Origin: a virus
Length of the DNA: 34,138 bases
IMG/VR virus record: IMGVR_UViG_3300036046_000382
Coordinates: 1-34,138 of that record
Direction: 5' to 3' (one strand)
Shown here: positions 1-34,138 of the stretch, one piece after another
Layout: the number at the start of each line of letters is the position of its first letter
Numbering within the stretch: the first letter of the stretch is position 1
The notes under the pieces: model-generated
The model's input: the letters and a program-made list of their open reading frames with translations, nothing else
Told to the model about the DNA's origin: nothing
The model's database searches: none
Translations under genes and position numbers: made by a program

Positions 1-705
1 ATGAATTCGCTAAGTCACCACAAGGATGTGGTGTTCACAAACTCGCGCGGCATCCCCACCGAGGCCCGAATCTTTGACCCCTCAAAGGTCCGAGATTTGC
101 GGCCTCTGGCGCTGGACAGCAACGGTGAAATCCGCATCATGCCGGCGAGCTTCTGGGCTGAAACCACGGTGAACGAACGGGCTATGTTTGGCGCGCTGAC
201 CGCGGCCTACGGATTCCCGACCATCGAGCTGGTGGAATGGCTCAAGCGTGAAATCGGCGACCGCCGCGCTATTGAGATTGGGGCCGGCAATGGCGTGCTT
301 GCCAAGGCCCTGGGAATCCCCGCAACCGACAGCTACATTCAGGCCGACCCAAAGCTGGCGGCAGAGTACGCGGCGCAAGGCCAGCTCGCTGTCGAATATG
401 GGGCTAATGTCGAGCGCATGGACGCTCAGGCCGCAGTGCGCAAACACCGCCCTGAAATTGTTGTCGCCCAGTGGGTCACCCACAAATTTGACTTCCGCCG
501 CGCTGCGGCCGGGGGCTATGAAAAGGGTGTCGATGAGGACTGGATGCTCAGCAAAATCCGCCGCTACCTCTTTGTCGGCAATGAGAAGGTCCACCAGGGC
601 AAGGCCATTTGGCGCCACCCCCACACCAAGCACACGCCCGATTGGCTGTACTCGCGGGCACACAACGGCACCCCAAACATTCTGGTTGATTGGGCGGGCC
701 TCTGA
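1..705 (+). CDS. SAM-dependent methyltransferase-like protein
   Basis: A 234-residue protein starting exactly at the window edge, so its ribosome-binding site and a possible longer start cannot be checked. Residues 90-99 read AIEIGAGNGV, a good match to the glycine-rich motif I (E-x-G-x-G-x-G) of class I SAM-binding methyltransferases. An acidic stretch follows about 20 residues later (QADPK, near 113) and a hydrophobic strand near 144 (EIVVAQW) could be motif IV. The C-terminal third has no motif I recognise. The target (DNA, protein or small molecule) cannot be told. It is the first of eight closely packed plus-strand genes and is followed one base later by the next start. A phage modification enzyme is plausible, but only the SAM fold is supported. 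Confidence 0.55.
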   Translation: MNSLSHHKDVVFTNSRGIPTEARIFDPSKVRDLRPLALDSNGEIRIMPASFWAETTVNERAMFGALTAAYGFPTIELVEWLKREIGDRRAIEIGAGNGVLAKALGIPATDSYIQADPKLAAEYAAQGQLAVEYGANVERMDAQAAVRKHRPEIVVAQWVTHKFDFRRAAAGGYEKGVDEDWMLSKIRRYLFVGNEKVHQGKAIWRHPHTKHTPDWLYSRAHNGTPNILVDWAGL

Positions 706-706
706 C

Positions 707-916
707 ATGACACCCAACACAGTCGGATGGTTCACGCGGGGTGGGCAAATCGCCCACGCCTGCCTATATAAACCGCACCAGGCCCCGCCGATGTACTCGC
801 TGTGCAAGCGCGGGGCACAGCCCTGGGCAGTGGCGAGCAATACCCTGCCACGATGCGAGGCCTGTGAATCGGCCCTGTCAAAGCTCCCTTTTGAAACCGC
901 CCCTGAAGGAAAGTGA
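707..916 (+). CDS. small CxxC (possible zinc-binding) protein
   Basis: A 69-residue protein whose ATG lies one base after the preceding stop codon and whose TGA shares its last base with the next ATG (TGATG). That spacing supports this start rather than the longer open frame upstream. It contains H17, C19, C33 and a C50-x-x-C53 pair, an arrangement that could bind one zinc ion, although the spacing does not match a zinc-finger family I can name. I do not recognise the protein. Its position between a methyltransferase-like protein and an H-NS-like protein suggests a DNA- or transcription-related accessory role, but that is inference from context only. Confidence 0.6.
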   Translation: MTPNTVGWFTRGGQIAHACLYKPHQAPPMYSLCKRGAQPWAVASNTLPRCEACESALSKLPFETAPEGK

Positions 917-1269
917 TGAAGAAGAAACCTGACTTGGCCGCGATCAATGCGGAAATCAAGCGCTTGGAAGCCGAGGCTGCGAAGCTGATGGGCCTGCGCA
1001 ACTCCGTGCGCCCGCAGGTCATTGCCGCGATCAAGCTGTATCAATTCACGGCCGAGGAGCTGGGCCTTGTTGCCAAGGGTAAGCCGCCCAAACCAGCCAA
1101 ACCCGCGACCGACAAGAACCGCCTGCGCGGCCCGCAGCCGATGCGATATCAAGACCCAGGGAATCCCGAGCGCCAATGGTCTGGCACCGGCAAGCCCCCC
1201 GGCTGGTTCAAGGCCCTGATTGCTGGGGGCGTGAGCAAGGAATCTCTGCTCATCAAAACTGCCGGCTGA
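916..1269 (+). CDS. H-NS-family DNA-binding protein
   Basis: A 117-residue protein starting at ATG 916, preceded by the purine-rich ribosome-binding site GAAGGAAAG. Residues about 6-50 form a heptad-like helix rich in Leu, Ala and Glu, as in the oligomerisation domain of H-NS proteins. A Lys/Pro linker (about 55-70) leads to the C-terminal domain YQDPGNPERQWSGTGKPPGW, which matches the H-NS DNA-binding signature (Y-x-DP-x-NP ... W-S-G-x-G-x-x-P-x-W; Pfam Histone_HNS). The length fits the betaproteobacterial family. H-NS proteins silence AT-rich or foreign DNA and can act as dominant negatives by mixed oligomerisation. The loop that normally reads QGR or RGR reads TGK here, which may change DNA binding. 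Phage-borne H-NS homologues are known. It probably acts on host silencing or phage gene timing. Confidence 0.85.
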   Translation: MKKKPDLAAINAEIKRLEAEAAKLMGLRNSVRPQVIAAIKLYQFTAEELGLVAKGKPPKPAKPATDKNRLRGPQPMRYQDPGNPERQWSGTGKPPGWFKALIAGGVSKESLLIKTAG

Positions 1270-1279
1270 AGGCGATGCA

Positions 1280-1498
1280 CTGGCCCTGTGGACGATCTAC
1301 GAACGCCCGGTCGATTACCCCAATTCCTACGTGGCCCGCAAGTTCGTCGTCCTGAGGGGTGGTAAATGCGAGGCCACCCATGAGAAGTTTGTCAGCCCGA
1401 CCATTGGCCCCTTGAGGGAACACTTTGAACGCCAAGGCCTGTACTGCCAGAAGCGCCAGGCCGAGGATGACCCCGTAATTGTTGAGACATGGTTTTGA
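1280..1498 (+). CDS. conserved-looking small protein with no ATG/GTG/TTG start
   Basis: The frame encodes a compact protein beginning LALWTIYERPVDYPNSYVAR and ending at TGA 1496-1498. Its composition (Trp, Tyr, Cys, balanced charge) is that of a real gene, and it fills an otherwise empty gap between two genes. The frame is open from 1235, yet no ATG, GTG or TTG lies between there and the conserved-looking start. A purine-rich GAAGG (1268-1272) sits seven bases before a CTG at 1280, which I take as the most likely start (72 residues). CTG at 1259 or 1286 is also possible. Alternatives are a programmed frameshift from the end of the H-NS gene or a sequencing error. Function unknown. Confidence 0.5.
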   Translation: MALWTIYERPVDYPNSYVARKFVVLRGGKCEATHEKFVSPTIGPLREHFERQGLYCQKRQAEDDPVIVETWF

Positions 1499-1758
1499 CG
1501 AAAGTGCTGGCCCGCTGGACCGTCACGGTCGGCGTTGAGGGCCAGGCCCCCATCCCGGGTATGACTAAGGTTTGGGAGTACACGAACCGGGATGAGGCCG
1601 TTGATAAGGTGGCGGGCTACCAACAGCGATTCGATGAGAAAGCCGAGGCCGCGCAAAACTACGCCATGCGGCTAGTCATGCCGCACTCGGCCTACTACGT
1701 GAACAGTGATTTCCGCTGGCTTGTGCCGGCGTACACAATGAATGAGGCAGCGGCGTGA
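1489..1758 (+). CDS. hypothetical protein
   Basis: An 89-residue protein whose ATG lies inside the last codons of the previous gene (10-base overlap) and whose stop overlaps the next GTG start. TTG at 1495 or GTG at 1504 could also be the start. It begins with a strand-rich stretch (LARWTVTVGVEG), then an amphipathic helix near 35-60 with many Glu and Ala (DEAVDKVAGYQQRFDEKAEA). It has no signal peptide, membrane helix or motif I recognise. The tight coupling on both sides indicates co-translation with its neighbours. Confidence 0.6.
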   Translation: MVLTKVLARWTVTVGVEGQAPIPGMTKVWEYTNRDEAVDKVAGYQQRFDEKAEAAQNYAMRLVMPHSAYYVNSDFRWLVPAYTMNEAAA

Positions 1759-2045
1759 GCGTGACAGCCAAAGAGGTCCAGGCGATTATCGAGCGGGTTC
1801 GCAAGCAGTATCACCACCTGGGCAGGCGCATCAAGTACATGGGCCTCATGGGCATGGCCTACGCGGCCGGGGTGCTGGGTTGCGCGGCCCTGGGGTACTG
1901 GTTCGCGGCAGGGATACTGAGTCTCGGCCTGGTCGCTGCCACCTATTTCCTGCTGTCCACCTGGACTCTGCAGATCAAGGCGCACCAGATGCTGCATGAC
2001 ATGCTGGCGCTGGAGCGCGCGCTCACGGTGGGGGATTGGGGGTAA
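1755..2045 (+). CDS. small two-helix membrane protein
   Basis: A 96-residue protein with a GTG start overlapping the previous stop (GTG at 1761 is an alternative two codons in). A basic amphipathic N-terminal helix (about 1-28) is followed by two hydrophobic segments, about 30-50 (MGMAYAAGVLGCAALGYWFA) and 53-70 (ILSLGLVAATYFLLSTW), and then a soluble C-terminal helix. This predicts an inner-membrane hairpin with both ends in the cytoplasm. The family is not recognised. It shares its layout with the protein at 2341-2625. Small phage membrane proteins in early regions often act in superinfection exclusion or host takeover, but nothing here shows which. Confidence 0.65.
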   Translation: MSVTAKEVQAIIERVRKQYHHLGRRIKYMGLMGMAYAAGVLGCAALGYWFAAGILSLGLVAATYFLLSTWTLQIKAHQMLHDMLALERALTVGDWG

Positions 2046-2048
2046 GGT

Positions 2049-2351
2049 ATGAGCATTACCATTCGCCCGCATCGAGGGTCTTTCGCTGACAGTATGGCGC
2101 TGCGCCGCGAGGTCGCTGACCTGACCGAGCTGCTGGAGCTGATCGCCGCTGAGTTTGACCAGTTCGCCCACATTGGCGGGACCATCACCGCTGAGGTCAT
2201 CCGCAAGGCAATCGTGATCGAGCCATATGGCCCACCGAGCGACCGAACGGACCACCGCAACGGCTGGGACACGCACATCATCGTGATCCAGGGTTACGGG
2301 GTGTGGGGCTTTGCCAGCGGGCCGGTGCCAGGAGTACAGCGTGACCCCTGA
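2049..2351 (+). CDS. hypothetical protein
   Basis: A 100-residue protein starting at ATG 2049, three bases after the previous stop, with a G-rich stretch and TAAGG just upstream. The N-terminal half is a Leu/Glu-rich helix (LRREVADLTELLELIAAEF). The C-terminal half is richer in strands and aromatics (IEPYGPPSDR, IIVIQGYGVW). No family is recognised and there is no membrane segment. It ends 11 bases inside the next gene, which suggests coupled translation. Confidence 0.6.
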   Translation: MSITIRPHRGSFADSMALRREVADLTELLELIAAEFDQFAHIGGTITAEVIRKAIVIEPYGPPSDRTDHRNGWDTHIIVIQGYGVWGFASGPVPGVQRDP

Positions 2352-2625
2352 CGAAATCCTTGCCGAAATCGAGGGGTGCCATATCCGGCGAAAGCGGGTG
2401 CTGCTATTCCAGATGGCCGGGCGCTTGTTCACGCTCTGGGTTGTCACCTGGGGCGCCTACAACGCCAGCGCCGGGGATTGGCCTACAGCGTTGCTCATGT
2501 TCGTGCTGCTGGGTATCAACGTGGCTTCTGACAATTTCCAAACCAGCGCCGTCCGCAATATCGACAAGCAGTTAGCGCACCTGCACCAGCTAGGGCTGCA
2601 GGCGACCAGCAAGCCTCAGACCTGA
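2341..2625 (+). CDS. small two-helix membrane protein
   Basis: A 94-residue protein. I chose GTG 2341 because AGGAG lies about eight bases upstream; the open frame extends back to an ATG at 2311 that has no such site. Layout: a short acidic N-terminal helix, basic residues (HIRRKR), hydrophobic segments at about 24-42 (LLFQMAGRLFTLWVVTWGAY) and 49-65 (PTALLMFVLLGINVAS), then a cytoplasmic-type C-terminal helix. It is the last gene of the plus-strand cluster and its stop overlaps the stop of the converging minus-strand gene by 10 bases. The topology resembles the protein at 1755-2045, although the sequences do not align well by eye. Function unknown. Confidence 0.65.
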   Translation: MTPDEILAEIEGCHIRRKRVLLFQMAGRLFTLWVVTWGAYNASAGDWPTALLMFVLLGINVASDNFQTSAVRNIDKQLAHLHQLGLQATSKPQT

Positions 2626-2628
2626 GGC
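2613..2628. repeat. perfect 16-bp palindrome across converging stop codons
   Basis: GCCTCAG-AC-CTGAGGC, seven paired bases with a two-base centre, spans the overlapping stop codons of the two converging genes. There is no T-run on either side, so it is not a standard intrinsic terminator, though it could slow or block converging polymerases. No other terminator is visible between the two opposing transcription units. Confidence 0.5.
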
Positions 2629-3185
2629 AGCTCGGGCTCAGGCAGGCCCACCAGGCGGCCGGCCGCTTCCATGATGCCGGTCTGCTCCCCGTTGAGTTTG
2701 TAGTCCGGGGCCAGCAGCGCAGCGCTGTAGCCGTAGTCCCCGAAGCGCAGTGCCAGCGTGATGCAGGGCGTCACACCCTTGCCGGTATGGAAGTCCGCTT
2801 GAGCCTGCTCGGCCTCGGCCTGGTTCTTGACCCAGCGAGCCATGGTGTGACCCAGACTCACCGAGGCGAAGCCCACCAAGTCAGCGTCACGGCCCTCGCG
2901 CAGGACTTCGTGTAGGCCCAGCAGCAGGCGGGTGCCCTGGGTCAATGGCTCGCTCATCGCACGCTGCATCAGCCGCCCAAGCGCGTCAGGGTTGCTGAGC
3001 GCACGCGCATTCACATCCCGCGGCAGCAGCACCAGCTCATGCCTCTGAACGATACGCACCACGGTCATGTGTATGGGGTCGAACGGACCTTCGGCCGCAA
3101 ACGTGTCCTGGGCCAGCGTGCGGAGCTTGCGGAACAGGTCGGTGATGATGGCCTGCGCTTCGGCCGGCTGTTGATCGAGCTGCAT
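2616..3185 (-). CDS. hypothetical protein
   Basis: A 189-residue protein and the last gene of the late minus-strand block. Its ATG lies three bases after the stop of the gene at 3189-3863. The N-terminal part is helical (QQPAEAQAIITDLFRKLRTL) and the C-terminal part contains LALRFGDYGYSAALL. The same pattern, Ala-Leu-Arg-aromatic-Gly-x-x-Gly-Tyr followed by a hydrophobic strand, occurs in the upstream neighbour, so the two may be distantly related. There is no signal peptide, membrane helix or catalytic motif I can name. Its position downstream of all virion genes, behind a terminator, suggests accessory cargo rather than a core structural protein. Confidence 0.6.
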   Translation of the reverse strand: MQLDQQPAEAQAIITDLFRKLRTLAQDTFAAEGPFDPIHMTVVRIVQRHELVLLPRDVNARALSNPDALGRLMQRAMSEPLTQGTRLLLGLHEVLREGRDADLVGFASVSLGHTMARWVKNQAEAEQAQADFHTGKGVTPCITLALRFGDYGYSAALLAPDYKLNGEQTGIMEAAGRLVGLPEPELPQV

Positions 3186-3188
3186 GGG

Positions 3189-3863
3189 TCAGTGGATGTT
3201 TTGCACGATGGGGGAATCGGGATGGTTCACAAAGCTCCCGACCAGCGGACCCGTGTAGGTGCGGTCAAAGCTGAAGCGCTGTATCTCGTACTGGTCACCC
3301 CGCTTGACGGCAACCACCGTGTAACCGCGCGAGCCCCAGCGCAGCGCAAACATCACACCGTCATCTGTATCAATTGAAGGCCTCTGCACCGATGAATCGT
3401 AGTTGTGAACCCCCTCATCACCGGACTCCTCGCTGACCTCAGCAGCTTTGATGGGAACCAGCACCACGGTGGCCAACAGGGGCACACCCAGGGAGTGCCT
3501 GAAGTATTCTTCAGCCCCGCCGCCCGGCTGGAACATCGAGTCAATCGCATGGGCAAAGGCCAACTCGGCGCGCTTCCCCTTGGATAGCCCCCTGATGGAC
3601 TGGGGGCCATCCGACTCCATCACGCGAATGGCGATCCCTGCCAGGGTGCTGACCACTGCATCAGGGACGCTGCGCACCACAGCATCGACACCATCATCAC
3701 CCAGGTCTTTGGCGCCAACAGCTAGAACAACCGGATCAGTCGGCGCAGGCAGTTTCCCGCTCAACAGCGGCTCTGAAACCATGGTCATGACGCTGAGCCA
3801 AAACCGCTCAGTCCACTCGTCCTCAATGCCCGCAAGCAGCCTTTCAAACTTTCGCATCGTCAT
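3189..3863 (-). CDS. hypothetical protein
   Basis: A 224-residue protein. The open frame runs back to 3962, but the extra 33 codons read through a terminator hairpin (encoding RKGGGFFFIGG), so I place the start at the ATG at 3863, with GGTGG just upstream. The N-terminus is helical (MRKFERLLAGIEDEW), the middle is hydrophobic (LLATVVLVPIKA), and an acidic segment (EVSEESGDEG) precedes the C-terminal strands including FALRWGSRGYTVVAV, which resembles a stretch in the downstream gene. No known family is recognised. Because it begins about 12 bases after the T-run, it is expressed either by read-through or from a promoter I cannot place. Confidence 0.6.
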   Translation of the reverse strand: MTMRKFERLLAGIEDEWTERFWLSVMTMVSEPLLSGKLPAPTDPVVLAVGAKDLGDDGVDAVVRSVPDAVVSTLAGIAIRVMESDGPQSIRGLSKGKRAELAFAHAIDSMFQPGGGAEEYFRHSLGVPLLATVVLVPIKAAEVSEESGDEGVHNYDSSVQRPSIDTDDGVMFALRWGSRGYTVVAVKRGDQYEIQRFSFDRTYTGPLVGSFVNHPDSPIVQNIH

Positions 3864-3875
3864 AGTGCCACCAAT

Positions 3876-3910
3876 AAAAAAAAACCCCCCGCCCTTTCGG
3901 GCGAGGGGCG
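3876..3910 (-). terminator. intrinsic terminator after the giant ejection-protein gene
   Basis: Read on the minus strand, CCCCTCGCCC-GAAA-GGGCGGGGGG forms a 10-bp stem with one mismatch, followed by a run of nine T residues (complement of 3876-3884). It lies between the end of the 2203-residue gene and the two last genes of the block. Confidence 0.85.
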
Positions 3911-4044
3911 GACCTTCCGCAGCAAGCTCAGGGAGGAACGTGCTAGGGATGCACACGCTCACTGCGGAGACTCTTCAGTAACGTGCTGTCATGCTGTCGC
4001 ATCAGAGTGGCCGCACTGTAACACAGTGTTAGGCTCCATCCGTG
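3911..4044. other. noncoding gap with small repeats
   Basis: About 134 bases without a credible gene between the stop of the giant gene and the terminator. It contains an inverted repeat, CACTGT-AAC-ACAGTG (4014-4028), and two direct copies of AACGTGCT (3937-3944 and 3980-3987), 43 bases apart. These could be operator sites or chance. I see no convincing promoter and no copy of the 19-bp element found in other gaps. Confidence 0.4.
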
Positions 4045-7000
4045 TCACTCCGTTACCAGGGTTTTCGCCAGTGCCTCGGCTCGGTCATTGCGCTTGGCGT
4101 ACAGCTCCTTTAGTTTCTCGCGCTTCTCGGCCCCGTCAAGGCCCTTGTCCTCGCTTACCTTCTTGATCTGCTTGGCGATGGTGCTGAGCTGCTTGGTGGC
4201 CGCGGTGCTGGCCTTGTACTTGGCCAGCTTGTCACCGTCCTCGGCCATGATTTCCAGGGCCTTGTCCTTGTCGCCCGACGCGAGCGCCTGGCGATAGCTC
4301 TGCATGAGCTGGCCAATCTCGTTGGCCTTGTCGTACACCGCACCCACATAGCGGCTCTGGTCCGCGGGCAGCGTGTCAACAAAGCCCCCGGTCCAGCGCT
4401 TGACGGACCAGTCAGGGCGCTCGCCGCGGCCTCCCAGCGCGGTTGCGGGCGCATCCGTGATGCCCACCAGGAACGCGCCCAGGGTGCCGAAGTAGCCGCG
4501 AATCAGGTAGTCCACCTGCTGCGGGCTCATCTTGCCCTCGGAGCTGTTCGGACCCCATTGACCGCGCACCAGAGCCAGCGGAGTTGGCAGGCCCAAAGAG
4601 CCCAGGAACTTGGCCAGCTCGCTGGTGTTCTCGTTGTAGCGATCCTCGGGCCGCATGTTCTGCATGGCGCGAGTCTCGATAGGCGAGCCCTTGAAGCTGT
4701 CCTTGTTCGCGTACACATCGACCAGCGGCTTGAGGGCCTGCGGGGTCGGGTCGAATGCGAAGGTCTGAAACAGCATCGCGCTGATGCGGTCGGTGTAGCG
4801 GCGGCCGTCCATTTCGGGCTCGACCATCAGCTCCCAGGTCCGCTCGGCCAGCGTGCCCGCGGCGCCCAGCTCGAACGGCTTGGGCACGCGGAAGGCAGTG
4901 CCGCCGATCTTGAACCACCAGAAGCTGTCCCGGTCCCAGTCCTCGCGCTCCTTCCACTCGGGTTCGTCGCTGCCAAGCATATACAGCGCCATGCTGGCCA
5001 TGACCACCGCCGACACGGCCGCGGCCATGCGCTTGGGGTTCTCGACGCCACCGCGGCCCAGCTTGTAGAGGCCCTGGATGCGGGCATTCAGGAAGGGCAC
5101 GGTTTGCACCAGGAAGCGCACCAGCGGCATCTTGCCCTGCAGGCTGAAGTCCAGCAGGTCGCGCGCCGCAAACGCGGCCTCTTCCTTGCTGTAGCCGCGG
5201 GCGATCATCTGCTGATACAGCGCTGCGCGGTTCGCCTGCTCGCCCCGGTCGCCCAGTTCCTGATAGGCCTCCAGCACATCGCCACTCACCTGCAGCAGGC
5301 GTGCAAGCCCCTTCTTGTCCAGCATCACGCCGCCTGCTCGCCTGATGAGCTTCTGCGCGTGGCTCGCTTGGTCACCATCGTTGGCCGCACCGAAGCGCAT
5401 CAGCGCACCGCTGGCCAGCATTTCCGCATAGGTCTGGTTCATCGGCAGGAAGCTGGCAGGGTTCTTCATGCCCGGCGTGAGCGTGCGCCCCAGGTTCTTC
5501 AGCGCGCCCTTTACGTCCAGCGCCTCGGCACCATCGGCCAGGTTCTTGAACACGTTCGGGTGCAGCTCGGCCACGGCCACGGCCTGCATGCTGTCGCGGA
5601 TCAGGTTGCGGATTTTGAAGTCAGGCAACGTGGTCACACCCAGGGTCAGCCAGCGCTTCATGGTCGTCAAGCCCTTCATCACTGCGCTATCTGGCGGCAG
5701 ATAGTGCATTGCAGTCATGGCTTCGTGGATCGCCTCATCGTGGATCGCGTAGTAAGTCGCCTTGCCGTCCACCATGATCTTCACGGCACCCTCGGTGCCC
5801 TGGGGCACCTGCTCGGCAATGCCGGCCTCAAGCGCATCCTTGATCGTGGCCTCGGCTGCGCGGTTCTTGGCCGAGGCGCTGATGAGGTGCGACCAGTTGC
5901 GCAGCACGTTCTCCAGCAGGTTGTCGTTCAGCAGCTCGGTGCCACCCTTGAGCTGCTTCCAGGCGTACTGGTTCGTCAGCGCCTCGCTGAACTTCGACCC
6001 CTGCACGCCCTTTTCGACGATGCGATAGAACGGCACGTAGGGCATGCCCGCATACAGGTCATAGGCGGCCTGGTCGATCAAGCCAGAGTCACGCGTGACA
6101 GCCAGGATCGAATCATTGAACTCAATGAACCGAGCCAGCGCATCACCGTAGACCTGGGCGCGGTCGCGGCCGTCAGCCATCTTGCCCGTGGCCAGACTCT
6201 TCAAAGCCTCACGGGTCGCCTCGCTCATCAGGTTTTCCTTGCCGAGCTTGGCCAGCTCGTCGCCGCGCATGCCCACCACCCAGCGGAAGAAATCCTTGTC
6301 CTCGCCCTTGAGGTCGGCCAGCACGTTGGCAAAGCCGCCCGTCATATCCACGGTCGTGCTGCCACCCTCCAGGCGCAGGCGACCGTAGACCATCGCGGCC
6401 TCCAGCGCCCCATAGGCGCCAGCGGCCAGGCGGGCCAGGCGGTAGCCTCGGGGGCTGAACTTCTTGAGCGCGTGGAACTGGTCAACCACACCCGTGATGA
6501 AGCGGTCGCGGAAGCCCTGGCGCAGCTCGCGCGCACCGTCAATGAAGCGCTGCTTCTGGGTGCGGTTGTCGGGCTTGCCGAAAGCCTGCTCAATGCCGGC
6601 ACTCTGCTCAGGGGTGTAGCGGCGCGTACCGGGGGCGAGCTGTTCGGCGTGTTCGTCAGGGGTCAGCTCCACGGCCTTTGGGGCCATGGGGTCATCTGCT
6701 ACACTCCTACCCGGCTGCGCGCCGAACGTTTCGGACGTTGGCGGGACGGCCCCTTCGGGGGAAGCACCTGGCGCGGCGCGGGCCTTTCTATACATGGTCA
6801 CCAGGGCCAGCCGCTTGCGGCCCTGGCGTACCTCCTCCACCACGAACACATCCCCGTCAAGCTCGGTTTCGTAGGAAATCCGGGCCAGTCCAGAGGGGGA
6901 ATCTTCGACGCGCACCACCGCCCTAGCCCTGGTCGGGTCGGTCAGTTCAGGGAGCCGCTTCAAGTCCTCGACCGTGATTGGGGGCATTCCACGCAATTCC

Positions 7001-10000
7001 TCGCCGCCCTCACCATGGCGCCTGAGGATGTGGCGAATCGCCGCCTCATCAACCCCGTGGGCGTAGCCGCTCAAGTCAAGCCCGGTGGCTTCCTGCAGCA
7101 GCTCGGCCCGGGACTTGTCCAGCGGTCGATAGACAACAAATGCCTTGTTGCCATCCTTGCGCCCCTGCGCCTCGCGCACCAGGTCGGCAATACGCTCGCC
7201 CGCGGCAACATCGCTTGCGGCGCGCACCGGCCCCATCTGGCTGCGCTTGGTGTACTGGTTGCGGTCGCGCGGCTGCGCGGCAATCTCCTCGCTGAGCTGC
7301 AGCACGGCCGTGAGCGCGGTCTTGTCCTTGGTGCCCAGCAGGCCCGCAATGAAGTCCACGAACTTGGACCAGGCCGACTGCTTGCCGTACTTGATGCCGG
7401 CCAGCTTCGTCTGGAATCGCGGGTTACTCCATGCCTCGCTGACAAACTCATGAATGTCACTGAGGCCGTAGTCGCTGTGCCCCTTCAGCTCGCGCTTGAC
7501 GAACTTGAACAGCGCTTCCATCCGCGTCACGAACGGCTGTTGAGCCGCAGTCGGCGCCATCAGGGCCTGGTGCATGATGCCGTGCATGATTTCATGCAGG
7601 ATCACATGCTCATTTCCCTCCATCGAGCGAACGGGCGTGTTGTTCTTGCGGTCCATCCCTGGGCGCATGTGCAGCGTGTCATGCACAGGGTCATAGAACC
7701 CGCCCACGCGGTCAGGGTTCATGAACTGGCCACGGACCTTGTTGGAGCGCGGCCACTCGGCGATTTTCATTTCGCCGACCAGCTTGCGCGCCATCTGCGC
7801 ACCGCGGCGGATCGTCGGGCTATGTGCCTTCTCAAGGATGCTCAGCACCTTGTCCAGGTCACGCGCCTGCCAGGCCTTCATCAGCTCGGCATTGTTGTCC
7901 TGGGTGGCCAGTGCATCAGCAGTCTCGCGCTTGCCCAGCGGCTTGCGACCCTTCGGAGCCTCCTCGGTCCAGCCCGGATCGACGCCAGGCTCACGCGCCG
8001 GGCCAGTGTCGCCCCGGCCATCCGTGTTGGTGTCGGGCTGCTTGGCCTCAGCGTCCTTGCCAGCAGGCATCTTGCCCAGGTCGCCGAGCTTCTGCTTGTC
8101 CTGCCAGCTCTCGCCGATGCCGGCGCCGCGGTCGTTCATGCGGCCATCGGTTTCAGCATCGCCGCGGGGCTTGATGCGCGGGTCTTGCGCGCGGCTGAAG
8201 CCGGCAGCGCTGGTGACGTTCTGGTCTACCGTGTTCTGAGTGCGCCGCTCTGCGACCATGGCCCGCATCACATCCTGACGGGTCAGGCGGCCAGCGTCGA
8301 ACTCCTGCACGAACGCACGCGCAGCGGGCGTGTTCGTCTTGCGCATCGCGCTGACGTACAGGTCTACCTCATCCGTGCTGGGCGGGGCCTCGCGCTTGTT
8401 GCCCTGCAGCTCGGGGCTGTAGGGCGCGCTCTTGATGCGCTTGATCGCGTAGACACCGGGCTTGCCGTTCGGGTGCGGAACCACCGACAGCGTGTCGGGG
8501 TTGCTCTCGACGGGGCCGCGGGCCGGCGCAGGCATCTTGATGGGGCTGATGCCGATGGCCATGCGAAGCGGCTGTGCCGGATGCGGCACCAGGACCAGGC
8601 GCTTCGGATCGACGCCTGCCTCTGCCACGTTCTCGCGCGCCAGGGCCAGGGTCTTTTCGGCGTAGCGACCCGGGCGCAGCGGGGTCGCATCGTAAATCTC
8701 GGTTAGCTCAGCGGGCTGCGTAGGCAGCGAGCTGGTGCCCTTGACCCGCTCAGCCTTGATGATGGCGAGGCGCTGCTCGGCCTGCTCGCGCGTCATGCCG
8801 CGCAGCTCAACAAATTCGGAGGTGTCCTGGCGGCCGGGGCTGCTGGCCGTGATGGGCTGAGCGCGGTTCGGGCCGACACCTTCCAGCGGGGTGGCACCAT
8901 CGTTGCCGATGATCTTGAGGTTCGGCCTGTCCACGCCTTCAGGCACCGTGATGCCAGGCAGCAGCCGACCAGGCTGACGCACATCGGGCGCGTTGGTCGG
9001 CATCGAGCTGAGGCTGTCGGCCGCGGGGGCAAGGCCTGCAGCCTGGCGCTGCGAATCCAGGCCAGCACGGTCAGCCGCAGCCAGGCCGGTGAACTGCGCC
9101 GCAGTGGCGGCACGTTCCTGCGACAGGCGCAGTGCGGGGGTCATCAGGTCTTGCTCGGTGGCGCTGGTCGTGCGCCCCGGCAGGTCGGTCGCAAGCTGCT
9201 CGGCGACATTGGCATCGGCAACAGCGCGGGCCGTCTCATTGGCCTGGCGCATCGCGTGGTCCTGCAGCTCGACATGCAGGTCAACAGCTTCTTGCAGCTT
9301 CCCCAGGCGCGCTGCATCGGCGGCCTGGTAAGCCTCAGACTCAAGCTCTTCCGCAATCCGCTGAGAGATTCCCTGAGCCGTGAAGTCAGCGGCTGCGCTC
9401 GGGCGGTTGACCAGCTTCTCGGCCGCCGCAATGGTGTCCTCAAGCGAGGCGTCAGGGCTCATGCTGCGCTCAAGGTCAGCCTCGGCTTCAGCGCGCTGCT
9501 GGTCGGCCTGCTTGTCGGCCTCATCGGCCTGCGCGTTCAGCTTCTCCGAGGGCTTCGGGCGATGCACCGCACCGGAGAATCCGCCGATAGCACCGCCGCC
9601 GACAGCACCCAGGCCCGCCGAGTCAACGTACTCGCGCAGCGCATCCTCACCCGTGAGGTCTTTGCCCGCGCCATAGCGCTCGATGCCGGTCTGCACCGCT
9701 TCGGTCAGGCCCTCGGCCGTGGCACCCATCAGCGTGCCGGTTGTGGCGCGAGCTGCGCGACCACCAACACCAGGCAGCTTGACCTTACCCGTCACCGCGC
9801 CGAGCTGCAGCTTGTCCATCAGCGACTCGACGCCACCGGATGCCAGCGATGCGCCCCACACCCGCGCCAGGTCGCCGCCAGAAAGCTGCTCGCCATTGGC
9901 GGCGGCCTCCTCCTCAGCGCTCCCATAGATGCCGCCCGCGGTCTTGCCGGTGTTGAGGCCGACCAAGCCGGCCGTGCTGCCGATATCCTTGGCCACCGAT

Positions 10001-10656
10001 TTGACGGCCATCGCGCGCATCTGTTCCGGCGCCACATCCTTGACACCCTGGGCCGCGAGCTGTTCGGCAATCTCTGCTGCGCGCTTGGCAACGGCCTTCT
10101 CGACCATGCCGGTTGCGGCTTGCTTGACCGCCCCCTTGGCCACAACCCCCGTGACCGCGCCCGTAGCAGTGCCGGGGCCGGGGGCCATGGCAGAGCCCGC
10201 GATGCCGCCGATGACTGCGCTGGCCGCAGCCTCGCCAAGCTGGCCCAGGCCATACCCGAGGCCGAACTGTGCGAAGTCCACCAGCGCGCCGAGGTCTCCC
10301 TCTTGCGCCCGCGCCCATGCGTTCGTGAGGGAGTCGGTGTCGCGCTGCAGTGGCGCGAGCTTACCCATGCCCTCTTGGTAGCCGCGTAGGCCCCAGTTCT
10401 TGAAGCCGGTAGCGATGCCGTCTTCTCCAACGAACTTTTCGGCGGTCGCGCCGACCAGCCCCACAGCACCCTTCAGAAGCGCGGGGGTTTGGCCGAACGC
10501 AATCTTTGCGCCGCGCGTGAAGTCGGGCGGGTCGTATCCGAGTTCCTTCTCGATTTGCCCCCGGCTGAGGCCCTGGTACTTGGTGGCCTGCAGACCCGTG
10601 AGGATTTCCTCGTCGGTGTAGTCAGGGTACTTCGCGCGAAGCTGCTCAAACTTCAA
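4045..10656 (-). CDS. giant polyvalent ejection protein (metallopeptidase + PBECR-like nuclease + LPD38-like)
   Basis: A 2203-residue protein with a TTG start at 10656, supported by GGAG eight bases upstream and by the preceding stop at 10677. Regions seen: a short helical N-terminus (KFEQLRAKYPDYTDEEIL); Gly/Ala-rich hydrophobic stretches at about 132-180 and 347-364, fit for membrane insertion; a coiled coil near 370-400; and a Zn-peptidase-like domain, about 923-1110, with HEIMHGIMH (H1021, E1022, H1025) and candidate third ligands E1070/E1074 in HEFVSEAW. A Barnase/EndoU/RelE-like (PBECR) nuclease domain lies at about 1170-1292, with IRHILRRHG at 1207-1215 and a terminal LALVTMYRKA strand. 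An LPD38-type C-terminal region starts with PDFKIRNLIRDSMQAV at 1678, has a membrane-like helix near 1874-1894, and ends in a charged helix. By analogy with T7 gp16 and N4 ejected proteins it is probably packaged in the virion and injected with DNA. Confidence 0.85.
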   Translation of the reverse strand: MKFEQLRAKYPDYTDEEILTGLQATKYQGLSRGQIEKELGYDPPDFTRGAKIAFGQTPALLKGAVGLVGATAEKFVGEDGIATGFKNWGLRGYQEGMGKLAPLQRDTDSLTNAWARAQEGDLGALVDFAQFGLGYGLGQLGEAAASAVIGGIAGSAMAPGPGTATGAVTGVVAKGAVKQAATGMVEKAVAKRAAEIAEQLAAQGVKDVAPEQMRAMAVKSVAKDIGSTAGLVGLNTGKTAGGIYGSAEEEAAANGEQLSGGDLARVWGASLASGGVESLMDKLQLGAVTGKVKLPGVGGRAARATTGTLMGATAEGLTEAVQTGIERYGAGKDLTGEDALREYVDSAGLGAVGGGAIGGFSGAVHRPKPSEKLNAQADEADKQADQQRAEAEADLERSMSPDASLEDTIAAAEKLVNRPSAAADFTAQGISQRIAEELESEAYQAADAARLGKLQEAVDLHVELQDHAMRQANETARAVADANVAEQLATDLPGRTTSATEQDLMTPALRLSQERAATAAQFTGLAAADRAGLDSQRQAAGLAPAADSLSSMPTNAPDVRQPGRLLPGITVPEGVDRPNLKIIGNDGATPLEGVGPNRAQPITASSPGRQDTSEFVELRGMTREQAEQRLAIIKAERVKGTSSLPTQPAELTEIYDATPLRPGRYAEKTLALARENVAEAGVDPKRLVLVPHPAQPLRMAIGISPIKMPAPARGPVESNPDTLSVVPHPNGKPGVYAIKRIKSAPYSPELQGNKREAPPSTDEVDLYVSAMRKTNTPAARAFVQEFDAGRLTRQDVMRAMVAERRTQNTVDQNVTSAAGFSRAQDPRIKPRGDAETDGRMNDRGAGIGESWQDKQKLGDLGKMPAGKDAEAKQPDTNTDGRGDTGPAREPGVDPGWTEEAPKGRKPLGKRETADALATQDNNAELMKAWQARDLDKVLSILEKAHSPTIRRGAQMARKLVGEMKIAEWPRSNKVRGQFMNPDRVGGFYDPVHDTLHMRPGMDRKNNTPVRSMEGNEHVILHEIMHGIMHQALMAPTAAQQPFVTRMEALFKFVKRELKGHSDYGLSDIHEFVSEAWSNPRFQTKLAGIKYGKQSAWSKFVDFIAGLLGTKDKTALTAVLQLSEEIAAQPRDRNQYTKRSQMGPVRAASDVAAGERIADLVREAQGRKDGNKAFVVYRPLDKSRAELLQEATGLDLSGYAHGVDEAAIRHILRRHGEGGEELRGMPPITVEDLKRLPELTDPTRARAVVRVEDSPSGLARISYETELDGDVFVVEEVRQGRKRLALVTMYRKARAAPGASPEGAVPPTSETFGAQPGRSVADDPMAPKAVELTPDEHAEQLAPGTRRYTPEQSAGIEQAFGKPDNRTQKQRFIDGARELRQGFRDRFITGVVDQFHALKKFSPRGYRLARLAAGAYGALEAAMVYGRLRLEGGSTTVDMTGGFANVLADLKGEDKDFFRWVVGMRGDELAKLGKENLMSEATREALKSLATGKMADGRDRAQVYGDALARFIEFNDSILAVTRDSGLIDQAAYDLYAGMPYVPFYRIVEKGVQGSKFSEALTNQYAWKQLKGGTELLNDNLLENVLRNWSHLISASAKNRAAEATIKDALEAGIAEQVPQGTEGAVKIMVDGKATYYAIHDEAIHEAMTAMHYLPPDSAVMKGLTTMKRWLTLGVTTLPDFKIRNLIRDSMQAVAVAELHPNVFKNLADGAEALDVKGALKNLGRTLTPGMKNPASFLPMNQTYAEMLASGALMRFGAANDGDQASHAQKLIRRAGGVMLDKKGLARLLQVSGDVLEAYQELGDRGEQANRAALYQQMIARGYSKEEAAFAARDLLDFSLQGKMPLVRFLVQTVPFLNARIQGLYKLGRGGVENPKRMAAAVSAVVMASMALYMLGSDEPEWKEREDWDRDSFWWFKIGGTAFRVPKPFELGAAGTLAERTWELMVEPEMDGRRYTDRISAMLFQTFAFDPTPQALKPLVDVYANKDSFKGSPIETRAMQNMRPEDRYNENTSELAKFLGSLGLPTPLALVRGQWGPNSSEGKMSPQQVDYLIRGYFGTLGAFLVGITDAPATALGGRGERPDWSVKRWTGGFVDTLPADQSRYVGAVYDKANEIGQLMQSYRQALASGDKDKALEIMAEDGDKLAKYKASTAATKQLSTIAKQIKKVSEDKGLDGAEKREKLKELYAKRNDRAEALAKTLVTE

Positions 10657-10676
10657 TCGGGTGTCTCCAGTGGGTG

Positions 10677-11762
10677 TTAGAAGCCGCGGCGCGGGTCGCC
10701 CGCTGCGCCAGGTCGGCCGCTCTCTTGGATGGCCTTGTTTCGGGCGCGGCGCTCTTGCTCAGCAATGGCCTCAGGGACGCCCGCCTTAGCCTTCGCAGCG
10801 AGGTCCGCATCGCCCACGTTGCGCCAGTTGATCGCGGTCGCCCCGCCATTCAACCGACTCAGCTCCTCGACGGTTCGCCCGCCACCACCTGACTTGGCAC
10901 CGCCAGCGGCGGCTTGACCGTCCCCCTTAGCCTGGCGCGCAGCGTCCATCGCTGCCTTGAGCGGGTCAGCGCTATCGCCACCTTCAGCCGCCTTGATACC
11001 GAAGCGCGCGGCCACGCTCTTAGTCGTGGCGCGGATCAGGCCGATGGAGCGCTGCGCGTCCTCCTTGGCCTCTTCCGTCGCATTCGGATCGCTCAGCGTG
11101 GCGCGTGCGCGCGAAGCTGCGTTCTCCAGGTCGGCAATGACCTTGAGCGCCTGCGGGCGGTCCATCGAGCTACCGCTGAGGTCGCTGATGCGCTGCTGAA
11201 TACGTTCGCGCTCTTCCGGGTCTTTCGCGTCAGCGAGCTGCCGGCGAAGCAGCGATGCCTCGCCGAACTCCTTCAGCTTGGCCGCTGCGAGCTGTTCGCT
11301 CGGCCCGAACACATGCGATGCCTGCGCGATGGTCTGCAGCGCGCGCTTGTACTTCGGATCGCTGGCCAGAGCGATCTTTGCCTCGCCCTCGGCCTTGGCG
11401 CGAGCGCCGACCGCAAGACCCTCGTTCTCGGCGCGCACCTTGCCGACAGCGCGCTCGTCCTCGACCGCGATATCGCGCTTGGTGCCGGCCTGATCCTTCA
11501 GGCGCTGGGTGCCAAGCTCGGTTTCCATTTCGTAGGACTTGCGTGCCGCCTGGCGCGTGGCCTCGCCACCCTCGCCGGTCGTGCCCCACAGCACGCCATC
11601 GCGGCGCAGCTCCTCGGCCGCGCGCATCTTGGTCGCTTCCAGCTCGGCCTGGTAGTCCATCATTTCCATGCGGTTGCGCTTGTCCAGCTCGCCCTGGCCC
11701 CACTGGGCCACACCGCGACCAGCGCCGCCAAGGGTGCCAGCGATCAGGCCGCCCCAGCTCAT
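10677..11762 (-). CDS. putative internal virion protein (coiled coil)
   Basis: A 361-residue protein with its ATG in an ATGA overlap with the preceding gene's stop. A Gly-rich N-terminus (MSWGGLIAGTLGGAGRGVAQ) is followed by a long Ala/Glu/Lys/Arg helical region (about 25-260), a Gly/Ser/Ala linker (ADGQAAAGGAKSGGGG-like, about 280-300), and a basic C-terminus. There is no enzyme motif. Its place immediately upstream of the giant ejection protein, in the same strand and unit, matches the position of internal core proteins in podoviruses (the gp15/gp16 neighbourhood of T7-type phages). Function is inferred from context and composition. Confidence 0.6.
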   Translation of the reverse strand: MSWGGLIAGTLGGAGRGVAQWGQGELDKRNRMEMMDYQAELEATKMRAAEELRRDGVLWGTTGEGGEATRQAARKSYEMETELGTQRLKDQAGTKRDIAVEDERAVGKVRAENEGLAVGARAKAEGEAKIALASDPKYKRALQTIAQASHVFGPSEQLAAAKLKEFGEASLLRRQLADAKDPEERERIQQRISDLSGSSMDRPQALKVIADLENAASRARATLSDPNATEEAKEDAQRSIGLIRATTKSVAARFGIKAAEGGDSADPLKAAMDAARQAKGDGQAAAGGAKSGGGGRTVEELSRLNGGATAINWRNVGDADLAAKAKAGVPEAIAEQERRARNKAIQESGRPGAAGDPRRGF

Positions 11763-12355
11763 GCCGGCACCTCTTCCTCACCCTCGACCGGCGCGGCCTC
11801 CTCTTCAGCAGGCGGGGCCTCGGCGGGCGGTTCTTCCTCGGTCGGTGCAGGCGGTTCTGCACCAGCCTGCTCATCCTTCACCAGAGGCGTGACCTCCTGA
11901 GCCTTCTTGCCGCGCGCTTCGATGTTGGCAATGATCTTGTTGCTGTCGATCTTGGCTTGACCCAGCACTGCGTCGATGAACACGCCCACCGCGGTGCCAA
12001 AGTCCGCATCACTCAGTTCCTGGCGGCCCTTCAGCAGGTAGTCCCGCGCATGCGCCAGCAGCACGATGCCGCAAGGGATGATGAGCTGCGGGGGCAGCGA
12101 GTTGCGAGACTCCTGCAGCAGCAGACCCATCACACCAGCGATGCTCAGGCCGAGCTTCTGCGGCAGCGGCCCGTTACCCTGCATCGCTTGCTGTCGCAGC
12201 TTCTGCGTGCTGGGGTCGAACATGACTTTCATGCCGGCCACCACGATGCGCTGGAACTGGTTGCGCATCTTGGGCGGCACGGCCATGCGGGACTGCAGAG
12301 CCCGCGGGCTCAGGTTGTCGGTGCTGGGCTTCTTGGAGCTGATGATTCCGGCCAT
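11759..12355 (-). CDS. putative internal/structural virion protein with acidic tail
   Basis: A 198-residue protein starting MAGIISSKKPSTDNLSPRAL. The folded part (about 20-150) is helical with a hydrophobic segment (GLSIAGVMGLLLQE) and PPQLIIPCGIVLLAHA. From about 160 onwards the chain is almost entirely Glu, Pro and Ala (PTEEEPPAEAPPAEEEAAP), a disordered acidic tail. The ATGA overlap with the next gene indicates coupled translation. I do not recognise a named family. It lies among the internal-protein genes and may be a minor virion or chaperone-like component. Confidence 0.55.
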   Translation of the reverse strand: MAGIISSKKPSTDNLSPRALQSRMAVPPKMRNQFQRIVVAGMKVMFDPSTQKLRQQAMQGNGPLPQKLGLSIAGVMGLLLQESRNSLPPQLIIPCGIVLLAHARDYLLKGRQELSDADFGTAVGVFIDAVLGQAKIDSNKIIANIEARGKKAQEVTPLVKDEQAGAEPPAPTEEEPPAEAPPAEEEAAPVEGEEEVPA

Positions 12356-12361
12356 GGGTGC

Positions 12362-13324
12362 TTAGCCTTTGTTGGGTGCTTGGAAGGTGGGCATCTTGAG
12401 TGCCAAGATGCTCTTGTTGAGGCGGTCGCGCTGGGCTTCCAGCTCGGCCGTGCGGGCCGCAATCGCGTCCTTCTGGGCCTGCTGCTGCATGTAGCCCTGG
12501 GCGCCACCGGACAGAGCCTGGCCTGCGACCATGGCAGCGCCTGGGTTCTGGTTCATGAAGCCCGCGACAGGGGCGCCGTACTTGGCCCACAGGCCCTGCG
12601 GAGCTGCCGGGTTCTTTGCCGCGGACAGGGCTGCGTTCTGAGCGTCCAGCACACCAGGCCCAGCCTGGTTACCGTACTTGCCAAACGCGGTGTCCATCGC
12701 GCCACCGTCAACCGTTGGCACGCTCGGCGCAGCGACATTGGGGGCCGCAATCGACGGCTGAGCTGCAGCCAGGTCACTCACAGCGCCGACTTGCGCGGCC
12801 TCGGTGATTGGGCCCGCGGAGCTGACGGCCGAATCAGCCGACCCGGCCAGCCCGCTGCCTAGCTGCGATTCAGCAGCCATCAGGGGCTCAGCCATGCCAC
12901 CGAGGTTGCTGCTGATGATGCCCTCGCTCGCCGAAGCGGCAGCACCCGCGGTGTCACCCACAGCACCCGCAACACTCGCGGCCGTGTCAGCCCCTGGTGC
13001 CGCGTACTTGGCGAACTGCGCAGCGTCCGAGCCCGCCGCAGAGCCAGCAGCATCCCAGGCGCTGCTGGCCTCGGCCGCGCTGCTCGACGCCAGGTCGCTG
13101 GACAGCTTTTCCCACGCACCGCTGGCCAGGCCGCCGATACCGCCAGCCAGGCTGACCAGGCCGCCGATCTTGGCGAGCTTTTGATTGCCGGTGACCGTGC
13201 CGATGATCGTCATGGCACCGCCAGCGACCATCAGGCCGCCGACAAGCGCACTGCCCGCAGCAACAGCCGAGACACCTGCAGAGACAGATAGGACCGCCCC
13301 AATGAGCGGAATAACAGGTGGCAT
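12362..13324 (-). CDS. Ala/Gly/Ser-rich putative internal virion protein
   Basis: A 320-residue protein. Residues 1-75 are strongly hydrophobic and Gly/Ala-rich (VIPLIGAVLSVSAGVSAVAA, then LVGGLMVAGGAMTIIG and IGGLVSLAGGIGGLASG), which is compatible with membrane insertion. Residues 80-230 are a low-complexity Ala/Ser/Gly region, and the C-terminal part ends in a coiled coil (KDAIAARTAELEAQRDRLNK). The start overlaps the preceding stop (TAATG). Such proteins are common among the ejected internal proteins of podoviruses. The exact role, for example formation of a trans-envelope channel, is inference. Confidence 0.55.
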   Translation of the reverse strand: MPPVIPLIGAVLSVSAGVSAVAAGSALVGGLMVAGGAMTIIGTVTGNQKLAKIGGLVSLAGGIGGLASGAWEKLSSDLASSSAAEASSAWDAAGSAAGSDAAQFAKYAAPGADTAASVAGAVGDTAGAAASASEGIISSNLGGMAEPLMAAESQLGSGLAGSADSAVSSAGPITEAAQVGAVSDLAAAQPSIAAPNVAAPSVPTVDGGAMDTAFGKYGNQAGPGVLDAQNAALSAAKNPAAPQGLWAKYGAPVAGFMNQNPGAAMVAGQALSGGAQGYMQQQAQKDAIAARTAELEAQRDRLNKSILALKMPTFQAPNKG

Positions 13325-13704
13325 TACACCTTCTCCTTGCCGAAGGGCAGCGCCGACAGCATCCAGTTTTGGTATTGGCCATCGAACCAGGTTTCTTCAA
13401 AGCCCATGCGGGTCAAGAACCGTTCCGAGGCCGCGTTACGCAGGTCACTCTTCGTTGTGAGGAACCCATATCGTTCAAACATCGGGGCCAGGAAAGACCT
13501 GACCCTGCCCCGATGAATAAGCCGCTTACGCCATTGCGGCGCAAGGGCAAAGTGAATCTCGGTGCCCTTGAGGATGGCCACCGCGGCCAGCTCGCCTGCA
13601 ACATGGTGGGTAAAGACTTCCCACCCATTCACCTCGCTGGGATCGAGCTTGAGCCGGGCCCAGTCAAGGAATCTTGTCAGGGCGATTTGATGGTCTGTGC
13701 TCAA
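13324..13704 (-). CDS. T7 gp13-like protein with GNAT-type fold
   Basis: A 126-residue protein. The C-terminal motif SERFLTRMGFEETWFDGQYQ, followed by a hydrophobic strand, resembles both the last helix-strand of GNAT acetyltransferases and the end of T7 internal virion protein gp13 (RFLK-x-I-G-A ... DGQFQLF). The length is close to that of gp13. No clear acetyl-CoA loop is visible, so catalysis is doubtful. It lies between genes of internal/virion proteins, as gp13 does near gp14-gp16. Both ends overlap neighbours (ATGA and TAATG). In T7 the homologue is needed for assembly of the ejection apparatus; a similar role here is inferred. Confidence 0.6.
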   Translation of the reverse strand: MSTDHQIALTRFLDWARLKLDPSEVNGWEVFTHHVAGELAAVAILKGTEIHFALAPQWRKRLIHRGRVRSFLAPMFERYGFLTTKSDLRNAASERFLTRMGFEETWFDGQYQNWMLSALPFGKEKV

Positions 13705-15275
13705 TGCTGCATGACTTCAAAATTGGAGTCCCCGCCACCGCCTCCCCAGCCGCCCCAGTCACTGACGGTCCCGCTGTCATAGCCAGGGTTGTCCCAGTAG
13801 CCGCCATCGCCCCAGTCGCCGCCATCGCCCCAATCGCCCCAATCGCCACCCCAGTCCTCGACGGTGCCGCTGTCTGGACCAGGCTGCTCCCAGTAGTCCC
13901 CGCCCCAGTCGCCACCGCCGTCCGAATCAATCGGCACATCGGTTTCATCAGGGCCGGGCTTGTCCCAGTAGTCCCCGCCCCAGTCGCCACCGCCGTCCGA
14001 ATCAATCGGCACATCGGTTTCATCAGGGCCGGGCTTGTCCCAGTAGTCCTCTTCGCCATCGGCGCCGGGTTGAGGAACATCGGTCGGGTTACCGTCGTCC
14101 GCTCCCGGCTTAGGAACATCGGTCGGGTTAGGGTAGTACGGGTCAGTCGGGTTGCCGCCGCCCGTATCACCACCGCCATCACCACCGCCCCCACCGCCCG
14201 TGTCAGTGCCGGGGGTCGCCAGAAGCCGGCCGAGCTTGAGCCCCGACAGACTCTCCAGCATCCCCATGTTGTTGTTGAAGTTGGCCGTGAGGTCGTCAAT
14301 AGCCTTCTTCTTGGCTGCGTCTAGCAGGTCGGGGTTCGTCATCACAGCCTGCACCGCCTGCAGGTACTGCTGATAGGCGTTCTGCATCGACTCTTGGGTC
14401 TGCAGACCGACCTTGTACTGAGCCTCGATTTCCGACAGGTTGGCCTTGATCGCCCCATCGAGCTGGGTCAGCGTGTGTTTGTTGGCCGCATCAGCGTTCT
14501 GCAGCGCGGTCTTGAGCTGCGCGTCATACGCGGCCAGGCTGGATCGCAGCGATGCGTCTTGGTTAGAAAGCCGCGCCGCGTTCTGGTTCTGCGCGAGCTG
14601 CTGCAGGCGCGCGGCCTCGCTGGAGCTGTCCAGGCGCGAGGCCGCGTTTGCAGCCTCCATGTTCGCCATGGTCATGTTGTTCTTCTGACCAGCAGTGAAC
14701 TGGGCCGCCGCGTTCGTCTGGCCCGCGTTGAACATGCTGGCCTGGTTCTTCGCGTTCGCGTTGAACTGCGCACTGTTGGCGTGCGTGCTGGCGTCCTGCA
14801 GGCCGATAGGCGTAGCTGCGTCCATCACAGCGCCATGGGCCGCACCCACAGCAAGGCTGCTGTTCAGCAGGCCGCGCGATGCGCTCTCGGCATTGGCCTT
14901 GGCCTCGGCGCGCTGCATGAGTGAGCTATTGCGCGCAATGATGCCGTCGATCTGGTTGGCCGCAAGCTGCTTGTCCTCCACGGTCCAATCGGTCGTGCCC
15001 GCATGAACCGCGGTGTAGCCCTCGGCCGTGCCGGTCTGGTACTTCGTCGGGTCGGCCTTGGGGTTCTTGCTCGGGTCATACACACCGAGGTCGATCTGCG
15101 GCGCGTTCGGTGCCTGCAGGCCCGAGGTGTTCACCTCGGTGGGCTTGTAGCCGCTGTAGTCGGCCTGAGGGCGATCCTTGCTGCCGTTGTAGAGGCCAGA
15201 GCCCGTGGACAGACCCGTACCGCTCGCGCTGGTGGCGCTGGTGGCCTGGGTGACGTTGTTGTCAGTGCTTGCCAT
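13701..15275 (-). CDS. virion protein with Gly/Asp/Trp-rich repeat tail
   Basis: A 524-residue protein. Residues 1-90 are Ser/Thr/Gly-rich. Residues about 95-345 are a long helical, Ala/Asn/Gln-rich region (SLMQRAEAKANAESASRGLL onward), probably a coiled coil. From residue 354 the chain becomes low-complexity Gly/Asp/Pro/Trp/Tyr. Two identical 25-residue units containing DYWDKPGPDETDVPIDSDGG lie at about 411-461, followed by two degenerate copies (DYWEQPGPDSGTVEDWGG and GYWDNPGYDSGTVSDWGG). The repeat tail is encoded by a perfect 75-bp duplication. Location next to the internal-protein genes suggests a virion component. Aromatic/Gly/Asp repeats suggest adhesion or calcium binding, but no function can be assigned. 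Confidence 0.6.
   Translation of the reverse strand: MASTDNNVTQATSATSASGTGLSTGSGLYNGSKDRPQADYSGYKPTEVNTSGLQAPNAPQIDLGVYDPSKNPKADPTKYQTGTAEGYTAVHAGTTDWTVEDKQLAANQIDGIIARNSSLMQRAEAKANAESASRGLLNSSLAVGAAHGAVMDAATPIGLQDASTHANSAQFNANAKNQASMFNAGQTNAAAQFTAGQKNNMTMANMEAANAASRLDSSSEAARLQQLAQNQNAARLSNQDASLRSSLAAYDAQLKTALQNADAANKHTLTQLDGAIKANLSEIEAQYKVGLQTQESMQNAYQQYLQAVQAVMTNPDLLDAAKKKAIDDLTANFNNNMGMLESLSGLKLGRLLATPGTDTGGGGGGDGGGDTGGGNPTDPYYPNPTDVPKPGADDGNPTDVPQPGADGEEDYWDKPGPDETDVPIDSDGGGDWGGDYWDKPGPDETDVPIDSDGGGDWGGDYWEQPGPDSGTVEDWGGDWGDWGDGGDWGDGGYWDNPGYDSGTVSDWGGWGGGGGDSNFEVMQH
13891..14040. repeat. perfect tandem duplication of 75 bp
   Basis: Bases 13891-13965 and 13966-14040 are identical, and a third copy begins at 14041 but diverges after about nine bases. 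The unit is in frame (25 codons) inside the Gly/Asp/Trp-rich tail of the protein at 13701-15275. Perfect identity, including third codon positions, implies recent expansion by slippage or recombination. Copy number could vary between phage isolates. Confidence 0.95.
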
Positions 15276-15295
15276 CTATGGCTGCTTTCTGCGGG

Positions 15296-15703
15296 TCACG
15301 ATGCAACCCGCTTGATCTTTTCCATGGTGCGCAGCCCGCCCAGCCCCAGCATCCCGAACAGCAGCTCATAGAGCATGTCGCCCGTCATCAGCTTGGGCGG
15401 CTCCATCCCAGGCGCGTACAGCGCCAGAGCCCACAGGCTCAGCGGATAGATCAGGAAGGTGTAGGCAACAGCCAGGCCGCAGACCCAGCCGACAAAGGGG
15501 CGCCAGCCCGCAACGAACACGCTGGAGCTGGACGCCTCAGCCTGGTTGATTTGGAGCTGTCCGGCGATGGCCTGCAGCTCGCCGCTCTGCTGCAGCTTCA
15601 GCAGCTCCAGCTTTGCGGCATCCGCCTCAGCCTTGTTCGGCCACAGGCGGTCCACCACCTTGCCCCCGATATCCAGCAATGCGGTCACGGGGTCCAAGGC
15701 CAT
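15296..15703 (-). CDS. holin, GTA three-TM type
   Basis: A 135-residue protein with the layout of the GTA_holin_3TM family. A soluble amphipathic N-terminal helix (about 10-55, EADAAKLELLKLQQSGELQA) is followed by the conserved start of the membrane region GWRPFVGWVCGLAVAYTFL (about 66-84), a second hydrophobic segment (YPLSLWALALYA), and the family C-terminus LLFGMLGLGGLRTMEKI. Holins collect in the inner membrane and open it for the endolysin at the end of infection. The endolysin here is about 9.8 kb upstream (25454-25936), not adjacent. A second small membrane protein gene (15709-15882) precedes it directly. Confidence 0.8.
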   Translation of the reverse strand: MALDPVTALLDIGGKVVDRLWPNKAEADAAKLELLKLQQSGELQAIAGQLQINQAEASSSSVFVAGWRPFVGWVCGLAVAYTFLIYPLSLWALALYAPGMEPPKLMTGDMLYELLFGMLGLGGLRTMEKIKRVAS

Positions 15704-15708
15704 GGGTC

Positions 15709-15882
15709 TTACTCGCGGTTGAAAACCTTGTCGCGCAACAGCACGTAGGTTTGGATGGCCGTGTAGATGGCCGTCAGCAGCAGCACCACATGCTGCAGCG
15801 TCAGTGCGCCCAGGGCCGCGCCGGCCCAGGCGATCAGCAGGCGCATGCTCGCGCCCGCGTCGTGCGACTCAAAAATTCCCAT
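15709..15882 (-). CDS. small membrane protein, possible second lysis protein
   Basis: A 57-residue protein beginning MGIFESHDAGASMRLLIAWA. A hydrophobic span from about 14 to 45 (LLIAWAGAALGAL, then VVLLLTAIYTAIQTYVLL) could form one long or two short membrane helices, and it ends in a basic tail (RDKVFNRE). GGTGG sits near the start on the minus strand, and the stop is five bases before the holin start. Size, topology and position beside the holin suggest a holin partner or antiholin, but the family is not recognised. It is the first gene after the terminator at 15910-15936. Confidence 0.6.
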   Translation of the reverse strand: MGIFESHDAGASMRLLIAWAGAALGALTLQHVVLLLTAIYTAIQTYVLLRDKVFNRE

Positions 15883-15909
15883 CGGTCACCACCCGGAAAT
15901 GCCAAAAGA

Positions 15910-15936
15910 AAAAGCCGCCCTTGGGAGGCGGCTTTT
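15910..15936. terminator. bidirectional intrinsic terminator
   Basis: AAAAGCCGCC-CTTGGGA-GGCGGCTTTT forms a 10-bp stem with A/T runs on both sides, so it can work in either direction. It separates the fibre-associated block (16.3-22.1 kb) from the lysis/internal-protein block. Confidence 0.85.
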
Positions 15937-15977
15937 CGTGTTTTGCGGGCGGAATGGCCCGAGGGAATTCTATAACA

Positions 15978-15996
15978 GAATGCCCCTCTTAGTGAC
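15978..15996 (-). promoter_or_regulatory. repeated 19-bp intergenic element, copy 1
   Basis: Plus-strand sequence GAATGCCCCTCTTAGTGAC, identical at 17 of 19 positions to the copy at 22931-22949. On the minus strand it reads GTCACTAAGAGGGGCATTC, which resembles the core of T7/T3-type RNA polymerase promoters (TCACTA-x-AGGG). The TAA stop codon of the gene at 15989-16300 lies within it. The terminator at 15910-15936 follows about 40 bases downstream on the minus strand. Confidence 0.45.
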
Positions 15997-16300
15997 CTAT
16001 TCGGTTATGAAATCCATACAGGACCAGCCACAAGATGAAGCCTGGCGCGGCCGTGAATGTCGCGTCCATGAACTCGACCCCATGCACCTGCAGGCGCCCG
16101 GCCGCAGCCGCAGCCCTGTTGTCCAGCCAGTCGGCACCCTCCTTCGTGATGCCGGCCACCAGGCAGCTCAGCGCGACAGCCGGGCCCAGGTCCGACACCT
16201 TGGCAGCGCCGAAGTAGCACAGCGCCAGCCATAGGATCGCGCTGAATGCTGCGACCAGGCCGCCGACCTTGAGGTGCTGCAGCTTGTCCGTGGCGATCAG
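15989..16300 (-). CDS. membrane protein with DKLQH/KEGxD motifs, non-ATG start
   Basis: The frame reads TDKLQHLKVGGLVAAFSAIL, then LSCLVAGITKEGADWLDN and HGVEFMDATFTAAPGFILWL. This is the pattern of a small phage membrane-protein family (D-K-x-x-H ... G ... K-E-x-x-D ... DA-x-x-T). Hydrophobic segments lie at about 12-32, 40-53 and 83-97. The only conventional start in frame is GTG 16198, which would delete the conserved DKLQH helix. I therefore prefer CTG 16300, which overlaps the preceding stop by four bases (CTGA) and has CGGGGTG upstream, giving 103 residues. Role unknown; a lysis or envelope function would fit its position. Confidence 0.55.
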   Translation of the reverse strand: MIATDKLQHLKVGGLVAAFSAILWLALCYFGAAKVSDLGPAVALSCLVAGITKEGADWLDNRAAAAAGRLQVHGVEFMDATFTAAPGFILWLVLYGFHNRIGH

Positions 16301-16686
16301 AGCGGCACCCCGCTGAGAATCTGATTCACCTGCGCGGCCGTGAAGGTGCCACCCTCGCCCGCCAGGCGCTCCAGGCCCGTGCGCGTGCGCGGGTCGTCCA
16401 GGTCAATCGCCGTGCCATCGGGGTTCGGCGTGACCATCCAGAATTTGTCTAGCCACACCTCATAGCCAATGTCGGTCTTGGCCCTGGTCTTGATTTCCGC
16501 ATACCGGGCATCGCCGATCAGCTCTTGAAACTGCAGCCTGCTGACACGCCGAGGCGCAGGCATGGCCACCTGCGTATAGCCTAAGTGTGTCAGGTCGGCC
16601 CCGGCCGGAATGCTCATCAGCGGGAACATGGCCCGCACCTGGTCGATGGTGTGGACCGTGCTGTCCGAATTGCGAAAGTAGTTCAT
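16297..16686 (-). CDS. hypothetical protein, possible fibre-associated chaperone
   Basis: A 129-residue protein beginning MNYFRNSDSTVHTIDQVRAM. This start (a residue with tyrosine/phenylalanine, then a short strand-turn-strand) is often seen in small proteins encoded just downstream of tail-fibre genes, some of which are fibre-assembly chaperones. The middle part is helical (LQFQELIGDARYAEIKTRAK) and the C-terminus has no motif I know. It follows directly after the repeat-containing fibre-like protein (16694-17779). The chaperone role is inference from position. Confidence 0.5.
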   Translation of the reverse strand: MNYFRNSDSTVHTIDQVRAMFPLMSIPAGADLTHLGYTQVAMPAPRRVSRLQFQELIGDARYAEIKTRAKTDIGYEVWLDKFWMVTPNPDGTAIDLDDPRTRTGLERLAGEGGTFTAAQVNQILSGVPL

Positions 16687-16693
16687 CGCACTC

Positions 16694-17779
16694 CTATTGG
16701 GGAATCATGTTGACCTGCACCGATGGGTTCACCACCAGACCACCTCCCGTGAACACCACGGCCGGTGTCGTCCGATACCCGGTGCCCGGATTTGTGACAG
16801 TGATGCTGTTGACGCGCTGGTAGGTTGACCATGAGCCACTGGCGTACCAGCTATGGCTGATGGTGTAGTTGCCCACCGCAGTGCCCCCAGAAACCGCCAC
16901 GACAGGCTGCGAAGAGAAAAACTGGGCCGTATTGACGGTGATGCTGGCGATTCGGCGCCCCACCAGCGCGGTGACCCCGCCGCTCACCAGGTTGCTCACA
17001 GTGACAGTAGGCGCGGATGTGTAACCACTTCCACCGCCGTTCAGGAACTTCCCCCCGAACTCACCGTACAAATACCACTCAAGCGTTTGCACGTTCGGAT
17101 AGGTTCCGACAGAGGCGCCGGTCCCATTGCCGCCAGATAGCGCCACCGTGTAACCGACGATACCGAAGGTCCAAGCGCTAATGGCCGTGTACTCACCCTG
17201 CGTGGTGACTGTGATGCTGACCACCTGACCACCGGAAATGTTGGCAACGGCAACAGGGTCCGTGACATGACTTCCGACGCCCGAGTAAGTGCGTGTGAAC
17301 ACCACACTAGGCGCAACGGTGTAGCCGCTCCCCCCGCTGGCGACACTGACCCCCACCACCTTTAGGCGCGCTGGCTGGGAGATAGTGCCTGCAATCGCCG
17401 CGCCGGAACCACCGCCGCCACTGAGCGTGACCGTGGCACTTTGCGAGTTGACGATGGTGCTGTTTAGGCCCTCCAGCGCGACCACCGTACCGGAACCCCA
17501 GACCGGCGTAGCCAAGCCTGCGATACCGTCAACCGTGACAGTCGGCAGGGCCGAACCCATCGAGTAGTAACCCCCGTCCTGCGAGCCGTAGATGCTACTC
17601 AGGTTGCCGCCGTTGTACCCGGTTGCCATGTTGGCTGTCGCAGCAGCGCCAGAGCCCCCGCCGCCATCAGTGAAGCTGATCGACGGGGTGCTGCTGAACA
17701 CACCGCCCGCGTTCACCGTGACCGAGCCGATCTTGAAGCTCGCACCGGCCATCAGGCCGGCCCTGCGGAAACCCATCAT
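16694..17779 (-). CDS. repeat-containing fibre/receptor-binding-like protein
   Basis: The open frame begins at 17809, but the ATG at 17779 overlaps the preceding stop (ATGA) and gives a 361-residue protein starting MMGFRRAGLMAG. The chain is almost entirely Gly, Ser, Thr, Val and Tyr in short strands, with three clear copies of a G-[ST]-G-Y-x-x-[AT]-P-[AST]-V motif (GGSGYTVAPSVVF, GGSGYTSAPTVTV, GTGYRTTPAVVF) and related degenerate copies. This pattern is typical of repeating beta-solenoid or fibre shafts on phage tails. There is no chaperone-autoprotease domain. It lies in a cluster of fibre-associated genes, so host recognition is plausible. Confidence 0.65.
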   Translation of the reverse strand: MMGFRRAGLMAGASFKIGSVTVNAGGVFSSTPSISFTDGGGGSGAAATANMATGYNGGNLSSIYGSQDGGYYSMGSALPTVTVDGIAGLATPVWGSGTVVALEGLNSTIVNSQSATVTLSGGGGSGAAIAGTISQPARLKVVGVSVASGGSGYTVAPSVVFTRTYSGVGSHVTDPVAVANISGGQVVSITVTTQGEYTAISAWTFGIVGYTVALSGGNGTGASVGTYPNVQTLEWYLYGEFGGKFLNGGGSGYTSAPTVTVSNLVSGGVTALVGRRIASITVNTAQFFSSQPVVAVSGGTAVGNYTISHSWYASGSWSTYQRVNSITVTNPGTGYRTTPAVVFTGGGLVVNPSVQVNMIPQ

Positions 17780-18165
17780 GCGAAGTTCAGACCCGCAGTA
17801 AAGCCCCACCAGCGCAGCCCGTCAGGCGACACGAACGAAATCACATCGGTACGCCCGGCCGTGGCCGTGGTAGCGGGGGCCGAGCCGGAAGGCCATAGCA
17901 CAGAGCTTGGCCAGGTCACGGTGCGCGATCCCGTGGCATCCTGAGTCAGGAACAGCGTGAACCCGCCGCCGATGTAGGGCTTCGGGAACTGAAGGGTTGT
18001 GTTACCCGTGAGGGTGATCTTGTGGATGGTGCCCTGATGGGTGTCCACCAGATGCCGCGCACCAGCCACCGAGGTGACCACGGTTTCAGCAATGCTGCGC
18101 TTGAACACGGCCGGGGCACCGATGGTTGCTTGATCTACCCCGAACCCGAACAGACCCGCGTTCAT
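17776..18165 (-). CDS. fibre-associated virion protein
   Basis: A 129-residue protein starting MNAGLFGFGVDQATIGAPAV. The open frame extends to 18282, but this ATG overlaps the preceding stop (TGATG) and starts the folded part. The C-terminal half carries GGGFTLFLTQDATGSRTVTW, then WPSG and a closing GLRWWGF. This is a sequence pattern I recognise from small beta-sandwich proteins or domains attached to phage tail fibres and tailspikes. No catalytic residues are visible. It lies between two other small virion-type proteins. Confidence 0.6.
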   Translation of the reverse strand: MNAGLFGFGVDQATIGAPAVFKRSIAETVVTSVAGARHLVDTHQGTIHKITLTGNTTLQFPKPYIGGGFTLFLTQDATGSRTVTWPSSVLWPSGSAPATTATAGRTDVISFVSPDGLRWWGFTAGLNFA

Positions 18166-18554
18166 CAGAAGTCCCCTGCCAGCGTCACCGAGACATGGAA
18201 CACTTCGGCCTTCTCGGTGGACGCCCTCAGCGTCCATCCCGCGGGCAGCAGAATCGCCAGGTTCTTCAGCGTGGCCGACCACACGGCCGTGCCCGTTGCC
18301 ACCGAGGGTGTCACGGCCTGGACCAGGTACTCATCGAACAGGCGATAAGCCACACCGTCATGCAGCCAGAGCCGCACAGCGCCAGTGGTCGTGGTGCCCG
18401 TGGCCGTGATCTTCACATCGTCCACGCGCGAACCCTGGGCCCCCGCAGTGAACACGGTTCCCACATTCACCGGGGCGGTGCGGGAGGTATCCGCGGTGTT
18501 GATGGCCACGCTGGATGCGCGGGGAATGCTTGCAAAATTGGCGGTACTGGCCAT
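18165..18554 (-). CDS. putative virion structural protein
   Basis: A 129-residue, strand-rich protein (MASTANFASIPRASSVAINT; then DDVKITATGTTTTGAVRLWL; AGWTLRASTEKAEVF) without helices or membrane segments. Proteins with this kind of N-terminus and a VRLWLHDG-like strand are common in the tail-fibre regions of betaproteobacterial podoviruses. No precise role is known to me. Its stop overlaps the next start (TGATG), indicating co-translation. Confidence 0.55.
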   Translation of the reverse strand: MASTANFASIPRASSVAINTADTSRTAPVNVGTVFTAGAQGSRVDDVKITATGTTTTGAVRLWLHDGVAYRLFDEYLVQAVTPSVATGTAVWSATLKNLAILLPAGWTLRASTEKAEVFHVSVTLAGDF

Positions 18555-18555
18555 A

Positions 18556-18954
18556 TCAGGTGACCCCTCGTTGTGTCATTTGCCGGTGCAGCTCGTTCAC
18601 AGAGCTGGTCAGCGTGCTTGCGGCCAATACGGCCTCGTCCTTTGCGGCAACCGCCACGACAGCAGCGGCCACGGCCGCGCTCATTTCCGCAGTGGTCGCA
18701 ATCTCGATGGCCACCGGATCACCGTTGGCGTCATAGCCCGCCGCCTTGCTTGCGCGCACAGCCTTGGTGGGCAGCTTCCCGATACCGGGCTCACCATCCG
18801 GCACGCTCACGGCCCGCGCCTTGTTTGCGTCCAGTTCGGCCTGCACCTGGTCGAAGCCCGCGCCAATCGCGCTGAAGTGGGCTTCAAGGTCAACCGACCT
18901 CGCCCGTGTGAACGGGAGGATGTCGATAAGGTTGGTGAAGAAGCGATTGGCCAT
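18556..18954 (-). CDS. putative tail-fibre attachment protein
   Basis: A 132-residue protein. The N-terminus (MANRFFTNLIDILPFTRARS) is followed by a helix ending in FDQVQAELD, which resembles the attachment portion of podoviral fibres. The middle contains KAAGYDANGDPVAIE and the C-terminal part is an Ala/Val-rich helix (AAVAAAVVAVAAKDEAVLAA) that could trimerise. It begins two bases after the stop of the nozzle-type gene, so the adaptor-nozzle-fibre order expected of a short tail is kept. The assignment rests on position and composition. Confidence 0.5.
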   Translation of the reverse strand: MANRFFTNLIDILPFTRARSVDLEAHFSAIGAGFDQVQAELDANKARAVSVPDGEPGIGKLPTKAVRASKAAGYDANGDPVAIEIATTAEMSAAVAAAVVAVAAKDEAVLAASTLTSSVNELHRQMTQRGVT

Positions 18955-18956
18955 GC

Positions 18957-21023
18957 TTACCTCTGCAGTCGGCGCGGGGAGTAATGCAGCAGCGCGCCTT
19001 GCAGGCGGTGCCCGAAGTCAAGTGCGGTGTTGCTGTAGAAAAGCAGGGACAGGTTTGTCCCCGTGCCGGTCAGGCTGACGGTCGGCGAGCTGTAGCTCTG
19101 CGCGTCATAGAACATGGCATCCCAGGAGTCCACCTCCCACACGCCACCCACACCATTGACCTCGATCCCATCGCGCAGGAATGTGGGGATGCCCTGGTCG
19201 CCCGTGCTGTAGTCCACGTACAGCCGCAAGGCCGCGTACTGAACTGCGGCCAGCTCGACCGTCACCCGGCGATAGCGCTTGCGCTGGGTCGGGCTGCGGC
19301 TGTTGTAGTACCAGATGCGCGCGAAGGCCTCAATCGCCGAGCCATCAAAACTGCTGCCGCGCTCCAGCTCATAGACATAGCCGTCATTGGAGCCAGCGAA
19401 CAAGCGTTCACGCCCGTTGCCGTCCTCGACCGAGCATGCACAGCTCGGCTCGAAAAGGTACTGCAGCAGCGTGAAGGACCGACGCGCGCCAGCAGTCTCA
19501 GCCCCGTCAACGTGCATGACCAGTACGCGCCCGTCATTGCAAATCAGGCGGTACTGGTTCTTCGCCCGTACCGTGACCGAGGCAACTCCGCGGTTCTGCA
19601 GCCGGTTGATGAGCGGCTGAATGTCGCGGCTGACTGTGGCGTGTTCAAAGTTGCCGTAGTTGCGCGAGGTGAAGGCCGAAGTGATGCCCCGGTCATCCAT
19701 CCAGTACGTGTCGGTCAGCAGTGACACCGTGCCTCGCAGCGCGCCGGTTTCTGGCGCAATGATCTGCTTCTTGAAGTCGCTGTATTTGGCGCCCACCACA
19801 GCATGCGTGCTGTTGCGCGTCCACACCCCCAGCGCCTCACCAGGCAGCGGCTGCATCGCGGTAACCGTGTCTCCGAACGCGATTTCGCCAGCGAACAGCG
19901 TGCCGTCCCAGCAGTGCGGCCGGCCGGCCACCGAGTACATGCCGGAGCTGCCCATACCGAGCCACAGCAGGTTATTCACCGCAGTGACAAAGCTCGGCTT
20001 GTCGATGGCGGCGCCCGTGCGAATCGGTGCCACCGTGGTGCCGTCGAACTCAAAGGCCCGATCAACACCGTTGGCGCAGTACGCGCGCAATGCGCTCGCC
20101 TGCCCCTCAAAATTGAAGTTCACCCACTCATAGCGCCCGCCAGGGCTGAGGGTGATTTGCGTAGCCAGCGGCGCGGCGCTGGTCGCGCGGTTCGCCGCGT
20201 AAGCGTCCACGCTGGAGCGCAGCGACTCGCCGGCAGAGAAGTTGCCGGCCACCGTGTCGATGATGAGGCGACCCGATGCAGCGGCAGCGCCAGCGGCACC
20301 CCACGCCCCGGCCTCAAGGCAGACACGGCGCACGATACCCGTAGCGCCAGAGGTGTTGCCCTTCACGGTCTGACCAGGCAGGAACAGCGCGGCGCCGGCC
20401 GTAAAGCCCAGCTCGCGCGGCAGCGGCACCTCAGCCCACCCGGCCGAGGTCGCGCGATAGATCACGCCGGCCGTGCCTGCCAGGTTGTCGCGCACTGCGA
20501 AAACCTGACCCTGCAGGGACCACACGCTACGCACAGGTCCAGAGCCGGGGACAGGGCCGATGCGCGCTCGGCGAACTGCAGCGGCATCAATCGTGTACTG
20601 CGCGTCCACCGATGCCGTGATGGGGTCATTCGGTCGAACGCTGGCGCTGGTGAATCCCACGGTGCCACCGTTCACGCGCAGCTCTGAGTCACGCGGGTAG
20701 TCGCCCGTAGGGTCTGCCAGCAAGATGCCGCCAGTGATCGCGTACACGTACACGCCCGAGCTGGCACCACAGGTCACCACATCACCAGGGGCAATGGTGG
20801 CCGTCAGCGTGCAAGGCACAGCCGCATAGGTCGCGGCAGATGGCGAAGGGCGCCCATCAAAGCGCTCATAGCCCTGGCAGCGGCTGTAGCCGCCATTGAT
20901 ATCCGGCTCATAGTTGAGCGTGTCCAGCAGCCGACCCGCACCAACTTCAATAGGCGTGGTCATCAAGTCCAGACCACCCTTGAAGGTGAAGAACTCGGTT
21001 TGAACCGGGGCCCAGTTGTTCAT
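18957..21023 (-). CDS. tail nozzle-type protein (tail tubular protein B analogue)
   Basis: A 688-residue protein rich in short strands throughout (for example FFTFKGGLDLMTTPIEVGAG near the N-terminus, RSVWSLQGQVFAVRDNLAGT, FLPGQTVKGNTSGATGIVRR, and YRRVTVELAAVQYAALRLYV near the end). An N-terminal gate-like strand followed by propeller-like repeats is the usual pattern of podoviral nozzle/hub proteins. Its start overlaps the stop of the SU10-like adaptor by four bases, the same gene order as gp11-gp12 of T7. It probably forms the distal end of the short tail tube. The general assignment is firm; which family subtype is not. Confidence 0.7.
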   Translation of the reverse strand: MNNWAPVQTEFFTFKGGLDLMTTPIEVGAGRLLDTLNYEPDINGGYSRCQGYERFDGRPSPSAATYAAVPCTLTATIAPGDVVTCGASSGVYVYAITGGILLADPTGDYPRDSELRVNGGTVGFTSASVRPNDPITASVDAQYTIDAAAVRRARIGPVPGSGPVRSVWSLQGQVFAVRDNLAGTAGVIYRATSAGWAEVPLPRELGFTAGAALFLPGQTVKGNTSGATGIVRRVCLEAGAWGAAGAAAASGRLIIDTVAGNFSAGESLRSSVDAYAANRATSAAPLATQITLSPGGRYEWVNFNFEGQASALRAYCANGVDRAFEFDGTTVAPIRTGAAIDKPSFVTAVNNLLWLGMGSSGMYSVAGRPHCWDGTLFAGEIAFGDTVTAMQPLPGEALGVWTRNSTHAVVGAKYSDFKKQIIAPETGALRGTVSLLTDTYWMDDRGITSAFTSRNYGNFEHATVSRDIQPLINRLQNRGVASVTVRAKNQYRLICNDGRVLVMHVDGAETAGARRSFTLLQYLFEPSCACSVEDGNGRERLFAGSNDGYVYELERGSSFDGSAIEAFARIWYYNSRSPTQRKRYRRVTVELAAVQYAALRLYVDYSTGDQGIPTFLRDGIEVNGVGGVWEVDSWDAMFYDAQSYSSPTVSLTGTGTNLSLLFYSNTALDFGHRLQGALLHYSPRRLQR

Positions 21024-21688
21024 GCGAGCGGCGCCCCCACGAACGTAGCGGGGAGCTGGTCAACGAACAGCCGATTCATGAGCTTGCGCTCCTCGATATC
21101 GGCGCGCTGAATGACCTCGGGCGCGGCCTCAAACATGCCGTAGGACTTGCAGGCCAGCCACACGATCAGCATGTGATAGGCCTCGGGCATCCCGGGCGTG
21201 TCGGTGTCACCAGCCAGGTCACGCGCGCCGGTCCAGTAGGAGCCCGTCACCACGTAGGCCTGGTCGGGCACAGGGCCCAGCTTCAGCCGCTTTTTGCTGT
21301 CGATGGTGCAGGCCTGCGGCGCACCGCGCTGGTCACGCGCAGCCCCCTTCTCGTACAGGTCGCGGAAGGTTTCCGTGTCCAGGTACGGCAGGTCATACTC
21401 ACCCGCGTAACCCAGGGCCACGGGGAACACGCGCACGGAATCGCGCTTCCAGTTGCCATTGGGCGTGGGGATGGCGAGCGCGGCCTCGGTCGGCGATGCG
21501 GGAAGAGTGAACTCCTCCAGCATCCAATCCCAGTCACCCATGCGGGTCTGGATATCGCGCCAGGCCTCGTTAACCCAGTCCTTGAATCGCAGGTCATCCA
21601 GCACCAGGCCGCCCTGCACGGTGCGCAGGTCTGCACTGGCCGAGCCGCACTCGCGGCGGGCTCGGTTAACCAGTTGAAGGAAGTTCAC
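21020..21688 (-). CDS. head-tail adaptor (SU10-like / tail tubular A type)
   Basis: A 222-residue protein beginning MNFLQLVNRARRECGSASAD. The sequence KDWVNEAWRDIQTRMGDWDW is the hallmark helix of the SU10-like adaptor family that binds under the portal. A following strand-rich segment (LDTETFRDLYEKG; KRLKLGPVPDQAYVVTGSYW) and a C-terminal helix (PEAYHMLIVWLACKSYG) complete the usual layout and length. It forms the ring joining portal to nozzle. It overlaps both neighbours by four bases, so adaptor and nozzle are translationally coupled. Confidence 0.8.
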   Translation of the reverse strand: MNFLQLVNRARRECGSASADLRTVQGGLVLDDLRFKDWVNEAWRDIQTRMGDWDWMLEEFTLPASPTEAALAIPTPNGNWKRDSVRVFPVALGYAGEYDLPYLDTETFRDLYEKGAARDQRGAPQACTIDSKKRLKLGPVPDQAYVVTGSYWTGARDLAGDTDTPGMPEAYHMLIVWLACKSYGMFEAAPEVIQRADIEERKLMNRLFVDQLPATFVGAPLA

Positions 21689-22149
21689 GCCTGCTCGTAC
21701 AGGATGTGTTCCAGCCAGGGGCGACCACGCGGGTTGTCGTCCTTCAGCACTTCAAACGGGAACACCTGCGCATGCTGCGCAATCAGGTAGTTGCCGCTCT
21801 CGGGGTCCGACAGGTTGCGCGGGGGTTGGCTGTGGCGGGTTTCACGCATGCGCGCCAGCACCTCGACATGGAAGCGCCTCACGCGATACGGCACGCCGCG
21901 ATGGAGCTGAACACGCTGGTTCACATCGTTGACCGTCAGCGTGGCCAGGGGCGGCGCAGAGGGGTCGGTCGTGGTGGCCAGGCGCACCGTCACGAACTCA
22001 TTCATGAACGCCTCTTCGGCCGCGACCTTGGCCAGGTCGGTCATGCCGATGGGGTCGATCACGGGCGTGGGGTCGATCACCTCGATGGCCTTCGCCTCAA
22101 ACTGAATGCCCTGCGCGGCGAGCGCGTCTTGTGCAGCTTTACGGGTCAT
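21685..22149 (-). CDS. hypothetical virion-region protein
   Basis: A 154-residue protein encoded between the capsid-unit terminator and the adaptor. The N-terminus is helical (TRKAAQDALAAQGIQFEAKA), the middle has strands (EFVTVRLATTT, VQLHRGVPYRVRRFHVEVLA), and the C-terminus is PWLEHILYEQA. I do not recognise the family, although small proteins in this exact position (after the capsid unit, before the adaptor) are common in N4-gp56-type phages and may be head-completion proteins. It is the first gene after the terminator at 22170-22198. Confidence 0.55.
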   Translation of the reverse strand: MTRKAAQDALAAQGIQFEAKAIEVIDPTPVIDPIGMTDLAKVAAEEAFMNEFVTVRLATTTDPSAPPLATLTVNDVNQRVQLHRGVPYRVRRFHVEVLARMRETRHSQPPRNLSDPESGNYLIAQHAQVFPFEVLKDDNPRGRPWLEHILYEQA

Positions 22150-22169
22150 GGGGTTCCTGTGATGGGATG

Positions 22170-22198
22170 AAAAAAGGCCCCGCAGTAGCGGGGCCTTT
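22170..22198 (-). terminator. intrinsic terminator after the capsid unit
   Basis: On the minus strand, AAAGGCCCCGC-TACT-GCGGGGCCTTT followed by further T residues (six A on the plus strand at 22170-22175). The 11-bp stem lies between the end of the gene at 22218-22685 and the start of the next at 22149. Confidence 0.9.
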
Positions 22199-22217
22199 GG
22201 GTTGGATCAGCGGCCTA

Positions 22218-22685
22218 TCAGAAGCTCGCGCCAGGCAGGCTGAAGGTGTCGAAGTAGTTCACCGTCACACCGGCCACGGTGCCCGCGGTCAGCACGTTGG
22301 TGCCCAGCACGAACGGGGCCGACAGCGCGAAGGCGGTGAACACGCCGACCAGGGCGCGGTCGCCAGGGGCGGGCGGGGGCGGCGCCTTGTCCGTGTTGCT
22401 GTTGGCCGGGGTCACCTGACCTTGGGTCACGGTGAACACGCCGGCCTTGTCCAGCCACACGCCGAAGGCGCACTTGTTGCCCACCGGCACCGGCACAGCG
22501 GCCGGCTGGCCGGGCGTGATGGTGGCCGGGAAGGTCGCGGTCGCAGCCTTCGAGGTCTGGAAAATGCCGTCGATCACGTAGACCGTGATGGCGCCAGTCG
22601 AAAGCTGGGTGTTGGTGGAGCCCACACCCAGGCCGGCCTTGCTCAGCACGAAAGTGCCGCCGATTGCTTGGTCAATGTTCTGCAT
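22218..22685 (-). CDS. putative capsid-associated protein
   Basis: A 155-residue protein, strand-rich with a Pro-rich loop (KAPPPPAPGDRALVG) and no Cys pair or enzyme motif. It starts MQNIDQAIGGTFVLSKAGLG. It is encoded in the same transcription segment as the major capsid protein and just before the terminator, the usual place for decoration or head-fibre proteins. Composition fits an exposed beta-sandwich, but no family is recognised. Confidence 0.5.
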   Translation of the reverse strand: MQNIDQAIGGTFVLSKAGLGVGSTNTQLSTGAITVYVIDGIFQTSKAATATFPATITPGQPAAVPVPVGNKCAFGVWLDKAGVFTVTQGQVTPANSNTDKAPPPPAPGDRALVGVFTAFALSAPFVLGTNVLTAGTVAGVTVNYFDTFSLPGASF

Positions 22686-22695
22686 CTGTTGTCCT

Positions 22696-22911
22696 TTACG
22701 GTTGCAGATTCAGGGCAGCGGCCGTGATGGTCACGGTCGGCGCACCCGAGTTGGCCCCGCCAGCGGTGATGCCGCTATGCACATGCGTGGCCAGGAGGTT
22801 TCGGATTTGCTCCAGGTCGGCCTGCGTGGCCTGCCAGAGCTTGAAAAGGTCGTCGTAGGTCTGACCAGGCGGCAGGGCGACCCCTGCACGCTGGCGAACG
22901 GATTCAGGCAT
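22696..22911 (-). CDS. small protein with HxH glycine motif
   Basis: A 71-residue protein. The N-terminal half is a helix (YDDLFKLWQATQADLEQIRN). The second half contains THVHSGITAGGANSGAP. His-x-His followed by a Gly/Ser/Thr-rich strand is seen in metal-binding tips of phage spike proteins and in small head-associated proteins. AAGGAG lies five to six bases before the ATG. The function is not known. The promoter-like element at 22931-22949 lies directly upstream. Confidence 0.55.
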   Translation of the reverse strand: MPESVRQRAGVALPPGQTYDDLFKLWQATQADLEQIRNLLATHVHSGITAGGANSGAPTVTITAAALNLQP

Positions 22912-22930
22912 TACTTGCTCCTTAGTGACC

Positions 22931-22949
22931 GAATGCCACTATTAGTGAC
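22931..22949 (-). promoter_or_regulatory. repeated 19-bp intergenic element, copy 2
   Basis: Plus-strand GAATGCCACTATTAGTGAC, 17/19 identical to copy 1 (15978) and 14/19 to copy 3 (25408). The end TTAGTGAC is repeated exactly 20 bases away at 22922-22929, although that copy also overlaps the ribosome-binding site of the following gene. On the minus strand it reads GTCACTAATAGTGGCATTC, promoter-like for a single-subunit RNA polymerase. It fills the gap between the major capsid gene and the gene at 22696-22911. Confidence 0.5.
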
Positions 22950-22961
22950 ACTCGGGTCGCG

Positions 22962-24080
22962 TTAGATCAGTTGGCTGACACCGCACTCAATGCGGGCCAT
23001 CCAAGCCTCGTTCAGGCGCACCGCGTTGAACCAGCAGTTCGCACCCACGAAGCCGTGAGTACCCAGCGGGTTCGCGTGGCTCTTCTCGCCGCTGCGCAGC
23101 AGGGTCGGAGAAATCGCGCTCATGCCCTTCAGACCGACCTGGCCCCATGCGTCAGAGGCCAGCACGATGAACGGGTAAACGTCCACGTTGGTGCCCATGA
23201 AGGACAGGCAACCACCCAGAGTGCCCGAGCCGGCGCCGTAGAACGGCTGCAGCAGGGGGCTCTTGATGAATCGGAAGTCCTCGCAGGCGCCGACCTCGTT
23301 GTCATGGATCGGCTTGAACTGGCCGTACTCCTCCACCTTGGTGAAGCCCGGCAGGTTGCGCACATCCGCAACCGCATCGGTGTGGATGAACACGATGTAC
23401 GCCGGCTGGATCGCGCGGGTGCCGAAGTTGACACCCGGGGCCAGGCGCGAGGTCACGCGCTTGGCACGGTTGCTCTCCAGCGTGCGCACGGCCTTGCGCA
23501 GCGCATTCAGGCTGATCGCGCTGTTCACCTGGCTACGGCTCACACCGTTGGCGTAGATGACAGTCGAACCGGCCTTCAGCACGCCATAGCGCACCTGTTC
23601 CAGCACCTCGGCCATGGTTTCGCCGGTCAGCTTCACCATCTCCGCGGGAATGTCGTCCTCATACAGCAGCTCGACCTTGCTGGAGAACTTGAACAGGATG
23701 CCCCAGTTCGCCAGCGTGACCGACACATCCTGGAAGGTGACGGTGTTGGCGTTCGGGGTCTGGCCCTCGGTCAGTTGGAAGGCCCCCGGGTTCAGACCCA
23801 TGCCGCCAGGGATGCCCTGGTAGCGGCCGGCCAGTTCACCCGCGGTCGTATCCTTGGCCACCGAGCCCATGACGGCTGCGCCGCCAGCGGTCAGGCCAGC
23901 AGGGTTGGCGAACAGCGGCAGAGTGCGCCGGAACACCAGGGTTTCCGTGGCGTTCTTCGGCACCTCTTTCATGGTGCCGAAGTCACCCAGCACGGTCACA
24001 GGCTGAGCGTGAGCCAGCATGTCTTGCGCAGCGCGAATCAGATTGCGCGACTGCACGGTGGAATAGCCTTGCATGCCCAT
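22962..24080 (-). CDS. major capsid protein, N4-gp56 family
   Basis: A 372-residue protein with a strong ribosome-binding site (AAAGGAAAC, six bases before ATG 24080). Typical features of the N4-gp56-type HK97-fold capsid proteins are the early LVFRRTLPLFA and EGQTPNANTVTFQDVSVTLA strands, the long helix PAEMVKLTGETMAEVLEQVR, the middle PAYIVFIHTDAVADVRNLPG, and the late FIKSPLLQPFYGAGSG. It follows the scaffold gene directly, as expected. It forms the icosahedral shell. No maturation protease is recognisable nearby. Confidence 0.85.
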   Translation of the reverse strand: MGMQGYSTVQSRNLIRAAQDMLAHAQPVTVLGDFGTMKEVPKNATETLVFRRTLPLFANPAGLTAGGAAVMGSVAKDTTAGELAGRYQGIPGGMGLNPGAFQLTEGQTPNANTVTFQDVSVTLANWGILFKFSSKVELLYEDDIPAEMVKLTGETMAEVLEQVRYGVLKAGSTVIYANGVSRSQVNSAISLNALRKAVRTLESNRAKRVTSRLAPGVNFGTRAIQPAYIVFIHTDAVADVRNLPGFTKVEEYGQFKPIHDNEVGACEDFRFIKSPLLQPFYGAGSGTLGGCLSFMGTNVDVYPFIVLASDAWGQVGLKGMSAISPTLLRSGEKSHANPLGTHGFVGANCWFNAVRLNEAWMARIECGVSQLI

Positions 24081-24095
24081 TCCGTTTCCTTTCGA

Positions 24096-25058
24096 TTAGT
24101 AGGTCAAGCCCTGCTCACGGCCGCGGTTTGCGGCACGCTGGGCTTCGTAGTTCCAGAGTTCTTGGGGAGTCATCTGGTCCAGCGTCTTGCGAGCTGTCGA
24201 TGCGCTCCCCGGCTTCGCGCTCACTGCTGCGGCGAGCTTGTTCTTGCGCTGCTCCTGCACCACTTCTGCAGGAGCGGCCTTCGCGGCCTTGAAGAGGTCC
24301 AGCATGCGGATCGCGTCACGCCCCTTGGGGGAGTGAGCGAGCTTCTTGATTTCGTCGTCCTGGGACTTAAACCAGGTATCGAAGTCAGGGCTCTGGATGA
24401 CTTGCAGCCAGTCCTCATGCTTGCCCTCTACCTTCGCCTCCTCGATGGCTTTCAACGCCTCTTGGCGGGTCTGTGCGACCTGCTGAGACACCAGGCTGCG
24501 AACCTCATCAGGTGTGAGGCCCGCGGTCTGACCGGGGTTGATGCCTGCGAGCTTGGCCGCCACAAATTCAGCGGTAGCCTCGGCCCACTCGGGGAAGTCG
24601 CTCTTCAGGGCGTCCCATTTCTGGGTGTTGCCCGAAGCTGCCGCGATCTGTGCTTGCGTGGGTGCGTTGCCTACGGCCTTGGCCGCGTTCTTCGCAACAT
24701 CCAGCTCACGCTGCATCGCCGCTACGCGCCCTTCGGCGCGCCGAACGTGCTGTTGAAGCTGCGGCACCAGGGCAAGCTGTTCCTCAGCCTGCTCCAGTCG
24801 CTGCAACCGGGCTTTCAGCTCAGGGCTGAGTCCCGCATACGGGTCCGGTTTCTCGCCGGTCTGCTCGGCTGCTGCTTCGGCAGGCTTGTCGCCCACTTCT
24901 GCTGCCGTGTCGGCCGGTGTTACCTCGGGTGTTACGGTCGATTCGCTGGGCTTCGGTTCGCTCAGTTCGCTTGCGGGGGCTTCCGCAGCCGCGCGCTCCT
25001 GGGCGACCTCATTCCATAGCGCTTCGGCCTGGTCCGGGGTCTGAGTTTCCTCGCTCAA
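24096..25058 (-). CDS. scaffolding protein
   Basis: A 320-residue, highly acidic, Glu/Ala/Pro-rich protein with a TTG start (25058) preceded by AGGAG seven bases upstream. Residues 1-75 are disordered, residues about 78-128 form a coiled coil (LKARLQRLEQAEEQLALVPQ; RRAEGRVAAMQRELDVAKNA), and a helical middle is followed by a basic C-terminal helix (VQEQRKNKLAAAVSAK) of the kind that binds the capsid protein. Length, charge pattern and position immediately before the major capsid gene match podoviral scaffolds. It would be removed before DNA packaging. Confidence 0.75.
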   Translation of the reverse strand: MSEETQTPDQAEALWNEVAQERAAAEAPASELSEPKPSESTVTPEVTPADTAAEVGDKPAEAAAEQTGEKPDPYAGLSPELKARLQRLEQAEEQLALVPQLQQHVRRAEGRVAAMQRELDVAKNAAKAVGNAPTQAQIAAASGNTQKWDALKSDFPEWAEATAEFVAAKLAGINPGQTAGLTPDEVRSLVSQQVAQTRQEALKAIEEAKVEGKHEDWLQVIQSPDFDTWFKSQDDEIKKLAHSPKGRDAIRMLDLFKAAKAAPAEVVQEQRKNKLAAAVSAKPGSASTARKTLDQMTPQELWNYEAQRAANRGREQGLTY

Positions 25059-25075
25059 TATGCTCTCCTGCTACG

Positions 25076-25324
25076 TCAAATGGCCGGTGATGGCCAGTCA
25101 TCACCAAATGAGCTGCGACCAGCGGATTCGGTGCCGTTTTCTCGGGCTACCCTCTCGGGAAGGCCGATCAATTCCTTGAGTTCCTGGATTCGCCCGCGCA
25201 GGGAAGCTGTTTCAACGGGGTCCAGCAATGCGTCGTTTCGCAGGCGCAGCGCGTCAAGGCGCGACTGGGCCCACCGCGCCACCTGGAGCCAGGCGGCGGT
25301 GTTGAAATCAATCTCTGCGGGCAT
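25076..25324 (-). CDS. small helical hypothetical protein
   Basis: An 82-residue protein, mostly helical (AWLQVARWAQSRLDALRLRN; SLRGRIQELKELIGLPERVA) with a disordered C-terminus. The ATG at 25324 lies one base after the T-run of a terminator hairpin and has no ribosome-binding site of its own, so expression requires read-through or an unusual start. It precedes the scaffold gene by 17 bases. Small helical proteins in this position are common in related phages, but their role is unknown. Confidence 0.55.
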   Translation of the reverse strand: MPAEIDFNTAAWLQVARWAQSRLDALRLRNDALLDPVETASLRGRIQELKELIGLPERVARENGTESAGRSSFGDDWPSPAI

Positions 25325-25325
25325 G

Positions 25326-25349
25326 AAAAAAGCCGCTCAATGGCGGCTT
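25326..25349 (-). terminator. intrinsic terminator, distal of a tandem pair
   Basis: On the minus strand, AAGCCGC-CATTGA-GCGGCTT followed by six T residues in all. It ends one base before the start codon of the gene at 25076-25324. Confidence 0.85.
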
Positions 25350-25355
25350 AAAAGG

Positions 25356-25378
25356 AAAAGCCCGCACTCGGCGGGCTT
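25356..25378 (-). terminator. intrinsic terminator, proximal of a tandem pair
   Basis: On the minus strand, AAGCCCGC-CGAGT-GCGGGCTT then TT, an 8-bp perfect stem with four T residues in total. Together with the hairpin at 25326-25349 it closes the portal-to-endolysin segment. Confidence 0.8.
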
Positions 25379-25407
25379 GGGTGTGAATGGGCGTAGTGGC
25401 CCGAACC

Positions 25408-25433
25408 GAATGTTACTAGGATTGACCCTAGTA
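25408..25433 (-). promoter_or_regulatory. repeated intergenic element, copy 3, overlapping an inverted repeat
   Basis: GAATGTTACTAGGATTGAC (25408-25426) matches copy 2 at 14 of 19 positions. A perfect inverted repeat, TACTAGG-ATTGAC-CCTAGTA (25414-25433), overlaps it. On the minus strand a weak sigma-70-like pair, TTGCAT and TAACAT 17 bases apart, brackets the repeat. If active toward the minus strand, transcripts would meet the tandem terminators within about 60 bases. Confidence 0.4.
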
Positions 25434-25453
25434 TGCAAGAAATTAACGTTGTG

Positions 25454-25936
25454 TCACGCAGTATCTACGGCCCCGTAGCGCAGGTTTTCCGCAACACGGC
25501 CAGCCCAGCCCGAACCGTAGTTCACCCAGCCGCGCAGCTTGCGCAGAAAGTCCAGTCGCTCGGCCGCGTAGGCCATGATGAGCGCGGGCGCGTTGGCCTT
25601 GTGGACGGCCGCCCGGGTCACCGGGCCCCAGAGCCCATCGTCAGCCACGCCGAGCGCAGCCTGCAGCTTGCGGATCGCTGTCTCAATACCACTGTTGACC
25701 GCGAAATCGAGGGCTTGGTATGCCACGGGACCAGGCAGCTCGTCTGCATGCACGCGAAGCCAGAAGTCGCGCTTGTAGATCGCCTTGGCCTCATCGCGCG
25801 TCAGCGCAGCGATGTTGAGATTCGGGTAGCTACGCTTGCTGATGCCGAACTTGGTTTCGCCGCCCGGGTCTTTCGGGTCGTTGACGTAGCCGCCCTCATG
25901 GGTCAGCACGCGCTCAATGTACTTTTCAAAGGTCAT
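25454..25936 (-). CDS. endolysin, glycoside hydrolase family 108 type
   Basis: A 160-residue protein. Residues about 1-90 match the GH108 lysozyme-like domain: HEGGYVNDPKDPGGETKFGI at 13-32, with E14 as the predicted catalytic acid, and the later LDFAVNSGIETAIRKLQAAL. Residues about 93-155 (GVADDGLWGPVTRAAVHKAN) match the peptidoglycan-binding domain PG_binding_3 usually fused to GH108. It cuts the glycan chains of peptidoglycan at the end of infection. There is no signal sequence, so it needs the holin. It overlaps the upstream gene by four bases and is followed by tandem terminators. Confidence 0.85.
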   Translation of the reverse strand: MTFEKYIERVLTHEGGYVNDPKDPGGETKFGISKRSYPNLNIAALTRDEAKAIYKRDFWLRVHADELPGPVAYQALDFAVNSGIETAIRKLQAALGVADDGLWGPVTRAAVHKANAPALIMAYAAERLDFLRKLRGWVNYGSGWAGRVAENLRYGAVDTA

Positions 25937-26346
25937 GCGAACACCACCGATGGATAGTCGGGCCTCGTTGCGTTGCCGGTTTGGGGGTCAGTCACGAAGA
26001 AGCGCGACCAGGACTCAGGGGCCACCGCCGCGGTCAGCTCAGGGCTGGGGTTCGCAGCAGCGACCTCCTGGGCACGCGCAAGAAGGGATTCGCCAGCGAA
26101 TCGCAGGTTCGCGTGCCAGTAGGGTTGGCCGTCGCCGTCCAGCACCGGGGCCATTTCAGGCGCTGGGCCCTCGGGGGTCTGGATGGTCTGCCCGGTCGGC
26201 CGGTGCAGGGTGCCCAGCTCCTGATAGGCGTGCCGTGCCACGGCATGCCAGGCGCCCTCCTGCTCCACCAGCAGGCCCAGGGCCTGGCCCAGGGCGCGCA
26301 GCGCGGCAACATCGACCTGGCGGCAGCGGATGAAGTAGTCGATCAA
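25933..26346 (-). CDS. hypothetical fibre-region protein
   Basis: A 137-residue protein with a TTG start overlapping the preceding stop (TTGA). The N-terminus is helical (VAALRALGQALGLLVEQEGA), then WHAVARHAYQELGTL and a Pro-rich loop, then YWHANLRFAGESLLARA. It lies between a tailspike-type protein and the endolysin and is coupled to both. No family is recognised. A virion-associated or fibre-assembly role is possible from position only. Confidence 0.5.
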   Translation of the reverse strand: MIDYFIRCRQVDVAALRALGQALGLLVEQEGAWHAVARHAYQELGTLHRPTGQTIQTPEGPAPEMAPVLDGDGQPYWHANLRFAGESLLARAQEVAAANPSPELTAAVAPESWSRFFVTDPQTGNATRPDYPSVVFA

Positions 26347-28067
26347 GGTGCGGTCAGGGCTTGGAGTTGCGTGTCAGTCAACGCTACGGGGTAGTAGGCG
26401 ATGCGGCGGATGTGGCCGAACAGCTCTTCGGCATTCCACTGCGCGCGGCCGAACCGGATGGTGTTGAGGTCGGCCGGGATGGCGCATGTCGCATCGGCCA
26501 GGGGGCCGTTTCCGTTCACAAAGATAAAGGCCGAGGTTCCGTCATAGGACATCGCGGCGCTAGATGCGCCGGCCGGCATCGCGATGAGCCCAGACCCCCA
26601 CTGGTCCACGTTGCCGATGAGCGTCAGCGGGCGTGCGCCACCCCCGCTCTCGCGGCGCATCTGGATTCTGTTTTGCGTGTCCTTGTGGATGTCGAAGAAG
26701 GTGCGCGCAGTTCCGTTCGCTTGCCCGTCGATGTGGACCGACACAAGAAACGTCCCCTGGCCCTGGTTGAACCAGCCGGCCGTAGGCATCTGCGGAACAT
26801 CAGCGGTGCGTGTCGCCGCCGCGCCGAAGGTCGGGATGAAGCTGCTGGCAGTTGGGCCTTGCTCCAGCTGGGGCGCAGAAATGCGAATCACCTCGTCCAC
26901 CACCGTCCCTTGCGGGACCGTCGCCTGAACGCTCGTCTGCACAAACGCCACGGTTGCATCGGTGAAACTGAAGGCTGCGGCGGTGCGGCCACCATCGAAA
27001 GCACAGGGCTGAATGGCGTTCTGGCCGCTCACAAGCGACCCGCCGCTGGTGCGTCCACGGCAGATGACGGTCCAAGGCAGCGAGCCGCCACCGACGCGCG
27101 ACACGACGGCCGATGCAGTCCACGCCTGGCCTGTCGCCGCGGACTGCACACCTACGCCAATGGGGTTGATCGCCGGGTAAGCAGTGAGGCTGGCCGTCCC
27201 ATGCACTCGCACATCGACATAGGGCCGCCCCGCCTCCGCGCCGACACCGACCACCTCGGAGGCAATCCCGTTTGCAGTGGCCGCAGACCAGCCGGCGGGC
27301 AGCACCCCCACGGCGGCATCCATCATCATCGAATTCGGGATGCTGTTCGTGCGCTGCCCCTCGACCAGCAGGCCAAGCGGCACACCCAGGCTATCGTGGT
27401 TGAAGCGCGGCCCGTAGACCGGCAGGGCCTCGGTGCGGATGTAGGCCCTGGCCTCGTCGCCCGACTCGACTTGCGGATGCCACAGCAGGCATCGGGTCAG
27501 GGTGTGGCCCGCGATGGCGCGCGAGGCGTACCAGACCAGCGGCGTGGTGCCGCCGGTGCCGGCGTCATAGGTGATGACGACGCGGCGCCACTCGCTGTTC
27601 AGCGGGGTCTGATAGTTGATCGTGCTGCCGTCGCGCTTGCGCACCGACATGCCCAGCAGGCCGTCCGGGTCGCCAGGCACCGTCCGCATCCAGACCGATG
27701 CGGTGATGGTTCCGCCGGCCGGCGTGCCGCCAGGGACGCCCTGCGCCACCCGGCAGTCGCCCGCCATCGACACATCCACCAGCCACGCGGTAGCGCCGCC
27801 CTCGGGGTCCGGCTGGCCGGGCGTGACGGTCGGCGTGACGGCGCCAAGCTTGTCCCAGTTGGCCTGCGACAAGTCCTCCGACCACCGCACATAGTTGGCC
27901 GGCGCCCAGCGCATCACTCCATCAGGCCCCGTCACTGTGGCATTGCTGGACCGGGTAAACGTCACCCCTGGCGGCAGCTCGCCCCTCAAGAAACTCATGT
28001 CCAGCGCAGGCCGCAAGCTCTTTGCAGCAGTCCTCGCGCCCAACAGGCCCAGCACGCCGGATGCCAT
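26343..28067 (-). CDS. tail fibre/spike protein with carbohydrate-binding-like domains
   Basis: A 574-residue protein. I use ATG 28067, which overlaps the preceding stop (TGATG). The N-terminus (LGARTAAKSLRPALDMSFLR) leads to a first lectin-like module that begins YVRWSEDLSQANWDKL, a pattern found in phage fibres, and a second related module begins near TNSIPNSMMMDAAVG. Residues about 431-574 resemble a LamG/concanavalin-type domain, starting WFNQGQGTFLVSVHIDG and ending RRIAYYPVALTDTQLQAL, a common terminus of such domains. It probably binds surface sugars of the host. There is no recognisable glycosidase active site. Confidence 0.7.
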   Translation of the reverse strand: MASGVLGLLGARTAAKSLRPALDMSFLRGELPPGVTFTRSSNATVTGPDGVMRWAPANYVRWSEDLSQANWDKLGAVTPTVTPGQPDPEGGATAWLVDVSMAGDCRVAQGVPGGTPAGGTITASVWMRTVPGDPDGLLGMSVRKRDGSTINYQTPLNSEWRRVVITYDAGTGGTTPLVWYASRAIAGHTLTRCLLWHPQVESGDEARAYIRTEALPVYGPRFNHDSLGVPLGLLVEGQRTNSIPNSMMMDAAVGVLPAGWSAATANGIASEVVGVGAEAGRPYVDVRVHGTASLTAYPAINPIGVGVQSAATGQAWTASAVVSRVGGGSLPWTVICRGRTSGGSLVSGQNAIQPCAFDGGRTAAAFSFTDATVAFVQTSVQATVPQGTVVDEVIRISAPQLEQGPTASSFIPTFGAAATRTADVPQMPTAGWFNQGQGTFLVSVHIDGQANGTARTFFDIHKDTQNRIQMRRESGGGARPLTLIGNVDQWGSGLIAMPAGASSAAMSYDGTSAFIFVNGNGPLADATCAIPADLNTIRFGRAQWNAEELFGHIRRIAYYPVALTDTQLQALTAP

Positions 28068-28375
28068 CACTTAACGTCAACCACGCTCAGCACACCTGGG
28101 CCCGACTGCTGCACCACAGCCACCACGCTACCGGGCCTGACACCGAAATACTCAACCACGCCAGCGGGCAGCAGCAGGCCAGAGCTGGGCACGTTCGTAC
28201 CCGGGGGGCCAAAGGCAATCCGACAGTCCACGGTCGCAGCCAGGCGAACAATCGTGGTGCTGCTACCCACCGGGTTGCTCTGCGTGCTGGCCACCGTCAC
28301 AGCGACCTCTTGCGCATAGCCGGGGGTCACCACCTGGGCGGTCTGCCCGTTGTCGTCACGTACAAGATTGCTCAT
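28067..28375 (-). CDS. small virion-type beta protein
   Basis: A 102-residue protein starting MSNLVRDDNGQTAQVVTPGY, with AAAGGA about six bases before the ATG. It is all strands (VAVTVASTQSNP, TTIVRLAATVDCRIAFGPPG, EYFGVRPGSVVAVVQQSGPG). Small proteins like this occur near fibre genes in related phages and in some cases decorate the virion. No specific function is known to me. It overlaps the spike gene by one base. Confidence 0.55.
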   Translation of the reverse strand: MSNLVRDDNGQTAQVVTPGYAQEVAVTVASTQSNPVGSSTTIVRLAATVDCRIAFGPPGTNVPSSGLLLPAGVVEYFGVRPGSVVAVVQQSGPGVLSVVDVK

Positions 28376-28383
28376 GCTGTCCT

Positions 28384-30717
28384 TTAAGCAATGGCTGGCG
28401 CGCTCGGCTTCTTCGGGGCCGAGGCTTCAGCGTGTTTGATGGTTCGGTCGGCCGCAGCGCGGTCGGTGTTCGCGCGCTCGCGCAGCGCCACAGCGGCGAG
28501 CTGGGCCTTGATCTGCGCGACCGTGAGATTCGTCTTCTGGCTCACGCGCAGCATCTCAATGTCGCGCTGCATTTCCAGCTCGCGCAGGCGCATCGCGCGG
28601 TCCTGGCCAGCAATCTCATGCTTGGTGGCCAGGGTCTGCTGGTTCATCTGGACCTGCGCCTGGGTACGCATGCGGTCGGCATCAGCACGGAACTGGGCGG
28701 CAGCGACACGCGGGTCAGGGCCTTGGTTCTTGGCAGCGGCTTCCTGCGCGCGGGCAATCTCGTCATCACTGTTCATCACATCGCTCGGGTCGATGTGTTC
28801 GGCCTTCAAGACCTTGCTGAACAGCTTCTTGAGATTGATGAGCGGCGCATAGGCCGGGTTCGTCGCCAGGCCCAGCAGGTTGCTGAGGCTCTGGTTCTGG
28901 ATATCGCGCACCACCAGCGAGCTGGAGCCGAGCGCGACAACTTGGAAGTCACCCTTGATGGCCGGGTCGGTCCCGTACTCCATCAGGTAGTTGTAGTAGC
29001 GGCGCACATGCGGCTTGGTGATGCAGTCGTCAAACTGCTTGACCAGGCGCTTCAACACCACGTTGGCGCTGTTCATCAGCATCTGCATGCCGCCAACGGT
29101 TTCAGGGGCTGCGCCGCGCTCACCCTGCGCCAGCATCGGCACAGCGGTTTCCGCATCACTCAGCTTCTCGGCCATTTCGATGATGGCCTGCAGCTCGACC
29201 TGGTGACTGTTGAACTCAAAGGTCGTGAAGGCCTTGCGAACATCGTCCACATCGTCAGTGGCGTACCAAATCTTGCGGGCGTGAATGTCCCACTTCTTGT
29301 CGGCCGGGCGCACCAGGCCAGGCTTGACCACGATCTGCGGACCCGAGCTGACGCCCGCGTTGTCCAGGATCATTCGCCAGGCCGAGTTGATGACGCGCTG
29401 CTGCGCGCGCATCAGGTACGGGATGCCGTAGCCCCAGACCGAGCCGGGGACTTGCTCCCAGGAGAAGAAGTCATAGGGCAGCGCGCCATCGGCCAGCGGG
29501 TTCAGGTACGCGCGCACCACCGTGGAATTGATGAACTCCACGCACGCCGACACCACGCCACCAGGCGGCACATCGACGCCCGCGGCCTCCAGGGCCTCGG
29601 ACTCCAGCTCGCCCCAGTAAATCCAGTGTTCGTACAGCTCGCCGGCCGCGTCGGTGCGATCCTCTTCCGAGTAGAAGCGGTTCACGCTGGACACCTGCAG
29701 CGGCCCCTCCTCGACCACCAGGTCAATCTGGGCCGCTTCGTATCCGGGCTGGTCCTTCAGCTCGCGCACCTGCTTGCTGGTCTTGCGGCTCAGCTCAAAG
29801 ATGCCGCGACCGTTCTGCACGTTGTCACCGCAGGCCGGGTCGGGATAGACCGTGGTGGGGTCAATGCGGAAGCTCGCGGGGCTCAAGTCCTCGACCACCT
29901 GCAGCGTCCAAATGTTCTGACCCTTCAAGTCCCTGACGCTCTGCCAGGCCTTGCGCGTGCGCTTGACCACCACCGGCCCCTTCAGCACGCCCGTGCCCAT
30001 CAGGGCCGCATCAAAGATGACGCGCCGCACCTCGGCCGGGTAGTCGCACTCGTTCATGCAGTCCTCGATGGCGGTTTCCATCGCGTTGGCTGCTCGCTTG
30101 GCCTCGGCATACTTGTCGGCCGCCTGCTTCGCAGCCTGGGCAACGGGGTCCATCTGAGCGGCCTGGCCACCCATCGTGCCCTGCGTGGGCTGCATGCCCT
30201 GAGGTGTGCCCGTGGGCTGCTCAGGCTGACCAGGGTTGGCCGGCTGGGTCATCCAGCTCGGCATGGTCGGCACCGCGGTGGGGCCGATGGAGAAATTGCG
30301 TTCGTCACTGGGCAGCACCGTGTCGCCGAGGCGCGCGGCGCCGGCATTGGTCTTCTGCCGCGTGACCTGAACGAACACGGTTGAGCGCTGCGCCGTGCCC
30401 TCGCTAGGACCAGGGCGCGCGCTGCCCTCAACCACGTTCACCAGCTCACTGCGAGCGCCACGGGTCGCGCGGTCGCGGCCGTTGAATTGGTCCAGGTCTT
30501 CGGTGACGCGCGAGTCAAAGCCGTTGGCAATGCGAGCCGACACCCACTCATCGCGGCGCGAGGCCAGCTCAGCGCCCAGTGCGGCCAGCCGCTCCTGGCG
30601 CTTCTTGGTCGCATCTGCTTCTCGCTCCGATGCGATCTGCGCAGCCCCCTCATCGTCAATGAGCTGCCCCTCTTCCTCGGGGACAAGCTGATCTTGCTCT
30701 TCGTTCTGCTCTTCCAC
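28384..30717 (-). CDS. portal protein
   Basis: A 777-residue protein with GTG start 30717 (AAAGG six bases upstream). An acidic N-terminus (1-35) and coiled coil are followed by STVFVQVTRQKTNAGAARLG and LPSDERNFSIGPTAVP (about 112-150). This pattern is typical of portal proteins of N4-gp56-type podoviruses. A Pro/Gln/Gly insertion occupies about 150-190. Further typical stretches are PAEVRRVIFDAALMGTGVLK (about 227-246), FFSWEQVPGSVWGYGIPYLM, and the C-terminal helical barrel region RLRELEMQRDIEMLRVSQKT. It forms the 12-subunit ring through which DNA enters and leaves. The length fits podoviral portals with a barrel. Confidence 0.8.
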   Translation of the reverse strand: MEEQNEEQDQLVPEEEGQLIDDEGAAQIASEREADATKKRQERLAALGAELASRRDEWVSARIANGFDSRVTEDLDQFNGRDRATRGARSELVNVVEGSARPGPSEGTAQRSTVFVQVTRQKTNAGAARLGDTVLPSDERNFSIGPTAVPTMPSWMTQPANPGQPEQPTGTPQGMQPTQGTMGGQAAQMDPVAQAAKQAADKYAEAKRAANAMETAIEDCMNECDYPAEVRRVIFDAALMGTGVLKGPVVVKRTRKAWQSVRDLKGQNIWTLQVVEDLSPASFRIDPTTVYPDPACGDNVQNGRGIFELSRKTSKQVRELKDQPGYEAAQIDLVVEEGPLQVSSVNRFYSEEDRTDAAGELYEHWIYWGELESEALEAAGVDVPPGGVVSACVEFINSTVVRAYLNPLADGALPYDFFSWEQVPGSVWGYGIPYLMRAQQRVINSAWRMILDNAGVSSGPQIVVKPGLVRPADKKWDIHARKIWYATDDVDDVRKAFTTFEFNSHQVELQAIIEMAEKLSDAETAVPMLAQGERGAAPETVGGMQMLMNSANVVLKRLVKQFDDCITKPHVRRYYNYLMEYGTDPAIKGDFQVVALGSSSLVVRDIQNQSLSNLLGLATNPAYAPLINLKKLFSKVLKAEHIDPSDVMNSDDEIARAQEAAAKNQGPDPRVAAAQFRADADRMRTQAQVQMNQQTLATKHEIAGQDRAMRLRELEMQRDIEMLRVSQKTNLTVAQIKAQLAAVALRERANTDRAAADRTIKHAEASAPKKPSAPAIA

Positions 30718-30867
30718 TGAGGCCTTTCAAATAGGTGCCCGGTGCGTTTCTTTCCACTGCCGGGCGCAGCAGTCACCCACCGGCTAACGCGGCCGGTCCC
30801 ACAGGAGGTCTGGTACGGCCAGCGATACGCCGACCCGTGATGGCCCGCGTACCCGCAGGCGTTGAAT

Positions 30868-30943
30868 TGGTTGCGATGGCTGGACTTGAACCAGCGACCT
30901 GACGCTTATGAGGCGTCCTCTCTACCAACTGAGCTACACCGCA
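30868..30943 (-). tRNA. tRNA with anticodon CAT (Met or Ile2)
   Basis: A 76-base cloverleaf with encoded CCA. Acceptor TGCGGTG/CATCGCA, anticodon stem GACGC/GCGTC with loop CTCATAA, T arm GCTGG-TTCAAGT-CCAGC. G10 faces A25 in the D stem, a mismatch. The T arm equals that of E. coli tRNA-Ile2, so the CAT anticodon may be modified to read AUA rather than AUG. It is clearly paralogous to the tRNA at 31033. Confidence 0.85.
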
Positions 30944-30949
30944 ATTGAC

Positions 30950-31025
30950 TGGCAAGGGGTGCAGGACTCGAACCTGCGACCAGCGGAATCAAAATCCGCT
31001 GCTCTACCAACTGAGCTAACCCCCA
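30950..31025 (-). tRNA. tRNA-Gln (TTG)
   Basis: A 76-base cloverleaf with encoded CCA. Anticodon stem GCGGA/TCCGC with loop TTTTGAT gives anticodon TTG. T arm GCAGG-TTCGAGT-CCTGC. The acceptor is TGGGGGT against ACCCCTT, leaving T1 opposite T72 and G2 opposite T71. Base 73 is G, as in E. coli tRNA-Gln, whose synthetase also opens a weak 1-72 pair. Confidence 0.85.
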
Positions 31026-31032
31026 TCTGAAT

Positions 31033-31108
31033 TGGTTGTGACGGCTGGACTTGAACCAGCGACCGCACGCTTATCGGGCGTGTGCTCTACCAACTGAGCT
31101 ACATCACA
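31033..31108 (-). tRNA. tRNA-Ile (GAT) with C at position 33
   Basis: A 76-base cloverleaf with encoded CCA. Acceptor TGTGATG/CGTCACA, D arm GCTC/GAGC, anticodon stem CACGC/GCGTG with loop CCGATAA, T arm GCTGG-TTCAAGT-CCAGC. The anticodon is GAT. The base before it, normally U33, is C. The body and 3' flank are nearly the same as the CAT tRNA at 30868. Confidence 0.8.
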
Positions 31109-31113
31109 TCGAC

Positions 31114-31201
31114 TGGTGGATGCGGATGGATTTGAACCACCGCGGCCCCTAGGGGCACCCGCTTTACAGGCGGGGGCAATCAACCGCTCTGCCACGCATC
31201 C
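31114..31201 (-). tRNA. tRNA-Tyr (GTA)
   Basis: An 88-base class II cloverleaf with encoded CCA. Acceptor GGATGCG/CGCATCC, anticodon stem CCCGC/GCGGG with loop CTGTAAA, a long variable arm (CCCC-TA-GGGG), and T arm GGTGG-TTCAAAT-CCATC. Confidence 0.9.
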
Positions 31202-31208
31202 GAAACTC

Positions 31209-31493
31209 TCACCCGGCTTTCGACCAGGCTTGCTGCTGCGCTGTGCGCCGCCGATGGCAGTTGGCACAGCGCACATCGCATTTCTCAATCTCTGCCCGCA
31301 GCCTGGCCAGGCTGCACCCGATGCTGACCAGGCGCGACACCCGCTCTGCCTTCTCGGCAGGGTCGCGGTGATCGAACTCCAGCACCACCGGGTCTGCCTC
31401 GCCACAGGCCACGCAAGGATGCGAGGCCAGGTGCTGCAGGACATGAGCGCGGCAGCGCTCCCGCTGGCGTGCCTGCGGGCTCAGTACCCGCAC
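31209..31493 (-). CDS. HNH endonuclease
   Basis: A 94-residue protein with the layout of free-standing HNH nucleases: C27-x-x-C30, then LEFDHRDP with D41-H42, and KCDVRCANCHRRRT with C76-x-x-C79 and H80. The four Cys would hold a structural zinc, while H42, N78 and H80 form the ββα-metal site. Its ATG lies 13 bases inside the end of the large terminase gene, and four tRNA genes follow. Free-standing HNH genes near terminase either take part in DNA packaging (cos-type phages) or are mobile homing enzymes. Confidence 0.8.
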   Translation of the reverse strand: MRVLSPQARQRERCRAHVLQHLASHPCVACGEADPVVLEFDHRDPAEKAERVSRLVSIGCSLARLRAEIEKCDVRCANCHRRRTAQQQAWSKAG

Positions 31494-32932
31494 ATATCGT
31501 CAAGCACCCCGAACGTCAGCACCGGCCCTACGTCCTGATGCTTGCTCGGCCAGGGCGTGTCTAGCAGCGGCTCGGCGATGCGGCTCAGCGCATCAAGCAT
31601 GTCGTCATGACGCCCGACCGGGAAGGCCAGGTATTCGTCCTCAATGAAGTCATGCACCAGGTCGCGCTGCTTGCCGTCACCCTGCGTGTAGTTGAGCGAT
31701 TCCGGTAGCCACACACGGCCCTGCTGGAACAGCGGGACCAGGCGCCGAATGCGCTCCTCTTTCTTCGTCTGGCCGCCCACCTCGGTGATGCTGAATCGGT
31801 ACGAACGCCGATTCATTTCAGCCTTGATGTGCTGCACATCGCTCATCATTCCGTAGCGCTCATACCGGACCTGGCCAGGCTTCCACTTGCGGTGAAGCCG
31901 GAACAGCATTTCCGTGCGCTCGGTCAGGTTGAGCCGGTCCCGAACCATGTCCAGGATGTAGTAGTTCTCATCGGAGCCGAGGCCTACCACCCACATCGAG
32001 GTGTAGTCGGCGTCAGTGGCCCCCTTCACCTTGGAGCGCTCCCCCGAGCTGGGGTCCACCAAGATGATCTTGAACATCGTTGACGGCTGGACCTGCGTGT
32101 AGTGGTTCAGCCATCCGCGCTTGAAGTCCGCGCCAGTGCCTGCGCGCGGGCGCTGCATGTAGAGCGCCTGCCAGTCCCGCGGAGGCAGCGTGGCCTTGAT
32201 CTGGCGCAGCCGGTCAATCGGGTACGCCTCAGGCCACAGAGCCTCGGTCGGGTTGTCGTCACAGTCCCATGCCGGAAGGTTCAGCACCTCCCAGTTTTCG
32301 TGCGCGTGGTCCTTCAGCAGCCAGCCGCTGAGGTCGTCCTCATGCCAGCGAGTCTGGATCACCACGATGGCGCCACCGGGCATCAGGCGCGTGTAGGCGA
32401 CCGAGGTGTACCAGTCCTTCAGGTTCTGGCGCATCCGGTCGCTGTCCGCCTCCTCGCGGTCCTTCACCGGGTCATCAATCAGCAGCAGGTGCGCGCCGCG
32501 ACCCGTGGCCGAGCCACCCACGCCGACAGCGAAGTAGGCGCCGCCCTGGACCGTGTTGAACTTGTTCGCAGCCGCGCTGTCGTCGCTGAGCTGCGTGCCC
32601 GGAAAGATGAGCTGATACAGCTCATCCTTGAGCTGGTTGCGCACCTTGCGGCCGAAGCCGTCAACCAGCTCCTGCGAGTAGCTGGCGTGCATGACCTGGT
32701 GCGTCGGGTGATGCCCCAGGTAGTAGGCCGGGAAATACTCCGAGGCCTCCATGCTCTTGCCGTGTCTGGGCGGCATGTTAATCATCAGCCGCTTGCACTC
32801 GCCGCTGACGACACGCTGTAGTGCGTCAGCAATCAGCCTGTGATGGTTCGCTGCCTTGTAACCAGGCCACTGGGCCACGCTGTACGCAACCAGGCTGGAG
32901 CGGCACAGCGGCAGGAGGTCGATGCCGCTCAC
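31481..32932 (-). CDS. terL: terminase large subunit
   Basis: A 483-residue protein with GTG start 32932 overlapping the preceding stop (GTGA). ATPase: Walker A-like MPPRHGKS at 53-60 and Walker B LLLIDDP at 149-155, with the coupling region following (VVIQTRWHEDD, 190-200). Nuclease: D293 in IILVDPSSG, D308/D310 in TDADY, and the late RHDDMLDAL (441-449) carrying D443, D444 and D447, consistent with an RNase H-like active site. The full length is as expected. It cuts and translocates DNA into the procapsid through the portal. The HNH gene overlaps its 3' end. Confidence 0.9.
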   Translation of the reverse strand: MSGIDLLPLCRSSLVAYSVAQWPGYKAANHHRLIADALQRVVSGECKRLMINMPPRHGKSMEASEYFPAYYLGHHPTHQVMHASYSQELVDGFGRKVRNQLKDELYQLIFPGTQLSDDSAAANKFNTVQGGAYFAVGVGGSATGRGAHLLLIDDPVKDREEADSDRMRQNLKDWYTSVAYTRLMPGGAIVVIQTRWHEDDLSGWLLKDHAHENWEVLNLPAWDCDDNPTEALWPEAYPIDRLRQIKATLPPRDWQALYMQRPRAGTGADFKRGWLNHYTQVQPSTMFKIILVDPSSGERSKVKGATDADYTSMWVVGLGSDENYYILDMVRDRLNLTERTEMLFRLHRKWKPGQVRYERYGMMSDVQHIKAEMNRRSYRFSITEVGGQTKKEERIRRLVPLFQQGRVWLPESLNYTQGDGKQRDLVHDFIEDEYLAFPVGRHDDMLDALSRIAEPLLDTPWPSKHQDVGPVLTFGVLDDMCGY

Positions 32933-33138
32933 TGCAGCGTGGTGTCTCCGACCGGATCAAGAACCGGCGCGATCAGCTGCACCTTGACCACCTCGTAGCG
33001 GTCAGCGCTGTAGAGCTGCTTGCGCCGCCCCTCGGCCTTGCCGTAGGTGCGATACAGGCGGGGCGCCGTGCTGCCACCATGCGGCGCATAGCCGCGGCCG
33101 GATAGGGTCTCACGGATCACGTAGTACACGCCCTCCAT
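32929..33138 (-). CDS. small hypothetical protein
   Basis: A 69-residue basic protein (MEGVYYVIRETLSGRGYAPH; then YRTYGKAEGRRKQLYSADRY). It overlaps terL by four bases and the upstream 30-residue membrane peptide by one (TGATG), so it is part of a coupled packaging cluster. The family is not recognised. Basic charge and place would fit a DNA-binding packaging accessory, but this is inference. Confidence 0.55.
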   Translation of the reverse strand: MEGVYYVIRETLSGRGYAPHGGSTAPRLYRTYGKAEGRRKQLYSADRYEVVKVQLIAPVLDPVGDTTLQ

Positions 33139-33230
33139 CAGTTGCCCTCAAACATCGTCCACATGGCCCAGGCCACCACGGACACAACGCCCGCGACAAA
33201 GCCTCCCGCGAACAGCAGGAACTCAAACAT
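33138..33230 (-). CDS. 30-residue membrane peptide
   Basis: MFEFLLFAGGFVAGVVSVVA and then WAMWTMFEGN. One membrane helix fills almost the whole peptide. The ATG has an AGGAGTT about six bases upstream on the minus strand, and the stop overlaps the next start. A very small gene with a proper ribosome-binding site and coupling is probably real. Function unknown. Confidence 0.55.
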   Translation of the reverse strand: MFEFLLFAGGFVAGVVSVVAWAMWTMFEGN

Positions 33231-33256
33231 GCACAACTCCTATGGGGTGGGTGGGG

Positions 33257-33676
33257 TCAGGTCTTGCTGAAGCCCTGGGATGCAAGGAACTCTTCAGCAA
33301 TTGCCCGGCTCTGCTCGGGCGTGAAATTCAGCACCTGCGCGGTCAGGTTGCCCTTGACCTCGACGCTCTTGAGCTTGGGCTGCGTGTACTGCAGCAACTC
33401 ATTCCAGATGCGAGCCTGCACATCAGCATCCAGCCCGCTCTGCACCTGGTTGCCGTTCTCGTCGGTCGGACACAGGATGGCAAGAATCTGCTCGGTCGGA
33501 TCAAGGCCACGCTCGGCCAGCACATCGGCCACAGCCTTGAGGTTGATGCGGCCCTTCACCTTCGCGGTGCGAGCCGGGTTCATGTGCAGCGTGACCGGCT
33601 TGGGCACGTTCTGCGCAGTGATGCCCTGCCACGCCCCGCGGATGGGGGCGCGACCAGGCTTGTTAGACAAAGGCAT
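33257..33676 (-). CDS. putative small terminase subunit
   Basis: A 139-residue protein encoded upstream of terL. The middle reads KGRINLKAVADVLAERGLDP and ARIWNELLQYTQPKLKSVEV, a layout I associate with small proteins in the terS position of podoviruses: a helix-turn-helix-like region followed by an oligomerisation helix. It has a basic N-terminus and a charged C-terminal helix (FTPEQSRAIAEEFLA). TerS proteins bind the packaging site and stimulate TerL. Only position and general layout support this; no clear family motif is visible. Confidence 0.45.
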   Translation of the reverse strand: MPLSNKPGRAPIRGAWQGITAQNVPKPVTLHMNPARTAKVKGRINLKAVADVLAERGLDPTEQILAILCPTDENGNQVQSGLDADVQARIWNELLQYTQPKLKSVEVKGNLTAQVLNFTPEQSRAIAEEFLASQGFSKT

Positions 33677-33827
33677 TCTTCACCGCAGTGCTGAAGCTGG
33701 CCTTGACGTTGCCAGGCGCGGCCTGGCTGGACTTGCCGGCCACCTGGCCATTGCCGGTCGGGCCCGGCACGCGGGTGGGCTTGCTGTTGGTGTTGAAGCC
33801 CTTGGGGGTGCAGTTCTTCTCGCTCAT
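33663..33827 (-). CDS. small disordered hypothetical protein
   Basis: A 54-residue protein (MSEKNCTPKGFNTNSKPTRV onward), rich in Lys, Asn, Ser, Gly and Pro and probably disordered. It overlaps the next gene by 14 bases. The sequence GFNTNSKPTRVPGPTG is basic and may bind nucleic acid or a partner protein. No family is recognised. Confidence 0.5.
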   Translation of the reverse strand: MSEKNCTPKGFNTNSKPTRVPGPTGNGQVAGKSSQAAPGNVKASFSTAVKNAFV

Positions 33828-33838
33828 GTCAGTTCCTT

Positions 33839-34138
33839 TCAGCGCCGCATGCCCGAATCTGGATCACGGTTAGCGGACTCGGCCGCCCAGGCCTGGCGCA
33901 TCGTTGCGACAGAAGGGGCAGCGGTTTGGGTCGGGCCGGTGATTTCCTTTGACGCTTGGGCGTCATCGAAATCAGGGGCGGGCATGTCGTTGTCGGTCAG
34001 GAAGGCCTGCACAAGCTGCATCACTTCCTCGGGGCTCTTCACCGCCTGGTCGATCACCTCGCCCGCGCCATCCTCGGCCTCGCTCACGGTGAACGTGCCA
34101 TCAGGCGTGCGGCTGATCGTCAGGGATTCAGAGGTCAT
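33839..34138 (-). CDS. hypothetical protein at the window edge
   Basis: A 99-residue acidic protein (MTSESLTISRTPDGTFTVSE; then IDQAVKSPEEVMQLVQAFLT). Its ATG is the last three bases of the window, so a longer start or a ribosome-binding site cannot be checked. The middle is one helix and the rest is likely disordered. Its position before the putative terS and terL genes suggests a role in the packaging or late-gene cluster. Not recognised. Confidence 0.5.
   Translation of the reverse strand: MTSESLTISRTPDGTFTVSEAEDGAGEVIDQAVKSPEEVMQLVQAFLTDNDMPAPDFDDAQASKEITGPTQTAAPSVATMRQAWAAESANRDPDSGMRR

Follow-up and report, generated by a model that had tools for sequence, protein, structure and literature searches.

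The closest described systems to the protein reported here are of several kinds. According to Iyer et al. (2017; PMC5512222), the polyvalent proteins of phages combine metallopeptidase (MPTase), PBECR and LPD domains, are encoded among virion genes and are predicted to be packaged and injected; self-processing is discussed there, and LPD38 is described as confined to phages. The virion RNA polymerase gp50 of phage N4 is a huge ejected protein whose C1 domain carries the HExxH of zincins and whose gene adjoins small ejection genes (PMC12633501). Smaller ejection proteins are gp48 of PhiM1 (8vb2; PMC11440229) and the internal virion proteins of the Autographiviridae. In the Burkholderia phage JC1 and in Bcep22, DarB-like giants (gp69 and gp75) with LPD38 near the C-terminus are encoded at the end of a podovirus structural block and carry lytic transglycosylase, helicase/methylase-like and LPD3 cargo; JC1 gp69, with LPD38 at residues 4195-4401, was detected with 51 unique peptides in CsCl-purified virions (PMC9144972). 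Finally, polymorphic toxins join a constant delivery part to a variable toxin, and BECR-type folds occur among them as well as among RelE/BrnT and CDI RNase toxins. Proteins injected by a phage can take effect ahead of any phage gene expression; tests of their effector domains seem to be few, and no assayed PBECR domain was found in the literature searched.

Genes recognised in the window analysed here, the whole of a 34,138-nucleotide IMG/VR record (IMGVR_UViG_3300036046_000382), are those of an SU10-type portal with its adaptor, of a head protein and of a terminase; an endolysin and a holin are also encoded. With this gene set, the source virus is likely to be a short-tailed phage. The giant gene under study lies in the structural block, with portal, adaptor, head protein and terminase, in a gene order resembling gp50-gp51-gp52 of N4:

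4048..10656, minus strand: giant polyvalent protein gene (2203 aa, TTG start)
10677..13324, minus strand: three small genes (361, 198 and 320 aa) directly upstream of the giant gene, encoding probable companion ejection proteins

As the earlier note had stated, one 2203-residue chain is encoded by a single open frame at 4045-10656. Its TTG start codon (10656-10654) is preceded, 8 nt upstream, by the Shine-Dalgarno sequence GGAG (10668-10665). Homologues of the 198-aa and 320-aa genes and of the genes at 13324-15275 occur in loci with LPD38 giants; these homologues and the N4-like order suggest that the three small genes are probable companion ejection proteins. For the whole giant protein, a peptide-pattern search revealed no close relatives in viral or genome contigs, and a single-sequence query gave no match among solved structures. 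The Pfam scan of the protein recognised PBECR3 and LPD38 and no further credible domain. Membrane-active Gly/Ala stretches had also been proposed: residues 101-400 indeed contain 34-40% Gly+Ala, but just two segments of the protein (140-159 and 1876-1898) passed the hydropathy threshold, which lends membrane activity little support.

Three parts of the chain could be assigned, of which the zincin and the C-terminal module are considered here:

4048..6504, minus strand: conserved C-terminal module, residues 1385-2203, proposed constant part of the chassis (viral-contig matches; 41-sequence alignment)
4399..4962, minus strand: LPD38 domain, residues 1899-2086 (Pfam E 3.6e-39)
7159..7839, minus strand: zincin-like metallopeptidase (MPTase) domain, residues about 940-1166 (supported by an AlphaFold2 model and by profile similarity to solved ejection proteins)
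7582..7596, minus strand: HExxH zinc motif, residues 1021-1025
7447..7449, minus strand: Glu1070, predicted third zinc ligand

The LPD38-like C-terminus expected from the first inspection scored 135.3 bits against the LPD38 model (PF18857; Pfam cut-off 27). The surrounding module matched at least 591 candidate stretches of viral contigs and is also present in the named phages CF418P1 and ARM81mr and in Vibrio phages, where the upstream parts of the proteins differ; according to Pfam, the giants of CF418P1 and ARM81mr carry other cargo there. A profile of the LPD38 module gave nothing credible among solved structures, and its comparison with N4 C2 by hhalign (probability 0.5) gave no detectable homology.

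The motif HEIMHGIMH, read earlier as a zinc-peptidase signature, begins at residue 1021. Among the matches listed, HExxH precedes the C-terminal module in 53 of 61 LPD38 relatives and lies inside it in none, and shuffling of the upstream parts left a mean of 0.9 proteins with the motif, so the occurrence is not due to chance. The downstream HEFVSEAW, from residue 1069, holds Glu1070, which together with H1021, E1022 and H1025 belongs to the five columns that are invariant in an alignment of 14 relatives. When a zincin profile was compared with solved structures, an 'internal virion protein' (9sfn_G) was matched with E 2.5e-34 and the tetrameric ejection protein gp48 of PhiM1 (8vb2_A) with E 2e-5, followed by a weaker match to a gp10 (E 0.017); Autographiviridae internal virion proteins also match the domain by sequence. 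In an AlphaFold2 model of moderate confidence (pLDDT 68.8), HExxH and Glu1070 are both located in helices. No significant Foldseek match was obtained for this model; upon re-alignment, domain C1 of N4 gp50 (2124-2363) was best (Z 8.6) and PhiM1 gp48 second (Z 8.5), with lower scores for anthrax lethal factor (about 6) and the PPEP peptidases (about 5). We regard residues about 940-1166 as a real zincin domain with predicted zinc binding and proteolysis, its fold being read from the moderate-confidence model with the help of the sequence-profile matches.

A zincin is therefore a recurrent part of ejection proteins, shared by sequence and fold with PhiM1 gp48, by sequence with the Autographiviridae proteins, and in the case of N4 gp50 as domain C1. 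The match of the giant protein to phrog_2206 covers only residues 778-1132, which comprise the zincin part together with the preceding stretch. Unlike N4 gp50, the giant protein showed no Pfam match to an RNA polymerase domain, and the Pfam scan likewise gave no match to a lytic transglycosylase domain of the T7 gp16 type (the structure models cover other parts than residues 1-900). No Pfam domain was found in the one Autographiviridae internal virion protein scanned. Since zincins are present in ejection proteins without recognised cargo, the domain probably serves an ejection or (self-)processing machinery rather than as a weapon. The match to solved ejectosome proteins connects the zincin found in polyvalent proteins with the ejection machinery.

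Between the zincin and the C-terminal module lies the domain that had been described as Barnase/EndoU/RelE-type:

6781..7101, minus strand: PBECR3 (Barnase/EndoU/ColicinE5-D/RelE-like) predicted RNase domain, residues 1186-1292 (Pfam; AlphaFold2 model)
7015..7032, minus strand: His1209 to His1214, segment bounded by the two invariant histidines in the PBECR3 helix (22-sequence alignment)
6796..6798, minus strand: Thr1287, conserved Thr/Ser position in the last strand of PBECR3 (alignment)

With 35.9 bits (E 7.8e-9; Pfam cut-off 30) against PF18812, this is a divergent member of PBECR3. Searched alone against viral contigs, it found nothing by exact peptides, and relatives were obtained once an alignment was used as the query. 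His1209, His1214 and Glu1275 do not vary among 22 PBECR3 sequences, most of which have a Thr or Ser in the last strand. The domain of the giant protein keeps these catalytic residues intact, with the active-site His in the N-terminal helix and the Thr/Ser in a late strand, as is typical of the family. Its AlphaFold2 model was good (pLDDT 87.1); RelE-type toxins led the Foldseek matches (E 0.015-0.04), and re-alignment gave Z 7.7 for BrnT, 5-7 for RelE-family proteins and about 5 for CDI toxins. Although these scores are modest, nearly all leading matches are RNase toxins. The domain thus bears a modest resemblance to RelE/BrnT RNase toxins, and RNase activity is predicted from fold and residues. 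In relatives, PBECR3 also accompanies domains of the DarA, ddrB-ParB and pyrophosphatase types, and weaker relatives occur within MuF proteins. Profile and structure searches together have now yielded both a metallopeptidase and a nuclease-type fold, and with zincin, PBECR3 and LPD38 as unrelated functional domains of one long chain, encoded among the structural genes of a likely short-tailed phage, the giant protein belongs to the phage polyvalent proteins described by Iyer et al. (2017; PMC5512222), as had been proposed.

We then compared the stretch that holds PBECR3 across LPD38 proteins, measuring slot length as the number of residues separating the last HExxH and the module start:

6505..7596, minus strand: putative cargo slot, from HExxH to the start of the C-terminal module, 364 aa, holding PBECR3 here (relatives fall into empty, single and double classes)

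The frequencies obtained are not population estimates, because the sample consisted of the 80 best among the matches listed. Among these matches, 23 proteins had slots of 164-240 aa, none had 241-347 aa, and the remainder began at 348-434 aa and reached greater lengths. Again among the matches listed, no ADP-ribosyltransferase (ART) or PBECR3 was found in slots of the short class, one protein of which (L020) has PBECR3 elsewhere in its chain. Longer slots contained PBECR3 (the giant protein, L014 and L016), ART (for example L054, L058 and L070), LPD3 (L015 and L021) or MuF_C (L023), with about 60-110 aa often left between the end of the payload and the module; in several, no domain was recognised. 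Close relatives differed in this respect: L014 carries PBECR3 and L021 LPD3, whereas L011, L018 and L012 have no domain, and in a further close pair L051 carries ART and L057 none. In both groups the sequences on either side of the slot are closely similar, and the compared flanking DNA is 87-95% identical, whereas the slot itself fails to align. Comparison of these sequences argues for a discrete cargo slot between zincin and C-terminal module. Since the flanks are alike and the contents differ, the payload would be dispensable for the chassis and subject to fast turnover, and the predicted RNase looks like such a dispensable, exchangeable payload. In the linker, taken as the 110 aa before the LPD38 module, the tripeptide FSR was present in 18 of 63 relatives among the matches listed (L009-L088), compared with a background elsewhere of about 0.04 per 110 aa. 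We take FSR as no more than a hint of a cleavage or boundary site, because some of the carriers are close kin and the motif is missing from the linker of the giant protein.

Our preferred reading, to which we assign a probability of roughly 0.6, is that the giant is a polyvalent ejection protein in which a chassis of zincin and LPD38 carries an exchangeable PBECR3 payload acting on RNA, in a phage known from its contig alone. The whole chain would be packaged inside the head and leave it together with the DNA, as suggested by the occurrence of JC1 gp69 in virions and by the homology of one domain to ejectosome proteins. Zincin and C-terminal LPD38 module would form the constant working chassis, with PBECR3 as a swappable payload in the fixed slot between them. 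In the entered cell, PBECR3 would cut RNA during the first minutes of infection, candidate targets being host or competitor mRNA, tRNA or the RNA of a host defence, and it might act while still attached or after the zincin has cut the linker. A broader version is doubtful in our view: LPD38 proteins in general would be injection chassis with one payload slot, among whose close members RNase, ART, LPD3 and MuF_C cassettes are swapped, and whose zincin would release the payload inside the host by cutting the linkers. If this were true, virions would have in the LPD38 chassis their own counterpart of polymorphic toxins, one that lacks immunity genes. From these toxins the giant protein differs in its internal rather than C-terminal toxin-type domain, in its proposed delivery by the virion and in that no immunity or antitoxin gene is recognised. 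The absence of a separate immunity gene, remarked upon earlier, holds as far as tested, with no candidate for PBECR3 recognised among the flanking genes.

The delivered peptidase of the earlier note, a host-directed protease effector entering beside the RNase, appears improbable, even if its zincin fold was recovered. The catalytic residues are invariant, there is a weak fold likeness to anthrax lethal factor and PPEP peptidases, and a protease effector is one possibility listed by Iyer et al. (PMC5512222). The same domain is, however, common to the ejection proteins of N4, PhiM1 and the Autographiviridae and to LPD38 chassis with empty slots, and for this reason a general role in ejection or processing fits better. 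Only slightly less improbable is that PBECR3 lacks catalytic activity and functions in binding nucleic acid or in packing of the protein in the head. Some BECR domains are thought to be inactive, among them the predicted inactive PBECR of the MuF protein of phage Mu (PMC5512222). The copy in the giant protein, however, has its His, His, Glu and Thr intact, and the slot is empty in many relatives, which indicates that PBECR3 is not needed for packing.

Possible, though still the lesser option, is that the RNase is directed at competing phages or plasmids (superinfection exclusion) or at an RNA-based host defence instead of host translation. Cargo turnover among closely similar phages suggests a changing opponent, and CRISPR RNA or host RNA-based restriction was proposed as a target by Iyer et al. 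(PMC5512222); this explanation departs from the ejected chassis with an exchangeable RNase in its target only. Regarding that preferred reading, the domain families and their predicted packaging and injection were known already (Iyer et al., 2017; PMC5512222). Neither the slot anatomy and the natural empty and filled pairs nor the correspondence between the zincin and solved ejectosome structures was found in the accessible part of that article (PMC5512222); the zincin match and the slot with its pairs are new. The pairs L011 versus L014 and L057 versus L051 offer clean comparisons of the effect of a payload.

The window contains four tRNA genes (Met, Gln, Ile and Tyr) in a row at 30868-31201, between the portal and terminase genes. 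That they replace tRNAs cut by the RNase was considered but not supported: tRNA genes occurred in 2 of 18 PBECR3 loci and in 1 of 42 other LPD38 loci, a weak test in which any tRNA was counted and available flanks only were used. Defence-system models gave no match. The gene at 1-705 on the plus strand, opposite to the structural block, encodes a methyltransferase-like EIGAGNGVLA motif and has no PHROG match. Directly downstream of the giant gene, two genes at 2616-3185 and 3189-3962 belong to no recognised family and have no homologue in the loci of the relatives; these minus-strand genes (2616-3962) are similar near the C-termini of their products (ALRWGSRGYTVVAV / ALRFGDYGYSAALL) and are possibly paralogues. 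A 1382-aa open frame at 4558-8706 on the plus strand, antisense to the giant gene, is probably a by-product of codon use at 64-68% G+C. The protein encoded at 13701-15275 on the minus strand ends in C-terminal direct repeats rich in Gly, Asp and Trp (GGGDWGGDYWDKPGPDETDVPIDSD).
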